Of a stretch of 64,000 nt of DNA, positions 1 to 64,000 are shown piece after piece. The stretch comes from Parasutterella muris (GTDB lineage: Bacteria > Pseudomonadota > Gammaproteobacteria > Burkholderiales > Burkholderiaceae_F), in the NCBI RefSeq assembly GCF_009767915.1, contig NZ_WSRP01000001.1:62001-126000 (forward strand), in the 5' to 3' direction. Both the position numbers and the translations under genes were made by a program. How positions within the stretch are numbered: the stretch's first letter is position 1; the number at the start of each line of letters is the position of its first letter. Below the pieces are notes generated by a model. It did no database searches, was not told the DNA's origin, and was given only the letters and a program-made list of their open reading frames with translations.

Positions 1-659
1 CCGCAATAAACGAGGCGGGCTATGAGATCGACGCGTTCGGTCAGAAGACTTACAACGGCGTTGCCGCTCTGCTTCGCAAGCCCTATGAATTTATTGCCGC
101 GGAAGAGATCCGCAATATCCCCGGCTTTGAAGATGAACAAAGCCGCCTTATTGCGGTCAGCGTCATGGTCAACGGCTCTAAGCTGAGAATCGTCAACGGA
201 TACTTTCCCAACGGCGAGTCACTTGAAAGTGAAAAGTTCCCTTATAAGCTCAGCTGGCTTAAAGCGCTTGCCGACTGGCTGCCCTCTGAACTGGAACGTT
301 ACCCGAACCTCGTTCTGCTCGGCGACTTCAACATCGCGCCTGAAGATCGGGACGTTTGGGATCCGGAGTCCTGGGCTGACAGCGTTCTCTGCGCGCCGCA
401 GAGCCGTGAAGCCTTCCAAAAGCTCCTCGACTGCGGCCTCACCGACGCGTTCCGCGCTTTTGAGCAGCCCGAGAAGTCGTACTCCTGGTGGGATTACCGA
501 ATGATGGCCTTTCGGCGCAACCGAGGTCTTCGCATCGACCATATCCTGATTTCGAATACGCTTCGGGATAAAAATCTCGGCGTTGTCATCCACAAGGATG
601 TCCGCGCCAACGAGCGGCCGAGCGATCATGCGCCCGTTACGCTTACTTTAGATCTTTAA
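1..659 (+). CDS. xth: Exodeoxyribonuclease III, 5' truncated by window edge
   Basis: The frame is open from base 3, so the gene starts before the window; 218 residues are visible against about 260-270 in the family. It is an endonuclease/exonuclease/phosphatase-fold enzyme that cuts abasic sites and degrades 3' ends in base-excision repair. Visible motifs are the GDFNIAPED segment (catalytic Asp and Asn), RIDHILIS near the C-terminus and SDHAPV carrying the catalytic His. The first ATG inside the window (165) is internal, because the upstream reading (GYEIDAFGQKTYNG) is typical exonuclease III. The 3' end overlaps the convergent methylase gene by 17 bp. Family assignment is secure. Confidence 0.95.
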   Translation, partial: AINEAGYEIDAFGQKTYNGVAALLRKPYEFIAAEEIRNIPGFEDEQSRLIAVSVMVNGSKLRIVNGYFPNGESLESEKFPYKLSWLKALADWLPSELERYPNLVLLGDFNIAPEDRDVWDPESWADSVLCAPQSREAFQKLLDCGLTDAFRAFEQPEKSYSWWDYRMMAFRRNRGLRIDHILISNTLRDKNLGVVIHKDVRANERPSDHAPVTLTLDL

Positions 660-1686
660 TCTGAATCACAGCGGTCCCGTCGCGGACCGCTTTCTGTTTT
701 TCGCGCATTGCGCGAGCTCTGAGCTGTCCGCAGCCGCCGTCCACGTCCTGAGCAGCGGAATCCCGGAACTTCAGCAGAATATGAAAGGATCTGCAGACGG
801 CTTTAAGCGCCTCAATCCGATCGGGATCAGGCCGATCATAGGGACTGTCGTCAATCTTATTGACCGGAATCATGTTGAGAACCGCAAACTGACCGTCCCA
901 GAGTGAAGCCAGCTGATCGATTTCATCAGTACCGTCGTTAAGATCTCGGATCAGCGTCCACTGATATTGAATCGGATATTTGCTCAGTCGCGCATACTCT
1001 TTGCCAAAGTCAAGAATCTCTTTAACCGTCAGATCTGCCGCATTCGGAAGCAGCATACGGCGCTTTTCATCAAATGCGGAATGCAGAGATATCGCAAGAG
1101 CGGGTTTAATCTCCCTATGCGAGAGTTCCTCAAAAAGCCGTCTGTCCCCAACAGTGGAAATGACCAGCTCCTTGTAACCGATTCCGGCGTAGCGAGTAAT
1201 ATGGTCAAGCGCGGACAGAACATTTCTGCGATTATGCGAAGGCTCGCCCATCCCCATAAACACGACTTTAGAGATTTTTTGCCGGCTCTTGGCGTAGACC
1301 ACCTGCGCTGCGATTTCAATATCGGAAAGCTGACGAACGAGACCGGAGCGCCCGGTCATACAAAAGCGGCAGCCGACCGCGCAGCCGACCTGCGTTGAAA
1401 TGCAGACTCCGTCTCTCGGAAGCAGCACTGATTCGATCCGCTGACCGTCAGAGGCTCTCAGCACGGCTCTCGCGCCATTTGCTCCGAGATAATCGTCGCT
1501 GTCGGGCATGAGAACCTGAGCCAAACGGGTTCCCAGGGTTGCAGCCGCTTCAGCGGCCGCCTTCGGAAAAGTAAATTTCGCCTGTGTCAGCGGACGACCG
1601 AGATACCAATTGCGCCAGAATGCATCAATATGGCTCTGTTTGCAGCCTAGTGCGGCTAATTCGTTATTTACGCTCTCAAAATTCAT
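643..1686 (-). CDS. RlmN/Cfr-family radical SAM RNA methyltransferase (divergent)
   Basis: 347 residues. A radical-SAM CX3CX2C cluster motif is visible (Cys102, Cys106, Cys109), followed by GMGEPSHN, and a near-C-terminal GGCGQLRAR with the Cys that forms the covalent RNA intermediate in RlmN and Cfr. The family methylates C2 (RlmN) or C8 (Cfr) of A2503 in 23S rRNA. The sequence departs from textbook RlmN: it is shorter (RlmN is about 370-390), and the segment before the last Cys reads DSAAQDVDGG rather than the usual GDDIDAA. It also sits away from the ispG/pilF/ndk neighbourhood of many betaproteobacterial rlmN genes. It may be a paralogue acting on another adenosine. Start ATG has only a weak ribosome site. 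Confidence 0.85.
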   Translation of the reverse strand: MNFESVNNELAALGCKQSHIDAFWRNWYLGRPLTQAKFTFPKAAAEAAATLGTRLAQVLMPDSDDYLGANGARAVLRASDGQRIESVLLPRDGVCISTQVGCAVGCRFCMTGRSGLVRQLSDIEIAAQVVYAKSRQKISKVVFMGMGEPSHNRRNVLSALDHITRYAGIGYKELVISTVGDRRLFEELSHREIKPALAISLHSAFDEKRRMLLPNAADLTVKEILDFGKEYARLSKYPIQYQWTLIRDLNDGTDEIDQLASLWDGQFAVLNMIPVNKIDDSPYDRPDPDRIEALKAVCRSFHILLKFRDSAAQDVDGGCGQLRARAMREKQKAVRDGTAVIQIKDLK

Positions 1687-1707
1687 GGCGCAATGATAGC
1701 AGGCGTC

Positions 1708-3114
1708 TTAATCCTCAGTTTTAAGATTTAATTCCGCAATCTTGCGTGTAATGGTATTGCGCCCAATACCAAGTCTGGAGGCGGCCTCCACTCGGCGACC
1801 GTGTGTGAATTCAAGCGCGGTTTCAATAACCGCCGTTTCGAAGGCGTCAGTGAGTTCTTTCATCAGGTCCGGCGTTTCTTCCTTCAATTTCGCCTCAACT
1901 GCCGCCCTCAAACCGTCCTGCCAGGTTCCGCCGACAAGAGGAGCCGCTGAGACCGCTTTAGCGGGAGCCGACTGAAGAATCTCCGCAGGAAGATCGCTCA
2001 GCTGAATATGCTGGGACGGCGCCATCACAACGAGCCAATTGCAAAGGTTTTCCAACTGGCGCACATTGCCCGGGAAAGGGAATTCCTTCAGAAAGTCCAT
2101 CGCTTCGGTCGTCATAATTTTCTGTTCAACATCCAGACTTTCAGAGGACTTTTTCAAAAAATGCGCGATCAAAAGCGGAATATCCTCTTTGCGTTCCCGA
2201 AGCGGAGGAAGACGAATACGGATGACGTTGAGACGATGGTACAAGTCTTCTCTGAAGCGTCCCTCATGCACCATGTTCTCTAAATTCTGATGCGTCGCCG
2301 CAATGATGCGGACGTTGGCTTTAAGCGCCTGATGGCCGCCGACTCGATAATAGTATCCGTCAGAAAGCACCCTAAGCAGGCGTGTCTGAAGCTCTGCCGG
2401 CATATCGCCGATTTCGTCAAGAAACAGTGTGCCGCCTTCGGCCTGTTCGAACCGTCCGTGGCGAACACTGTTGGCGCCGGTGAAGGCTCCTTTTTCGTGA
2501 CCGAAAAGTTCGCTCTCCATCAGATCTCTTGGAATCGCCGCCATATTGAGCGCGATAAACGCCTCTTTGGCTCGTGGACTATGCTTGTGAAGCGCTCTGG
2601 CAACCACTTCCTTACCGGCACCGGATTCTCCAGTCAGAAGGACGGTGGCTTTACTGTGCGAAAGGCGTCCGATAGCGCGAAAAACATCCTGTATCGCGCT
2701 CGCTTTACCGATTATTTCGGACACCTGCTGCTCGGGCGCGGCTTCTTCGGAAGCGTTTTCTTCAGAAGCGCGGCGGACAAGCTCAACCGCTTTATCAATA
2801 TCAAAGGGCTTCGGAAGATATTCAAAAGCGCCGCTCTGAAAACTTGATACCGCGCTGTCAAGATCCGAGAACGCGGTCATGATAATGACCGGAAGCTTCG
2901 GATAATCGCGCTTGATCTCGGTCAGCATTTCCAGACCGCTCTTTCCCGGCATGCGGATATCGCTCAGAATGACGGAGGGCTGTTCTGTTTTAAGTGCCAG
3001 CAGAAGTGAGTCCGCTTCAGAAAAAGTCCTGCACGGCAGGCCGGCTTTTTTCAGCGCTTTTTCTAAAACCCATCGAATAGATCGATCGTCGTCCGCAATC
3101 CAAATATCTTTCAT
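1708..3114 (-). CDS. ntrC: Nitrogen regulation response regulator NtrC (sigma54 activator)
   Basis: 468 residues with three domains in order: receiver (about 1-120, phospho-acceptor Asp52 in LSDIRMPG), AAA+ sigma54-activator domain (about 140-370, Walker A GESGAGKE and the sigma54-contacting GAFTGA loop), and a C-terminal Fis-type helix-turn-helix (about 425-465, [20 protein letters not shown]). It activates nitrogen-limitation promoters once phosphorylated by NtrB. It is the last gene of the glnA-ntrB-ntrC unit, 30 bp after ntrB. The start is supported by GGAG seven bases upstream of ATG. The sigma54 promoter and NtrC boxes before glnA in this window are very likely its targets, implying autoregulation. 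Confidence 0.97.
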
Positions 3115-3144
3115 TCTGGTTCTCCGAGTGACTCGTTTTTCTTG

Positions 3145-4215
3145 TTATTGGGCGTTCAGCGGAAAGAGAATGCTGAAATCCGTCTTCCCGTTCTCGCTGC
3201 TGACGGATATAGTTCCGCCGTGCCGCTCTACGAACGATTGGACCAATGAGAGCCCGAGTCCGCTCCCCTTCTCTTTGCCGCTCACGAGCGGATAGAAAAT
3301 GCTGTCCAAAAGCTCCTGCGGAATCCCCTCACCGTTATCGATAACATGAATATTCAGCGCAGCTTTTTTAATTTCTTCGCCGATCGAAACATGGTGCACC
3401 ACACGCGTTTTCAGTCGAATCTCAGCCGTTCCCTCCCACATCCGTACCGAAAGCGCTTCTGCCGCATTACGCATCAGATTCAGAAAAATCTGCGTGAGCT
3501 GACCTCGGTCAGCGGTAATTTCCGGAGCACTGATGTCGTAATCCCTGACAATCTGCAGTCTGTCCTGAAATTCCGCTTCCACCAGCAGGCGTACCCGCTC
3601 AAGTACTTCATGAACATTGGTCGGCGCGGGATTATATGACTGCCGATACGGCGCAAGCAGCTTATCGACGAGCGACTGCAGACGATCCGCTTCGCTAATC
3701 ACGACTTCCGTATATTCTTTCTGTTCCGGATCCGACAATTCGGTCTCTAAGAGCTGAGCGGCACCTCTGATGCCTCCGAGCGGATTTTTGATTTCATGCG
3801 CTAGATTGCGCAGCAGCCGGCGTGTATTTTCCGACAGTTCGTTCATGTGGCGCTCGTGGGAAATCAGAAGCGCTTTTGCTGCCGGAGAAATCTCAAAAAA
3901 AAGATAGCGCGGATCGTCGGCCATCGGATGGCAAGTCACAAAAACCTGCTTCGGCTCTTTAGGCGGCCGAAGCATCTCGCAGAGTTCCGACTGCACCAGA
4001 TACGAAACATCCGGACGCTTGTAATAGTTTTGAATCCACGGTTCCGCACACGGCAGTACGGTATATATCGACCGATCCTTGAGAAGTTTCGCGCTCTGGC
4101 CAAGATAAAACTGAACGGTGGTATTGGCGTAAAGAATCCGCGCGTTTTCACCGCAAACAATTAGACCGAGCCGAAGCAGATCAAAACTTTCAAAATCCAA
4201 TTTATCTAAGCTCAT
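3145..4215 (-). CDS. ntrB: Nitrogen regulation sensor kinase/phosphatase NtrB
   Basis: 356 residues: an N-terminal PAS-like domain (about 10-115) without membrane segments, a HisKA dimerisation domain with His140 in NLAHEIKNPLGG, and a HATPase_c domain with N-box NLMRNAAEAL, DNGEGIP and GSGLGLSL. In this family the protein is cytoplasmic and is steered by PII between kinase and phosphatase action on NtrC. It lies 52 bp downstream of glnA and 30 bp upstream of ntrC. The ATG is preceded by GAGG at suitable distance. PII (glnB/glnK) is not in the window, but its uridylyltransferase GlnD is. Confidence 0.96.
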   Translation of the reverse strand: MSLDKLDFESFDLLRLGLIVCGENARILYANTTVQFYLGQSAKLLKDRSIYTVLPCAEPWIQNYYKRPDVSYLVQSELCEMLRPPKEPKQVFVTCHPMADDPRYLFFEISPAAKALLISHERHMNELSENTRRLLRNLAHEIKNPLGGIRGAAQLLETELSDPEQKEYTEVVISEADRLQSLVDKLLAPYRQSYNPAPTNVHEVLERVRLLVEAEFQDRLQIVRDYDISAPEITADRGQLTQIFLNLMRNAAEALSVRMWEGTAEIRLKTRVVHHVSIGEEIKKAALNIHVIDNGEGIPQELLDSIFYPLVSGKEKGSGLGLSLVQSFVERHGGTISVSSENGKTDFSILFPLNAQ

Positions 4216-4241
4216 CTCAACCTCGCTCGGTCTTCGTTTTG

Positions 4242-4258
4242 TCCGTCTTCACGACGGA
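4242..4258 (-). other. Small hairpin between glnA and ntrB
   Basis: TCCGTC and GACGGA flank a 5-base loop in the 52-bp glnA-ntrB gap. There is no T-run after it in the direction of transcription, so it is not a classical terminator. It could be an mRNA-processing or attenuation element lowering ntrBC expression relative to glnA, as described for other glnA-glnLG operons. The role is inferred. Confidence 0.35.
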
Positions 4259-4267
4259 GAGCCCCTA

Positions 4268-5689
4268 TTACAGGGAGTAATACATATCGTATTCTTCAGG
4301 TGTAACAGCCATCTGAACACGAGTGACTTCCTGACGCTTCATATCGATGTAAGCAGCAATCATGTCCTCGCTGAACACTCCGCCGGCAGTAAGGAAAGCG
4401 TGATCATCAGCAAGCGCGTCAAGCGCCTGTTCCAAAGAAGAGCAGACGGTCGGGATCTTCGCGTTTTCTTCAGGCGGAAGATCATAAAGATTCTTGTCTG
4501 CGGCTTCGCCTGGATGGATCTTGTTCTGGATACCGTCGATACCGGCCATCAGCAGAGCGGCAAAGGCAAGATAGGGGTTAGCCATCGGATCCGGGAAGCG
4601 AACTTCAACACGGCGGGCCTTTTCGCTGGCCACATACGGGATACGCAAAGAGGCGGAACGGTTGCGTGCGGAATAAGCGAGCTTAACCGGAGCTTCAAAA
4701 CCCGGAACCAAACGACGATAGCTGTTGGTGGTCGGATTGGTAATCGCGTTCAGAGCCCGGGCATGTTTGATCACGCCGCCGATGTAATAAAGGGCGAGAT
4801 CAGAGAGACCTGCATAACCGTTGCCTGCGAAGAGGTTCTTGCCGTCCTTCCAAATGGACTGATGAACATGCATGCCGGAGCCGTTATCGCCAACGACGGG
4901 TTTGGGCATGAAGGTTGCTGTCATACCGTAGGCGGCCGCGACGTTCCAAACGGTGTACTTGAGAATCTGAGTCCAGTCGGCTCTTTCGGTAAGTGTGCTG
5001 AACAGGGTGCCGATTTCGCACTGACCGCATCCGCCGACTTCATGGTGGTGGACCTCAACGGGAACACCCTGCTGTTCAAGAAGCAGGCACATACTGGCGC
5101 GGACACTGTTTAAAGAATCCACCGGAGCAACCGGGAAATAGCCGCCTTTGACTCTGGGACGATGGCCGCCGTTTGCGCCGTCCATTGAGTCGGCATTCGA
5201 CCAGAAGCCCTCATCGGACTCGATCTTGAAGAAGCTGCGGTTCATATCACAGCCCCAGCTGACGCCGTTGAAAATAAAGAATTCGGGTTCGGGGCCGAAG
5301 AACGCGGTATCGCCGATGCCGGTGCTCTTCAGATAGGCTTCAGCGCGATTGGCGATGCTGCGCGGGTCTCTGTCATAGCCTTTGCCGGTCGCAGGTTCGA
5401 CAACACTGCAGGTCAGGATCAGGGTTTCCTGCCCTTCGTCGGCAAAAGGATCCATGCGTGCGCTTGAGGGCTGCGGCATCAGCAGCATGTCGCTCGCTTC
5501 GATGCCCTTCCAGCCGGTAATGGAAGAGCCGTCAAAAGCATGGCCTTCCTCAAATTTGTCTTCATCAAAAGCGGACACCGGAACGGAAACGTGCTGCTCT
5601 TTGCCTATAAAATCTGTAAATCGAAGGTCAACGAACTTAACGTCGTTTTCTGTCAGCATCTGCATGACATCTTCTATGGACTTAGCCAT
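4268..5689 (-). CDS. glnA: Glutamine synthetase, type I
   Basis: 473 residues, close to the usual 468-471 of GSI-beta. It makes glutamine from glutamate, ammonia and ATP as a cytoplasmic dodecamer. Visible family signatures: [37 protein letters not shown] and NRSASLRIP; the C-terminal region has [10 protein letters not shown], where the Tyr is the adenylylation site of beta-type enzymes. AAAGGAG stands just before the ATG. Upstream lie a sigma54 promoter (5746-5760) and two NtrC boxes (5831-5879), so it should be induced under nitrogen limitation. First gene of glnA-ntrB-ntrC. Confidence 0.98.
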
Positions 5690-5745
5690 GATATCTCCTT
5701 TAGATCGGTAGAACTAAGAATAAATTGGTTTTCACCGGTGAATAA

Positions 5746-5760
5746 GCAAGAAGCGTGCCA
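5746..5760 (-). promoter_or_regulatory. Sigma54 (-24/-12) promoter of glnA
   Basis: Read on the minus strand this is TGGCACGCTTCTTGC, matching the sigma54 consensus TGGCAC-N5-TTGC with the invariant GG and GC ten bases apart. Transcription should start near 5734, about 45 nt before the glnA ATG. The exact match and its position directly upstream of glnA make this a confident call. Confidence 0.93.
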
Positions 5761-5830
5761 AAAAAGACGCGCTAAAAATCACGCCCGCTCCCCTGTGTCT
5801 ATTCCTGTTTTTGGAAAATCTCCACCATAA

Positions 5831-5847
5831 TGCACTTTTTTGGTGCT
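5831..5847 (-). promoter_or_regulatory. NtrC binding site, promoter-proximal
   Basis: Minus strand AGCACCAAAAAAGTGCA, close to the NtrC consensus dyad TGCACCA-N3-TGGTGCA. Its centre is about 105 bp upstream of the predicted glnA start, a normal enhancer distance. Confidence 0.85.
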
Positions 5848-5862
5848 TTATGCGGATTTTTC

Positions 5863-5879
5863 TGCACTTTTTTGATGCG
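5863..5879 (-). promoter_or_regulatory. NtrC binding site, promoter-distal
   Basis: Minus strand CGCATCAAAAAAGTGCA: one strong and one weaker half-site of the NtrC dyad. It is 32 bp (three helical turns) from the proximal box, so both face the same side of the helix, as in the enteric glnA enhancer. A further partial dyad (TGCAC...TGCGCA, 5876-5894) overlaps the end of hemW. Confidence 0.75.
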
Positions 5880-5894
5880 CAGTTATTTAGTGCA

Positions 5895-7043
5895 TCACAA
5901 AAAAGCTTCCAGCACCTCATTCAGGTACCGCCACCCTTTTTCGGTACAGAAAATACGCTTTTTAGGATCTTCAACAAGTCCGTCCTTTTCAAGGACTCGC
6001 CAAACGGGTTCGACTTCAGACCAGCTGACAAACGCCCGCTGCTCCCAATAATCTCTCGGCACCCCATCCCGAAGTCTGAGTACGTTCAGCATGAATTCAA
6101 ACGGAATCGCCTCAGAAGGAACTTTTTCAGTATGCGAGACAAATGATTCTCCGCGGTTCTGACAGAGGAGCCAGCGCGCCGGATCCCTGTAGTTATAAAA
6201 GCGATGAATCTCTTTATCGTGGCTGTACTTGCCGTGCGCTCCCGGACCGACCGCAAGATAGTCTCCGAAACCCCAGTAATTCAGGTTATGCCGGCACCGA
6301 TGACCGCTTTTGGCATATGCGGATACCTCGTAATGCTCAAGCGCGAGATCGGTCGTGTACTGCGCGATAAGTTCGGTCATATCCTCGAGTGTGTCTTCAT
6401 TAGGAATTCCTTCGGGCGGATATTTAGCAAAATAAGTATTCGGCTCCAGAGTCAGCTGGTAATAGGACAGATGCGGCGGATCAATCTGCGCGATAAAGGC
6501 CAGTTCCTGTTTGAGATCTTCCAAGCTTTGATTCGGCAGACCGAACATCAGGTCGAGATTAAAGTTGTCAAAAATTTCACGCACTCCGAGCGCCGCTTCC
6601 TTGGCTTCCCGAGCATTGTGCACGCGGCCGAGCGAGCGAAGCTTTTGATCTTCAAAGCTCTGCACGCCAAGAGAAAGCCGATTGACGCCGGCTGATTTAA
6701 AGTCTTTGAATTTAGCGAGTTCAAATGTTCCCGGATTGGATTCAAGCGTAATCTCCGCGCCGCTCACCAGTCCGAAGGTCTCATCAGCGCAGGCCAGAAT
6801 TTTCTCCAGAGACTCTGCCAACATCAGAGAGGGCGTGCCGCCTCCGAAGAAGACGGTTTCCAGAGGTCTGTCTGCAGCAAACTGCACTTGTTCGCGCATG
6901 GAACGACAGATCGCCTCGGTGTAGCGCTGCTCCGGTATTTCGCCTTTGACCCCGTGTGAATTAAAGTCACAGTACGGACATTTTTTCAGGCACCAGGGCC
7001 AATGGATGTACAGAGAAAGAGGGATCGGCTTCAAAACTTCCAA
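5895..7043 (-). CDS. hemW: Radical SAM heme chaperone HemW
   Basis: 382 residues. Radical SAM motif CLKKCPYC (Cys18, Cys22, Cys25), FFGGGTPS, and the HemW-type C-terminal domain. HemW binds heme and is thought to deliver it to membrane targets; older annotations call it oxygen-independent coproporphyrinogen oxidase-like. Only three Cys precede the Phe of the cluster motif (CPYCDF), lacking the extra Cys of true HemN. The likely start is a TTG at 7043, overlapping the end of rdgB by 13 bp; a second TTG three codons later is possible and no ATG fits. Third gene of rph-rdgB-hemW. Confidence 0.92.
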   Translation of the reverse strand: MEVLKPIPLSLYIHWPWCLKKCPYCDFNSHGVKGEIPEQRYTEAICRSMREQVQFAADRPLETVFFGGGTPSLMLAESLEKILACADETFGLVSGAEITLESNPGTFELAKFKDFKSAGVNRLSLGVQSFEDQKLRSLGRVHNAREAKEAALGVREIFDNFNLDLMFGLPNQSLEDLKQELAFIAQIDPPHLSYYQLTLEPNTYFAKYPPEGIPNEDTLEDMTELIAQYTTDLALEHYEVSAYAKSGHRCRHNLNYWGFGDYLAVGPGAHGKYSHDKEIHRFYNYRDPARWLLCQNRGESFVSHTEKVPSEAIPFEFMLNVLRLRDGVPRDYWEQRAFVSWSEVEPVWRVLEKDGLVEDPKKRIFCTEKGWRYLNEVLEAFL

Positions 7044-7636
7044 CCCCAGCGGCGCTGCAGAAGCTCGCTCATCTTGCGCATCGCTTTGCCGCGATGGCTC
7101 ACCGAGTTCTTTTCCTCAGCGCTCATCTCGGCAGCCCGTCTGCCGTCAGGACCCACGATGAAATAAGGATCATATCCAAAGCCGCCCTCGCCTTTGGGCT
7201 CTTCAGCGATCTCTCCTTCCCAGAAATCAATCGCGATCAGCGGTTCCGGATCATCCGCAGAACGTACCGCGCAGAGCACGCATACGTAGTGCGCGCTTCG
7301 ATCAGTGTGTCCCTTGAGCGCGTTCACGAGTTTGGCGTTGTTTGACGCATCATTCGAAGGCTCTCCCGCATATCGCGCGCTGTAAACACCCGGCATGCCG
7401 CCTAATGCGTCCGCACAGATACCGGAATCATCCGCGATCGCAGGCAGACCGCTGTGCTTTGCGGCGTGGCGTGCCTTGGCGAGCGCGTTCTCCATAAATG
7501 TGCAGAAGGGTTCTTCCGCAGCCGGGATGCCTAGCGATCCCTGAGCGATCACTTCGGCACCCATCGGAGCAAGCAGCTCCTGCATTTCTTTCATTTTTTT
7601 CTTGTTATTGCTTGCAAGTACGATCTTTCTATTCAT
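7031..7636 (-). CDS. rdgB: Non-canonical purine NTP pyrophosphatase RdgB
   Basis: 201 residues from the chosen ATG (typical 197-205). It hydrolyses dITP, dXTP and ITP to keep deaminated purines out of nucleic acids. Motifs are [12 protein letters not shown] at the N-terminus, [21 protein letters not shown], and GGFGYDPYF near the C-terminus. A 14-codon longer reading exists, but the ATG at 7636 overlaps the rph stop as ATGAATAG, a typical coupling arrangement, and gives the family length. The 3' end overlaps hemW. Confidence 0.95.
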
Positions 7637-8381
7637 TGGCGGCTTTTCCTTCTTCAATAGCGCTTCTCTGGTATTCAAAAAGCTGAGAGAAACCGTTCTC
7701 GGCCAGATCGAGCAGCTGATTCAGCTCCTGACGGGTAAAGACTCGACCTTCGGCGGTCCCCTGCAGTTCTACAAATCCGCCCTGGTTTGTCATGACGACA
7801 TTCATATCCGTTCCGCAGTGAGAATCCTCGATATAGTCAAGGTCGCAGACCGGAGTACCGTTGTAGATGCCCACGGAGAGCGCCGCCACCTGAGCGGAAA
7901 GCGGATTTTCTTCAAAGCGCCCCTCTTTCTGCAGTTTTGCGACAGCGAGCGCTAGCGCGACATAGGCGCCGGTGATAGAGGCGCATCTTGTTCCTCCGTC
8001 AGCCTGGATCACATCACAGTCGATTTTCAGCGTCATGGGGCCGAGTTTTGAGAGATCAACCGCCGCCCTCAGAGAGCGGCCGATGAGTCTCTGAATCTCC
8101 TGAGTTCTGCCGCTCTGTTTTCCTTTAGCGGCCTCGCGGTCGTTTCTCGTGCCGGTCGCTCTCGGCAGCATGCCGTACTCAGCGGTAACCCACCCTTTTC
8201 CGCTTTCGGTCATCCAGGACGGAATGCGAAAGTCCGCGCTTGCCGTGCAGATGACTTTCGTATCCCCCATCTCGATCAGACAGGATCCTTCCGCGTATTT
8301 ATTACAGTTTGGCGTGATTCGAACGGAACGGAGTTCGGATGGGGTCCTTCCGCTCGGTCTCAGCTGAAGCTCTTCGGTCAT
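7629..8381 (-). CDS. rph: Ribonuclease PH
   Basis: 250 residues from ATG 8381. A phosphorolytic 3'-5' exonuclease that trims tRNA 3' ends; hexameric in the family. Recognisable segments are [52 protein letters not shown] and [20 protein letters not shown]. An upstream in-frame start would add 18 residues, but the ATG at 8381 has GGAG seven bases upstream and gives the normal N-terminus. Head gene of rph-rdgB-hemW, divergent from yicC. Confidence 0.96.
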
Positions 8382-8433
8382 TGTTTTCTCCGGATAATGT
8401 ATCGCGTGCAAACGCCGCTTATCTGCTGCGGAC

Positions 8434-8439
8434 ATTATA
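8434..8439 (-). promoter_or_regulatory. Candidate -10 element for rph-rdgB-hemW
   Basis: A perfect TATAAT on the minus strand lies 52 bp upstream of the rph ATG in the rph/yicC divergent gap. No good -35 hexamer is seen at 16-18 bp, so this rests on the -10 alone. Confidence 0.4.
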
Positions 8440-8570
8440 GGCCTCGCGCGTCATCGACTGACGGCTCCCTAAAGCTGGTACAAAAGGTCCTTTAACCGCT
8501 CCGCGAGATTACAATGCATACCTAATGTTAGGAAGCGACTTTTTTCAGCGCTTCCGTTTGGGAGAATTTC

Positions 8571-9473
8571 ATGGGTACAGTTTCCAGCATGACAGGATAC
8601 GGAAACGTCAAGATTCAGACCGAACTTGGCGAATTAAATATTGATGTCCGCTCTGTCAATTCACGTTTTTTAGATTTCAGCTTCAGATGCCTGGAAGAGT
8701 TTCGGCCGTTTGAGCCTAAAATTCGCGAATTAGTCGCCTCGACCGTCGCCAGAGGCAAAGTTGAAGTTCGCTTTAATCTTACGGCTTCCTCCGCGATCAG
8801 CGCTTCTCATATCAACGAACAGGCGCTTTCTAAACTTCTTTCCATGCAGGAGCAGGTACTTGCGCTGGCGCCTAACGCGGCCAAATTATCCGTAACGGCC
8901 ATTCTGCAGTTTGAAGGAATTCTGGAAACTCCCGAAACGGATAAAGAAAAATTTGAAGAATCGATTTTGGCCGGTGTTCGCGACTGTCTGCAGCTCTTTA
9001 AGGAGAGCCGCCTGCGCGAAGGCGAAGCCCTGAAGAACGTTCTTTTGAAGTACTGCGGACAGATCGACGCGCTGGTCGATGAGCTTGAACCGAAAATTCC
9101 TCTGATTCTTCACACCATGAAAGAGAAGCTTGTCGAGCGGCTTGATGAGGCGCTCACGCAAACACTTTCGGAAAACAGCCAGATCTCCAAAGAGGAAATC
9201 AACGACCGCATTCGTCAGGAGGTGACGCTTTACGGCATCAAGATTGACGTTAATGAAGAGATGGAGCGGCTTCGCACCCATGTGCGCGAAGTTCGCCGTG
9301 TTTTAGACAAAGGCGGCGCAGTCGGACGCAGACTCGACTTTTTAATGCAGGAATTAAATCGTGAGGCCAACACGCTTGGAAGCAAAGCCGCTTCCATTGA
9401 TATGACGCAGACCTCCGTCAATCTGAAACTGGTGATTGAATCGATGCGTGAGCAAATTCAGAATTTGGAATAA
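8571..9473 (+). CDS. yicC: YicC-family endoribonuclease
   Basis: 300 residues, a typical length. The N-terminal YicC domain starts SSMTGYG and continues VRSVNSRFLDFSFR; the C-terminal DUF1732 part contains GGAVGRRLDFLMQELNREANTLGSKA. Members are RNases linked to small-RNA turnover and stationary-phase fitness in enterics. GGGAG precedes the ATG. It is transcribed divergently from rph and ends at a strong terminator shared with ilvC. A TACAAT hexamer at 8510-8515 could be its -10, without a clear -35. Confidence 0.93.
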   Translation: MGTVSSMTGYGNVKIQTELGELNIDVRSVNSRFLDFSFRCLEEFRPFEPKIRELVASTVARGKVEVRFNLTASSAISASHINEQALSKLLSMQEQVLALAPNAAKLSVTAILQFEGILETPETDKEKFEESILAGVRDCLQLFKESRLREGEALKNVLLKYCGQIDALVDELEPKIPLILHTMKEKLVERLDEALTQTLSENSQISKEEINDRIRQEVTLYGIKIDVNEEMERLRTHVREVRRVLDKGGAVGRRLDFLMQELNREANTLGSKAASIDMTQTSVNLKLVIESMREQIQNLE

Positions 9474-9493
9474 CGCTCAATTCATTCCAAAAA

Positions 9494-9526
9494 AATCAGC
9501 GGCCTCGTTGGGCCGCTGATTTTTTA
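9494..9526. terminator. Bidirectional terminator between yicC and ilvC
   Basis: An 11-bp perfect stem, AATCAGCGGCC / GGCCGCTGATT with a 6-base loop, flanked by an A-run on the left and T-run on the right. It can end transcripts from both convergent genes. Confidence 0.93.
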
Positions 9527-9546
9527 TTTAAGCAAGACGCCTTTGA

Positions 9547-10602
<1,056 letters not shown>

Positions 10603-10610
10603 TCAATTCG

Positions 10611-11105
10611 TTACAGTTTCAGTATTCTATCGCCACGGCCGATTCCGCAGGAGCCGGTGCGAACCATTTCCAAGACGGATTCGGGGTCGACCGCCTTAAT
10701 GAAGGCGTCGAGCTTTTCAGAATTTCCCGTGAGCTCAATTGTATAAGTCTTATCGGTCACATCGATAATTCTGCCTCTGAAAATATCATTCAGACGCTTC
10801 ATCTCTTCGCGGTCCTTGCCCAGCGCTCTGACCTTAATCAGCATAAGCTCGCGCTCGGCGTATTCCCCTTCGGTTAAATCCACCACCTTAATAACTTCGA
10901 TCAGACGATTCAGATGCTTCGTGATCTGCTCAATCAGTTCGTCGTTGCCGATACTGGCGATGGTCATGCGTGAAACGCTTTTATCCTCCGTCGGGGCGAC
11001 GGTCAAAGAATCGATGTTGTAGCCGCGGGCTGAAAAGAGCCCGACGACCCGGGAAAGTGCGCCCGGTTCGTTTTCCAAAAGAATAGATAAGACGTGACGA
11101 TTCAT
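10611..11105 (-). CDS. ilvH: Acetolactate synthase small (regulatory) subunit
   Basis: 164 residues. The N-terminal ACT domain (ILLENEPGALSRVVGLFSARGYNIDSLTV) binds valine for feedback control; the rest is the C-terminal domain that activates the catalytic subunit. The ATG shares one base with the TAA of the large-subunit gene (TAATG), indicating coupled translation. In betaproteobacteria it is also labelled ilvN. Confidence 0.96.
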   Translation of the reverse strand: MNRHVLSILLENEPGALSRVVGLFSARGYNIDSLTVAPTEDKSVSRMTIASIGNDELIEQITKHLNRLIEVIKVVDLTEGEYAERELMLIKVRALGKDREEMKRLNDIFRGRIIDVTDKTYTIELTGNSEKLDAFIKAVDPESVLEMVRTGSCGIGRGDRILKL

Positions 11106-12847
11106 TAGATTTTCTCCGAGCCTAGGATCATTTCCGTAAGACCGTGACCGGCCTTAACCATCGGCCAAACATTTTCGGTCGGATCGACATGAATATCGAT
11201 AAACACTAGCTGATCCTTATATTTTCCGAACGCATCCTTCAGGGCGGTCTCTACTTCCGAAGGCTTATCAACAACGATGCCGACATGTCCGTAAGCTTCG
11301 GCAAGCGCCTTAAAGTCCGGTGTGACCTCCATATGCGAGTGTGAATAGCGGCCGTCGTACTCGAGTTCCTGCCACTGACGCACCATACCGAGGTAGTTGT
11401 TGTTCAGAAGAATAATTTTCGGAGCAAGGCCGAGCTGCTTAGCGGTCGCTAATTCCTGAATATTCATTTGAATAGAGCCGTCTCCTGTCACGCACACAAC
11501 GCGTTTGTCAGGAGCCGCGACACAAGCGCCGATCGCATACGGCAGTCCCACACCCATCGTTCCGAGGCCGCCTGAACTCAGCCAGTGACGGGGTTTACGG
11601 AATTTCAGGAACTGAGCGCACCACATCTGATGCTGGCCCACGTCGCTTGCCACGATCATGTCGTCGCCGCCGATTTCCTGAAGCTTTTCAAGCACGAACT
11701 GGGGCTTGATGACCTTATCGCTATTTTCGTAACTTAAGCAGTTGACGTCGCGCCACTGTTTAATCCGATTCTGCCACGCCGCCATTTTTTCAGGATCGGG
11801 CCGCTCCGGTTTCTGATCAAGCAGCGTCAGCATATCGGCGAGAACTTCCTTGACATCGCCGACAATGGGGATATCAACCTTCACTCGTTTGGAAATTGTC
11901 GAAGGATCCACGTCAATATGAATAATCGTGCGCTTATCCTGCGAGAAATTAGACGGCAGTCCGACCACTCGGTCATCGAAGCGAGCGCCGATAACGACCA
12001 GACAGTCGCAGTTCTGCATCGCCATATTCGCTTCGTAAGTGCCGTGCATGCCGACCATGCCGAGGAACTTCTTATCATTGGAAGGCATTGCGCCGAGTCC
12101 CATTAAAGTGGAGTTCACCGGTACGCCGAGCTCGTAGGCAAATCTCTGCAGCATTTCGCTCGCATTTGCCGAAACGACACCGCCGCCGATATGAAGAAGC
12201 GGTCTTTCGGATTTAAGAATGATCTGAAGCGCTTTTTTGATCTGACCGAGGTGTCCCTTCAGCACCGGCTTATAGGAGCGCAGTTCGACGTTTTCCGGAT
12301 AGTTGTATTCGGTGATCGCTGCAGAGACATCTTTCGGGATATCAATAAGGACAGGGCCCGGTCGTCCTGTCTTAGCAATATAAAAGGCTTTTTTAATAAT
12401 CGGAGCAAGATCGCGTACGTCTTTAACAAGGAAATTGTGTTTTACGCACGGTCTTGTGATGCCGACAATATCGACTTCCTGGAACGCGTCCTGTCCAATC
12501 GCGGCCGTATTGACCTGACCGGTAAAGACAACCATCGGGATACTGTCAGAATGTGCCGTCGCGATGCCGGTTACGGCGTTGGTCGCTCCGGGTCCGCTCG
12601 TCACCAGTGCGACGCCGACTTTATTGGAAGCTCTGGCGTATGCGTCAGCCGCATGAACCGCGCCCTGCTCGTGACGAACCAAAATGTGTTTGAATTTATT
12701 CTGTTTGTAAATAGCATCGAAGATATTCAGTACGCTGCCGCCCGGATATCCGAACACGTATTCAACACCTTCTTCTGCCAAAGCGCGGACAAAGATGTCC
12801 GAGCCGTTGAGTTTTTCGGCGGTCCTTCCCGCCTCTTCTTTTTTCAT
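11105..12847 (-). CDS. ilvB: Acetolactate synthase large (catalytic) subunit
   Basis: 580 residues from ATG 12847. A thiamine-diphosphate enzyme catalysing the first common step of valine/leucine/isoleucine synthesis. Visible: the active-site Glu in RHEQGAVHAADAYAR, SGPGATN, the FAD-binding middle domain, and the ThDP motif GDGSIQMN...NNNYLGMV. An upstream TTG would add six residues, but AAAGGA nine bases before ATG 12847 favours that start. It could equally be named ilvI. First gene of ilvB-ilvH-ilvC. Confidence 0.97.
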   Translation of the reverse strand: MKKEEAGRTAEKLNGSDIFVRALAEEGVEYVFGYPGGSVLNIFDAIYKQNKFKHILVRHEQGAVHAADAYARASNKVGVALVTSGPGATNAVTGIATAHSDSIPMVVFTGQVNTAAIGQDAFQEVDIVGITRPCVKHNFLVKDVRDLAPIIKKAFYIAKTGRPGPVLIDIPKDVSAAITEYNYPENVELRSYKPVLKGHLGQIKKALQIILKSERPLLHIGGGVVSANASEMLQRFAYELGVPVNSTLMGLGAMPSNDKKFLGMVGMHGTYEANMAMQNCDCLVVIGARFDDRVVGLPSNFSQDKRTIIHIDVDPSTISKRVKVDIPIVGDVKEVLADMLTLLDQKPERPDPEKMAAWQNRIKQWRDVNCLSYENSDKVIKPQFVLEKLQEIGGDDMIVASDVGQHQMWCAQFLKFRKPRHWLSSGGLGTMGVGLPYAIGACVAAPDKRVVCVTGDGSIQMNIQELATAKQLGLAPKIILLNNNYLGMVRQWQELEYDGRYSHSHMEVTPDFKALAEAYGHVGIVVDKPSEVETALKDAFGKYKDQLVFIDIHVDPTENVWPMVKAGHGLTEMILGSEKI

Positions 12848-12970
12848 TTGGAAAAGTCCTTTCAAAGTCCGTGGGAAATTGATTGGAGTCCGAACACCGG
12901 ATTTGTGATCGAGTCTCGGGATATCAGCAGACTGTCAGCCTTCTTTTGTTGTGGAAATTCGGCTGAGAGT

Positions 12971-12999
12971 TTTTTATCTTCTGTTGGAAGAAAATTCAA
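12971..12999 (-). promoter_or_regulatory. Candidate sigma70 promoter for ilvBHC
   Basis: Minus strand TTGAAT - 17 bp - TAAAAA, about 120 bp upstream of ilvB. The leader (about 120 nt) contains no recognisable leader peptide rich in branched-chain codons, so classical ilv attenuation is not apparent. Confidence 0.38.
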
Positions 13000-13034
13000 T
13001 ATAACTCAAATATTCTTCTCTGCGAGAGATATGT

Positions 13035-14921
13035 TTACTTTTTATCAAGCAGACGATGAATCGCCCGATTAATCTCGTGCGGGGAGATCGGTTTCTGAAG
13101 CAGCAGCGGCATTTCCATCAGGTCGACGGCGGAGTCGGAGAAATTCAGTCCTTCCGTTTCCTCCTCATACTGAGAGATTACCGCGTCACGCGGCGCGGCC
13201 GTGCTCACAATCGCGGGAATTCGCCGACCAAGCGCCGAGCGAATCCTAAAGATCGACTGCAGACCGGTCATATGTTCCGGGCCCAGATTGAAGTCTGAAA
13301 ATATCAGATCAATCGGAGACTCGTGAACCAGTTTTGCCGCCAATTCGGCATCATAAAATTCTGCGGTCCTTACGACACATCCCCAGCCTTCCAAAAGTGT
13401 CTTAAGGCTTTCTCGAATCAATCGGTCGTCTTCAATAACAAGGATCCGAGTGCCGTCGAGCGGACGCAGGTTCAGCGTCTGAGGTTTAGCCGGAGAGCTT
13501 TCTTTTGATGTCTGTGCTCTCAAAGGAAGTTCCAAGCGGAAAATCGATCCCTTCCCGACCTTAGATATCACTTTAATGTCAATGCTCAAAAGCTCACAGA
13601 TTTTCTTAACCACGGACAGACCGAGGCCAAAGCCCTCTTTAGCCTTAAAACCGCCCGCGCCTCGATAATAAGCCTGGAACAGTTTTTCTCTCTCTTCGGG
13701 GCTGATACCACATCCGGTATCGGAAACCGTAATGATGAGCGTGTTCTTTCGGCTGATCTTGCTACGAAGCAGAATCATTCCGCTGCTGGTATACCGGACC
13801 GCGTTTCCGAGCAGATTACGAATCACTCGTTCCAGAAGCTGCTCATCCGTGACAATATCGGCGGGAACGCTCTGCACTTCCAAAGAAAGTCCCTTGTTTC
13901 GGCACTGCGGTTCAAATTCGGCTTCGAGTTCGGCGAACAGTTCCTGAAGCGAAAAGCGAATCGGATTGATTTTGATGGTTTTTGAATCCAACTTTGAGAT
14001 CATCAAAATCTGATCCACCAGAGTCGATACTGAATGGCACGCCTTAGAAAGACCTTCCACGATCGGTCGGGTCTGATCATCGGCCTGACTTTCTAGGACG
14101 GAAATAAAGATCCCCATTGCCTGAAGCGGCTGACGCAGGTCGTGATTAGCTCCGGCAAAAAATTTCGTTCTGGAATTGATTTCCATTTCCGCCGCTTCTC
14201 GGACATAATCCGCGCGCTGCCGCTGATAGATCAGCTGCTCCATCAGGTATTCGCGCTCAAAGGCTCGATAAATACCCTGCGTGTAAATGGAATTCAGACG
14301 TGCTCCGAAATAGAAGATGATTAAAAGCAGAACGGCAGACCAGAAGACCGCGACGAACCAGGGCGTCTCGTAAATAATAAAAAGCTTGACGAAGGTCGGA
14401 AGCAGTGTACAGGGTACATAAGCCCACAGCGCGGGCGGCCAGATCGCATAGAGCGGGATGCTTCCGAAAGTGACGCCCACAACCAAGGCAAGAAGGACCA
14501 TTTCCACAATGACGTTGTCGGGAATCATGAAATAGAACCCGGCAAACCCCACGGACAGTCCCGATACGATAATCATCTGAAGAGAGCGGTTCCTCCAATA
14601 TCTGAACTTCTTTTCCGGCTCGATCTCATTAAAAAAATCATCCGCAGACTTCATGCTGGCCAGTGTATGCATCAGCGCAAACCCGAGCCAGAGCCCCATA
14701 ACCCAGCCGCCGACGTACTTCCAGCAGACACCCGAGAAAATAAGGATCAGCAGCATTCGAATCGCGACTACTGCCGTTGTTCTGTGTTTCAGGATTGCGA
14801 GCTGACGGAATTCGACTTTTTTTCTCAGCTGCTCAGAGCTGTAATTGAGATGAATATGATTATTCTCCGGAGGGTCCGGCTCAAATACGTGTCGAAATCT
14901 TCTTAGCAGTCCGTTCTTCAC
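13035..14921 (-). CDS. Membrane-bound hybrid sensor histidine kinase
   Basis: 628 residues. The first 210 or so hold about six hydrophobic segments (for example VVAIRMLLILIFSGVCW, VEMVLLALVVGV, FWSAVLLLIIFYFG), with no large periplasmic domain. Then come a HisKA box FFAGANHDLRQPLQA, a HATPase_c domain (NLLGNAVRYT, DTGCGI, GFGLGLSVVK), and a C-terminal receiver with a conserved Asp in DLIFSDFNLGP. The NHDLRQP box places it with a widespread proteobacterial hybrid-kinase type of mostly unknown signal. Start GTG overlaps the ldcA stop (GTGA), with AGGA upstream. No cognate DNA-binding regulator lies nearby. Confidence 0.9.
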   Translation of the reverse strand: MKNGLLRRFRHVFEPDPPENNHIHLNYSSEQLRKKVEFRQLAILKHRTTAVVAIRMLLILIFSGVCWKYVGGWVMGLWLGFALMHTLASMKSADDFFNEIEPEKKFRYWRNRSLQMIIVSGLSVGFAGFYFMIPDNVIVEMVLLALVVGVTFGSIPLYAIWPPALWAYVPCTLLPTFVKLFIIYETPWFVAVFWSAVLLLIIFYFGARLNSIYTQGIYRAFEREYLMEQLIYQRQRADYVREAAEMEINSRTKFFAGANHDLRQPLQAMGIFISVLESQADDQTRPIVEGLSKACHSVSTLVDQILMISKLDSKTIKINPIRFSLQELFAELEAEFEPQCRNKGLSLEVQSVPADIVTDEQLLERVIRNLLGNAVRYTSSGMILLRSKISRKNTLIITVSDTGCGISPEEREKLFQAYYRGAGGFKAKEGFGLGLSVVKKICELLSIDIKVISKVGKGSIFRLELPLRAQTSKESSPAKPQTLNLRPLDGTRILVIEDDRLIRESLKTLLEGWGCVVRTAEFYDAELAAKLVHESPIDLIFSDFNLGPEHMTGLQSIFRIRSALGRRIPAIVSTAAPRDAVISQYEEETEGLNFSDSAVDLMEMPLLLQKPISPHEINRAIHRLLDKK

Positions 14922-15823
14922 AAACGAATCCTTTCTCTGAACGCGGGGCAGCCCTTCATGGTCAGAAGCGCCTTATGGCTGCGTATTGAAAGCACTGACT
15001 GCGCCCCAACGACGAGCGTTGCCATTTTCATCTTATGTCCAAACGGCAGGCCTGAAATAAAAGGCGTCGAAGTATGCATAGAAGCAAAACTCAGCGCTTC
15101 GTCCAAACCATATCCGAAATCATGCGCTGATCGCCTGACTTGAGAGAAATCCCCGAGAAGGACCGCTTTCTGATTTTCAATAACGCCTGACTGAATCAGC
15201 TGATTTAAGTTACGTTCGATTTTATAAGCCGGCTCATCCACATCTTCAACGAATAGGATCCCGCCCTTGATTCTGGGGAAATACGGCGTGCCTAAAGCAG
15301 CGCAAAGGATAGAAAGGTTGCCGCCCCAGAGTTTTCCTTCGGTTTCGAAATCATGGAACGGAGTATGAAAATCCAGTGTATAGTCCGTCGCGCCGAGCAC
15401 ATTAAAGAACGTCTCGATGGTATAAGGATCGCATTCAAGGTTGCCGAGCACGGAAGCCGTCGGGGCCTGCAGGCTTTTTCCGCCGGTGAGCGCAAGGTAT
15501 GCCAGAGAGAAGAAAGTGATATCGGAGAATCCGGCCACCCAAGTGCCTTTTTGCGCGATCACTGAAAAGTCGACGCCCGGCAGAATTCTTGAAAAGCCGT
15601 AACCGCCTCTGGCGCAGAGAACGAGCTCCTCCTTCATGCACATATGGTTAAAGTCTGAAGTCCGCGCCGATTCACTGCTGCCGCCAAATCTCATAGAACT
15701 TGAATAGACCGATTCCCCGACTGCTACATCCCAACCTCTCCCTTCGAACAATGCCCTCGCACGTTCTACGGCCTCTATATCCAGGACATTACCGGACGGT
15801 GCTGTAATCCCAACTCTATTCAC
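14918..15823 (-). CDS. ldcA: Muramoyltetrapeptide (LD-) carboxypeptidase, S66 family
   Basis: 301 residues from GTG 15823. Cytoplasmic LdcA removes the terminal D-Ala from tetrapeptides during murein recycling. S66 signatures: GITAPSG at the N-terminus, LCARGGYGFSRIL, GFSDITFFSLA (nucleophile Ser region), FVEDVDEPAYKIERNLNQL (catalytic Glu) and GLPFGHKMKMATL (catalytic His). A GTG four codons upstream is possible, but the GTG at 15823 has GGAG five bases ahead and overlaps the tadA stop (GTGAATAG). It overlaps the kinase start by 4 bp. A MccF-like immunity role is the main alternative. Confidence 0.92.
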   Translation of the reverse strand: MNRVGITAPSGNVLDIEAVERARALFEGRGWDVAVGESVYSSSMRFGGSSESARTSDFNHMCMKEELVLCARGGYGFSRILPGVDFSVIAQKGTWVAGFSDITFFSLAYLALTGGKSLQAPTASVLGNLECDPYTIETFFNVLGATDYTLDFHTPFHDFETEGKLWGGNLSILCAALGTPYFPRIKGGILFVEDVDEPAYKIERNLNQLIQSGVIENQKAVLLGDFSQVRRSAHDFGYGLDEALSFASMHTSTPFISGLPFGHKMKMATLVVGAQSVLSIRSHKALLTMKGCPAFRERIRL

Positions 15824-16652
15824 TCTTTCTCCCACGAATCTGTCTTAATCTGGCAAAAAAATCACGGAGCAGCTGAAGGCTCTGATCCTGAAGTACGCCG
15901 CCGGTCACTCTCGTATGGTGGTTAAGCTGATCTATCTTAAACAGTTTTACCACACTATCGACCGCTCCGGCCTTATCGTCTTTAGCGCCGTAGACCAATC
16001 TGCTGAGGCGCGCGCCGATTATGGCGCCCGAGCACATCGGACAGGGTTCTAGCGTGACGTAGAGCGAGCAGTCTTCCAAACGGTAGTTCTCGGTTGTTCG
16101 CGCGGCGTCTCTGAGCGCAAGGATTTCCGCATGCGCCGAAGGATCTTTATCTGAAATGACGCGGTTATGTCCGCGGCCGACAATTTTTCCCTGCGGATCG
16201 ACAACCACCGCACCGACGGGCACCTCTCCTTCCAGCATAGCCTTATGAGCCTCAGCGAGCGCTTCGCTCATAAATTCTACATCCCGGCTTGTATCCACTC
16301 GAGATGCTCTCTTTACTTCTTCCATTTCCAGAGCACGGCGTCGGCGTTCTTCGCGAATTTCGCGGCGTCGCTCATCAACGCGTCTTGTCAAATTGACCAA
16401 ACTGATTTTTGCCTGCAGAGGTGCAGTTAATTTCAAGCTGTCCTGTGCGAGTTTGTCGGCTGTCACGCTTAGCCAGCTGCCTGCTGCGGAAAGGAAGGCT
16501 TCCGCTTCTGCCTTTGTGGGTTTTGTGCTGCAGTCGCAGCAAGCCCTGAACACTGAAAGCACACAGTTAAGATTTTCCGGCTGCTTTGCCAAATCATCCA
16601 AAGACGAACCAGTGCGAATAGACAGGTTCACGAACCTCTCAATAACGTCCAC
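15816..16652 (-). CDS. tadA: tRNA-specific adenosine deaminase TadA with N-terminal extension
   Basis: 278 residues, against about 150-170 for typical TadA. Residues about 125-278 form the deaminase: FMSEALAEAHKAM, SAHAEILALR (zinc His and catalytic Glu) and EPCPMCSGAII (two zinc Cys). It converts A34 to inosine in tRNA-Arg(ACG); that tRNA is encoded at 63123. The first 120 residues are an unrecognised helical region with a CDCS segment and a highly charged RRVDERRREIREERRRRALEM helix. Start GTG has GGGAGG five bases upstream. Coupled to ldcA by an 8-bp overlap. Confidence 0.92.
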   Translation of the reverse strand: MDVIERFVNLSIRTGSSLDDLAKQPENLNCVLSVFRACCDCSTKPTKAEAEAFLSAAGSWLSVTADKLAQDSLKLTAPLQAKISLVNLTRRVDERRREIREERRRRALEMEEVKRASRVDTSRDVEFMSEALAEAHKAMLEGEVPVGAVVVDPQGKIVGRGHNRVISDKDPSAHAEILALRDAARTTENYRLEDCSLYVTLEPCPMCSGAIIGARLSRLVYGAKDDKAGAVDSVVKLFKIDQLNHHTRVTGGVLQDQSLQLLRDFFARLRQIRGRKSE

Positions 16653-17142
16653 TGCATCCTCCCAACTAGAAACAAATACAAGAACAGTCTGGACTTTTAT
16701 CGGACTATCCAGACAGTATTTGACATTTTGTAAGAAATCTCAAGTATTTTATTTCCCGAAAAAGTTATAGATTTTGCTCTCAGGCTCAGTTCTTTTGGGT
16801 TTAGAGGGGCATTGCCCAACTGAAAATATTGTTGACCGCGGTTTTTTAAGATGTTGGTTTGTCTTTTATGGGTATCTTATGCTACTCCATTGTGTGCAAA
16901 TTCTGTTTGACAAAACACGCACTCAATACGACGACTATTTCCTTATATGCGTGTATACCACTTTTTAAGGAAATCCTAGGTGAAGAGAAGCGTTTCAGAA
17001 ACAATAAGTTTTAGCAATAAAAACAAAGTCCCGATATTCGGACTTTCTTGATTTGATTCAGGTCATAAGCGCATTCTGCCCGTTTAACCCAGCGTGTGTA
17101 ACAAGAGGCAAACGCTTAGCAGCCGCCGGCTGCACAAGTTTT
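16653..17142. other. Gene-poor gap between tadA and the integrase remnant
   Basis: About 490 bases with no convincing gene. The longest open frame (16774-16968, plus, 64 codons) has no ribosome site or recognisable composition. One hairpin is seen at 17025-17046. The stretch looks like degraded DNA. Confidence 0.5.
17025..17046 (-). terminator. Terminator-like hairpin in the tadA-guaA gap
   Basis: AAAGTCC and GGACTTT around an 8-base loop. On the minus strand it is followed by TTTGTTTTTATT. It has no intact gene directly upstream, so it may be left over from the lost element represented by the integrase fragment. Confidence 0.45.
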
Positions 17143-17323
17143 TTACTCGCCTAGGCCTCTGATTTTGCCATAACTGCCTATGTTCAGTGGCTCCTGGCGA
17201 TTGTTATAGCGATAGTTAAATTTTACAGGTCGGATAGACGAGCAAATAAAGGCCCTCGCGATCGGCGAACTTGTATTGCATCTCTTTCGGTGTCAATTGG
17301 TTGATCTTTTTATCAGTCAGCAT
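17143..17323 (-). pseudogene. Tyrosine-recombinase (DUF4102) integrase N-terminal remnant
   Basis: From ATG 17323 the minus strand reads MLTDKKINQLTPKEMQYKF, then ADREGLYLLVYPTCKI and stop. A one-base shift at AAATTTAA resumes FNYRYNNRQEPLNIGSYGKI and ends at 17143. Both pieces match in order the N-terminal arm-binding domain of P4/IntS-type phage and island integrases (usual form: L-YKL-DGGGLYL-V-PSG-K-WRFRYR-LG-YP). The catalytic domain is absent. It points in the same direction as guaA, whose 3' end lies about 255 bp upstream. Probably the scar of a lost genomic island; no ribosome site is apparent. Confidence 0.78.
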
Positions 17324-17334
17324 GTCGGAATTCC

Positions 17335-17416
17335 AAACCATCAAGAAAACACTGTTTTCAGTGAAACCATCATCATTTTACGATGGTTCGATGATTTTTT
17401 CGTCCTTAAACCATCA
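17335..17416. repeat. Three AAACCATCA repeats
   Basis: AAACCATCA occurs at 17335-17343, 17364-17372 and 17408-17416. Near the second copy, AACCATC and GATGGTT form an inverted repeat. They lie between the guaA terminator and the integrase remnant and could be recombinase arm sites or an old operator; this is inference. Confidence 0.4.
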
Positions 17417-17512
17417 AATTAACCATGAAAATTTATTTGTAATACTGAGGAAAATAGACGAACAAAAGGAAAAATAGCAAAACCGAAAGGACGGATAATT
17501 TATTGATTTTAG

Positions 17513-17544
17513 AAATAAAAAAGGGTGCTTTTTTGAAACACCCT
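17513..17544 (-). terminator. guaA terminator
   Basis: AGGGTG / CACCCT stem with an 11-base loop; on the minus strand it is followed by TTTTTTATTT. It lies 35 bp after the guaA stop codon. Confidence 0.85.
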
Positions 17545-17578
17545 GAAATACTAGAAAACGACTAAAAACCCGATTTAG

Positions 17579-19144
17579 TTATTCCCATTCAATGGTTGCA
17601 GGGGGTTTTCCGGATACGTCGTATACGACGCGATTAATACCCTTCACTTCATTAATAATTCTGTTGGATACCTTCCCTAAGAGTTCATAGGGGAGATGGG
17701 CCCATTTCGCAGTCATAAAGTCGCTTGTCTGAACAGCACGCAGGCTGACCACCCAGTCATAGGTACGGCCGTCGCCCATAACGCCGACACTCTTGACCGG
17801 CAGGAAAACAACGAACGCCTGGCTGACCTTGTCATACCAGTCCGCCGCACGCAGCTCTTCAATGAAAATCGCATCGGCTTCACGCAGCAGATCTGCATAC
17901 TCGCGCTTAATAGCACCTAAAATTCGAACGCCAAGGCCGGGACCGGGGAACGGATGACGATATACCATCTCAGCCGGAAGACCAAGCTCAATACCAAGCT
18001 CGCGAACTTCATCCTTAAACAGCTCTCTAAGCGGCTCAAGCAGCTTCAGATGAAGCGTGTCCGGCAAACCGCCGACATTATGATGAGACTTAATCGTCTG
18101 GGCTTTCTTAGTCTTCGCGCCGTTGGATTCAATCACGTCCGGATAAATCGTGCCCTGAGCAAGCCATTTGGCGCGAGGAAGCTTCGCCGCCTCCTCCTGG
18201 AAAACTTCAACAAACAGCCGGCCGATAATCTTGCGCTTGGCTTCCGGATCCGTCACACCGTCAAGCGCCGCCATGAAGCGATCGGATGCATCGACAACAA
18301 CAAGCTTCATACCCATATTCTCACGGAAAGTCTGAGCAACCTGCTCTCTTTCATGCAGACGCAGAAGACCGTTGTCAACAAAGACACAAGTCAGCTGTTC
18401 ACCGATCGCTTTGTGAATCAAAGCTGCAGTGACGGAGGAATCAACGCCGCCGGACAAACCTAAAATAACTTCATCTTCGCCAACCTGGGCGCGAATCTTC
18501 TCAACCGCCTCAACCGCAAAATTGCCCATTACCCAGTCAGGATTGGCTTTGCAGATACGAAGCACAAAATTTTCGAGAATCTGACGGCCCTTTTCCGTAT
18601 GCGTCACTTCCGGGTGGAACTGAACCGCATAAAAACCTCTCTTCTCGTCAGCCATGCCGGCAATCGGACAAGTCGGTGTGGAACACATCAGTTTGAATCC
18701 TTCCGGCATCTGCGTCACTTTGTCGCCGTGGCTCATCCAAACCTTGAGATAGTTGTGACCGTCGTCATCAATGAAGTCATACAGGTTCTCAAGAAGCTTT
18801 GTGTGACCGTGCTCACGGACTTCGGCATAGCCAAATTCCCTCTGAGCACCGCTCTCAACTTTGCCGCCAAGCTGCATCGCCATCGTCTGCATGCCGTAGC
18901 AAATGCCAAGGACAGGTACACCCATCTCAAAAACCGCTTTCGGCGCTTCATCGGTGGATTCTTCGTACGCACTCATGTGAGAGCCGGAAAGAATAATGCC
19001 GGTCGGCTTGAATTCACGAATGAATTCGTCCGTAACCTCACAGGAATGGACTTCACAGTAAACGTGAGCCTCACGGACCCGGCGCGCGATAAGCTGCGTC
19101 ACCTGGCTTCCAAAGTCAAGAATAAGTATGCGATCGTGATTCAT
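17579..19144 (-). CDS. guaA: GMP synthase (glutamine-hydrolysing)
   Basis: 521 residues, a typical length. The N-terminal class I amidotransferase has catalytic Cys in [15 protein letters not shown] and the QFHPEVTHT His/Glu motif. The ATP-pyrophosphatase P-loop is [10 protein letters not shown], and the C-terminus is the dimerisation domain ending [10 protein letters not shown]. It aminates XMP to GMP after GuaB. It is separated from guaB by 85 bp holding a strong hairpin with a T-run, so the two may be only partly co-transcribed. The ribosome site is weak (AAGGG at about 12 bases). Confidence 0.98.
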
Positions 19145-19164
19145 GTCGGTTTAAAACCCTTGTT

Positions 19165-19203
19165 AAAAAGTCGGTTCAGTTTAAATCCTCTGAACCGACT
19201 TTT
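19165..19203 (-). terminator. Terminator/attenuator between guaB and guaA
   Basis: A 14-bp perfect stem, AAAAGTCGGTTCAG / CTGAACCGACTTTT with a 10-base loop, followed on the minus strand by TTTTT. It should end or attenuate the guaB transcript just before guaA. Confidence 0.9.
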
Positions 19204-19229
19204 GTTAGCTCTTCATGTTATGAAAGAAA

Positions 19230-20705
<1,476 letters not shown>

Positions 20706-20796
20706 CTAAGCACAAAAATGAATTATAAAGAAATTTGGATACCGCTTTTACGTTATTTATAAAAAAATCTATAGTGATTTTTACTTACGAAGCCTG

Positions 20797-21105
20797 TTAT
20801 TTATCTGAAGCGTGTTTCCTCCCGCGCTGAATGGAAGCGCTCTTCTGCTCGGCTCTGAGCCGTCTGGCTTCTTTGGGATCGATAATAAGCGCAAGGGCGA
20901 CTTCAATACGGTCGCCCTCGGAAAGCAGGGTATCGGCTTTGCACCTCAAACCGAAAATACTCAGACCATTTTCGTCACTGATCTGAACATTTCCCAACGC
21001 AAGTGCCTGAGAAACTGACGCACCTGCAGGGACTTCCAGTTCTGACTTCTTCAGTCCCTGTTTTGTTTGAACAGCCAGAGATACTTTCAACGATAAGTCC
21101 CCCAT
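20797..21105 (-). CDS. rnfH: RnfH family ubiquitin-like protein (UPF0125)
   Basis: 102 residues of beta-grasp type: [26 protein letters not shown], then a loop and [25 protein letters not shown], the conserved end of the RnfH family. Function is not established; in many proteobacteria it sits with ratA and smpB. Here it is divergent from smpB across an 86-bp gap, and ratA is not between them. The basic C-terminal tail is typical. Confidence 0.88.
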
Positions 21106-21191
21106 TTCCGTTTCAGATAAGTTTCGGAAATTCTACACGGGTTAAAATTCGTTTTCTAATATTGATTCTATTGTTTTTAGGAGATGCCGCC

Positions 21192-21641
21192 GTGGCTATC
21201 ATTCAAAACAAAAAAGCTCGATTCGATTACACCATCGAAGACAAATTTGAAGCCGGTCTTGTCCTTCGCGGCTGGGAAGTTAAATCCATCCGCGCCGGAG
21301 GCGCTTCAATCAAGGAATCACATATCTTCGTCCGAGACGGAGAACTCTTCCTTTTGAACGCGAATATCACTCCGCTGAAAACAGCAAGCACACACGAAAA
21401 AGCGGATCCGACACGCACCCGCAAGCTGCTGATGCATAAGCATGAGATCATGCGTCTTATCGGAAGAGTTGAACAGGCCGGCTATACGCTTATACCTTTA
21501 GATATGCACTTCAAGGACGGCCGCGTCAAACTTGAAATCGGACTCGGAAAGGGTAAAAAACTCTACGAAAAACGCCAGGATGCGAGTAAAAAGGAATGGA
21601 AACGTCAGCAGGAGCGTCTGCTAAAAACTCGTAACCGTTAG
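21192..21641 (+). CDS. smpB: SsrA-binding protein SmpB
   Basis: 149 residues from a GTG start, matching the family (about 148-160). It carries tmRNA to stalled ribosomes. Motifs: [49 protein letters not shown], and the basic tail [21 protein letters not shown] much longer frame runs back to 21003, but those 63 codons overlap rnfH on the other strand; GTG 21192 has AGGAGA eight bases ahead. The PLD-like gene follows after 12 bp. Confidence 0.95.
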
Positions 21642-21653
21642 TAGAGATATTAA

Positions 21654-22202
21654 ATGAACAAACTTTGCATCAGTATTTTGGCGGCTGTCCTTTCGACGGC
21701 AGCCATTCAGCCTGCCCTGGCCGCTGAGTCCTATCCGGCCGACGTGCAGGTCTTTTTCTCTCCCCAAGGAGGAGCTCAGAAAGCCGTTGTTGAGGCGGTC
21801 GATCATGCGCAGAAGCAAGTGCTGATGCAGGCCTACCTGTTCTCTAATAAAGCGATCACTGAAGCCCTGATCCGCGCCTACAAGAGAGGCGTTGATGTCA
21901 GGATCATCATCGATCAGAAGATGCTTGCAAAGAAGAGAACGACTGTGCCGATGCTGTACGAGAACTCGGTGCCGACTTATATTGACACGACCCATCGAAC
22001 CGCGCATGACAAAATTATTATCATCGACTCCGACATCGTCATTACCGGAAGTTTTAACTTTGTCGAGGTGGCTGAACAGTCCAACGGAGAAAACCTTCTC
22101 GTACTGCGTTCTGCAGGATTAAATCAAGCCTATCGAAAGAACTGGGAAAAACATTTCGGCCACAGTCAGACGAAAACGCTTGAGCTAAAAACAAAACCGT
22201 AA
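21654..22202 (+). CDS. Secreted phospholipase D-like nuclease (single HKD motif)
   Basis: 182 residues. Signal peptide about 1-23 (hydrophobic ISILAAVLSTAAIQPALA, cleavage after AxA). The mature part is one PLDc_2-type domain with the HxK(x)4D motif in HDKIIIID, followed by GSFNF. One motif per chain implies a dimer, as in the bacterial endonuclease Nuc. A periplasmic non-specific nuclease or phosphodiesterase is the likely role. It follows smpB by 12 bp and ends in a terminator; substrate unknown. Confidence 0.88.
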   Translation: MNKLCISILAAVLSTAAIQPALAAESYPADVQVFFSPQGGAQKAVVEAVDHAQKQVLMQAYLFSNKAITEALIRAYKRGVDVRIIIDQKMLAKKRTTVPMLYENSVPTYIDTTHRTAHDKIIIIDSDIVITGSFNFVEVAEQSNGENLLVLRSAGLNQAYRKNWEKHFGHSQTKTLELKTKP

Positions 22203-22208
22203 AAATTG

Positions 22209-22230
22209 AGAGCCCGGAACCCGGGCTCTT
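22209..22230. terminator. Bidirectional terminator between PLD gene and alcohol dehydrogenase
   Basis: AGAGCCCGG / CCGGGCTCT, a 9-bp stem with a 3-base loop, between two convergent genes. The T-tract is short on the plus side (TTCTCTTT) and A-rich on the left (AAAAATT), so termination is likely in both directions. Confidence 0.75.
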
Positions 22231-22234
22231 CTCT

Positions 22235-23404
22235 TTAGCGCATCATGTCGTAAATCTTTGCGATATCTTCAGCGTAAAGTTTCTTGAACCCGCCGAGCTT
22301 ACCGGGGATACGCACCGCTTTTTCAGCAAGTTCGCGGGAATCTGCCTTATCTGCGCCCAAATCGGAGAGCGTCGCGGGCGCGCCCACTTCACGATAGAAG
22401 CGCTTGAGCGCCTCAATGCCTTTGAGCGCGGTCTCGTTGTCATCAGCGCCCGCTTCCTCGCCCATCACATTGATCGCGAACTGAGCGAACCTTGAAGGCT
22501 TGACATCATACACATAGCGCATCCAGGCCGGAATCACAACGGCCAGTCCGTCACCATGCGTAATGGAGGTATCCCAGGCGCTGAGTTCATGCTCCATCCC
22601 GTGCGAAGCCCAGTCTTCCGTCTGGCCGAGTGCATAGTAGCCGTTATGCGCAAAAGAACCCGCTACACTTACTTGACACCATGCGTCATAGTCTTCATGG
22701 TTTTTCATCAGCTTCAAACCGTTGCGCATGATCGTTCTCATCGCCGCTTCGGCCTGCCCGTCAACAAAGTCGGTACCTTCCGTCAGCGTGAAATAGCGCT
22801 CCATGATGTGGCTCATCATGTCAATAACGCCCGCGCGAATCTGTTTTTGCGGAAGCGTAAAGAAAATTTCCGGATTAATGACGCTGGCAAAAGGTCTCAC
22901 AACGGGAGAGCCGGCGCCAAGCTTGCGCCCTTCTCCGGAAATCACAATACGAATACTCTGCTCGGAACCTGCCGCAGGCAGTGTCAGCACACAGGCGACC
23001 GGAAGCGCTTCTTTAGGGCTTACGCCTGCGGCAAAGAAGTCCCATACGTCTCCCTCATACGGCACGCCGATCGCGATGGCTTTGGAAGCATCAATGACAC
23101 TGCCGCCGCCAACCGCAAGAACCGCACGAGCGCCGCACTCGCGCGCCGCTTCAATACCGTCGCGGACTAAGTCCAGCTGCGGATTCGGAGTGACGCCGCC
23201 TTTAAAGACCGCAGACAGCCCGGCAGCTTCAAGCGAGCGACGAACGCGGTCAATCAGTCCGCTTTTTTCTGCGGATTTACCGCCGTAAACAACAAGTACT
23301 GTGTCACCGGCTTGAAGCTTTCCCAGAAGAATCGCACCGATATCGTTCTCTCTGCCTTTGCCGAAAATCAGATGAGTGGGATTGCAGTATTCAAAATTAT
23401 TCAT
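22235..23404 (-). CDS. Iron-containing (YqhD/BdhA-type) alcohol dehydrogenase
   Basis: 389 residues. NAD(P)-binding VVYGGKSAEKSG and GGGSVIDASKAIA; the metal-binding region shows DMMSHIMERYF (Asp, His) and ASHGMEHELSAWDTSITHGDGLAVV (two His). Closest to the NADPH-dependent butanol dehydrogenase/YqhD aldehyde reductases, which detoxify short aldehydes. It lies 25 bp after the unknown gene at 23430 and may be the last gene of that operon. Substrate cannot be read from sequence. Confidence 0.93.
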   Translation of the reverse strand: MNNFEYCNPTHLIFGKGRENDIGAILLGKLQAGDTVLVVYGGKSAEKSGLIDRVRRSLEAAGLSAVFKGGVTPNPQLDLVRDGIEAARECGARAVLAVGGGSVIDASKAIAIGVPYEGDVWDFFAAGVSPKEALPVACVLTLPAAGSEQSIRIVISGEGRKLGAGSPVVRPFASVINPEIFFTLPQKQIRAGVIDMMSHIMERYFTLTEGTDFVDGQAEAAMRTIMRNGLKLMKNHEDYDAWCQVSVAGSFAHNGYYALGQTEDWASHGMEHELSAWDTSITHGDGLAVVIPAWMRYVYDVKPSRFAQFAINVMGEEAGADDNETALKGIEALKRFYREVGAPATLSDLGADKADSRELAEKAVRIPGKLGGFKKLYAEDIAKIYDMMR

Positions 23405-23429
23405 ATTGTCATTCCATTAGATTTGAGAT

Positions 23430-23951
23430 TTATTCAAAATCATCGCCGACCGCACCGACAAAAAGCATGGTCCAGGTTTCAACCCACTCCTGAAGCATCG
23501 GCGGCAGGTTATTCGCGTCTTCGATCTCCCAGCCCGCCTGGAACGTGTCACGCAGCACTAAATAAGATTTCGCACAGAAGTAGGCGGCCGTCTCATAAAT
23601 GGTTTCTTCAGGAGTGTCTTCTTCGGTCTTTTCCGCGATCTCCTGCACCGTCATACGGATAAACTGAGCTAAACCGTCCGGATTCCAGTCATCCGGTCCG
23701 ATTTCAAAATGGGGATTTTTACCGCAGAAAGTATCTCCCAGCCACTCCACAAGCTTCTGATCTTTTTCTGCCCGTTCGTCCTCGGTAATCTCGCCCTGAA
23801 CACACGCAATGGAGCGCTTAAACATGTTAACGAGCGCCTGAGACAAAATTCGGCGAACTACTTCAATATCCACAATGGAAGGCGGTTGCTCCGCTTTTGA
23901 GCTGTGATCGTGACCGCAGCCGCGGTTACAGTTAAGAGAGCACTTAGGCAT
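23430..23951 (-). CDS. Unknown protein with Cys/His-rich N-terminus (GKNP pair, B)
   Basis: 173 residues, not recognised. The N-terminus MPKCSLNCNRGCGHDHSS is rich in Cys and His and could bind metal; the rest is predicted soluble, helical and acidic. It resembles the neighbouring upstream protein: both carry a GKNP segment mid-protein followed by an acidic helical half. ATG 23951 has AAGGA eight bases upstream and overlaps the preceding stop by 8 bp (ATGCCTAA); an in-frame TTG lies one codon earlier. Function unknown. Confidence 0.75.
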   Translation of the reverse strand: MPKCSLNCNRGCGHDHSSKAEQPPSIVDIEVVRRILSQALVNMFKRSIACVQGEITEDERAEKDQKLVEWLGDTFCGKNPHFEIGPDDWNPDGLAQFIRMTVQEIAEKTEEDTPEETIYETAAYFCAKSYLVLRDTFQAGWEIEDANNLPPMLQEWVETWTMLFVGAVGDDFE

Positions 23952-24465
23952 CAAGATGTTCCTTGGTTATCAGCTGACCCCATTTACCAAGAAGCGCATT
24001 GAGTTTGATCGGACCTTCTTCGACGATCGTGTCCGGATTCTTCTCAATCTCCTGAATGAGTTCATGGACCTCGTTGGTAAACATGAACATGGCAACCTGC
24101 ATAAAATCGCGTGAATCAACAACATCATGCTCGGTTAAACCGACCTGAGAGAGTCGATTTGACAGAGCGCTGCGAAGTCTCCGCTCGATCGTCTCGGGAG
24201 TGTTCACCTTTGCCGGCGCATAAGCCGGATTCTTTCCAAGAAGCGCAGAGGCTAAAAAGGCAGACGCCTTTTTATCCACATCAATCACTTCCTGACGGGA
24301 TACATGCTTGCGCGCCGCCTCTGAAAGTCGATTGGCCACAGCAAGCGCATGCGAGTAAAGCAAATAGTTGACCTCCTGCGGATCATCTAAGCTCGGGAGA
24401 TCAGCACCCTCCGGAATAGCTGCGTTCATTTGATCAGCACCAGACGATTGGGAAGAATTTTCCAT
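23944..24465 (-). CDS. Unknown protein (GKNP pair, A)
   Basis: 173 residues, not recognised: soluble, helical, no signal peptide. The FLASALLGKNPAYAPAK segment parallels WLGDTFCGKNPHFEIG in the next gene, and the following halves have similar spacing, suggesting tandem duplication and divergence. Start uncertain: ATG 24465 overlaps the NfeD-like gene by 40 bp, whereas ATG 24429 would give an ATGA overlap with its stop and a 161-residue product. Translation is coupled to the next gene by an 8-bp overlap. Confidence 0.72.
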   Translation of the reverse strand: MENSSQSSGADQMNAAIPEGADLPSLDDPQEVNYLLYSHALAVANRLSEAARKHVSRQEVIDVDKKASAFLASALLGKNPAYAPAKVNTPETIERRLRSALSNRLSQVGLTEHDVVDSRDFMQVAMFMFTNEVHELIQEIEKNPDTIVEEGPIKLNALLGKWGQLITKEHLDA

Positions 24466-24848
24466 ATCCTGTATTTTCCTGCTCTAAGCGAATCTCCGTT
24501 GTTAAAAGCGATTTCAGCTTCCCACAGTCGCCCGTCATATTGGACAGTGGCGAAACGATTGCTGCGCCACTCGTGGACAGTCACACTGCGTCCGACATGC
24601 CGGCGGAGAGATTCGGAATAATTGTCAACAGTCCTTCGATAACGATTAAGCGCCGCGATGAATATCATGACCAGTAAGGAAATAACGGCAAAGATCGCAA
24701 CTTGAAAGTAAACCGAAGGCAAAAAGAATGAAAGAATCGCGGTAATAAAAGCCGCTCCTGAAATGACCAGAAGAAGGATGTTTCCGAAGTACAAATCCAT
24801 TGCGCCGATAATCGCGGCTGCAACAAACCAAAAATAGGACAGTCCCAT
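24426..24848 (-). CDS. NfeD-like membrane protein
   Basis: 140 residues from ATG 24848, which has AAAGG eight bases upstream; an in-frame TTG at 24875 is the alternative. About three hydrophobic segments in the first 75 residues are followed by a small OB-like C-terminal domain (GRSVTVHEWRSNRFATVQYDGRLWEAEI...GDSLRAGKYRIWKI), the layout of short NfeD (NfeD1b/YbbK) proteins. These are thought to form membrane scaffolds, usually beside an SPFH/stomatin gene; none is next to it here. Head of the NfeD - GKNP pair - dehydrogenase unit. Confidence 0.8.
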   Translation of the reverse strand: MGLSYFWFVAAAIIGAMDLYFGNILLLVISGAAFITAILSFFLPSVYFQVAIFAVISLLVMIFIAALNRYRRTVDNYSESLRRHVGRSVTVHEWRSNRFATVQYDGRLWEAEIAFNNGDSLRAGKYRIWKILPNRLVLIK

Positions 24849-24888
24849 CACAACAACCTTTGCTTTGTTATCCAAGATCTATTCGATC

Positions 24889-24916
24889 ATTATATGGGAT
24901 AGAAAAACCGCGGCAA
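24889..24916 (-). promoter_or_regulatory. Candidate promoter for the NfeD-like operon
   Basis: Minus strand TTGCCG - 16 bp - TATAAT, overlapping the left arm of the ppsA terminator and about 41 bp upstream of ATG 24848. The -10 is perfect and the -35 is a 4/6 match. Confidence 0.45.
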
Positions 24917-24940
24917 TCTTTTTAGGACTGTCCGCGGTTT
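24905..24940 (-). terminator. ppsA terminator
   Basis: AAACCGCGG / CCGCGGTTT, a 9-bp stem with an 18-base loop, followed on the minus strand by further T residues (TTTTTC). It lies 18 bp beyond the ppsA stop. Confidence 0.8.
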
Positions 24941-24958
24941 CCTAACGCATAATGAAGC

Positions 24959-27337
24959 TTATTTCTTGGCTTTCGCAAGACGACGCCATGTATTAAGCAC
25001 TGTGTCCGGATTCAGGGAAATAGACTCAATGCCCTCGTCCATCAGCCACTGAGCGAGGTCCGGATGGTCGGAAGGACCCTGTCCGCAGATGCCGACATAA
25101 GCGCCTTTTTCACGGCAGGCTTTGATCGCTTTGGAGAGCAGTACCTTAACCGCCGCATCGCGTTCATCAAAGAAGTGCGCGATCAGACCGGAGTCACGGT
25201 CAAGACCAAGTGTGAGCTGAGTCAGGTCGTTGGAGCCGATGGAGAATCCGTCGAAGTACTCGAGGAATCTTTCAGCCAGCAAAGCGTTGCTCGGAATTTC
25301 GCACATCATATTGAGACGAAGTCCGTTAACGCCGCGTTTCAGACCGTGTTCAGCCAGCTTCTCATTAACTTCACGGGCTTCTCTTACGGTTCTGACGAAC
25401 GGGATCATGATTTCAACATTGGTCAGACCCATTTCATCGCGAACTTTCTTGAGTGCTTCACATTCCATTGCGAAGCATTCCTTGAAGTCTTCAGAAACAT
25501 AACGGCTGGCGCCGCGGAAACCGAGCATGGGGTTCTCTTCTTCCGGCTCATAAATCTTGCCGCCGATCAGTTTTCTGTACTCATTGCTCTTGAAGTCAGA
25601 CATACGAACGATGACTTTCTTCGGATAGAAGGCGGCAGCAATTGTCGCAACACCTTCAGCAATCTTGTCTTTATAGAATTCTCGCGGATTTTCGTAACCG
25701 GCAGAAGCGTTTTCAACGGCTTCTTTCAGATCGGCCGGAAGATTCGGGTAGTCAAGACAGGCTTTCGGGTGGATACCGATATTGTTGTTGATGATGAATT
25801 CAAGACGAGCCAGACCGACACCCTTGTTCGGGATCGCCTGGAAGTCGAAAGCAAGCTGCGGGTTGCCGACGTTCATCATGATCTTGACCGGAATCTCAGG
25901 CAGTTCACCCTGACGAACTTCCTTAATTTCAAAAGGCAGCAGGCCTTTGTAAATATTGCCGGTGTCGCCTTCGGCGCAGGAAACAGTGACTTCCTGACCG
26001 TCTCTAAGGATTTCAGTAGCATCGCCGCATCCGACAACCGCCGCAATACCAAGTTCACGAGCAATAATCGCAGCGTGGCAGGTACGACCGCCGCGGTTAG
26101 TGACAATCGCGCTCGCTTTCTTCATCACCGGTTCCCAGTTAGGATCGGTCATGTCGGTAACGAGAATGTCGCCTTCCTGAACTAAATCCATCTGTTCGGG
26201 GCCGGCCACGATACGAACTTTACCGGCGCCGATCTTCTGACCGATCGCTCGGCCGGTGACAAGAACTTCGCCTTTTTCCAACAGAACGAATTTCTGCTGA
26301 ACATCCTGGCTCTTCTGACGGCTCTTAACCGTTTCCGGACGAGCCTGCAGAATGTAGAGCTTGCCGTCGATTCCGTCTTTGCCCCACTCGATGTCCATCG
26401 GACGACCGTAGTGTTTTTCAATAATGACAGCGTACTTAGCAAGCTGAGTGATTTCTTCATCATTCAAAGCAAACTTGCGGCGATCGGCTTCGGGAACATC
26501 TTCAACCTTGACAGAGCGGCCGGAAGATTTGTCCAGATCGAAGACCATCTTGATCTTCTTGCTGCCGAGCACTTTGCGGATAACCGGGAACTTGCCCTGA
26601 GCAAGGATCGGTTTGTGAACAAAGTATTCGTCCGGGTTCACGGCACCCTGAACGACTGTTTCACCAAGGCCGTAGCTCGCGGTAATGAAAACAACCTGAT
26701 CAAAGCCGCTTTCTGTATCCATCGTAAACATAACGCCGGCGGCTCCCTTGTCGGAGCGAACCATACGCTGAACACCTGCGGAAAGCGCCACATCGGCGTG
26801 CTCAAAGCCTTTGTGAACACGATAGGAAATCGCGCGATCGTTATAGAGAGAAGCAAAAACTTCCTTCATCTTCGCAAAGACCTGATCAATGCCGACAACG
26901 TTCAGGAAGGTTTCCTGCTGACCGGCAAAAGATGCGTCGGGAAGGTCTTCGGCTGTCGCAGAAGAGCGAACGGCCACGGAGATTTCTTCCTGACCGTCTT
27001 TCAGCCATTCATAATGTTCGCGAATTTCCTGTTCAAGCTTTGCGGGGAAAGGCGCCTCTTCAATCCAGGAGCGAATCTCTGCACCGGCTTTTGCAAGCTC
27101 TTTGACGTCATCTACATCCAGCGATTTAAGTCTTTCTTCAATCCTCTTATCCAGACCGCCTTCCTTCAGGAAAACGCGGAAAGCCTCTGCAGTTGTAGCA
27201 AAACCGTCAGGAACACGAATGCCCGCTTCTGTAAGCTGGCTTAAAAGTTCGCCCAACGACGCGTTTTTACCACCGACGATGTCAACATCGCTCATGCGCA
27301 GCTGGCTGAAAGGAATGACGAAACGTCCTTGTGTCAT
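24959..27337 (-). CDS. ppsA: Phosphoenolpyruvate synthase
   Basis: 792 residues, the normal length. It makes PEP from pyruvate and ATP (with AMP and Pi) for gluconeogenesis. Order of domains: ATP-grasp-like N-terminus ([29 protein letters not shown]), swivelling phospho-His domain ([15 protein letters not shown]), and the PEP-binding barrel with active-site Cys in [11 protein letters not shown]. The Thr next to the phospho-His (TCH) is the regulatory phosphorylation site in the family. GAGG precedes the ATG. The divergent ppsR encodes its regulator. Confidence 0.98.
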
Positions 27338-27379
27338 GTTTACCTCAAAATGGTGAGAAAAAATTTGCTAAATTTTAGC

Positions 27380-27408
27380 TTGTCTTTCACTGCAATTCAC
27401 CTTATTTA
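27380..27408 (+). promoter_or_regulatory. Candidate sigma70 promoter for ppsR
   Basis: TTGTCT - 17 bp - TATTTA, ending 18 bp before the ppsR ATG. Consensus match is moderate and the position implies a short leader. Confidence 0.38.
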
Positions 27409-27426
27409 ATCAACAGGTAACAATTT

Positions 27427-28293
27427 ATGACTTCTATCGGAACCGATAATCAGGGAAAGCCGAAGCAGCGTACCGTGTTTTTTGTATCGGATGCAACCGC
27501 TATTACGGCTGAAACGCTGGCAAACTCCGTATTGGCACAATTCCACGGCCTGAAATATCAGCGCTTTAGAATGCCGTTCGTCAATACCGACGAAAAAGCT
27601 AAGGCTGCCGCTCTTCGAATTAATGAAATCGAAAAAGAAACCGGCGTGCGCCCGATTGTGTTCTCAACATTAGTTGCCGGCTCTCTCGCTTCCACATTCA
27701 ACGAATACTGCAACGCCTTCGTTATTGAACTGTTCAGATCCTTCGTCGGCCCGCTTGAGCGTGAACTCGGCGTCCCGAGCGACCACTCCGTCGGAAAGAG
27801 TCATGAAATCGGAGATCAGGATCGTTACAACCGCCGTATCGACGCTATTAATTACACGCTTTCTCACGATGATGGACAGACTAACAATGGCCTTGAGGAA
27901 GCCGATGTCATCCTTGTCGGCGTATCGCGAAGCGGAAAAACACCGACAAGTCTTTATTTGGCCATGCAGTACGGCATCAAGGCCGCAAACTATCCTCTTA
28001 TTCCCGAGGACTTTGACCGCGGAGAACTTCCGCCCGCTTTGGAAAGCTGCAAGGGAAAGATTTTCGGACTCTCGATTGCTCCTGAACGCCTCTCTCAGAT
28101 CCGCAGCGAAAGGAGACCGAATTCGCGCTACGCGTCATTAGAAAACTGCCGCTACGAAGTGTACGAAGCGGAAAGAATGATGGATAACGAAGGAATTAAA
28201 TTCCTGTCCTCCACGACAAAATCCATTGAGGAAATTTCGGCCACGATCCTTCTCGAACTCAAGGTCAACGTGGATCCGATGATGTCTATGTAG
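27427..28293 (+). CDS. ppsR: PEP synthetase regulatory protein (kinase/pyrophosphorylase)
   Basis: 288 residues, DUF299 family. It uses ADP to phosphorylate, and Pi to dephosphorylate, the Thr next to the catalytic His of PEP synthase. Visible: FFVSDATAITAETLANSVLAQF at the N-terminus and the P-loop GVSRSGKTPTSLYLAM at about residue 160. Divergent placement opposite ppsA supports the assignment over the PPDK regulator. The 3' end overlaps the convergent methylase gene by 8 bp. Confidence 0.96.
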   Translation: MTSIGTDNQGKPKQRTVFFVSDATAITAETLANSVLAQFHGLKYQRFRMPFVNTDEKAKAAALRINEIEKETGVRPIVFSTLVAGSLASTFNEYCNAFVIELFRSFVGPLERELGVPSDHSVGKSHEIGDQDRYNRRIDAINYTLSHDDGQTNNGLEEADVILVGVSRSGKTPTSLYLAMQYGIKAANYPLIPEDFDRGELPPALESCKGKIFGLSIAPERLSQIRSERRPNSRYASLENCRYEVYEAERMMDNEGIKFLSSTTKSIEEISATILLELKVNVDPMMSM

Positions 28294-29089
28294 CCGATTT
28301 CAGCAGCCTGCGGCGACGCTGCTCAAATAAGCATACAGACGCGGCCGAGGCCACATTAAGGCTCTCGACCCGTCTGTCAATCGGAATCAAAAGCGTTATG
28401 TCGGAATTTTGCAGACTGTCCTGCGAAACACCGGCGCCTTCATTGCCAAACACCCAAATCGTGGGCCTCTCGCCCCAGTTCTCGGCAAACAAATCTTTTC
28501 CGCCTCGTGCGTCAGCGACCAAACACTGATTGCCGCTCTCCTCTTTGATCGACTTCAGAGATTTTCCGAAAATAAATCGACAGAAAAAGTGAGCCCCCAT
28601 CCCCGCTCTTAATACTTTCGGACCCCAAATGTAGGCACATTGATCCGACACCGCGATAGTTGACACGCCGGCGGCAAGAGAAAGCCGAATAATCGAGCCC
28701 GCATTGCCGGGATCGGAAACTCCGTCAAGAAAAACAATATCCCCGTGCCCGACTTGTTCCTGCGGCACGGGAGTAGAAATCTCACAGACAATACCCGCAC
28801 CGTTCTCCACCGGACAAATCGAAGCGAAATGTGCTGCGGGCAGCTCCAAAAGATAAATGTTCAAATGCTCAAGCTTTCCCAGAACAGCTCGAAGCTCGTG
28901 ATTTCTGTCTGCTCCCTCACGGATAAAAATCGTACGAATTAATTCAGGATGCTTGCAGAGCTCGCCGGCCAGATGCAGACCTTCTGCTAAGGTTGTGCCG
29001 GTCCTACGGCAAAGTCTCGGATATTTAAGCAGACGTCTGGCTCGTTTTAAAGATTCATTCGCTCCGCTTGTTGCACGCACTCTTATCAT
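28286..29089 (-). CDS. SpoU-family RNA 2'-O-methyltransferase
   Basis: 267 residues: an N-terminal substrate-binding domain ([11 protein letters not shown]), then the knotted SPOUT catalytic domain with the three motifs [27 protein letters not shown] and [22 protein letters not shown]. It methylates a ribose 2'-O in tRNA or 23S rRNA (RlmB/TsnR-like); the exact nucleotide cannot be told. The ATG overlaps the rnhB stop (ATGA), making it the last gene of the lpx cluster, as in many Burkholderiales. Confidence 0.93.
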
Positions 29090-29721
29090 CGCTGCTGTTT
29101 CCTCTTTAATCGATCTGCTTTTCGCTCAAAACGTTTTGCCACTTCCACTACCGGGCCGAACGTCAGCCGATGAATCGGACAAGGGCCCCATTTATTGAGC
29201 ATCTTAAGATGAAGTTCCGTTCCGTATCCGGAATGCTTTTCAAAACCGTATCTCGGATACATTTCCGCAAAAATTTTCATTTGAGCGTCGCGGAAGGTTT
29301 TCGCCAATATGGAGGCGGCGGAAATCGCCGGAATTAAATCGTCACCCTTAACGATCGGTTCCGCGCGAAAAGGCAGCTCCGGAAGGCGATTCCCGTCCAC
29401 CAGTACGATATCGGGCTTATGTGTCAGCTGAAGCACCGCTTTTCTCATTGCGAGCATCGTCGCCTGAAGAATGTTCAGAGAATCAATTTCTGCGACAGTA
29501 CCTTCCGCGATCCCCCAGCATATCGCTTTTTCCCGAATTTCTACCGCGAGACGCTCTCTGACATGCGCAGTCAGCTTTTTTGAATCGCGCAGACCTTCGA
29601 TCGGGTTATTCGGGTCAAGTATAACGGCCGCGGCCACGACAGGTCCTGCAAGCGGGCCCCTGCCTGCCTCGTCTACCCCGCAGACCAGCCCCTGCGGCTC
29701 AAAATCAAATAAATAATCCAT
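29086..29721 (-). CDS. rnhB: Ribonuclease HII
   Basis: 211 residues. It cleaves the RNA strand of RNA-DNA hybrids and single embedded ribonucleotides. The type 2 RNase H start [19 protein letters not shown] carries the catalytic Asp and Glu; further metal residues are in VLVDGNRLP. The ATG shares a base with the lpxB stop (TGATG) and the 3' end overlaps the next gene by 4 bp, so expression is coupled within the lpx operon. Confidence 0.96.
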
Positions 29722-30872
29722 CAGCGCTTCAGAACCTTCTCAATCGCCTCGGTTGTCAGCTGGGCCGTCGGACGCAGCAGCGAATGATGAATGTCGGTAA
29801 AAATCGCTTTCAGAGCTTCCTGCCGCTTGGGCTCAAGCGCATGCAGAAGATGGGAGGAAAGGATTTCAGGAGAGCAGAACATCTGAACGCACTCGGGGAC
29901 CAGGGATTTCTGCGCCAGAATATTCGGAAGTCCGATCCACTTTGTCTGTCCCTTGGACAAGATCAGCATCGCCGACAACGCGGGCATCTTGTAGCCGATA
30001 ACCAGCGGCTTCTTATAGAGCGCCGCCTCAAGTGTCGCTGTTCCGCTTGCGACCAAAATCGCGTCCGAAGCTTCCATTGCCGTGTGAGACTGCCCGTCTA
30101 AAATTAAAGACGCTTCTTTCACCGCCGGGAACTGATCCAAAACCTTCAGAATCTCTTCTTTACGTTTAGCGTCAGCCGCGGGAATCACAAAACGACTCGT
30201 GGGTTCCGATTTAAGCACCAAATCCGCCGCGCCGAAGAATTCAGGCGCACACCATTTGATCTCGTCTTTACGGCTTCCGGGAAGAATCGCGATCACCGGT
30301 CCGACTGTTTTTAAACCGATCTTCTCACGAGCACCGAGCGTGTCAGGTTCAATCGGAATTAAATCCGCAAGCGGATGACCGATGTACGTGCAGCTGATGC
30401 CGGCTTCGCGGAATATTTTTTCCTCAAAAGGAAATACCAGCAGCAAGTGATCAACCGCCCTTTTAATCTGATGGATACGCTGCGGACGCCACGCCCAAAC
30501 AGCCGGCGCAACCATATGGACGACCGGGATGCCGGTTGAACGCACTTTTTCTTCAATCGCCAGATTAAAGTCGGGCGCGTCCACGCCGATGTATGCCGCA
30601 GGTCGATTTTCGAGCGTGCGGCGTATCACGTCATGGCGAATCTTCAGAATTCTCGGCAAATGCCGCACAACTTCAAGATAGCCGCGCACAGAGAGTTCAC
30701 TCGCGCTGTACCAGCTCTGAAGACCGTCGGCGACCATTCTTTCTCCGCCGATACCCTCCATCGTCATTTGCGGGAATGCCTCGGAAAGCGAAGGAAGAAC
30801 ACGCGAAGCCAAGTAGTCTCCGCTGTTCTCTCCGGCGGTCCATACGATCGAGTTGGATGTGAGTTTCTCCAT
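29721..30872 (-). CDS. lpxB: Lipid-A-disaccharide synthase
   Basis: 383 residues. GT19 enzyme joining UDP-diacylglucosamine and lipid X at the inner membrane. Motifs: [57 protein letters not shown] and [21 protein letters not shown]. One-base overlaps with lpxA upstream (TAATG) and rnhB downstream. Confidence 0.97.
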
Positions 30873-31666
30873 TAGCGGGCAATCCCTCTCGGTGAAGACT
30901 CAATAAAGTCACGCATCAGTGCGCATACCTTCTTTGCCTGTTCGTCGTCAATACTGTCCGCAAGAGCGTTAATCGCAGTGACCGCCTCAGCAATCGTATT
31001 GCCGTCACGGAAAATCAAACGGTAGGCCTGACGAGCGGCGCGAATCGCCGTGTGAGTATATGCATGGCGCTTCATGCCTTCTACGTTGATGCCGAACGGA
31101 GCCGCAGGATAACCTTGGTACATGCCGTAAGGAATAATGTCCTGACGAACCATCGAACCGCCGCTGAGCATTGCTCCGCGCCCGATGCGCACAAACTGAT
31201 GTACGCCGGACTGACCGCCGATGATTGCGTCATTGCCGACATGCACGTGACCGGCAAGTCCAACATTGTTGGCAATAATCGTGCCGTCGCCAACCACACA
31301 GTCATGCGCGATATGCACGTTCGCCATCAAAAGGTTGCCGTCGCCGATTTGCGTGAGTGAATGATCCTGAATCGTTCCGGTTGAGAGCGTGCAGTGCTCT
31401 CTAATGACGTTATCGTTTCCGATCACCAGGCGAGTCGGCTCATTGCGGTATTTTTTATCCTGGGGATCAATACCGATGGCGGAAAACGCGTAAATTTTAT
31501 TGCGCTCTCCGATCACCGTATGGCCGGTCACGACGATATGGCTCTGCAGCGTCGTGCCTGCGCCGATCTCCACATTCGGGCCGATCGTGCAGAAGGGACC
31601 GATGACAACATCGTCCGCAATTCTCGCAGCAGGATCTACGATGGATGATGGATGAATATTAGCCAT
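30872..31666 (-). CDS. lpxA: UDP-N-acetylglucosamine acyltransferase
   Basis: 264 residues, left-handed beta-helix of hexapeptide repeats (IHPSSIVDPAARIADDVVIG and onward) and a helical C-terminus. First step of lipid A synthesis, transferring a hydroxyacyl chain from ACP to UDP-GlcNAc. The catalytic His lies in NLLMANVHIAHDCVVGD; GGQSGVHQFVRIGR is also typical. AAGG precedes the ATG. Confidence 0.97.
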   Translation of the reverse strand: MANIHPSSIVDPAARIADDVVIGPFCTIGPNVEIGAGTTLQSHIVVTGHTVIGERNKIYAFSAIGIDPQDKKYRNEPTRLVIGNDNVIREHCTLSTGTIQDHSLTQIGDGNLLMANVHIAHDCVVGDGTIIANNVGLAGHVHVGNDAIIGGQSGVHQFVRIGRGAMLSGGSMVRQDIIPYGMYQGYPAAPFGINVEGMKRHAYTHTAIRAARQAYRLIFRDGNTIAEAVTAINALADSIDDEQAKKVCALMRDFIESSPRGIAR

Positions 31667-31675
31667 ATTCAGCCT

Positions 31676-32119
31676 TTACTTTTTAGGGGTGCGGTAAGAA
31701 CACATCATGTCGGCGCAGGCAGCAAGCTGACCGTCAACAGTCGCGTCGCAGTGCATCTTGATCATGCCGGCTTTTTCTCGAAGGAAAGTACATTCAAAGC
31801 GAAGCTGGTCGCCGGGAATGACAACGCGTTTGAAGCGAGCGTTGTCAATCGCCGCAAAATAGAAAAGCTTTTCCGGATCACGCTCTCCGCCCATGCGCGC
31901 AAATGCGAGCATCGCGCAGGCCTGAGCCATCGCTTCAATAATCAGCACACCCGGCATTACGGGAACGCCCGGGAAGTGACCGGTAAACTGCGGCTCATTA
32001 ACCGTCACGTTTTTAATGGCAATCAGTTTATCCACACCGTTGGTCTCAAGTACGCGGTCAACCAGAAGGAACGGATAACGATGCGGCAGAAGCCTCATGA
32101 TGTCATTAATGTCTTGCAT
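31676..32119 (-). CDS. fabZ: 3-hydroxyacyl-ACP dehydratase FabZ
   Basis: 147 residues. Hot-dog-fold enzyme dehydrating hydroxyacyl-ACP in fatty-acid elongation, competing with LpxA for the same substrate. Signature [16 protein letters not shown] and the active-site helix [19 protein letters not shown] (His and Glu). It lies 9 bp before lpxA and 1 bp after lpxD. Confidence 0.97.
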
Positions 32120-32120
32120 A

Positions 32121-33209
32121 TTATTTCTCAGTTAAAGAATCAATCTTAGCCGACAGGCGCTTAAGCTGACGGCGAATTTCAGGAAGCCGTTTGATAACGG
32201 AAAGAATGTTGTAAAACTCTTTGTGCGGCATAGCAGGAATATAGCCTGCATAATAATCCGGTTTATCAATATTGCCGGGAACGCCCGCGCCGCCGCCGAT
32301 AATTGAGCCGGCCGCGACCTTCAAATGACCGGCAAAGCCTGAGCCGCCGCCGGCCTGAACGTTGTCGCCGATCGTTGTGCTGCCTGCAAGACCCGTACGG
32401 CCCGACAAAACAACATTGTTGCCGACTTTGCAGTTGTGACCGATCATGACCAGGTCATCGATCTTGGTGCCGTTGCCAATCGTCGTACTAAGAAGCGCGC
32501 CGCGGTCAATACAGGTATTCGCGCCGATCTCAACATCCTCTCCGGTTTCTACCGCGCCGATCTGAGGAATCTTGACATAACGGCGATCGAGCGGCGCAAA
32601 ACCGAAGCCGTCAGCTCCGATAACCGCGCCGGAATGAATAATATTGCGCGGGCCGATTTTGCAGCCATAATAAATATTGACGTTCGGATAAATATGCGAA
32701 TCCTCGCCGATGACCGTGCCCTCTCCAATGACGGAATTGGCCCCGATAAAGCAGCGGGCACCGATCTTGGCGCCTTTGCGAATAACGGCTCCGGCTTCGA
32801 CGGTTGCGGATTCATCAATCTCAGCGCCCTCTTCGACAACCGCTCTTGCATCAATGCCCGGCTGTGCTTTGACCTGCGGGAACATCACTTGAAGCGCAAG
32901 GGCGAACCAGGCGTATGGATTGCGTGTGACAACCAGAATGCGTTCGGGCTCGTCTTCGCCCCAAATCGTCTTTTTATCTTCTTCGGTAAGAACTAACGCG
33001 GTCGCTTTACTGTCTCTAGCCGCATCTCGGTATTTGCTGTTGGCGAGAAATGCAACTTCGCCGAATCCCGCTGTCTCAAGCGGAGCAATAGAGTGAATTT
33101 TTGCCGAACCGCCGTTGGCGCTGATCGTGCTGAGGAGCGTGTCGTTGCTCTTCTCTTTGATGCGATCCACCAACTCTAGCAGTGTGAGCGGTTCTGTCTG
33201 CTGGTTCAT
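32121..33209 (-). CDS. lpxD: UDP-3-O-acylglucosamine N-acyltransferase
   Basis: 362 residues: N-terminal uridine-binding domain (about 1-110), a hexapeptide-repeat beta-helix (about 115-310; [47 protein letters not shown] with the catalytic His) and a C-terminal coiled helix. Third step of lipid A synthesis. GGAGG stands seven bases before the ATG. Its leader, after skp, is unusually structured (see 33251-33351). Confidence 0.96.
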
Positions 33210-33250
33210 GATTATGCCTCCGTGGCAAAAAATTTAGCTTAACTGCACGG

Positions 33251-33351
33251 AGAACAAAAATCTGTTCTTTGAAACCCGGTGTCAGTTTAAGCCGCAATGG
33301 GTGCGGACTGCGCACTTAAGACAACAAGCAGACACCGGGCCTGCTTGTTGT
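33251..33351 (-). ncRNA. Structured RNA segment between skp and lpxD
   Basis: Read on the minus strand: an 11-bp perfect hairpin ACAACAAGCAG / CTGCTTGTTGT (33321-33351) whose loop contains CCCGGTGT; a GTGCG / CGCAC hairpin (33301-33315); ACACCGGG (33275-33282), exactly complementary to the first loop; then AGAACA / TGTTCT (33251-33268). The loop-to-downstream pairing would make a pseudoknot. No T-run follows the first stem, so it is not a plain terminator. It may be a regulatory leader of lpxD-fabZ-lpxA-lpxB; function is inferred. Confidence 0.5.
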
Positions 33352-33362
33352 AATGAGGAAAA

Positions 33363-33863
33363 TTACTTCAGCTCTTTCAGGACCTGATCTGTAATATCAA
33401 TCTTCGGATTGACGTAAATCGCTTCCTGAAGAATCAGATCATACTTTTCACGCTGAGCAATGTTCTTGATGACCGTGTTGGCCTGACGAAGAAGCTTCTG
33501 AAGTTCTTCGTTTCTGCGCTGGTTGAAGTCTTCACGCAGTTCGCGCTGACGACGCTGGAAGTCGCGGTCACGATCCTGAAGATCGCGCTGTTTGCGCAGA
33601 CGTTCCTGATCAGTCATGGTCGGAGCATTCTTTTCAAAACGTTCGAAATCGCTCTTCAAACGCTGACCGGCAGCGTTGATCTCTTTGTCGCGTTTGGAAA
33701 ATTCGCTTTCCAGTTTCTTGCTTGCAGCCTGTGCAGCAGGAGAATCACGAAGAATAACTTCTGTGTTAACGACTCCAATCTTAACTTCGTCTGCAAGGAC
33801 TGCTGTCGAAGCAGAGCAAACTAATGCGGAAGCAAGAGCAACCGCCAACCATTTTTTTTGCAT
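33363..33863 (-). CDS. skp: Periplasmic chaperone Skp/OmpH
   Basis: 166 residues from ATG 33863, which has AGGAG eight bases upstream; a GTG 12 codons earlier lacks a ribosome site and spoils the signal peptide. Signal sequence 1-24 or so (KKWLAVALASALVCSASTAVLA). The mature protein is an OmpH domain with long charged coiled-coil arms (KLESEFSKRDKEINAAGQRL, DFQRRQRELREDFNQRRNEE). It holds unfolded outer-membrane proteins on the way to BamA, whose gene is immediately upstream. Confidence 0.95.
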   Translation of the reverse strand: MQKKWLAVALASALVCSASTAVLADEVKIGVVNTEVILRDSPAAQAASKKLESEFSKRDKEINAAGQRLKSDFERFEKNAPTMTDQERLRKQRDLQDRDRDFQRRQRELREDFNQRRNEELQKLLRQANTVIKNIAQREKYDLILQEAIYVNPKIDITDQVLKELK

Positions 33864-33905
33864 GAATGTATCTCCTACACAATTTTCTAATTGTGCCACA
33901 ATTAA

Positions 33906-36227
33906 CTAGAAACCTGTACCAATTTGGAATTGGAATCTTTCAAGTTCGTCGGAATTCTTCTTATTCAGCGGGAACGCGAAACTCAGTTTAAGCGGTCCCA
34001 TCGGCGAAATCCAGGCTAAACCGACACCCACGGAGTATCTCAAATCTCCGAGGTCCAGTCTGTCCTTCTGGTACCCAAGAAGGGAACCGTCACTGGAGTA
34101 ATTGGCTTTACGGCCCCAGACCCAGCCGCCGTCAAGGAATGTAAACATACGCAGTGTACGGTCTGCTCCGGGGATCGGTGTCAGAAGCTCAATCGAGAAG
34201 TTCAGTTTGCGGTTACCGCCGGAAGCATCGCCGTCAGAATCACGAGGACCTAAAGATGAAGTTTCGTAGCCGCGGACAGAACCGATACCGCCGCCGTAGA
34301 AGTTCTTGAAGAACGGATACTCTTTGCCGTTATAGCCGTCACCGTAGCCAAGCTCGGTGTTAAACGCGAATGTAATCGACTTCGTAATTGGCACAAACTG
34401 CTGGAACTGATACGTTGCACGGTAGTATCTCAGGTCAAGAACCGGCATGGACACTTCACCGAACAAGCGCTGATAACGACCTCTGGTCGGAGCAAGAATA
34501 TTGTCTCGGCTGTCTCTGGACCAGCCCAATGTCAGCGCGACCGATTTCGGCTTGTCACCGAAGTCATGAACATACTCACGGTAACGCTGAGGCGCATTGG
34601 CTCCAAGCGTCACGTCCGTCATTTCAAATTTTCCGCCAAGGAAAATCTGATCGTTCTCAGTGATCGGAATACCGTATGTCACACCGGCACCGTAAGTTTC
34701 GTACTTAACGTCGTCGGTAATTTCCAACTCATCCAGGTCTAAGCGGCGGTCGTAAATTTCAAACGACTGGCTGATGCCGGAAGTCGTAATGTACGGCTGC
34801 GTAAAGTTTGCGGCATAGGTTCTGGAGCTCTTGGAAGTATTGACTTCAAGAGAAAGAGAGTTGCCGGTACCGAAAATATTGTTCTGCGAGAATCCGCCCG
34901 AAAGAATAATACCCTCGGAAGTAGAGTAGCCCGCACCGACGGAAATGTTGCCGGTCGGACGTTCTTTAACATGCACGTTCAAATCCACTTCGTCAGGAGA
35001 ACCGGCTACCGGAGTCGGCTCAGCTGTCACGGTTTCGAAGAAGCCGAGACGGTCGATACGGTCTCGCGAAACCGCGACTTTATCGCTGTCAAACCAGCTG
35101 GCTTCATACTGACGAACTTCGCGGCGAATGACTTCGTCCTGCGTGCGAGTGTTGCCGGAAATCAGCACGTTGCGAACGTAGACGCGTCTGCCCGGGTCAA
35201 TCGTATAAACAATCGTGACTTCGTCGTCATTTTCCGGATCGACAACCGGAGACGGAACGGCTCTTGCAAAGGCGTAACCAACCGTCGAAAGCTTATCGGT
35301 GAACTTTTTGCCCAGAGCATTAATGGCCGAAGCGTTGTAAACGCTGCCCGGTTTAATATCAACCAGCTCTTCAAACTCAGGTTCCAGACCGAGCATGTCG
35401 CCGGTCAGACGAATGCCTTTAATCTTGTAGCGCTTGCCTTCGTCAACGTTAATGGTGACGTAAATACCGGACTTGTCCGGGCTGATGGAAACCTGAGTGG
35501 AGTCAATCTTGAAATCCAGATAACCGTTGTTGTTGTAAAGCGCACGGATGGCTTCCAAGTCAGCTTCCAGCTTTTCTCTTGAATACTGATCGCGTTTTGT
35601 GTACCAGGAGAACCAGTTCGGCGTACCAAGCTGCATCTCGTCGCGAAGGTCACCTTCGGAATAAACCTTGTTGCCGACGAATCGAATCTGCTGAATCTTG
35701 GAAGTCGTTCCTTCATCAACGTCAATATTGACGCGTACACGGTTGCGCTCAACCGGAGTCACCGTTGTTTTGACCTCCGCGGAATATCTTCCGCGGGTCA
35801 AATACTGTCTTCTTAATTCCTGAACAGCCCTATCCAAAACCGCTCTGTCAAAAACAGAACCTTCGGAAAGTCCGACCGATCTAAGCGATTTTTCAACACC
35901 TTTTGAATCGAACTCCGCAATACCGGTGGTATGGATGTTTGCGACCGTCGGGCGTTCCTGAACACGGACCACTAAAACGTTGCCGTCCATATCAAGCTGA
36001 ACATCCTGGAACATACCGGAGGCATAAAGCGATCTCAAGGACATGGCACCGAGCTCAGCTGTGTAGGTGTCGCCAACTCGAATAGGAAGATGCGAAAAGA
36101 CGGTGCCGGCTTCTGTTCTGGAAATACCCTCAAGACGAATGTCTTTGATCACATGTCCTTGGGCCCACACTTGAGCTGCCATAAGCGCGCCCAGACAGGC
36201 TAACGTAATTTTCTTAGGATAAGGCAT
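33906..36227 (-). CDS. bamA: Outer membrane protein assembly factor BamA
   Basis: 773 residues. Signal peptide about 1-22 (LACLGALMAAQVWA), five POTRA domains (about 23-420), then a 16-strand barrel ending in Phe (FQFQIGTGF). The conserved loop-6 motif appears as SVRGYETSSLGPRD. It inserts beta-barrel proteins into the outer membrane. It sits between rseP and skp, the standard order in this class. Confidence 0.97.
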   Translation of the reverse strand: MPYPKKITLACLGALMAAQVWAQGHVIKDIRLEGISRTEAGTVFSHLPIRVGDTYTAELGAMSLRSLYASGMFQDVQLDMDGNVLVVRVQERPTVANIHTTGIAEFDSKGVEKSLRSVGLSEGSVFDRAVLDRAVQELRRQYLTRGRYSAEVKTTVTPVERNRVRVNIDVDEGTTSKIQQIRFVGNKVYSEGDLRDEMQLGTPNWFSWYTKRDQYSREKLEADLEAIRALYNNNGYLDFKIDSTQVSISPDKSGIYVTINVDEGKRYKIKGIRLTGDMLGLEPEFEELVDIKPGSVYNASAINALGKKFTDKLSTVGYAFARAVPSPVVDPENDDEVTIVYTIDPGRRVYVRNVLISGNTRTQDEVIRREVRQYEASWFDSDKVAVSRDRIDRLGFFETVTAEPTPVAGSPDEVDLNVHVKERPTGNISVGAGYSTSEGIILSGGFSQNNIFGTGNSLSLEVNTSKSSRTYAANFTQPYITTSGISQSFEIYDRRLDLDELEITDDVKYETYGAGVTYGIPITENDQIFLGGKFEMTDVTLGANAPQRYREYVHDFGDKPKSVALTLGWSRDSRDNILAPTRGRYQRLFGEVSMPVLDLRYYRATYQFQQFVPITKSITFAFNTELGYGDGYNGKEYPFFKNFYGGGIGSVRGYETSSLGPRDSDGDASGGNRKLNFSIELLTPIPGADRTLRMFTFLDGGWVWGRKANYSSDGSLLGYQKDRLDLGDLRYSVGVGLAWISPMGPLKLSFAFPLNKKNSDELERFQFQIGTGF

Positions 36228-36258
36228 AAATTCTTAATAAAAATCGGCTCTCTTAAAA

Positions 36259-37608
36259 CTATGAAAAAAGCCTCGTCAAATCATTAAAAAGAGCGAGCAC
36301 AGTCAAACCTAACAAAGCAGCAATCCCAACTTTTTGGGCTGCACTTTGAAAAGATTCGGATACAGGCTTGCCTCTAATCATTTCGAGAGAATAATACAGG
36401 AGATGGCCCCCGTCCAACATAGGAATCGGTAGTAAGTTCAATATTCCTAAACTTACCGAGATGACGGCAAGGAAGGATAAAAACGGGATAAAGCCCAGCT
36501 GGACGGACTGTCCGGCATAATCGGCGATAGAAACCGGACCGGAAATGTTTTTTACCGAAACATCTCCGGTAAACATCAATCCGATCATTTTCAGAGAAAC
36601 TGAGGCCGTCTCCCATGTCTTACGTACGCCTTGAAGCAAACTTTCAAAAAAACCGTATGCAACTTTTGTTTTCGGGTAATCCACGCCAATGGAAGCCCCG
36701 ATGCGTCCGGCTTCTTCTCCGTCGGCTTCAAGATGTGCTGAAGGTGTTACGCGGAATTTAAACTCTTTCCCTTGGCGATCAACGATAAATTCCAACGGCA
36801 TGCCGGGCGACTTTTTAACCGCTTCGACCAGGTCAGCGGGCATTGGAACTGCTTTGCCATTAATGCTGATGACTTCGTCACCAACTTCCAGGCCGCCTTC
36901 TTTGGCAGCGGAATCTCCGACAAATCCGGTAATAATGGGACGGCTGACTTGCAAAGACAGACCGATACGGGTCAGCGGATCGTCATCCTGGCTGAGAGAG
37001 TCAAAACCGACATTTCTCAAATCCAGCGTGCGCTCAAACTCCGCTCCGTTGGGTGAATGCACTTCAATAGGAACTTCTTTGCCGAATTTGTTAATCAGCT
37101 CGAAACGAAGATCGGCAAAACTCTTTACGGCTGAACCGTCCACCCTCACGATCTGATCTCCGCGATGAAGACCAATCTCGGCCGCCGGCGTTCCGGCGGG
37201 AGGTTCCGCAGTTACAGGAAGCGGCTGTACGCTGCCGACCATAAACACTGCGGCAAAAAGCAGTACCGCTAAAATCAGATTCGCAGCCGGGCCTGCGGCC
37301 ACAATGAAAAATCTCTGCCAAACCGACTTGGAACCGAACGTACGGTCCGCGTCCTCCGGTTTTATCGGCAGGCAGGCCGGATCCCGCTCGTCAAGCATAC
37401 GGACATATCCGCCGAGCGGAAGCGCCGCTACGGACCACTCAGTCCCGTCCGGGTCATTTTTTCTTTTCCATGAGAAAAGCGGTTTGCCAAAACCAATCGA
37501 AAATTTCAAAATTTTGACACCGCAAAGGCGTGCCGCTAAATAGTGGCCCGCCTCATGAAAAGTGATCAAAACTCCGATGGTGACAATAAAAGCGATTACT
37601 GTCGTCAT
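36259..37608 (-). CDS. rseP: RIP metalloprotease RseP
   Basis: 449 residues from ATG 37608; a TTG three codons earlier overlaps the dxr stop and is possible. Site-2 protease: zinc motif HEAGH in the first membrane segment, two PDZ domains (about 125-300), and the second metal motif LDGGHLLYY before the last membrane segments. It cleaves anti-sigma factors and leftover signal peptides in the inner membrane. Located between dxr and bamA as usual. Confidence 0.95.
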   Translation of the reverse strand: MTTVIAFIVTIGVLITFHEAGHYLAARLCGVKILKFSIGFGKPLFSWKRKNDPDGTEWSVAALPLGGYVRMLDERDPACLPIKPEDADRTFGSKSVWQRFFIVAAGPAANLILAVLLFAAVFMVGSVQPLPVTAEPPAGTPAAEIGLHRGDQIVRVDGSAVKSFADLRFELINKFGKEVPIEVHSPNGAEFERTLDLRNVGFDSLSQDDDPLTRIGLSLQVSRPIITGFVGDSAAKEGGLEVGDEVISINGKAVPMPADLVEAVKKSPGMPLEFIVDRQGKEFKFRVTPSAHLEADGEEAGRIGASIGVDYPKTKVAYGFFESLLQGVRKTWETASVSLKMIGLMFTGDVSVKNISGPVSIADYAGQSVQLGFIPFLSFLAVISVSLGILNLLPIPMLDGGHLLYYSLEMIRGKPVSESFQSAAQKVGIAALLGLTVLALFNDLTRLFS

Positions 37609-37613
37609 CAATG

Positions 37614-38798
37614 TCAATTCTTATCTCTCCGATGTTCGGAATATCCGTCTGCCCACGCCCGAGCCAGCTCTCTTGCCTGTCTGTCCGTCTCAAGAATTTC
37701 CTCCAGAGTTGTCGGAGCCGGCGGCTGGAAACCATACATCATGGAGCGGCACAAAACGGCAATATCCGTAAAGCCGATACGTCCCTCAAGAAACGCCTCA
37801 ACACCGATCTCATTGGCGGCATTAAGCACAATACTGGCCGAACCGCCCATCTTAAGCGCTTCATAGGCATAGCCGAGCTGAGGGAAACGATTTAAATCCG
37901 GGTCTTCAAAAGTCAATGTTTTTATCTGAGAAAATTTTAACGGGGTCACTCCTGCCGTAAATCGATCCGGATACGCTAAAGAGTAAGCAATCGTATTTTT
38001 CATATCCGGCGCGCCCATCTGAGCGATCACAACGCCGTCCTCGTATTCAACCATTGAGTGAATGATGCTCTGCGGATGAACCACCACGTCAATGCGTTCA
38101 GGCAGAAAGTCAAACAGCCAGCGCGCTTCAATGACTTCCAGCCCCTTATTCATCAGCGTGGCGGAATCCACCGTAATTTTGCGTCCCATCGACCAATTCG
38201 GATGATGCGTCGCCTCTTCGATCGTCACGTCGGAAAGGTCTTTTCTGGTTCGGAAAGGACCGCCTGAAGCGGTCAGAATAATGCGTGCTTTTTCACGCGA
38301 ACGTTCGGTTTCGCCCACAAGACACTGGAAGATCGCGTTGTGTTCACTGTCCACCGGCATCAGCGTCGCACCGCACCGCTTAACGGTGTCCATGAGAAGT
38401 TTGCCGCCGCAGACCACACTCTCCTTATTGGCCAGCAAAAGCTTCTTGCCGGCTTCCGCCGCGCGGAATGTAGAAACGATGCCAGCTGCGCCGACAATGG
38501 CACCTACGACAATATCAACTTCCGGCGAGGCCGCTAGACGAGCAACCGCCTCGGCGCCTGCTTCAGCCCGTGCATTGCAGCCGATCGCCGCCAGGGCTTC
38601 CTTCAGCGCTTCTAATTTCGACGGATCCGAAGTCACCGCCAAAGAAACATTAAACCGCTTGGCAATCTCTGCGAGCTCTTTTACGCGGGAGTGCGCGGTG
38701 ACCGCATACAGACGGAATTTGTCAGGATAGAGCTCAAGCACACCCAGCGTGCTTTTTCCAATGGAGCCCGTCGCTCCGAGAATCGCTACGTTTTGCAT
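37614..38798 (-). CDS. dxr: 1-deoxy-D-xylulose 5-phosphate reductoisomerase
   Basis: 394 residues. First committed enzyme of the MEP isoprenoid pathway (NADPH-dependent). NADPH motif GATGSIGKSTLGVL, LLANKESVVCGG, the substrate/metal region PVDSEHNAIFQCL, and the C-terminal helical domain. It feeds UppS a few genes upstream in the same operon. The ribosome site is weak; the ATG is nine bases after the cdsA stop. Confidence 0.97.
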   Translation of the reverse strand: MQNVAILGATGSIGKSTLGVLELYPDKFRLYAVTAHSRVKELAEIAKRFNVSLAVTSDPSKLEALKEALAAIGCNARAEAGAEAVARLAASPEVDIVVGAIVGAAGIVSTFRAAEAGKKLLLANKESVVCGGKLLMDTVKRCGATLMPVDSEHNAIFQCLVGETERSREKARIILTASGGPFRTRKDLSDVTIEEATHHPNWSMGRKITVDSATLMNKGLEVIEARWLFDFLPERIDVVVHPQSIIHSMVEYEDGVVIAQMGAPDMKNTIAYSLAYPDRFTAGVTPLKFSQIKTLTFEDPDLNRFPQLGYAYEALKMGGSASIVLNAANEIGVEAFLEGRIGFTDIAVLCRSMMYGFQPPAPTTLEEILETDRQARELARAWADGYSEHRRDKN

Positions 38799-38807
38799 GG
38801 TCGCAGA

Positions 38808-39662
38808 TTAGAAGCCTTGAAGAAACAGAAGAACAAAAACAGAATACGGCAGAACGCTCATCTGGGCGTCCAGGCGATCGTAAAAGCCGCCGTGACCGGG
38901 CAGAAGATTGCTTGAGTCCTTAATTCCGACGGATCTCTTGAGCGCGCTCTCAAACAAATCTCCGGCAATGGAAAAAAGAACCGCAATAAAGAGCACCAAG
39001 TCGGAGGCCCAAATATCCAGGCCCGAAATAATCGAATTGCTCCAGAGCGGGAAAGAAGGCTGAGCCCAATAAAGGACATACGAAAGCGCAATCACGCAGA
39101 CAAACGCCGTCAGCGCGCCCGACCAAGTCTTTTTCGGACTGATCCCCTGAGCCATCTTCGGTCCGCCCATTGCGCGGCCGCCGAAATAAGCCACGATGTC
39201 GGCAACCCACACAATAGCTAAAACCGAAAGCATGTAGATCGGTCCCTTTGAACGGAACAGGTACATCAGAGAGAACCATGCCGCAGGCAGAATAACCCAG
39301 GCCAGAACTGAACCGAAAATCGGTTTTACCTGCCAGCCCGTTGTTCTGCGTGTGAAGACAAGCAAAGTAATAACAGCCCAAAGAACCGTCGCCGCACAGG
39401 TGATGACCATCAGGCCAGTACCGCTCTGCAGCCCCTGAAGAAAGGCCGGAGAAGCATATTCAATATAAAAGAAGAAACAAGCGGCTAATGCCCCGCAGAC
39501 TCCGGCAAGCGCGGAGTTCCAGCGGCACAGGCGCAGCCACTCCCAAAAACAGCATCCGATCGCGACGGCGGCAACAGCGGTAAACGCAAGCGGAGAAATA
39601 AGAAGGGCTCCGATCACGATAATCAGCAAAACAACCGCTGTAATGACTCTTTGCAGAAGCAT
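38808..39662 (-). CDS. cdsA: Phosphatidate cytidylyltransferase
   Basis: 284 residues from ATG 39662, which has AAGGA eight bases upstream and falls four bases after the uppS stop. A 24-codon longer frame overlapping uppS is unlikely. Multi-spanning inner-membrane enzyme making CDP-diacylglycerol from phosphatidate and CTP. Family motifs: SPKKTWSGALTAFV and the C-terminal signature ALKRSVGIKDSSNLLPGHGG followed by YDRLD. Confidence 0.95.
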   Translation of the reverse strand: MLLQRVITAVVLLIIVIGALLISPLAFTAVAAVAIGCCFWEWLRLCRWNSALAGVCGALAACFFFYIEYASPAFLQGLQSGTGLMVITCAATVLWAVITLLVFTRRTTGWQVKPIFGSVLAWVILPAAWFSLMYLFRSKGPIYMLSVLAIVWVADIVAYFGGRAMGGPKMAQGISPKKTWSGALTAFVCVIALSYVLYWAQPSFPLWSNSIISGLDIWASDLVLFIAVLFSIAGDLFESALKRSVGIKDSSNLLPGHGGFYDRLDAQMSVLPYSVFVLLFLQGF

Positions 39663-39666
39663 ACGT

Positions 39667-40410
39667 CTATTCCTTTCGAGACGATTCTTTAATTTGTTCC
39701 GATGTTTGGCCAAAACGTCTCTCTCTGCCTGCATACCAAGCTAAAGCATCGGAAAATTCTTTTTCACCAAAATCCGGCCACAGGATGTCTGTGAAATAAA
39801 GTTCACTATAGGCAAGCTGCCAGAGCATAAAATTGCTGATCCGAATCTCTCCGCTGGTGCGGATAAAAAGATCCACATCACCGGACTCTGCCATTGGCAG
39901 ATTTGCGCTCAGCTGCTCTTGTGTAAACTCTGCGCCGCTGTCCCTGATCTTTCTTGCCGCCTCTAAAATCTCCCAGCGGCCGCCGTAATTAATACAGAGA
40001 TTCAGCGTAATCGCTTTATTGTTCTCAGTTTTGCGCTCCGCTTCGTCTATTTCTCTGCGCAGTTCTGCGGAAAAAGCGCTCAAATCTCCGATAAATCGGA
40101 TCCGAACGCCGGATTTATGCAGCGATTCAATTTCCTTGCGCAAAGACGAAAGAAAGAGCTTCATCAAGCCCTGCACTTCCTCTTTCGGTCGGTTCCAATT
40201 CTCACTGGAAAAGGCAAACAGAGAAAGATGACAGACACCGGCTTTCGCGGCGCCCTGCAGCACACGACGAACGCTCTCTACCCCTTTTTGATGTCCGACA
40301 AGACGCGGAAGCATACGCTTTTTTGCCCATCTTCCGTTGCCGTCCATAACAATAGCCACGTGCCGGGGCACCCGAGCACATGGCTTTTCGTTTGTATTAC
40401 TACCCGGCAT
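39667..40410 (-). CDS. uppS: Undecaprenyl diphosphate synthase
   Basis: 247 residues. cis-prenyltransferase building the C55 carrier for peptidoglycan and O-antigen. Signature VAIVMDGNGRWAKKR with the catalytic Asp, then GHQKGVESVR, FAFSSENWNRP, and LFIRTSGEIRISNFMLWQLAYSE near the end. It sits between frr and cdsA. Confidence 0.97.
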   Translation of the reverse strand: MPGSNTNEKPCARVPRHVAIVMDGNGRWAKKRMLPRLVGHQKGVESVRRVLQGAAKAGVCHLSLFAFSSENWNRPKEEVQGLMKLFLSSLRKEIESLHKSGVRIRFIGDLSAFSAELRREIDEAERKTENNKAITLNLCINYGGRWEILEAARKIRDSGAEFTQEQLSANLPMAESGDVDLFIRTSGEIRISNFMLWQLAYSELYFTDILWPDFGEKEFSDALAWYAGRERRFGQTSEQIKESSRKE

Positions 40411-40425
40411 AGGGTGCGAACCGTA

Positions 40426-40986
40426 CTAAACGGTCATAATTTCTTTTTCTTTCTCTGCGGAAAGCTTATCGATCTCTCCGATGTACTTATCGGTGAGTTT
40501 CTGGATTTCCGTATTAGAGCGGCGCTCATCGTCTTCAGTGATCTCTTTCTCTTTCAGAAGAGCGGCGACCTTGGTATTGGCGTCGCGACGCAGATTGCGG
40601 ACAGCAACCTTGCAGTCTTCGGCTTCACCGCGGACGACTTTTGTAAGATCACGACGGCGCTCTTCAGTCAGAGGAGGCATCGGAACACGGATAACATCGC
40701 CGGATGTAGCGGGATTCAGACCGAGGTCGGAATTGCGGATCGCTTTTTCAACAACAGCAACCATTTTCTTTTCCCACGGCTGAACGGTGATCGTACGCGC
40801 ATCGGCAAGACCAAGCTGGGCAACCTGGCTGATGGGGGTCGGTGAGCCGTAGTAATCAACAGTGATATGTTCGAGCAGGCCGGTATGAGCGCGTCCTGTA
40901 CGAATCTTCATAAAAGAGTCTTTAAGCGTCTCAATGGAACGCTTCATGTGATGTTCAGTCTGTGAAAAAATCTCTTTTGTTGTCAT
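40426..40986 (-). CDS. frr: Ribosome-recycling factor
   Basis: 186 residues, typical (185). It splits post-termination ribosomes with EF-G. Conserved [15 protein letters not shown] near the N-terminus, [40 protein letters not shown], and the [10 protein letters not shown] end. Usually pyrH directly precedes frr; here 485 bp containing a divergently read small gene and two terminators separate them, so frr must have its own promoter. Confidence 0.97.
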
Positions 40987-41235
40987 ATATCAGTAACCTG
41001 TCTAATTTCTTGCTGGTAAATCAATTCCGCTGTCAAGCGGATGCGGTCTTCGTAAAGTCTTAATCCTCTGAGTTTATCATGGTTTTCCACACGGATGACA
41101 GCCGCAAGCCCTATGAAAAGTTACCATTTGACGCAAGTCTTTTCCCGCCGCTCTTTCTGCTCGATTCGAGCGGCAGGAGCCTGCGCACTTTAGCCTCTGA
41201 GCTATTCTGAAACGTCGATGTTAGAGGAGAAAGAC

Positions 41236-41367
41236 ATGGCAAAAATCGAAAAAATGTTCAACGGCATTCTTAAGGATCAGGAACAAAAAAGCGATGAACT
41301 TCGCGAAAAGATCCAAGCCGAAAACAAAATGAAAGAAGAGAAGAAAGAACACAAAGAAAGCAAATAA
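41236..41367 (+). CDS. Small ORF, 43 codons, between frr and pyrH
   Basis: ATG at 41236 with AGGAG six bases upstream; product MAKIEKMFNGILKDQEQ... ending HKESK, 43 residues, no Cys or Trp, strongly Lys/Glu-rich and probably one long amphipathic or coiled-coil helix. A perfect GC-rich terminator follows 28 bp after the stop on the same strand. Ribosome site, frame and terminator together argue for a real expressed gene, although the product is not recognised. It is read opposite to both flanking operons. An alternative is a small RNA with a fortuitous frame. Confidence 0.6.
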   Translation: MAKIEKMFNGILKDQEQKSDELREKIQAENKMKEEKKEHKESK

Positions 41368-41395
41368 CACTTCCTCTGTATTCATCCTTTATACC

Positions 41396-41418
41396 GCCCG
41401 GCCTGTCCGGGCTTTTTA
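41396..41418 (+). terminator. Terminator of the 43-codon gene
   Basis: GCCCGG - CCTGT - CCGGGC followed by TTTTT, the canonical rho-independent form on the plus strand. Confidence 0.85.
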
Positions 41419-41424
41419 ATGCAT

Positions 41425-41448
41425 GAAAAAAGCCGGGAAATTCCCGGC
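41425..41448 (-). terminator. pyrH terminator (end of rpsB-tsf-pyrH)
   Basis: GCCGGG / CCCGGC stem with a 5-base loop; on the minus strand it is followed by TTTTTTC. It lies 24 bp after the pyrH stop, convergent with the small gene's terminator. Confidence 0.85.
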
Positions 41449-41471
41449 CCATGGTTCAATTCTCTCGGAGC

Positions 41472-42197
41472 TTAGAGATGAACGAGCGTGCCCTCGTCTT
41501 CTCCGAGCACAACGCGTTTGAGCGCGCCCGGTTTGTGCAGATTGAAGACGCGGATCGGCATGCCCTGATCGCGGCACAGCGTAAACGCGGTCGCGTCAAG
41601 AATCTTCAGTTTCTTCTGAATCGCTTCATCAAAAGAAATGGACTTATAGAGCTTAGCGTCCGGATCTTTTTTCGGATCCGCAGAATAAACTCCGTCAACC
41701 TGTGTGGCCTTCAGCACCATATCGGCGCCGATTTCAGCGCTACGAAGCGCTGCGGCGGTATCCGTTGTAAAGAACGGATTGCCGGTACCAGCGGCAAAGA
41801 TCACAACACGGCCCTTCTTTAGATGACTCAGGGCTTTTCCGCGAATATACGGCTCAGCAACCTGATCAATATCAAGAGCGCACTGAACGCGGGCTTCAAT
41901 GCCGCTGTTGCGCAGCGCATCCTGAAGCGCCATAGCGTTCATGCAGGTGGCGAGCATACCCATATAGTCGCCGGTGGCACGGTCCATACCGGTTGAACCA
42001 AGCGCAACACCGCGGAAGATATTGCCGCCGCCGACTACGATGGCAAGCTGGACACCCAATTTCACAACTTCAGATATCTCACCGACGATGCTTTTCAGCG
42101 TGTCGCGGTTAATACCGAAGGCTTTGTCGCCCATCAGGGCTTCGCCGGATAATTTAAGAAGAATCCGTTTTGTCTTTGTTTGTCCAGTCTCACTCAT
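41472..42197 (-). CDS. pyrH: Uridylate kinase
   Basis: 241 residues. Amino-acid-kinase-fold UMP kinase (UMP to UDP), hexameric and GTP-activated in proteobacteria. Motifs: [59 protein letters not shown]. It follows tsf by 23 bp and ends at a terminator. Confidence 0.97.
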
Positions 42198-42220
42198 CTT
42201 TTGCTCCGAATTAAGAGAAA

Positions 42221-43108
42221 TTAAACGCGCGCAGCAGCGACCTGAGCAGCAACTTCAGCCGCGAAGTCGTTGGAGCGTTTTTCCATACCTTCGCCAACTA
42301 CAAAGAGGGCAAATGAAGATACTGTAGCATTGTTGGACTTCAGAAGCTGACCAACTGTCTGCTTGTCGTCTTTAACGAACGGCTGAGAAAGAAGCGTAAC
42401 TTCTTTGAGGAACTTCTGAACGGAGCCTTCAGCGATACGTTCGATCATGTTCTCAGGTTTGTTGGCTTCGTGAGCTTTTTCAATCGCAACGCGGCGTTCT
42501 CTTTCGATCAGTTCAGCGGGAATACCGGACTGATCAAGAGCTTTCGGCTTGGAAGCGGCGATGTGCATCGCGACGTCATGAGCAACTTCATCGGTACCAC
42601 CGATAACGTCAACGATAACGCCGATCTTGGAGCCGCCGTGGATGTATGTAGAGAGCTTGCCCTTGCCTTCAAGGATCTGGAAGCGGCGAACAGTGATGTT
42701 TTCACCGATCTTGCCGATAAGCGCCTTACGCTTTTCTTCGACAGTGGTGTCGCCAATCTTAAGCTGACCGAGAGCTTCAAGATCAGCCGGCTTGTGATCA
42801 GCAACGAGTTTGGCGATTTCATCGGCGAAAGCGATGAAATCTGCGTTCTTCGCAACGAAGTCGGTTTCAGAGTTCAGCTCGACGATAGCGCCGTTCTTAC
42901 CGTTTTCATCAATGTAGATCGCAACAACACCGTCAGCAGTAATACGGCTGGCAGCTTTAGTTGCTTTGTTGCCAAGCTTGACGCGCAGAATTTCTTCTGC
43001 TTTTGCAAGATCACCGTCAGCTTCTGTCAAAGCCTTCTTGCACTCCATCATCGGAGCGTCGGTTTTAACACGAAGTTCTTTGACCATAGCGGCAGTTACA
43101 ACAGCCAT
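42221..43108 (-). CDS. tsf: Elongation factor Ts
   Basis: 295 residues. Guanine-nucleotide exchange factor for EF-Tu. N-terminal UBA-like domain [25 protein letters not shown], then the core with [13 protein letters not shown] hairpin lies in the 86-bp gap after rpsB, matching the usual S2/EF-Ts expression step-down. Confidence 0.98.
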
Positions 43109-43147
43109 TGTATTTTCCTTAAAAAGTAAAAAATCGGATTAAAAGAA

Positions 43148-43165
43148 AGGGGCGAAAACGCCCCT
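43148..43165 (-). terminator. Attenuator-like hairpin between rpsB and tsf
   Basis: AGGGGCG - 4-base loop - CGCCCCT; on the minus strand it is followed by TTCTTTTAA. It probably acts as a partial terminator, since tsf and pyrH have no obvious other promoter. Confidence 0.65.
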
Positions 43166-43194
43166 CTCAAGACTACCTATGTGAAGGGGCTAAA

Positions 43195-43953
43195 TTACTC
43201 AGCCTTTTCTTCGACGACGGTTTCTTCAACAAAGTCATCGGCCTTAGCAGCCTTGACAGTTTCGTCAAGATTCTTGTTCTTGCCAGCAAGGATCGCATCA
43301 GCGAAACCCTTGGTGTACAGAGCAACAGCGCGAGCGCTGTCGTCATTGCCCGGGATGACGTAGTCAACACCGGCCGGATTGTGGTTTGTATCGACGATAC
43401 CGACAACAGGGATTCCAAGCTTGTTGGCTTCCTGAATAGCGATCTTGTGGTAGCCGACGTCAACAACAACCAGAGCGTCAGGCAGACCGTTCATGTCTTT
43501 GATGCCGCCCATGGCCTTGTTCAGCTTCTCGAGTTCGCGTGTGAAATCAAGCGCTTCTTTCTTTGTCATTTTCTCGAGGCCGCCGTCAGCAACGAGCTGT
43601 TCCATTTCTCTGAGCTTCTTCAGGGAAACTTTAACAGTCTTGAAGTTTGTCAGCATGCCGCCGAGCCAGCGCTGATCAACGTAAGGCATACCGCAGCGTG
43701 TGGCTTCAGCTACGATGGCGTCACGAGATGTGCGCTTTGTACCAACGAAGAGGATCGTGCCTTTCTGAGCAGCCAGGTTTGTCAGGAACTTGGCGGCTTC
43801 GTCGAATTTGGCGACGGTCTTTTCAAGGTTGATGATGTGAATCTTGTTGCGGGAACCGAAAATGTACTGGGACATCTTGGGGTTCCAAAAACGAGTCTGG
43901 TGACCGAAATGTGCACCAGCTTCGAGCAGTTCACGCATGCTCAGAGATGACAT
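43195..43953 (-). CDS. rpsB: 30S ribosomal protein S2
   Basis: 252 residues. Starts [25 protein letters not shown] with the family continuation [20 protein letters not shown], and has the second signature [25 protein letters not shown]. The acidic C-terminal tail ([12 protein letters not shown]) is typical. Divergent from map, with a long structured leader. Confidence 0.98.
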
Positions 43954-43983
43954 ATTTGTAATTCCTTAAGGGTTTAATTCCAA

Positions 43984-44065
43984 CAGCCTCACCTATTCCG
44001 ACCGGAACCCTGTTTGCGAGGCTGCGCTAATAAAAAATAATTCGTCTTTCGAATATTTCGAAGAC
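43984..44065 (-). promoter_or_regulatory. Structured rpsB leader (putative S2 autoregulatory RNA)
   Basis: Two hairpins in the 5' leader: CAGCCTC / GAGGCTG (43984-43990 with 44018-44024) enclosing TTCC-GACC-GGAA; and GTCT-T-TCGAA / TTCGA-AGAC (44044-44065). In gammaproteobacteria the rpsB leader is conserved and bound by S2 to repress rpsB-tsf. A matching role here is inference, as I could not compare the folds. Confidence 0.5.
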
Positions 44066-44071
44066 CGCGGG

Positions 44072-44080
44072 ATTCTAGCA
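44072..44080 (-). promoter_or_regulatory. Candidate extended -10 promoter for rpsB
   Basis: Minus strand TGCTAGAAT, an extended -10 (TG-N-TAGAAT), about 120 bp upstream of the rpsB ATG. A second candidate, TTGTAA - 16 bp - CATAAT, lies just upstream (-10 at 44094-44099). Confidence 0.45.
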
Positions 44081-44249
44081 CGAAAAGAAAAAAATTATGC
44101 AGAACGAACAATAAATTACAAACCGATGCGCGCTGGCGTCTCAATAAAAATTCAACGCCCATAGTGCCGAGCGGCACATTAATTCGATATTGAGATCAAC
44201 TAAAATAACGCGCATCTGTGTTTCTATAAATAGAGAGAACTGAATTTAA

Positions 44250-45065
44250 ATGGCTAAAAGAGAAATTCTTATAAAGACGCCGGAACAAATCGCGGGAATC
44301 CGCGAAGCCTGCAAAGACGCTTCAATGGTTCTGGACTACATCACTCCGTTTGTCAAACCCGGAGTAACAACCGAATATCTTGATGATTTGATGCTCCGCT
44401 ACACCGAAGATGTGCTGAAGGATAAATCCGCATGCCTCGGATATGACCCGGACCACAGCATCCCTTACCCTAAAGCAACCTGCATCTCGGTCAACCATCA
44501 GGTCTGCCACGGCATCCCGGGACCCAAGGTTCTCAAAAAGGGAGACATCCTTAATATTGACGTCACGGTTATTAAAAACGGTTATTACGGTGACACAAGC
44601 CGTATGTTCTGCGTCGGAAAATGCTCCATCGCCGCCAACCATCTGATTGCTGTCACCTACGATGCGATGTGGAAAGGCATTGAAATGGTCAAACCCGGCG
44701 CACACTTCGGCGATATCGGCTACGCTATTCAGAAATTTGCGCACGCTCAGGGCTGCAGCGTTGTCGAAGAATTCACCGGCCACGGTGTCGGCGTCGGATT
44801 CCATGAGGAGCCTCCGGTTCTTCATTACGGCAAAATGGGTGCCGGAGCGGAAATGAAGCCCGGTATGATTTTTACGATCGAACCGATGATCAACGCCGGG
44901 CGCAAAGAGCTCACCATCCTCTCCAACGGCTGGACCGCCGTGACCAAGGATAAAAGTCTTTCCGCGCAGTGGGAGCATACCGTGCTGGTCACTGATACCG
45001 GTTGGGAAGTCCTCACCGTATCCGAAGGCAGCCCCGCAGTCCCCTCCTGGGTTAAAACCAAGTAA
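44250..45065 (+). CDS. map: Methionine aminopeptidase, type I
   Basis: 271 residues. Removes N-terminal Met from nascent proteins. Metal ligands of the pita-bread fold are visible: NIDVTVIKNGYYGDTSRMF (two Asp), EEFTGHGVGVGFHEEP (His), GMIFTIEPM (Glu) and the final Glu in QWEHTVLVTD. The conserved active-site His is in CHGIPGPKVL. Divergent from rpsB, 17 bp upstream of glnD; map-glnD is a common pair in proteobacteria. Confidence 0.97.
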   Translation: MAKREILIKTPEQIAGIREACKDASMVLDYITPFVKPGVTTEYLDDLMLRYTEDVLKDKSACLGYDPDHSIPYPKATCISVNHQVCHGIPGPKVLKKGDILNIDVTVIKNGYYGDTSRMFCVGKCSIAANHLIAVTYDAMWKGIEMVKPGAHFGDIGYAIQKFAHAQGCSVVEEFTGHGVGVGFHEEPPVLHYGKMGAGAEMKPGMIFTIEPMINAGRKELTILSNGWTAVTKDKSLSAQWEHTVLVTDTGWEVLTVSEGSPAVPSWVKTK

Positions 45066-45082
45066 CGAAACAATTTCGGCAT

Positions 45083-47628
45083 ATGCAGATCAGTGAAATC
45101 ATCAACAACTTCAAAAAGACTCGACAGCAGCTGGCTAATGATTTCGCAGAGACGAATGATGCCGATAAATATCTTCTCGAACATTCGCGGGCGGCAGATG
45201 AAGCGGTCCGCGAAATTCTGAAACTTAAGGAGCTCTCTTCCAGAATCTCGGTCGTCGCAATCGGCGGCTTCGGAAGAGAGCAGCTCTTTCCCTACTCGGA
45301 TCTTGACCTTCTCTTTTTACTCCCGGATGACGTGCTGGATTCCGAACTTAACTCTGTCGGTGCCGTTATCGGAGAGCTTTGGTCGCTCGGACTGACCGTC
45401 GGTTACTCAGTTCGCAAACTCGATGAGTGCATCGAACAGGCACGGTTAGATATCACGGCCCAAACCGCGATGTTGGAATCCCGGTTAATCGCGGGCGATT
45501 CGGAACTCTTTAAACGCTATACCTCCGAACTTGAGAAGAGTCTGGATTTCAAATCCTTCTACCGAGCTAAATTTATTGAGCAGGAACACCGTCATCTTAA
45601 ATACCACGAGAGTTCGTACACGCTTGAACCCAATATCAAGGAATCTCCCGGCGGCCTCAGAGATCTGAATATTCTCATCTGGGTACTTCGTGCTGCAAAA
45701 TTCGGCGCGACTTTTGACGAAGTACACCGCTCCGGCCTAATCACGAGGCGTGAATGCGACCTCTTGGAAATGGTGCGCGTTAACTTGTACCGACTGAGAA
45801 TACACATGCACCTGCTCACGAGCCGGCACGAAGACCGACTGGTATTTGAGATCCAGGAGCCGTTAGCCAAAAAACTAGGACTAAGCGGCGTCCCCGGCCG
45901 TCGAGCCAGCGAAATCCTGATGCAGCGTTTTTATGTCAACGCCAAAACCACCGGGCAACTCAACAGTATTATTCTTCAAGCGGTCAAAGAGCGTTTTGTC
46001 ACTGACAGCGGCCCGCCCCTTGATCTGATCGACGGTTTTACTGTCCGCGGAGAAGTCCTCGACATCGCTTCGGACAATGCGTTCGAGGAATCACGCACGC
46101 GAATTCTTCAGGCCTTTATGATTCAGGAGCGGCATCCTGAGATCGCCCGTAAATCATCACGTCTTTACCGAGCGCTCTTTGGCGCACACATGCTGATGGA
46201 TGAATCCTGGAGTGAGGATCCGAAAAACCTGCAGGCATTTCTAAAAATCATTCAGGGCCGCCGCGGCGTCTGGCATGCGCTCAATGAGATGAATCACTGG
46301 GGTGTGCTTGGAAGGCTGCTGCCGGATTTCAAGAAAATAGTCGGTCAGATGCAGCACGATCTTTTCCACGCCTACACCGTAGATCAGCACACGCTGCTCG
46401 CGATCCGCTACCTCAGAAATTTCACTCACAGTGAAAATGCGCATGAACTGCCCATGTGTACGGAGCTGATGGTATCGCTGAAGGATAATTGGCGACTGGT
46501 ACTTGCGCTTCTTTATCATGACATCGGCAAAGGCCGAGGCGGAGACCACAGCAAAATCGGCGCGGAGATTGTTAGGGATCTCTGCCGGCGTCTAAACCTT
46601 AAAAGCGATGATGCCGAGTACATCGAGTTTATGGTGCGAGAACATCTGACCATGAGTCAGGTTGCTCAGAAACAGGATATTTCCGATCCGGAGGTTGTCG
46701 AGGCATTTGCTCGGAAAGTAGGAAATTTGGACCGTCTGGTCGGCCTCTACCTCATCACTGTCTGTGATATTCGTGCGACCTCCCATAAGATATGGAACGC
46801 GTGGAAGGCTCAGCTGCTTCAGGATTTATTCTTATCAACCGCCAAAATTCTTAAAGGCAGGAAGATGACCCGCGGCATGCTGGTCGCACGCCGCCGTCAG
46901 GATGCGCTTGCGCTCTGCAAATTCTCGGCGCAGGACACCGAACGAATCAATGCGTTTTGGGATAATTTTGACGTCGCCTATTTTATGAAGCATTCAGTGC
47001 GCAATATCGTCTGGCATGCCAAGACGCTGCTTCCGCACCTTGAGTCCGAGCATTCCTTTGTCGCTGCACGTCCTCTGCGCGGTTTGGAACACGCCCACGA
47101 AATTCTGGTTTTTACAAAGGACCGGCCGGAACTGTTCGCTCAGATTGTCTCTGCCCTGCAGAGAACGAACCTGTCGGTTCTGGAGGCGAGAATTCACACC
47201 GGCAAAGACGGCAGAGTCGTCGACTCATTCATTGTTACGGACGATGAATCGGATCCGACTTTCGGAGCAACGCTCAAAGAGTTCGAAGTAAAACTCGCGC
47301 GCCTCATCGACAGCGGCGAAAAACTTCAGCCGCCTGTCCAGGGGCGTCTTTCCAGACAATCCAGACAGTTCCCGATCACGCCGAGCGTCACACTTCGTCC
47401 CGATGCCTCCGAACGCATCTACCTGCTGTCTGTCGTAGCAACCGACAGGCTTGGGCTTCTCGCATCCGTTGCGACCGTGTTTGTTCGGTTTAAATTGAAC
47501 CTGCTGACCGCGCGTATCGCCACGCTCGGCGAAAGAGTTGAAGATATTTTCTTAATAGAAAGTCCGCGGCTTCAGGATCCCGCATTCTGCGGAGAACTTG
47601 AAACCGCGATTTTAGAGGTACTCGAAGT

Positions 47629-47632
<4 letters not shown>
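45083..47632 (+). CDS. glnD: Bifunctional PII uridylyltransferase/uridylyl-removing enzyme
   Basis: 849 residues, near the usual 850-890. Domains: nucleotidyltransferase (GGFGREQLFPYSDLDLLFLL, catalytic Asp pair), GlnD linker domain, HD phosphohydrolase (LYHDIGKGRGGDHSKIGAE) and two C-terminal ACT domains (about 670-750 and 780-849) that sense glutamine. It sets the uridylylation of PII and through it NtrB/NtrC and GlnA, all encoded at 1.7-5.7 kb here. No clear ribosome site precedes the ATG; coupling to map is possible. Confidence 0.97.
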
Positions 47633-50440
<2,808 letters not shown>

Positions 50441-50447
50441 TCAGAAT

Positions 50448-50484
50448 AAAAAAGAGCCTTCAATTTACACCGATTGAAGGCTCT
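50448..50484 (-). terminator. Terminator between zipA and ligA
   Basis: AGAGCCTTCAAT / ATTGAAGGCTCT, a 12-bp perfect stem with an 8-base loop, followed on the minus strand by TTTTTTATT. It ends the zipA transcript only 27 bp before the ligA start, leaving little room for a separate ligA promoter. Confidence 0.9.
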
Positions 50485-50517
50485 GATAAAAATTAAATGA
50501 GTAATTATGAGCCGACT

Positions 50518-51699
50518 CTAATCCAAGAGACGGTGCGCTCTCAGGCTGCCCGGCTCAACATCTTTGGCACGCATTTCCTTATAGAAACGATCGAGTTCCT
50601 GCTTCAGAAGGGAAATCGTCGCGCCGTCGATAACTTTACCGTTAGAGCCGACAATTTCTGCATCGAAGACTGCCGCGAAGGCGTTCACTGCCGTCATAAA
50701 GAGGCGCAGCGGATCCTTCTCGGGCGCAATCAGCGGAACATTCAGAGAAATCGTGATGTTGCTGTCATCAATCCAGCGAATCTCGATCGTCCCCTTTCGG
50801 TTGCCGAGACGTCGGCCTTCTTTGTCCGTTACCAACTCTCCGATCTTTTCGTAGTGCTTGGAGCTGCGGCGCTTGAACCCAAGAAGCGTGGCCTCTCTCT
50901 CAAAGGTATCAATAGAAACCTTTTCAATCGGACGAAGCAGCAGCGTAATCTGCACGCCGAACTGCTTGATCAGCGCGTTCAGATACTGGGTGCGGTTCAC
51001 CAGCTCCTGCACATCCTGAATTTCGCAGCTGCCGTCCAAATGCATTTCCATTCTTTGGAAAATCTGGCCGTTCAGCTGATTCAGAGACACATCATTAAAG
51101 GAAGCGTGACTTGAAGCAAGCTGTACGTAAAAAGCGACTGCTTCAAACATACCGATCGCGTCGGGTTTGAACCAGCGCTGGCTGTTGCTTTCAAGTGCGA
51201 GCACACGAAGAAGACCGTGCGGAGCGATTTCATCAAGCGCGCTGCGGACAAAAGGCGTCAGCTGGCTGCCCGTAACAGGTTTACGGAAATTAATTCGCAC
51301 CAGTTCCATTAAGAACGGATCATGTTTGAAAAGGCCCGATTCACTTAATTCTTCCGGCTGCGGCTGCTCCAGATAGTTATCGGAGGGCTCGGACTGCTCA
51401 GCCGGCAGCTCAGAAACTTCCGATTCCTCTTTCTTCTCTTCTTCTGCTGTTTCAAGAGGAGGCTCGGCCGCCGGAGCATCCTCTTCTTTAGGCTCCTCTG
51501 AAGGAATCTTTATATGACTGATGGGTTTCGGCAAAGCGTCATCATTTCGAAGAATCGGCTCCTGAATCTCTGCATGCCTATTATCTTTAGGCGGCTCCGA
51601 GGATTTATCCTCTTTAATCTTGGTCCAATACCAGACCCCGCCGATTGCGGCTGCGATGATTATCACAATTGTGACAACCATACCCACTGTACTTATCAT
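50518..51699 (-). CDS. zipA: Cell division protein ZipA
   Basis: 393 residues. N-terminal membrane anchor (VGMVVTIVIIIAAAIGGVWYW), an acidic Pro/Glu-rich linker (about 35-125), and a C-terminal ZipA FtsZ-binding domain (about 250-385). The linker richness and adjacency to ligA support ZipA. It tethers FtsZ to the inner membrane. The C-terminal domain is divergent from the enteric one; annotation rests on architecture and neighbourhood as much as on motifs. Confidence 0.85.
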   Translation of the reverse strand: MISTVGMVVTIVIIIAAAIGGVWYWTKIKEDKSSEPPKDNRHAEIQEPILRNDDALPKPISHIKIPSEEPKEEDAPAAEPPLETAEEEKKEESEVSELPAEQSEPSDNYLEQPQPEELSESGLFKHDPFLMELVRINFRKPVTGSQLTPFVRSALDEIAPHGLLRVLALESNSQRWFKPDAIGMFEAVAFYVQLASSHASFNDVSLNQLNGQIFQRMEMHLDGSCEIQDVQELVNRTQYLNALIKQFGVQITLLLRPIEKVSIDTFEREATLLGFKRRSSKHYEKIGELVTDKEGRRLGNRKGTIEIRWIDDSNITISLNVPLIAPEKDPLRLFMTAVNAFAAVFDAEIVGSNGKVIDGATISLLKQELDRFYKEMRAKDVEPGSLRAHRLLD

Positions 51700-51814
51700 T
51701 GTTTAAAACCCCAAAAGCCTCGGTAAAACTTAGCGCTGAATTCGATATTTTACAGTCTTATTGCCAAAGGCCTATTGAGGTTGATCCTTAATGAAGAAAA
51801 CTGTTTCTTTACAA

Positions 51815-51838
51815 GATATTGCAATATCCCGATACGGG
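51815..51838. promoter_or_regulatory. Palindrome pair in the zipA/queF divergent gap
   Basis: GATATTGCAATATC (51815-51828) is a perfect 14-bp palindrome, immediately followed by CCCG-ATA-CGGG (51828-51838). It sits in the 237-bp gap between divergent genes and could be an operator. No known riboswitch fold (preQ1) was recognised before queF. Confidence 0.35.
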
Positions 51839-51936
51839 TTTGCCGGCCATCGCACTGTGATAACATTTTTGACCTTCAAGAATCATTCCGTCTTTTTGAC
51901 AGAAAATATCATTATTTTTTAGGTAAATATTCGTAA

Positions 51937-52356
51937 ATGTCTACAAGACCCACTAAAAATTTGGAAACTTTCCCAAACCCGCAGCCCAATCGCGACTACC
52001 TGATCCACATTGAAATCCCGGAATTCACTTCGCTTTGCCCCCTTACCGGTCAGCCCGATTTCGCGACTCTGCTTCTTGACTACATTCCTGATCAGAAAAA
52101 CGTTGAACTGAAGGCGCTCAAGCTCTATATGTGGAGCTATCGTCAGGAAGGCGCCTTCCATGAAGCCATCACCAACAAAATTCTGGACGATCTCGTCGAG
52201 GCTCTGAAGCCGCGCTACATGCGTCTGAAAGCAAAATGGTGGGTCCGCGGCGGCATTTATACAACCGTTGTCGTTGAACACCGCAAAGAGGGCTGGGTAC
52301 CTGTCGCTCCGGTGGAACTGCCTGAATTCGAAACCAACGATCCGACCCGCGGCTAA
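51937..52356 (+). CDS. queF: NADPH-dependent 7-cyano-7-deazaguanine reductase (short type)
   Basis: 139 residues, the short unimodular T-fold form. It reduces preQ0 to preQ1 for queuosine tRNA modification. Catalytic Cys lies in [14 protein letters not shown]; the substrate Glu/His are in [10 protein letters not shown]. The C-terminal [12 protein letters not shown] is typical. A terminator follows 16 bp after the stop. Confidence 0.93.
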
Positions 52357-52371
52357 TCTGTGAGGAAGTTC

Positions 52372-52402
52372 AAAAAAGCTCGGCACAAGTCGGGCTTTTT
52401 TT
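52372..52402 (+). terminator. queF terminator
   Basis: AAAAAAGCTCG / CGGGCTTTTTT, an 11-bp stem with one G-T pair and an 8-base loop, ending in TTTTTTT. Confidence 0.88.
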
Positions 52403-52504
52403 CTATCCGTCCTGTATTCACAGGTTTTTATGGTGTACGGAAGAGTGTTTTGGGAATCGTGCTGATAAAATCAAAAATCAAGTTTGATTTCGGAATACAA
52501 AATA

Positions 52505-53689
52505 ATGAATCCAGATCTATCGCTTACAAAACCTTATCCCTTTACACGTCTTAGAGCGCTCCTCTCCGATTCGAAGCTGCCTGACGGCATTGAACATATT
52601 TCCCTTTCTATCGGCGAGCCTAAGCACGCCGCGCCGGAAGCTGTAATCCGGGCTCTTTTCGACAGTTCCAAGCTTTTTGAGAAGTATCCCGCCACGACCG
52701 GCGCGCTTGAACTCAGAACTGCAATCTCTGATTGGATTTTCCGCCGCTATGGCGTAAAGACCGACCCGCTGACGCAGATTCTTCCGACCAACGGTTCGCG
52801 CGAAGCCTTGTTTTCTTTTACACAGGCCTATATCGACCGCACTAAAAGTCCGTTTGTTATTCTCCCCTGCCCCTTCTACCAGATTTATGAAGGTGCGTCT
52901 CTGATGGCCGGCGCAACGCCTTACTACTGTCCTCAGACCGCTGAGAATAACTTCGCGATGGACCTTGACTCAGTCCCGGAAGAAGTTCTTCGCAATACTC
53001 AGCTGGTTTTTGTCTGCAGTCCGAGCAATCCGACCGGAAAGGTTTTGAATTTAGAAGATTGGAAGAAACTCTTCAGCTATTCCGACAAATACGGCTTTGT
53101 GATCGGAAGCGATGAATGCTATTCCGAAATTTATTTTGATGAAGAAAAGCCGCCTCTGGGTGCGCTTGAAGCTGCCAAGCTGCTTGGCCGCGATAATTTC
53201 GAGCGCCTGATTGTCTTCTCGAGCCTCTCCAAACGATCCAATATTCCGGGCATGCGTACGGGATTTGTCGCCGGAGACGCAGCTCTGATCAAACCCTACC
53301 TTCTTTACCGCACTTATCACGGATGCGCAATGAGCGGTCCGATTCAGCAGGCAAGCATTGCCGCATGGAACGATGAAGAACATGTGCGTGAAAGCAGACG
53401 GCTTTATAAAGAAAAATTCGCGGCAGCGGTTCCGCTGATGTCTAAGACACTCGGAATTTCTATGCCGGATGCAAGTTTTTATCTCTGGGCTAAAACTCCG
53501 ATCGATGATCAGGAGTACGCCAAACGCCTCTACGAAGAAAAGGCGATTACGGTTCTGCCCGGAAGTTTCCTCAGTCGGGACTGCGGCGGCCTGAATCCGG
53601 GGCGCGGCTACATCCGTATCGCCCTTGTCGCAACTGTTCCCGAGGTTAAGGAAGCCGCAAGGAGAATTTCAGAATTTAACCCTAAATAA
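52505..53689 (+). CDS. dapC: Succinyldiaminopimelate transaminase DapC
   Basis: 394 residues from ATG 52505; an upstream TTG would add seven residues. PLP aminotransferase class I/II: SIGEPKHAAPEAVIRAL, CSPSNPTGKVL, SDECYSEIYFDE, and the PLP Lys in SSLSKRSNIPGMRTGF. Adjacency to dapD and dapE supports the DapC role in the succinylase lysine/DAP pathway over a generic aspartate aminotransferase. dapD follows after 11 bp. Confidence 0.95.
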   Translation: MNPDLSLTKPYPFTRLRALLSDSKLPDGIEHISLSIGEPKHAAPEAVIRALFDSSKLFEKYPATTGALELRTAISDWIFRRYGVKTDPLTQILPTNGSREALFSFTQAYIDRTKSPFVILPCPFYQIYEGASLMAGATPYYCPQTAENNFAMDLDSVPEEVLRNTQLVFVCSPSNPTGKVLNLEDWKKLFSYSDKYGFVIGSDECYSEIYFDEEKPPLGALEAAKLLGRDNFERLIVFSSLSKRSNIPGMRTGFVAGDAALIKPYLLYRTYHGCAMSGPIQQASIAAWNDEEHVRESRRLYKEKFAAAVPLMSKTLGISMPDASFYLWAKTPIDDQEYAKRLYEEKAITVLPGSFLSRDCGGLNPGRGYIRIALVATVPEVKEAARRISEFNPK

Positions 53690-53700
53690 AGGAAAGATAA

Positions 53701-54507
53701 ATGTTAGCGCTGCAGCAAATGATTGAAAACGCTTTTGAACTCAAGCCGGAGCACCTTCCGCCCGAGGTGACCAACTCGGTCGATGAAGTCATCCGCAAGC
53801 TTGAATCCGGAGAACTCCGCGTCGCCGAAAAAATCGACGGCGAATGGGTTACTCATCAGTGGATCAAAAAAGCGGTTCTTCTCAGTTTCAGAATTAATCC
53901 GAACCGCATTATGCGTGCAGGAGACATGAGTTTCTACGACAAGGTCCCGCTTCGCTTCCAAGACTTCAGCGCGGACGACTGGGCAAAAACCGGTATCCGC
54001 TGTGTTCCGGGAGCTGTTGTCCGCCAGGGCTCCTATATTGCACCGGGTGTCGTTCTGATGCCGAGTTTTGTCAACATCGGCGCGCACATCGGCGAAAACA
54101 CCATGGTTGACACCTGGTCGACCGTAGGCTCCTGCGCTCAGGTCGGCAAGAACTGCCACCTCTCCGGCGGTGTCGGCATCGGCGGCGTTCTCGAGCCGCT
54201 TCAGGCCGGTCCTACCATCATTGAGGACAACTGCTTTATCGGCGCGCGCAGCGAAATTGTTGAAGGCGTCGTCGTGGAAGCCAACTCTGTTATTTCAATG
54301 GGTGTTTTCATCGGACAAAGCACGAAGATTTACGACCGCACCACCGGTGAAATCTTCCGCGGCAGAGTTCCCTCAGGCTCTGTTGTCGTCCCGGGAAGTC
54401 TTCCCTCTAAAGACGGCAAGTACAACCTGAACTGCGCCGTGATCGTCAAACGCGTTGACGAAAAGACACGCTCCAAGACCAGCATCAACGAACTGCTGCG
54501 TTCATAA
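53701..54507 (+). CDS. dapD: Tetrahydrodipicolinate N-succinyltransferase
   Basis: 268 residues, typical (about 274). N-terminal helical domain, left-handed beta-helix of hexapeptide repeats (about 105-235; [22 protein letters not shown]) and C-terminal [14 protein letters not shown]. It makes the succinylated intermediate that DapC transaminates. AAGGA precedes the ATG. A UUCG-loop terminator follows. Confidence 0.97.
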
Positions 54508-54519
54508 TTTTCATTAACG

Positions 54520-54543
54520 AAAGGCAGCTTCGGCTGCCTTTTC
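54520..54543 (+). terminator. Terminator between dapD and dapE
   Basis: AAAGGCAGC - TTCG - GCTGCCTTT followed by TTC: a stable UUCG tetraloop with a short T-tract. Probably a partial terminator, as dapE starts 17 bp later without its own visible promoter. Confidence 0.75.
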
Positions 54544-54559
54544 GCTTACCTGCACACTT

Positions 54560-55702
54560 ATGTCTTACGACGCCATCTCCTTAACCAAATCTCTGATTCA
54601 ATGCCCCTCGGTCACGCCGTCTGACGCCGGCTGCCTGGACATTCTCACAAAAGCGCTCACGGATGCCGGTTTCCAATGCCGAGAAATCAACCGAGGCGAA
54701 ACGAAAAACCTTTGGGCCAAAATCGGCGCTTCTCAGCCGTCCATTTTGTTTTGCGGTCATGTCGATGTCGTTCCTGCAGGAAGCGCCCCTTGGAAATTCC
54801 CGCCCTTTGAGCCGACGGAATCCGAAGGATATCTGTACGGCCGCGGCGCGCAGGATATGAAAACATCGGACGCCGCATTTACTGCTGCCGCCTGCCGCTT
54901 TGTCCTAGAGTATCCGAACTTTAACGGAAGCATCTCCTTTCTAATCACCTCGGACGAGGAAGGTGACGGGCGTGACGGAACCAAATTCGCGCTTGAAGCG
55001 CTGATGAAGACGGAAGAAGCACCGATGTGCTGCATCGTGGGAGAGCCGAGCTGCTCGGTAAAACTCGGAGACACCATAAAAAACGGTCGAAGAGGCTCTC
55101 TCAACGGAAAACTGATCCTGAAGGGTATCCAAGGGCATGTCGCCTATCCGGAAAAAGTTAAAAATCCGATTCATATGGTCGGTCCGCTCATCAGCCGTCT
55201 TTCTTCAGAAGTTTGGGATGAAGGCTTCGGACCTTTCCCTCCGACGTCGTTCCAAATCAGCAACATTCACGCGGGCACGGGAGCGGTCAACGTGGTCCCG
55301 CCCGTCTGCGAAATCACGTTTAACATTCGCTACAACCCTGCGCACACGGCCAAATCTTTAGAAGAAAAGATCGAATCCATCTGCCGCGGACTTGGTCTTG
55401 ACTATTCCGTCGCGTGGCAGGAAAGCGCGGAACCGTTTTTTGCTCAGGGCACATTCCTGACCAGCAGACTCTCTAAAGCGATTACCGCCGTTACCGGTAT
55501 TGAGCCGGTGCTGTCGACTTCCGGCGGAACCAGCGACGGACGTTTTGTGAAAAATTGGTGCCCGGATATAGTTGAATTCGGTCCCACGAACGACAGAATC
55601 CATAAAATTGACGAACGTGTCGAACTTTCTCAAATTTCCGATTTAGCGGAAATTTACTATCAAACACTGAGAAATATATTTTTGGACCAAACTCATGAGT
55701 GA
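54560..55702 (+). CDS. dapE: Succinyl-diaminopimelate desuccinylase
   Basis: 380 residues, M20 di-zinc peptidase family. Metal motifs: FCGHVDVVPAG (His, Asp), GRGAQDMKTSDAAF (Asp), TSDEEGDGRDGTKF (catalytic Glu pair), and the C-terminal GPTNDRIHKIDERV (His). It releases LL-DAP from the succinylated intermediate. Overlaps prmB by 8 bp. Confidence 0.97.
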   Translation: MSYDAISLTKSLIQCPSVTPSDAGCLDILTKALTDAGFQCREINRGETKNLWAKIGASQPSILFCGHVDVVPAGSAPWKFPPFEPTESEGYLYGRGAQDMKTSDAAFTAAACRFVLEYPNFNGSISFLITSDEEGDGRDGTKFALEALMKTEEAPMCCIVGEPSCSVKLGDTIKNGRRGSLNGKLILKGIQGHVAYPEKVKNPIHMVGPLISRLSSEVWDEGFGPFPPTSFQISNIHAGTGAVNVVPPVCEITFNIRYNPAHTAKSLEEKIESICRGLGLDYSVAWQESAEPFFAQGTFLTSRLSKAITAVTGIEPVLSTSGGTSDGRFVKNWCPDIVEFGPTNDRIHKIDERVELSQISDLAEIYYQTLRNIFLDQTHE

Positions 55703-56585
55703 TAAAACATCTTCGCTGACCACCATACGCGATTTCATTCGCTATGCGTCGACCCGCCTTTTCGAGTCTGAGGCCACATTCAGTCACGGATATGACGATC
55801 CCATTCAGGAAGCGTCTTTTCTTGTGCTGCGTTCGCTGCATATTCCGCTGGAGTATGAACAGAAGTTTTTAGACGCTTCTCTGACGAGCAATGAGCGCGA
55901 GATGCTTCTGAACAACATCTCCAGAAGATGTGATGATTTGGAGCCTACCGCTTACATTGTCCACGAATGGTGGTTAGTCGGCTACCGGTTCTACGTGGAT
56001 GAACGCGTATTGATTCCACGGAGCTTTATCGCCGAAATGATCGAAGATCGATTTGAAGGAATTGTGGAAGATCCGCTCAATGTCAAGCATGTTTTGGATC
56101 TGTGCACCGGCTCCGGATGTCTTGCCATCATGCTTGCCGATCTTTTTCCCAATGCCGAAGTTGACGCCGCAGACATTAGCCCGGACGCCTTGGAGGTCGC
56201 TCAGATCAATATTGAAGAGTATGGATTGGAAAACCGCGTCTTCCCGATGCAAAGCGATGTATTCAGCGGGCTGCAGGGAGCCAAATACGATCTCATTATT
56301 TCCAACCCGCCCTATGTGACACAGAGCGCGATGGAAAGTCTGCCGGCCGAATACTGTCACGAGCCCGCGCTTGCGCTTGAAGCGGGAGAAGACGGAATGG
56401 ATGTCATCCAAAAGATCATGGATCAGGCCAAAGAGCACCTCTGCGATAATGGCGTCCTCATTATTGAGCTTGGGGACAATTCGGACTTCTTTAAAGCCCG
56501 CTTCCCTGATCTTCCCGTGCAATGGATCAAAACATCGGGAGGAGACGAACAAGTCTTTCTCATTAAAAAAGAACAAGTTCCGTAA
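55695..56585 (+). CDS. prmB: Ribosomal protein L3 glutamine methyltransferase PrmB
   Basis: 296 residues. N-terminal helical domain, then a SAM-binding Rossmann domain: VLDLCTGSGCLAIMLADLFP, the catalytic NPPYV, and ALALEAGEDGMDVI. The sequence DEPVL-like start of the domain is seen as DERVLIPRSFIAEMIEDRF, which fits PrmB over PrmC. Overlaps dapE (8 bp) and the ABC-F gene (1 bp). Confidence 0.93.
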   Translation: MSDKTSSLTTIRDFIRYASTRLFESEATFSHGYDDPIQEASFLVLRSLHIPLEYEQKFLDASLTSNEREMLLNNISRRCDDLEPTAYIVHEWWLVGYRFYVDERVLIPRSFIAEMIEDRFEGIVEDPLNVKHVLDLCTGSGCLAIMLADLFPNAEVDAADISPDALEVAQINIEEYGLENRVFPMQSDVFSGLQGAKYDLIISNPPYVTQSAMESLPAEYCHEPALALEAGEDGMDVIQKIMDQAKEHLCDNGVLIIELGDNSDFFKARFPDLPVQWIKTSGGDEQVFLIKKEQVP

Positions 56586-58483
56586 TGCTGAAACTACAGA
56601 ATTTATCTCTGACTCGCGGAGTCAGAGTCCTTTACAAAGGTGTTAATTTAACGGCTTCCGACGGAGAAAGAGTCGGTTTGGTCGGTCCAAACGGCTCCGG
56701 AAAATCGACGCTGTTTGCCGCTATCCTCTCAGAGCTCTCGCCCGAGGACGGTGACATCCTCGCGCCAGCTCCCATTCGAATCAGTCATGTCGCTCAGCGC
56801 ATTTTAGAAACTGACTCTCAGGCTCTGCAGTTTGTCCTGGGAGGTCATCAGCCGCTGATGGAAGCCAAAGCGGCTCTGAAGAAGGCGGAAGAGTCTTCTG
56901 ATGACATCGCTTATGCGACCGCACTTTCTCAGCTTGCGGAAATTAATGAAGGCGCGGTCGTTGCTGAAGCCGAAGAGATTCTCTGCGGTCTTGGTTTTAA
57001 GCCGTCTGACTCCCAAAGAAAGGTCTCCGAATTTTCGGGCGGATGGCGCAACCGACTGGCATTAGCTCGAGCGCTGATGAAACCCTCGGATTTGCTGCTT
57101 CTTGACGAACCGACCAACCATTTGGATATCGATTCCGTCATTTGGCTGGAGAACTTTCTGAAGCACATTCATTCGACAGTCATTGTGATTTCGCATGACC
57201 GAGAGTTTCTTGACAGTGTTTCCAGAACAATCTGGGCTATTGAAGACGGAACCATCAATCGTTATTCCGGAAATTTCAGTCAGTATGAGCTCGCAAGAGC
57301 TGAAAAAATCAAGCTTCAGCAAGCTGCGGCAAAGGCTTATGAAGCCACGGCTTCTCACCTGCAGGCCTACATTGATCGATTCCGCTACAAAGCGACCAAA
57401 GCCAAGCAGGCTCAGTCCCGCATCAAGATGCTTGAAAAACTGAAGAAGGTCGCTCCTCTTCATTCCACCTACCAGTGGTCCTTTCATTTTCGTGAACCGG
57501 AGAAGATTCCTCAGCACCTGATTCACGCAGAGGAGCTTGACTGCGGATATCCCGACAAAAAGATTCTGACGAACGTTAAGTGTGTGATTTCAGCAGGCGC
57601 TCGCATCGGAGTCTTAGGTGTCAACGGTGCGGGTAAATCAACCCTCATTAAAACGCTCATCGGCGCGCTCAAGCCGCTCTCCGGTGAAATTCGCTACGGC
57701 AACGGCCTCATCATCGGCTATTTCGCGCAGCATCAGCTTGACGATCTTCGGGATGATGAAACCGCGCTTCAGCATTTAGCTCGCGTCGCTCCGCCCAATA
57801 CACGAGAACAAGAGCTTCGTGATTATCTCGGAGGCTTCAAGTTTTCCGGTGAGATGGCAACGGCCCTGGTCGGCCCGATGTCCGGAGGCGAGAAAGCGCG
57901 TCTTTCTCTTGCGCTTTTGTCTTGGTCAAAGCCGAACCTTTTGGTTTTTGACGAACCGACAAACCACCTGGACATGGCGACGAGAGACGCGCTCACTGAA
58001 GCGCTCTCTTCCTACGGCGGAGCTGTGCTTTTGGTTTCACATGACCGCCATTTGCTTCGCGCCTGCTGCGACGAGCTGTGGCTGGTTCATGACGGGGCGC
58101 TGACGGAGTTCCATGGCGACCTGGATGACTATGCGGAATTTGTTCTGCGTGACAAACAGGAGAAGAAGAACGCCGGCAAACCGGAAGAGAAAGCTGTAGT
58201 CAGCCGTAAAGAACAGCGCAGAAACGACGCGCAGGAAAGGCAAAGAATCGCGGCTCTGTCCAGACCCATTAAAAAAGAGCTTGAAAAAGTTGAGAAGAAG
58301 CTCGAAAAGCTTTCTGCAGAAAAGAAAACTCTTGATGCAAAGCTTGCGGACACAGATTTCTATCAGGGCAACCAAGATGAAGTTGCAGTCTGTCTGAAAA
58401 AGCACGGAGAGCTTTCTGCCGAGATTGATGAACTTGAAGCCAAATGGCTCGATTTATCCGAGCAACTTCAAGACATCAGTTAA
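56585..58483 (+). CDS. ABC-F family ATPase (YheS-like)
   Basis: 632 residues with two ABC domains and no membrane segments. First Walker A GPNGSGKST and signature SEFSGGWRNR; second Walker A GVNGAGKST and signature MSGGEKARLS; DEPTNHLD after each. The linker (about 240-310) is the ABC-F tRNA-interaction motif, and the C-terminus (about 520-632) is a charged coiled coil (KKELEKVEKKLEKLSAEK). Closest in layout to YheS/Uup ribosome-associated factors. Last gene of dapC-dapD-dapE-prmB-abcF. Confidence 0.93.
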   Translation: MLKLQNLSLTRGVRVLYKGVNLTASDGERVGLVGPNGSGKSTLFAAILSELSPEDGDILAPAPIRISHVAQRILETDSQALQFVLGGHQPLMEAKAALKKAEESSDDIAYATALSQLAEINEGAVVAEAEEILCGLGFKPSDSQRKVSEFSGGWRNRLALARALMKPSDLLLLDEPTNHLDIDSVIWLENFLKHIHSTVIVISHDREFLDSVSRTIWAIEDGTINRYSGNFSQYELARAEKIKLQQAAAKAYEATASHLQAYIDRFRYKATKAKQAQSRIKMLEKLKKVAPLHSTYQWSFHFREPEKIPQHLIHAEELDCGYPDKKILTNVKCVISAGARIGVLGVNGAGKSTLIKTLIGALKPLSGEIRYGNGLIIGYFAQHQLDDLRDDETALQHLARVAPPNTREQELRDYLGGFKFSGEMATALVGPMSGGEKARLSLALLSWSKPNLLVFDEPTNHLDMATRDALTEALSSYGGAVLLVSHDRHLLRACCDELWLVHDGALTEFHGDLDDYAEFVLRDKQEKKNAGKPEEKAVVSRKEQRRNDAQERQRIAALSRPIKKELEKVEKKLEKLSAEKKTLDAKLADTDFYQGNQDEVAVCLKKHGELSAEIDELEAKWLDLSEQLQDIS

Positions 58484-58898
58484 CTTTATTTTTGGGCACG
58501 ACGGGAACCTGAAGCACGTCAACGCCCTCTTCTCTCAATTGCTCCACTTCTTCCTGAGAGGCCGTACCAGAAATCACTCTTTCCTCGGCCTCTCCTCTTT
58601 TAATAGCAAGCGCTTCGTCAGCAAATTTATCTCCGACATATTCGCTGTCGTCCAAGATTTTGTGAATGGCCTTAAAAAGATCGCTGAGACTATCCAACGA
58701 CTCACTGTTTTTCACTTCATCGGCGGCCTGAGTTTTCACGTGCGGCGCAGAGAGGGCGCGCTTCACCTCTGAAGACCCGCAGACAGGACAGGTAAACAAG
58801 CCGGCCTTTTTCTGCTTTTCAAAGTCTTCTTCACTACCGACCATTGCTTCGAATGTATGGCCGTTAACGCAGGCGAAATTAAAGACCTTCAGTGCCAT
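58476..58898 (-). CDS. DUF1178 zinc-ribbon-like protein
   Basis: 140 residues. N-terminal MALKVFNFACVNGHTFE and a second Cys pair FTCPVCGSSEVKRALSAP suggest a zinc ribbon; the remainder is helical with EEAEERVISGTASQEEVEQL-type conservation seen in DUF1178 (read here as GEAEERVISGTAS). Function unknown, common in proteobacteria. Convergent with the ABC-F gene, overlapping it by 8 bp. Confidence 0.85.
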   Translation of the reverse strand: MALKVFNFACVNGHTFEAMVGSEEDFEKQKKAGLFTCPVCGSSEVKRALSAPHVKTQAADEVKNSESLDSLSDLFKAIHKILDDSEYVGDKFADEALAIKRGEAEERVISGTASQEEVEQLREEGVDVLQVPVVPKNKVN

Positions 58899-59170
58899 AG
58901 TATTTTTAAAACTCCATCTCTATATTCAGATTATTGCAAAAAATTCTCTGTTATGCAGTAATTCTTAAAGACAATAAATGGAATATAACTTAATGTTTTC
59001 CCATATAATTTTCAGACTAACTTGAAGTGATTTATAACTTTGGATTGATATTCATTACAAATACACTCAAAACAAGTGAGATATTGCCTAATTACTCGGG
59101 CGATTCGCAGTGTCTGCTACATTCTTTTACTTCCTTTTTCTGCAAATTCAAAAAAATTTGCGGGTGTCGT
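58899..59170. other. AT-rich gap before the tRNA cluster
   Basis: About 270 bases with no open frame of note and no clear hairpin. It holds the upstream regions of the DUF1178 gene and of the tRNA promoter. Confidence 0.5.
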
Positions 59171-59199
59171 TTGACAACATAGAAATCCACCTGTATAGT
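59171..59199 (+). promoter_or_regulatory. Strong sigma70 promoter of the tRNA-Gly/Cys cluster
   Basis: TTGACA - 17 bp - TATAGT: perfect -35, optimal spacing and 5/6 -10, ending 12 bp before the first tRNA. Confidence 0.9.
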
Positions 59200-59211
59200 T
59201 CAACTCCTGTC

Positions 59212-59287
59212 GCGGGAGTAGCTCAGTTGGTAGAGCGCAACCTTGCCAAGGTTGAGGTCGCGAGTTCGAGACTCGTCTCCCGCTCCA
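59212..59287 (+). tRNA. tRNA-Gly (GCC), copy 1
   Basis: 76 nt with encoded CCA. Acceptor GCGGGAG / CTCCCGC, anticodon loop TTGCCAA, T-loop TTCGAGA. All arms pair. Confidence 0.97.
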
Positions 59288-59299
59288 ATAATTTTTGTT

Positions 59300-59373
59300 G
59301 GCGCGATAGCAAAGCGGCTATGCAGCGGATTGCAAATCCGTTTAGAGCGGTTCGACTCCGCTTCGCGCCTCCA
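59300..59373 (+). tRNA. tRNA-Cys (GCA)
   Basis: 74 nt with encoded CCA. Acceptor GGCGCGA / TCGCGCC, anticodon stem GCGGA / TCCGT around TTGCAAA, T-arm AGCGG / CCGCT. Confidence 0.97.
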
Positions 59374-59379
59374 GTGAAT

Positions 59380-59455
59380 GCGGGAGTAGCTCAGTTGGTA
59401 GAGCGCAACCTTGCCAAGGTTGAGGTCGCGAGTTCGAGACTCGTCTCCCGCTCCA
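59380..59455 (+). tRNA. tRNA-Gly (GCC), copy 2
   Basis: Identical in sequence to copy 1. It begins the first 130-bp tandem unit. Confidence 0.97.
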
Positions 59456-59509
59456 CAAAAACAAAAAATTAGTGTACAATTCGGTCTTCGTTGTTGATCA
59501 GCGATGAAT

Positions 59510-59585
59510 GCGGGAGTAGCTCAGTTGGTAGAGCGCAACCTTGCCAAGGTTGAGGTCGCGAGTTCGAGACTCGTCTCCCGCTCCA
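59510..59585 (+). tRNA. tRNA-Gly (GCC), copy 3
   Basis: Identical to copies 1, 2 and 4; preceded and followed by the same 54-bp spacer. Confidence 0.97.
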
Positions 59586-59639
59586 CAAAAACAAAAAATT
59601 AGTGTACAATTCGGTCTTCGTTGTTGATCAGCGATGAAT

Positions 59640-59715
59640 GCGGGAGTAGCTCAGTTGGTAGAGCGCAACCTTGCCAAGGTTGAGGTCGCGAGTTCGAGAC
59701 TCGTCTCCCGCTCCA
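59640..59715 (+). tRNA. tRNA-Gly (GCC), copy 4
   Basis: Identical to the other copies; followed by the cluster's terminator. Confidence 0.97.
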
Positions 59716-59722
59716 ATTTTTT

Positions 59723-59746
59723 GCGAGCCTAATGCTTGCTTTTTTT
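59723..59746 (+). terminator. Terminator of the tRNA cluster
   Basis: GCGAGC / GCTTGC with one G-T pair and a 5-base loop, followed by TTTTTTT. Confidence 0.85.
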
Positions 59747-59769
59747 GTATCTACAGAATCCAATCCGCG

Positions 59770-59862
59770 GCCCGGAAGTCCTTCCGGGCTCAAGCCGAAG
59801 CGTCTCTCTTCGGCTCTGTCCTTTTCAAACGGATAAAAGTTAAGCGGCCTATTTAAGGCCGC
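59770..59862. other. Three consecutive hairpins downstream of DUF853
   Basis: GCCCGGAAG / CTTCCGGGC (59770-59789), AGCCGAAG / CTTCGGCT (59793-59815) and GCGGCCT / AGGCCGC (59844-59862). The last, 20 bp after the DUF853 stop, could be its terminator; T-runs are poor on both strands. The others could be transcript-end or processing structures. Confidence 0.5.
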
Positions 59863-59882
59863 CTGTGCATCGGTTTTGCGAC

Positions 59883-61400
59883 TTACTTTTTCAAAAGTGA
59901 ACCAAGAATACCTCTAAGCATCCGTTCACCGCTTTGGCGAACTACCTTCTCAAGTATTCCTTCTCTATGGCCTCCGCGGGGGCCGGTTGAGCCAAGAAGT
60001 ATGTCTTTCATCTTACCGAGCAGGACATCGGTCACACCGTTTCCTTCTGCGCTGTCAGGAGCGCCGGTTCCGTTTGTCGGCGAGGCCGCCGTACTGCCCG
60101 CAGAAGCTGCCTGAGTTCCTCGATCCCTTAATATTTCAAACGCGCTTTCTCTATCAACAGCGTTCTCGTAGACCCCTTTCACAATGGATGTATCCATAAA
60201 AGCCTTTCGTTCTTCCGGCGTGATCGGTCCGATCTGGCTTCCCGGTGCATTTACCCAAACTCTCTGAGTAATTCCCGGTGTGCCGGAAGCATCCAAAAAG
60301 CTTACCAAAGCTTCTCCCACACCCAACTCCTGAATTGCCTGAGCAATGTTGATATTTGGATTAGGCCTCATTGTTTCCGCAACAGCTTTCACCGCTTTTT
60401 GATCTCTAGGTGTAAATGCGCGCAGCGCATGCTGAACACGGTTGCCCAACTGACCAAGGATCTTCTCGGGGATATCTGCAGGGCTCTGCGTCACAAAAAA
60501 GACGCCTACACCCTTAGAACGCACCAGGCGAACAACCTGTTCAACCTTATCGGTCAGCACCTGAGGCGCATCATTAAAGAGCATGTGCGCTTCGTCAAAG
60601 AAAAATACCAACTTCGGTTTATCCAGATCTCCGACCTCGGGCAGGTTTTCGTAAAGTTCGCTTAAGATCCACAAAAGGAATGTTGCATAAAGCTTCGGAG
60701 ATTGCATCAGCTTATCTGCTGCCAGAATATTCACAACTCCTTTACCGTCCACTGTCTGCATTAAGTCGTGGATATCAAGCATCGGTTCGCCGAAGAACTT
60801 ATCAGCGCCCTGCTTTTCAAAAGTCAGGAGGCCTCTTTGAATCGCTCCTATTGATGCGGCGGAGATATTGCCGTACTTGGTTTTGAACTGAGCCGCATTC
60901 TCCCCGACGAACTGAAGCATAGAGCGCAGATCTTTTAGGTCCAGCAGAAGGAGTCCGTTGTCGTCAGCAATCGCAAATACGGCGTTTAAAACGCCCTCCT
61001 GAGTATCGTTAAGTCCCAGCAGACGAGATAAGAGCAAGGGCCCCATATCGCTGATCGTCGCTCGCACCGGAAAGCCCTGCTCACCGAAGACATCCCAAAA
61101 GGTTACAGGGCAGGCGACCGGTACGGGTACATCCAAATGGCGCTTTTCCAGCCGCTGCCGCAGCTTATCCGAAATGACTGCCTCTCTGGCAATACCAGAA
61201 AGATCGCCTTTGATATCGGCAAGGAACACCGGAACGCCCTTCTTGGAGAATGCTTCAGCCAGCACCTGAAGAGAAACGGTTTTACCGGTACCTGTTGCGC
61301 CGGTGATGCAGCCGTGACGGTTTGACATGTTTGTCAGAAGGATTTCGTCCTTGAAGCCTTCGTCAGCACCTGTACGTCCAAATAAGATGTTGTTGTCCAT
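59883..61400 (-). CDS. HerA-like ATPase, DUF853 (YjgR) family
   Basis: 505 residues from ATG 61400, which has GGAGG five bases upstream; ATG 61424, eight codons earlier, is the alternative. Walker [19 protein letters not shown] near the N-terminus, Walker [14 protein letters not shown], sensor-like [31 protein letters not shown] Ser/Ala/Gly-rich linker precedes the C-terminal tail. The family is a helicase/translocase-like hexameric ATPase of unknown role. Its 5' flank is 64 bp (from ATG 61424) from the end of an insertion sequence, which may affect its promoter. Confidence 0.9.
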
Positions 61401-61508
61401 AAATTCCTCCGTTTTCAAAATCATAGTCTGATTCCTCTCAGCAGGCGCTTGAAATGCTTAGATCGGTGAGAGATTTTTCAATGCACTCAGGGCGTACGCA
61501 TGAAACTT

Positions 61509-62915
61509 TTATCCAATAATCCTGGTTAAAGCGTCGAGAGCGATACTGGGAGCATTGAATTGTGCCATGTACCGCTTAACACTCTTTGCTGTTTTACCCG
61601 TGTTGTTTTCTTCCTCTTTCTGCGTCTGCCTAATTACTCCTAGCGCCCATTTATGGAGAAGAGTGCGATTTTGTAGGTAATTTGCGTTCTTGCATTGAGT
61701 TCTGTCTTGAAAGAAATCTACATCTAAGACATAGTGCAAATCATTTTCAATACCCCAGTGACGCCGTACAGACCTCGCGCATTGTTCGGCAATGTGTGTA
61801 TTGAACCAATTTAATGAACAGATGAAATACCTGTCTAAGGAACTAATTTGACCGGTTGTTTTGTCAACAATCTCCGTCGTAGCCTTGATTATGGTTCCTT
61901 CATCTAAGCCGATCCATTTCTTTAAATGATCTGCCTTTAGGGTATTACCCGGTGAAACCGAGATACGACGAGTCTCTATTCGGCCGTGTCCCAGTTCAAT
62001 CTTCTCGATCTCTAAAGTCCGAGTTTCCAATCTATCGACAAAGCACAACTGGATATCGTAATAAAGAGTTTTTTGGTTCTGTTTAACGGCCAAGCAGTAA
62101 TCGGCACCTTGTTCAATCAGCTTTGCCGCAAATTTCTCTTGAGTATGAAGAGCATCGGCCGTGACAATGCTGCCTCTTAAATCTAATCCTTCAACCATGT
62201 CGGCGGCGTAGGTTATTTCGTTATGTTTTTCTCCGATTAGTTTTTGTCCAAGAGCTATTCCATTATCCGTATCGTAGAAAGTAAGAATGTACTTGCCGTT
62301 CTTTTGTGTCGAGTTTTTTGAGGCCCGAACTGCCTGCCCGTCAACCGCAACAACCCTAGAGGTAAATTTATGCAAGAGCGGCTTAACCAGTTTGCTATAG
62401 AAGCTTTGGAACTGATCCGGATCAATAAGCATTAGAAGGCGGCGAACCGTGTCATAAGAAATATCTTGTTTTGGGAAGTCTTCAAAGATTGACTCGAGGG
62501 CAGGACGGTTATTTTTCCAATAGTCTGCGATTTGAACACAATTGGTCTGGCCGGAAAGTGAGCAAAGTAGAGCAGCCAAATAAACATAGGCAAGAGGGTA
62601 CTGTACCTTGCCCTTCTGACGAAGGTCTGTTATTTCGGAATCAACAAGTTTACGGGGCTTTTCTACTACAGTTGTTTTTGTTTCCGCGGCCTCGCGTTTC
62701 AACGATTTGAGCTCTTGACTCATCAGGTAACTTTTCGCGTAGGTAAAAACTCCATCAACGACGGTACCTACTTGCACTCTTTTTTCTTTGGAACGTTTTG
62801 CTTCTTTGCTGTAGTAGTAAGAAGATTTGAAGACATAAAACCGTTTTTGTTTTTCATTCCAATTAACTCTGCATCCTTTGGGAATGAGCGCAAGGATCGA
62901 ATCGTCAGCCTTCAT
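61509..62915 (-). CDS. ISAs1-family transposase
   Basis: 468 residues, longer than the usual 330-380. The first 100 residues or so are an added basic domain (NEKQKRFYVFKSSYYYSKEAKRSKEK); then come the ISAs1 DDE core: VVAVDGQAVRASKN (first Asp), IVTADALHTQEKFA (second Asp) and RRHWGIENDLHYVLDVDFFQD (Glu). No frameshift or stop. ATG 62915 has GGGGG upstream. It lies wholly inside the IS bounded by 61488 and 63041. Confidence 0.93.
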   Translation of the reverse strand: MKADDSILALIPKGCRVNWNEKQKRFYVFKSSYYYSKEAKRSKEKRVQVGTVVDGVFTYAKSYLMSQELKSLKREAAETKTTVVEKPRKLVDSEITDLRQKGKVQYPLAYVYLAALLCSLSGQTNCVQIADYWKNNRPALESIFEDFPKQDISYDTVRRLLMLIDPDQFQSFYSKLVKPLLHKFTSRVVAVDGQAVRASKNSTQKNGKYILTFYDTDNGIALGQKLIGEKHNEITYAADMVEGLDLRGSIVTADALHTQEKFAAKLIEQGADYCLAVKQNQKTLYYDIQLCFVDRLETRTLEIEKIELGHGRIETRRISVSPGNTLKADHLKKWIGLDEGTIIKATTEIVDKTTGQISSLDRYFICSLNWFNTHIAEQCARSVRRHWGIENDLHYVLDVDFFQDRTQCKNANYLQNRTLLHKWALGVIRQTQKEEENNTGKTAKSVKRYMAQFNAPSIALDALTRIIG

Positions 62916-62937
62916 CGATAACCCCCAGTCTTATTTA

Positions 62938-62962
62938 ATAAACGTATATATTATACGTTTAT
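62938..62962. promoter_or_regulatory. 25-bp palindrome overlapping the transposase -10
   Basis: ATAAACGTATA - TAT - TATACGTTTAT, perfect 11-bp arms, covering the transposase -10 element. A likely operator for transposase or host repressor binding. Confidence 0.5.
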
Positions 62963-62977
62963 ATTTAAAAAAGTCAA
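62950..62977 (-). promoter_or_regulatory. Transposase promoter
   Basis: Minus strand TTGACT - 16 bp - TATAAT, 35 bp before the transposase ATG; perfect -10 and 5/6 -35. Confidence 0.75.
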
Positions 62978-63068
62978 CAGATTTTGCCGACTTTTTAATG
63001 AGTTAGATAATTATTTTACGGTTTTTCAAACGCTCGCCCTGCGATGCACTTAAAAAAATTGAAGCCAC

Positions 63069-63096
63069 TTGCAAAGATTATTTTTTTATGTATAAT
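63069..63096 (+). promoter_or_regulatory. tRNA-Arg promoter
   Basis: TTGCAA - 16 bp - TATAAT, ending 26 bp before the tRNA. It begins 27 bp outside the IS, so it survives the insertion. Confidence 0.85.
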
Positions 63097-63122
63097 TCAA
63101 ACCTCGTTGTTAAACGAACAGC

Positions 63123-63199
63123 GCGCCAGTAGCTCAGCTGGATAGAGTACCTGGCTACGAACCAGGTGGTCGTGGGTTCGACTCCTGCCTGGCGCGCCA
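63123..63199 (+). tRNA. tRNA-Arg (ACG)
   Basis: 77 nt with encoded CCA. Acceptor GCGCCAG / CTGGCGC, anticodon stem CCTGG / CCAGG around CTACGAA, T-arm GTGGG / CCTGC. A34 is the substrate of TadA, also in this window. Confidence 0.95.
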
Positions 63200-63238
63200 T
63201 TTCTCCCGAATATTATGTTCGGTGCAGAAAACAGATAC

Positions 63239-63273
63239 CTCCCAAGGCAGATCATTGCGTTGCGGGGTTTTTT
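63239..63273 (+). terminator. Weak terminator after tRNA-Arg
   Basis: CCTCCCAA can pair with TTG-C-GGGG (one bulge), followed by TTTTTT. The stem is imperfect, but the position and T-run fit a tRNA terminator. Confidence 0.4.
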
Positions 63274-63449
63274 GTTATCTGAAACAGATTATCCCCTCAA
63301 CAAATCGCTTGAGCTACAGCGTCTCTGACGTGAACTAATTGTCTGCGGAATTAACTGCAGCATCTTCGCCGTTGCAATTTACCGGAACATCAAAAATTTT
63401 TCTAATTTGCAAGTGCGCAAAATTTCTTAGTCCCATCCCGCCGTTGTTC

Positions 63450-63790
63450 TTAAGGAAGGTCGATTTGCAAAGATTTCAATGCTTCTCTGAATTTATCCTG
63501 CATTAACCTGCGATCTCCTCCAATCGCTCGATATGCGCGAGCTACCCTCATAAATTCAGAGGTATCGTCTGGCAAGTACTTTAATACTGAGTCCGATCTC
63601 TCTGATTTTCTGGCCCTCGTCAGCCTCCTCTTCAGATTCATTACGAGGATTAAACTCAGGAATAAAACAAACACTTTTCCTTCTAACCCTCTTTCATCAT
63701 TGAGCATGAACCGGTCGGAACATTTTTCATTGAGGTTATTAAAGTTTTTTCAATAACTTCCTGCTGAAGATCACTACTGTCCAAAATAAA
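63450..63790 (-). pseudogene. IS4-superfamily (IS1634-like) transposase C-terminal remnant, frameshifted
   Basis: The 85-codon frame ending at 63450 begins MLNDERGLEGKVFVLFLSLIL, the EGK-F-FIALIL segment near the C-terminus of IS1634-type transposases. Its frame extends upstream as KNFNNLNEKCSDRF to a stop. The neighbouring frame supplies SSDLQQEVIEK, joining at an A6 run (about 63741-63746) with a -1 shift. The N-terminal two thirds are missing. Left boundary of homology is approximate. Confidence 0.6.
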
Positions 63791-63818
63791 TTTTTTCGGA
63801 ACGTCTAGATTCAAAGAT

Positions 63819-63873
63819 GCCGAATCTTCGATAAATTTAAAGTTCCCAACAAGAAAAAATCGAAGGATTCGGC
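63819..63873. other. Hairpin covering the ribosome site of the IS4-type transposase
   Basis: GCCGAATC-TTCGAT (63819-63832) pairs with ATCGAA-G-GATTCGGC (63859-63873), 14 bp with one bulged G. The right arm contains the AAGGA ribosome site and ends one base before the ATG, so a transcript entering from outside would hide the start. It could also mark an element end. Confidence 0.65.
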
Positions 63874-64000
63874 ATGCAAAGAGCAACCATATCCATGTTT
63901 GCGCATCTTGTCCAGTCAATGGGTTGCAAACTTGAATTTCAACATTTAGTCAACAAGCATCAGTCAGACAAGGCATCCAAAGGCTTCTCAAGTTGGAGTC
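63874..64000 (+). CDS. IS4-family transposase, N-terminal part (runs off window)
   Basis: ATG 63874 with AAGGA six bases upstream; 42 residues are visible. MQRATISMFAHLVQSMGCKL and the later HLVNKHQSDKASKGFSSWS match the DUF4372 N-terminal domain of IS4-type transposases (F-ll...F..lV..h..Dk..k.Fs.w). The catalytic domain lies beyond the window. It is head-to-head with the remnant at 63450-63790. Confidence 0.78.
   Translation, partial: MQRATISMFAHLVQSMGCKLEFQHLVNKHQSDKASKGFSSWS

Follow-up and report, generated by a model that had tools for sequence, protein, structure and literature searches.

A probably translated, lineage-restricted microprotein gene between pyrH and frr in Parasutterella muris

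What is the short open frame, read on the opposite strand, that lies between pyrH and frr in Parasutterella muris: a gene for a small protein, a small RNA, a control element of its neighbors, or a chance opening in A-rich DNA? We addressed this question in a window of 64,000 nucleotides (contig NZ_WSRP01000001.1, positions 62,001 to 126,000), which is the whole stretch of DNA analyzed here. The best explanation overall, and one that we consider probable, is a lineage-restricted gene for a translated microprotein, with the gene making up a transcription unit by itself.

The microgene, its signals, and the pyrH-frr gap

The neighborhood reads rpsB-tsf-pyrH-frr-uppS, and every gene in it was named by NCBIfam. 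Both flanking genes, frr for ribosome recycling factor (40426..40986; TIGR00496) and pyrH for UMP kinase (41472..42197; TIGR02075), are on the minus strand, so the microgene on the plus strand is divergent from frr and convergent with pyrH. The original prediction had described a 43-codon frame on the opposite strand to both, with an AGGAG and a terminator 28 nt past its stop, and the frame and its signals were located as described. The gene occupies 41236..41367 (plus strand, stop included, 43 amino acids), an assignment based on homologues and a codon-position signal; a Shine-Dalgarno sequence, AGAGGAG, is at 41223..41229 (plus strand), its AGGAG 6 nt before the ATG; and a putative intrinsic terminator stem-loop begins 28 nt past the stop at 41396..41412 (plus strand), with a T-run at 41413-41417. 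The hairpin has six pairs, all G-C, and a loop of five, followed by TTTTT; when the segment 41368-41418 was compared with dinucleotide shuffles, its fold had a z of -2.9 and 1 of 200 shuffles was equally good. A start at the in-frame ATG of 41218 would extend the product to 49 amino acids; homology begins at 41236, and the Shine-Dalgarno sequence precedes the 41236 codon. The intergenic stretch from frr to the microgene is about 250 nt long, and a scan of 40000-42600 for sigma-70-like promoters found none for the microgene (one site, elsewhere, versus 2.0 expected).

A predicted intrinsic terminator of pyrH, a hairpin with T-tail at 41430..41450 (minus strand), faces the microgene convergently. 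It had been proposed that pyrH gained this terminator along with the open frame; the comparison with relatives speaks otherwise. frr was found in 64 of the 67 family genomes, and among the best 30 of those loci, which were used for the gap counts, 28 had a readable pyrH close by. The pyrH-frr gap measures 17-39 bp in eight of these 28 and 82-485 bp in the other 20, and 17 of the 28 gaps contain hairpin-plus-T candidates in a scan run without shuffle control. The T-rich candidates (5-7 T of 8) include those after pyrH in G063, G064, and G036, whose gaps have no such frame. Because these three close relatives carry pyrH terminators without the frame there, the pyrH terminator did not arrive with it; judging from these gaps, the wide spacing and the pyrH terminator are found also where the microgene is absent. 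One locus, L033 (G037:C154), has frr without a readable pyrH inside the 1.5 kb flank, unlike the 28 of 30.

Conservation and evidence for translation

A homologue is present once per genome, at significant E-values, in all three Parasutterella genomes searched (1.6e-20, 6.0e-13, and 1.3e-8). The lack of conservation that would have refuted the original prediction was not seen: the frame is kept in these three and in one metagenome-assembled genome (MAG) of Turicimonas, G064. The G064 homologue was matched at E 2.7e-7 in a single-sequence search and at 9.2e-25 with profile A1, of which G064 is itself a row. Clear matches were thus obtained in four of the 67 family genomes (the three Parasutterella are counted among the 67), and of the two sister-genus genomes one, the Turicimonas MAG, has the frame; the comparison covers four sequences, from two genera. 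The named records with a homologue are Parasutterella excrementihominis YIT 11859, an uncultured Parasutterella MAG, and the uncultured Turicimonas MAG. No further genome was matched at E 0.001 among 399 sampled from the order (two matches, both already known) or among 369 sampled from the class (one match, the window's own). Other matches in the wider family (best profile E 0.0524, best single-sequence E 0.0837) were treated as chance and set aside because in most rows they were short, stop-interrupted, or within longer frames. The 339-bp pyrH-frr gap of the Turicimonas-group genome G063 offered a candidate for a decayed copy, which we also rejected: mononucleotide shuffles looked suggestive (as good in 0 of 300 for G002, 8 of 300 for G001, and 22 of 300 for G000), but 137, 200, and 507 of 1000 dinucleotide shuffles were as good.

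The microgene directly adjoins pyrH in all three Parasutterella and adjoins frr in two of them; in the third, the contig starts 108 bp before the ATG. A ribosome-binding-like stretch, read by eye as GGAG- or GGGGA-type, precedes the start in all four homologues, that of G002 being GGGGA. In G064, the locus reads argG-microgene-holC, then valS, with the microgene in the same direction as holC. argG was not found by tblastn in the stretch around holC examined in the three Parasutterella.

Differences at codon positions 1/2/3 number 10/7/22, 9/6/18, and 13/7/24 in the three Parasutterella pairs, a third-position excess with binomial p of 0.0025, 0.0097, and 0.0030 for pairs that are not independent of one another. 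Because differences cluster at third codon positions, the microgene is very probably translated, and we are highly confident that it represents a translated gene. The dN/dS check suggested at the outset yielded only half of its ratio among Parasutterella: dN was 0.22-0.35, and dS was not computable by NG86, which we read as saturation. The first 33 codons of the sense frame are free of stops, and the codons that differ there are synonymous in 8 of 13, 6 of 18, and 9 of 22 cases. The antisense frame in the same register is open too, with 0 of 13, 2 of 18, and 2 of 22 synonymous; moved by one base, the antisense frame reaches as many as the sense frame (8 of 15, 5 of 17, and 10 of 23) and contains stops. 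DNA similarity between G000 and G001 is high from the ATG on and low upstream.

The upstream palindrome and rival explanations

An 11-bp palindrome, CTCGATTCGAG, is located at 41160..41170 (plus strand) between frr and the microgene and may be an operator. It is found upstream of frr in all three Parasutterella (window 41160-41170, L002 1425-1435, and L061 1501-1511). The form GCTCGATTCGAG has a single occurrence each in G000 and G001, exactly 77 nt before the ATG when counted from its preceding G; in G002, the core CTCGATTCGAG is on the frr contig, 142 bp upstream of frr. The palindrome was spotted post hoc in G000 and G001, and the G002 site is an independent match. It may act on the microgene, on frr, or on both. 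The end of the G002 frr contig (L061, G002:C42:13071-13175) carries coding sequence with which two other contigs (L065 and L066) begin; since this sequence is common to three contig ends, a multi-copy (IS-like) element is probably inserted between frr and the microgene in G002.

Two larger roles for the palindrome were considered and rejected. A regulon is not indicated, as CTCGANTCGAG is not enriched genome-wide: it occupies 2, 2, and 1 distinct places in G000, G001, and G002 versus 5, 3, and 0 for a control pattern, and of the extra places, the one in G000 falls within a long ORF and the one in G001 between a pair of ORFs, with no sign of orthology. We also dismissed a long, covarying RNA hairpin that would enclose the palindrome: the G000 and G001 regions do fold into extended hairpins, and flank shuffles fold as well in 42 of 2000 (G000), 185 of 2000 (G001), and 1955 of 2000 (G002). 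The 11-bp palindrome itself stands.

Could the DNA or the RNA matter here rather than the protein? The presence of CTCGATTCGAG upstream of frr in all three Parasutterella, together with its staying on the frr contig in G002, whose end sequence recurs at three contig ends, would suit a cis element, i.e., a unit that serves to insulate frr from tsf-pyrH or to tune it through divergent transcription, with the protein secondary. However, hairpin-plus-T insulation of pyrH-frr is present in relatives without the frame, and the protein is kept in G064 away from frr, so that we regard this reading as quite unlikely. A small regulatory RNA with an incidental frame, or a dual-function RNA, seems very improbable: the stand-alone unit with an intrinsic terminator and the long stretch, some 250 nt, that separates frr from the frame would fit it, whereas the substitution pattern is of the protein type, the fold of the frame is no better than that of shuffles (z -0.77), and no Rfam model matched the region at its gathering score (a miRNA model gave a chance match only, E 0.65).

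That the frame is open merely by chance is extremely improbable in our judgment. 43 codons is short, A-rich DNA yields Lys and Glu codons, many ORFs of similar length occur nearby, and the same-register antisense frame is open as well, but the frame is conserved in three species with a third-position excess and has a homologue in the sister genus. It is likewise very unlikely, if slightly less so than the regulatory RNA, that a small mobile or selfish cassette, e.g., half of a toxin-antitoxin pair, landed between genes. The insertion site does differ between Parasutterella and Turicimonas G064, and G063 and G036 keep argG next to holC with no microgene between them. On the other side, the microgene is single-copy in each genome at significant E-values, the ORF list shows one gene between the two terminators and frr with no second gene alongside, PADLOC gave no match, the phage, plasmid, and viral collections lack it, and neither Pfam nor NCBIfam returned a toxin or an antitoxin.

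Predicted product, possible mode of action, and significance

Lys and Glu make up 47% of the product encoded in the window and 34-47% over the four homologues. Their net charge ranges from -2 to +5, and since it varies, charge itself is not conserved. What is shared are 14 invariant columns of 50 in the alignment of the four sequences, centered on QEQKS, with hydrophobic residues F8, L12, L22, and I26. AlphaFold2, given the four-row alignment, predicted a single helix over residues 2-42 with a mean pLDDT of 92.8; please note that, for a solitary helix rich in Lys and Glu, even such a high value tells little about function. The hydrophobic moment of the core exceeds the shuffle average but is not significant in any of the four (it is reached or exceeded by a fraction of 0.054, 0.089, 0.081, and 0.149 of shuffles), so amphipathicity is weak. 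No Pfam family scored above cut-off (best E 0.013, 16.1 bits versus a cut-off of 29.5), NCBIfam and PHROGs gave no significant match (best E 0.74 and 0.64), PADLOC gave no match at all, and neither PDB sequences nor the phage, plasmid, and viral contig collections matched the microprotein significantly. The description first given, of a Lys/Glu-rich helix without a recognizable family, is borne out by these searches. None of the titles and abstract openings found in literature searches mentions the gene, although it may have been published all the same.

Orphan bacterial microproteins of fewer than 50 amino acids are likewise short and intergenic, with their own Shine-Dalgarno sequence and terminator, and are likewise limited to one or two genera with no catalogued family. 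Nothing distinguishes the microgene from this kind, and its four-member family matched no model in the libraries searched; on the sequence evidence, it is a real gene for a lineage-restricted microprotein of an ordinary kind. Sra and RMF, small ribosome-associated proteins, are small, charged, and soluble like the microprotein; the microprotein differs from them in having no Pfam or NCBIfam match.

How might such a protein act? The original prediction named ribosomes, nucleic acid, and larger enzymes as possible targets. In our reading, the product would be a single amphipathic helix that stands free, with a conserved face and core (F8, L12, Q15-S19, L22, I26, A28, E29, and K31) that would dock on a larger cellular partner whose gene lies elsewhere; the variable Lys/Glu tail would serve only to keep the helix soluble. 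Docking is suggested by the combination of a conserved core with a variable charged tail, and we offer this partner-binding mechanism tentatively. PyrH or Frr seems less likely as the partner, since the G064 copy, lying between argG and holC, speaks against a role linked to either of their genes. A more ambitious proposal, that Parasutterella and Turicimonas share a new family of single-helix regulators that dock on a housekeeping partner, with a dedicated repressor reading the palindrome at 41160-41170, appears unlikely to us. The microgene would be more important if its partner belonged to the translation or replication machinery; nothing here points there.

Annotation has a blind spot for genus-restricted microproteins that match no library model, and Parasutterella is a genus of the gut. 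The conserved core of the microprotein is ready-made for tagging and pull-down. Elsewhere in the window, five tRNA matches fall within about 500 bp at 59212-59712, four of them with an identical score (68.5 bits), as a tandem tRNA cluster.
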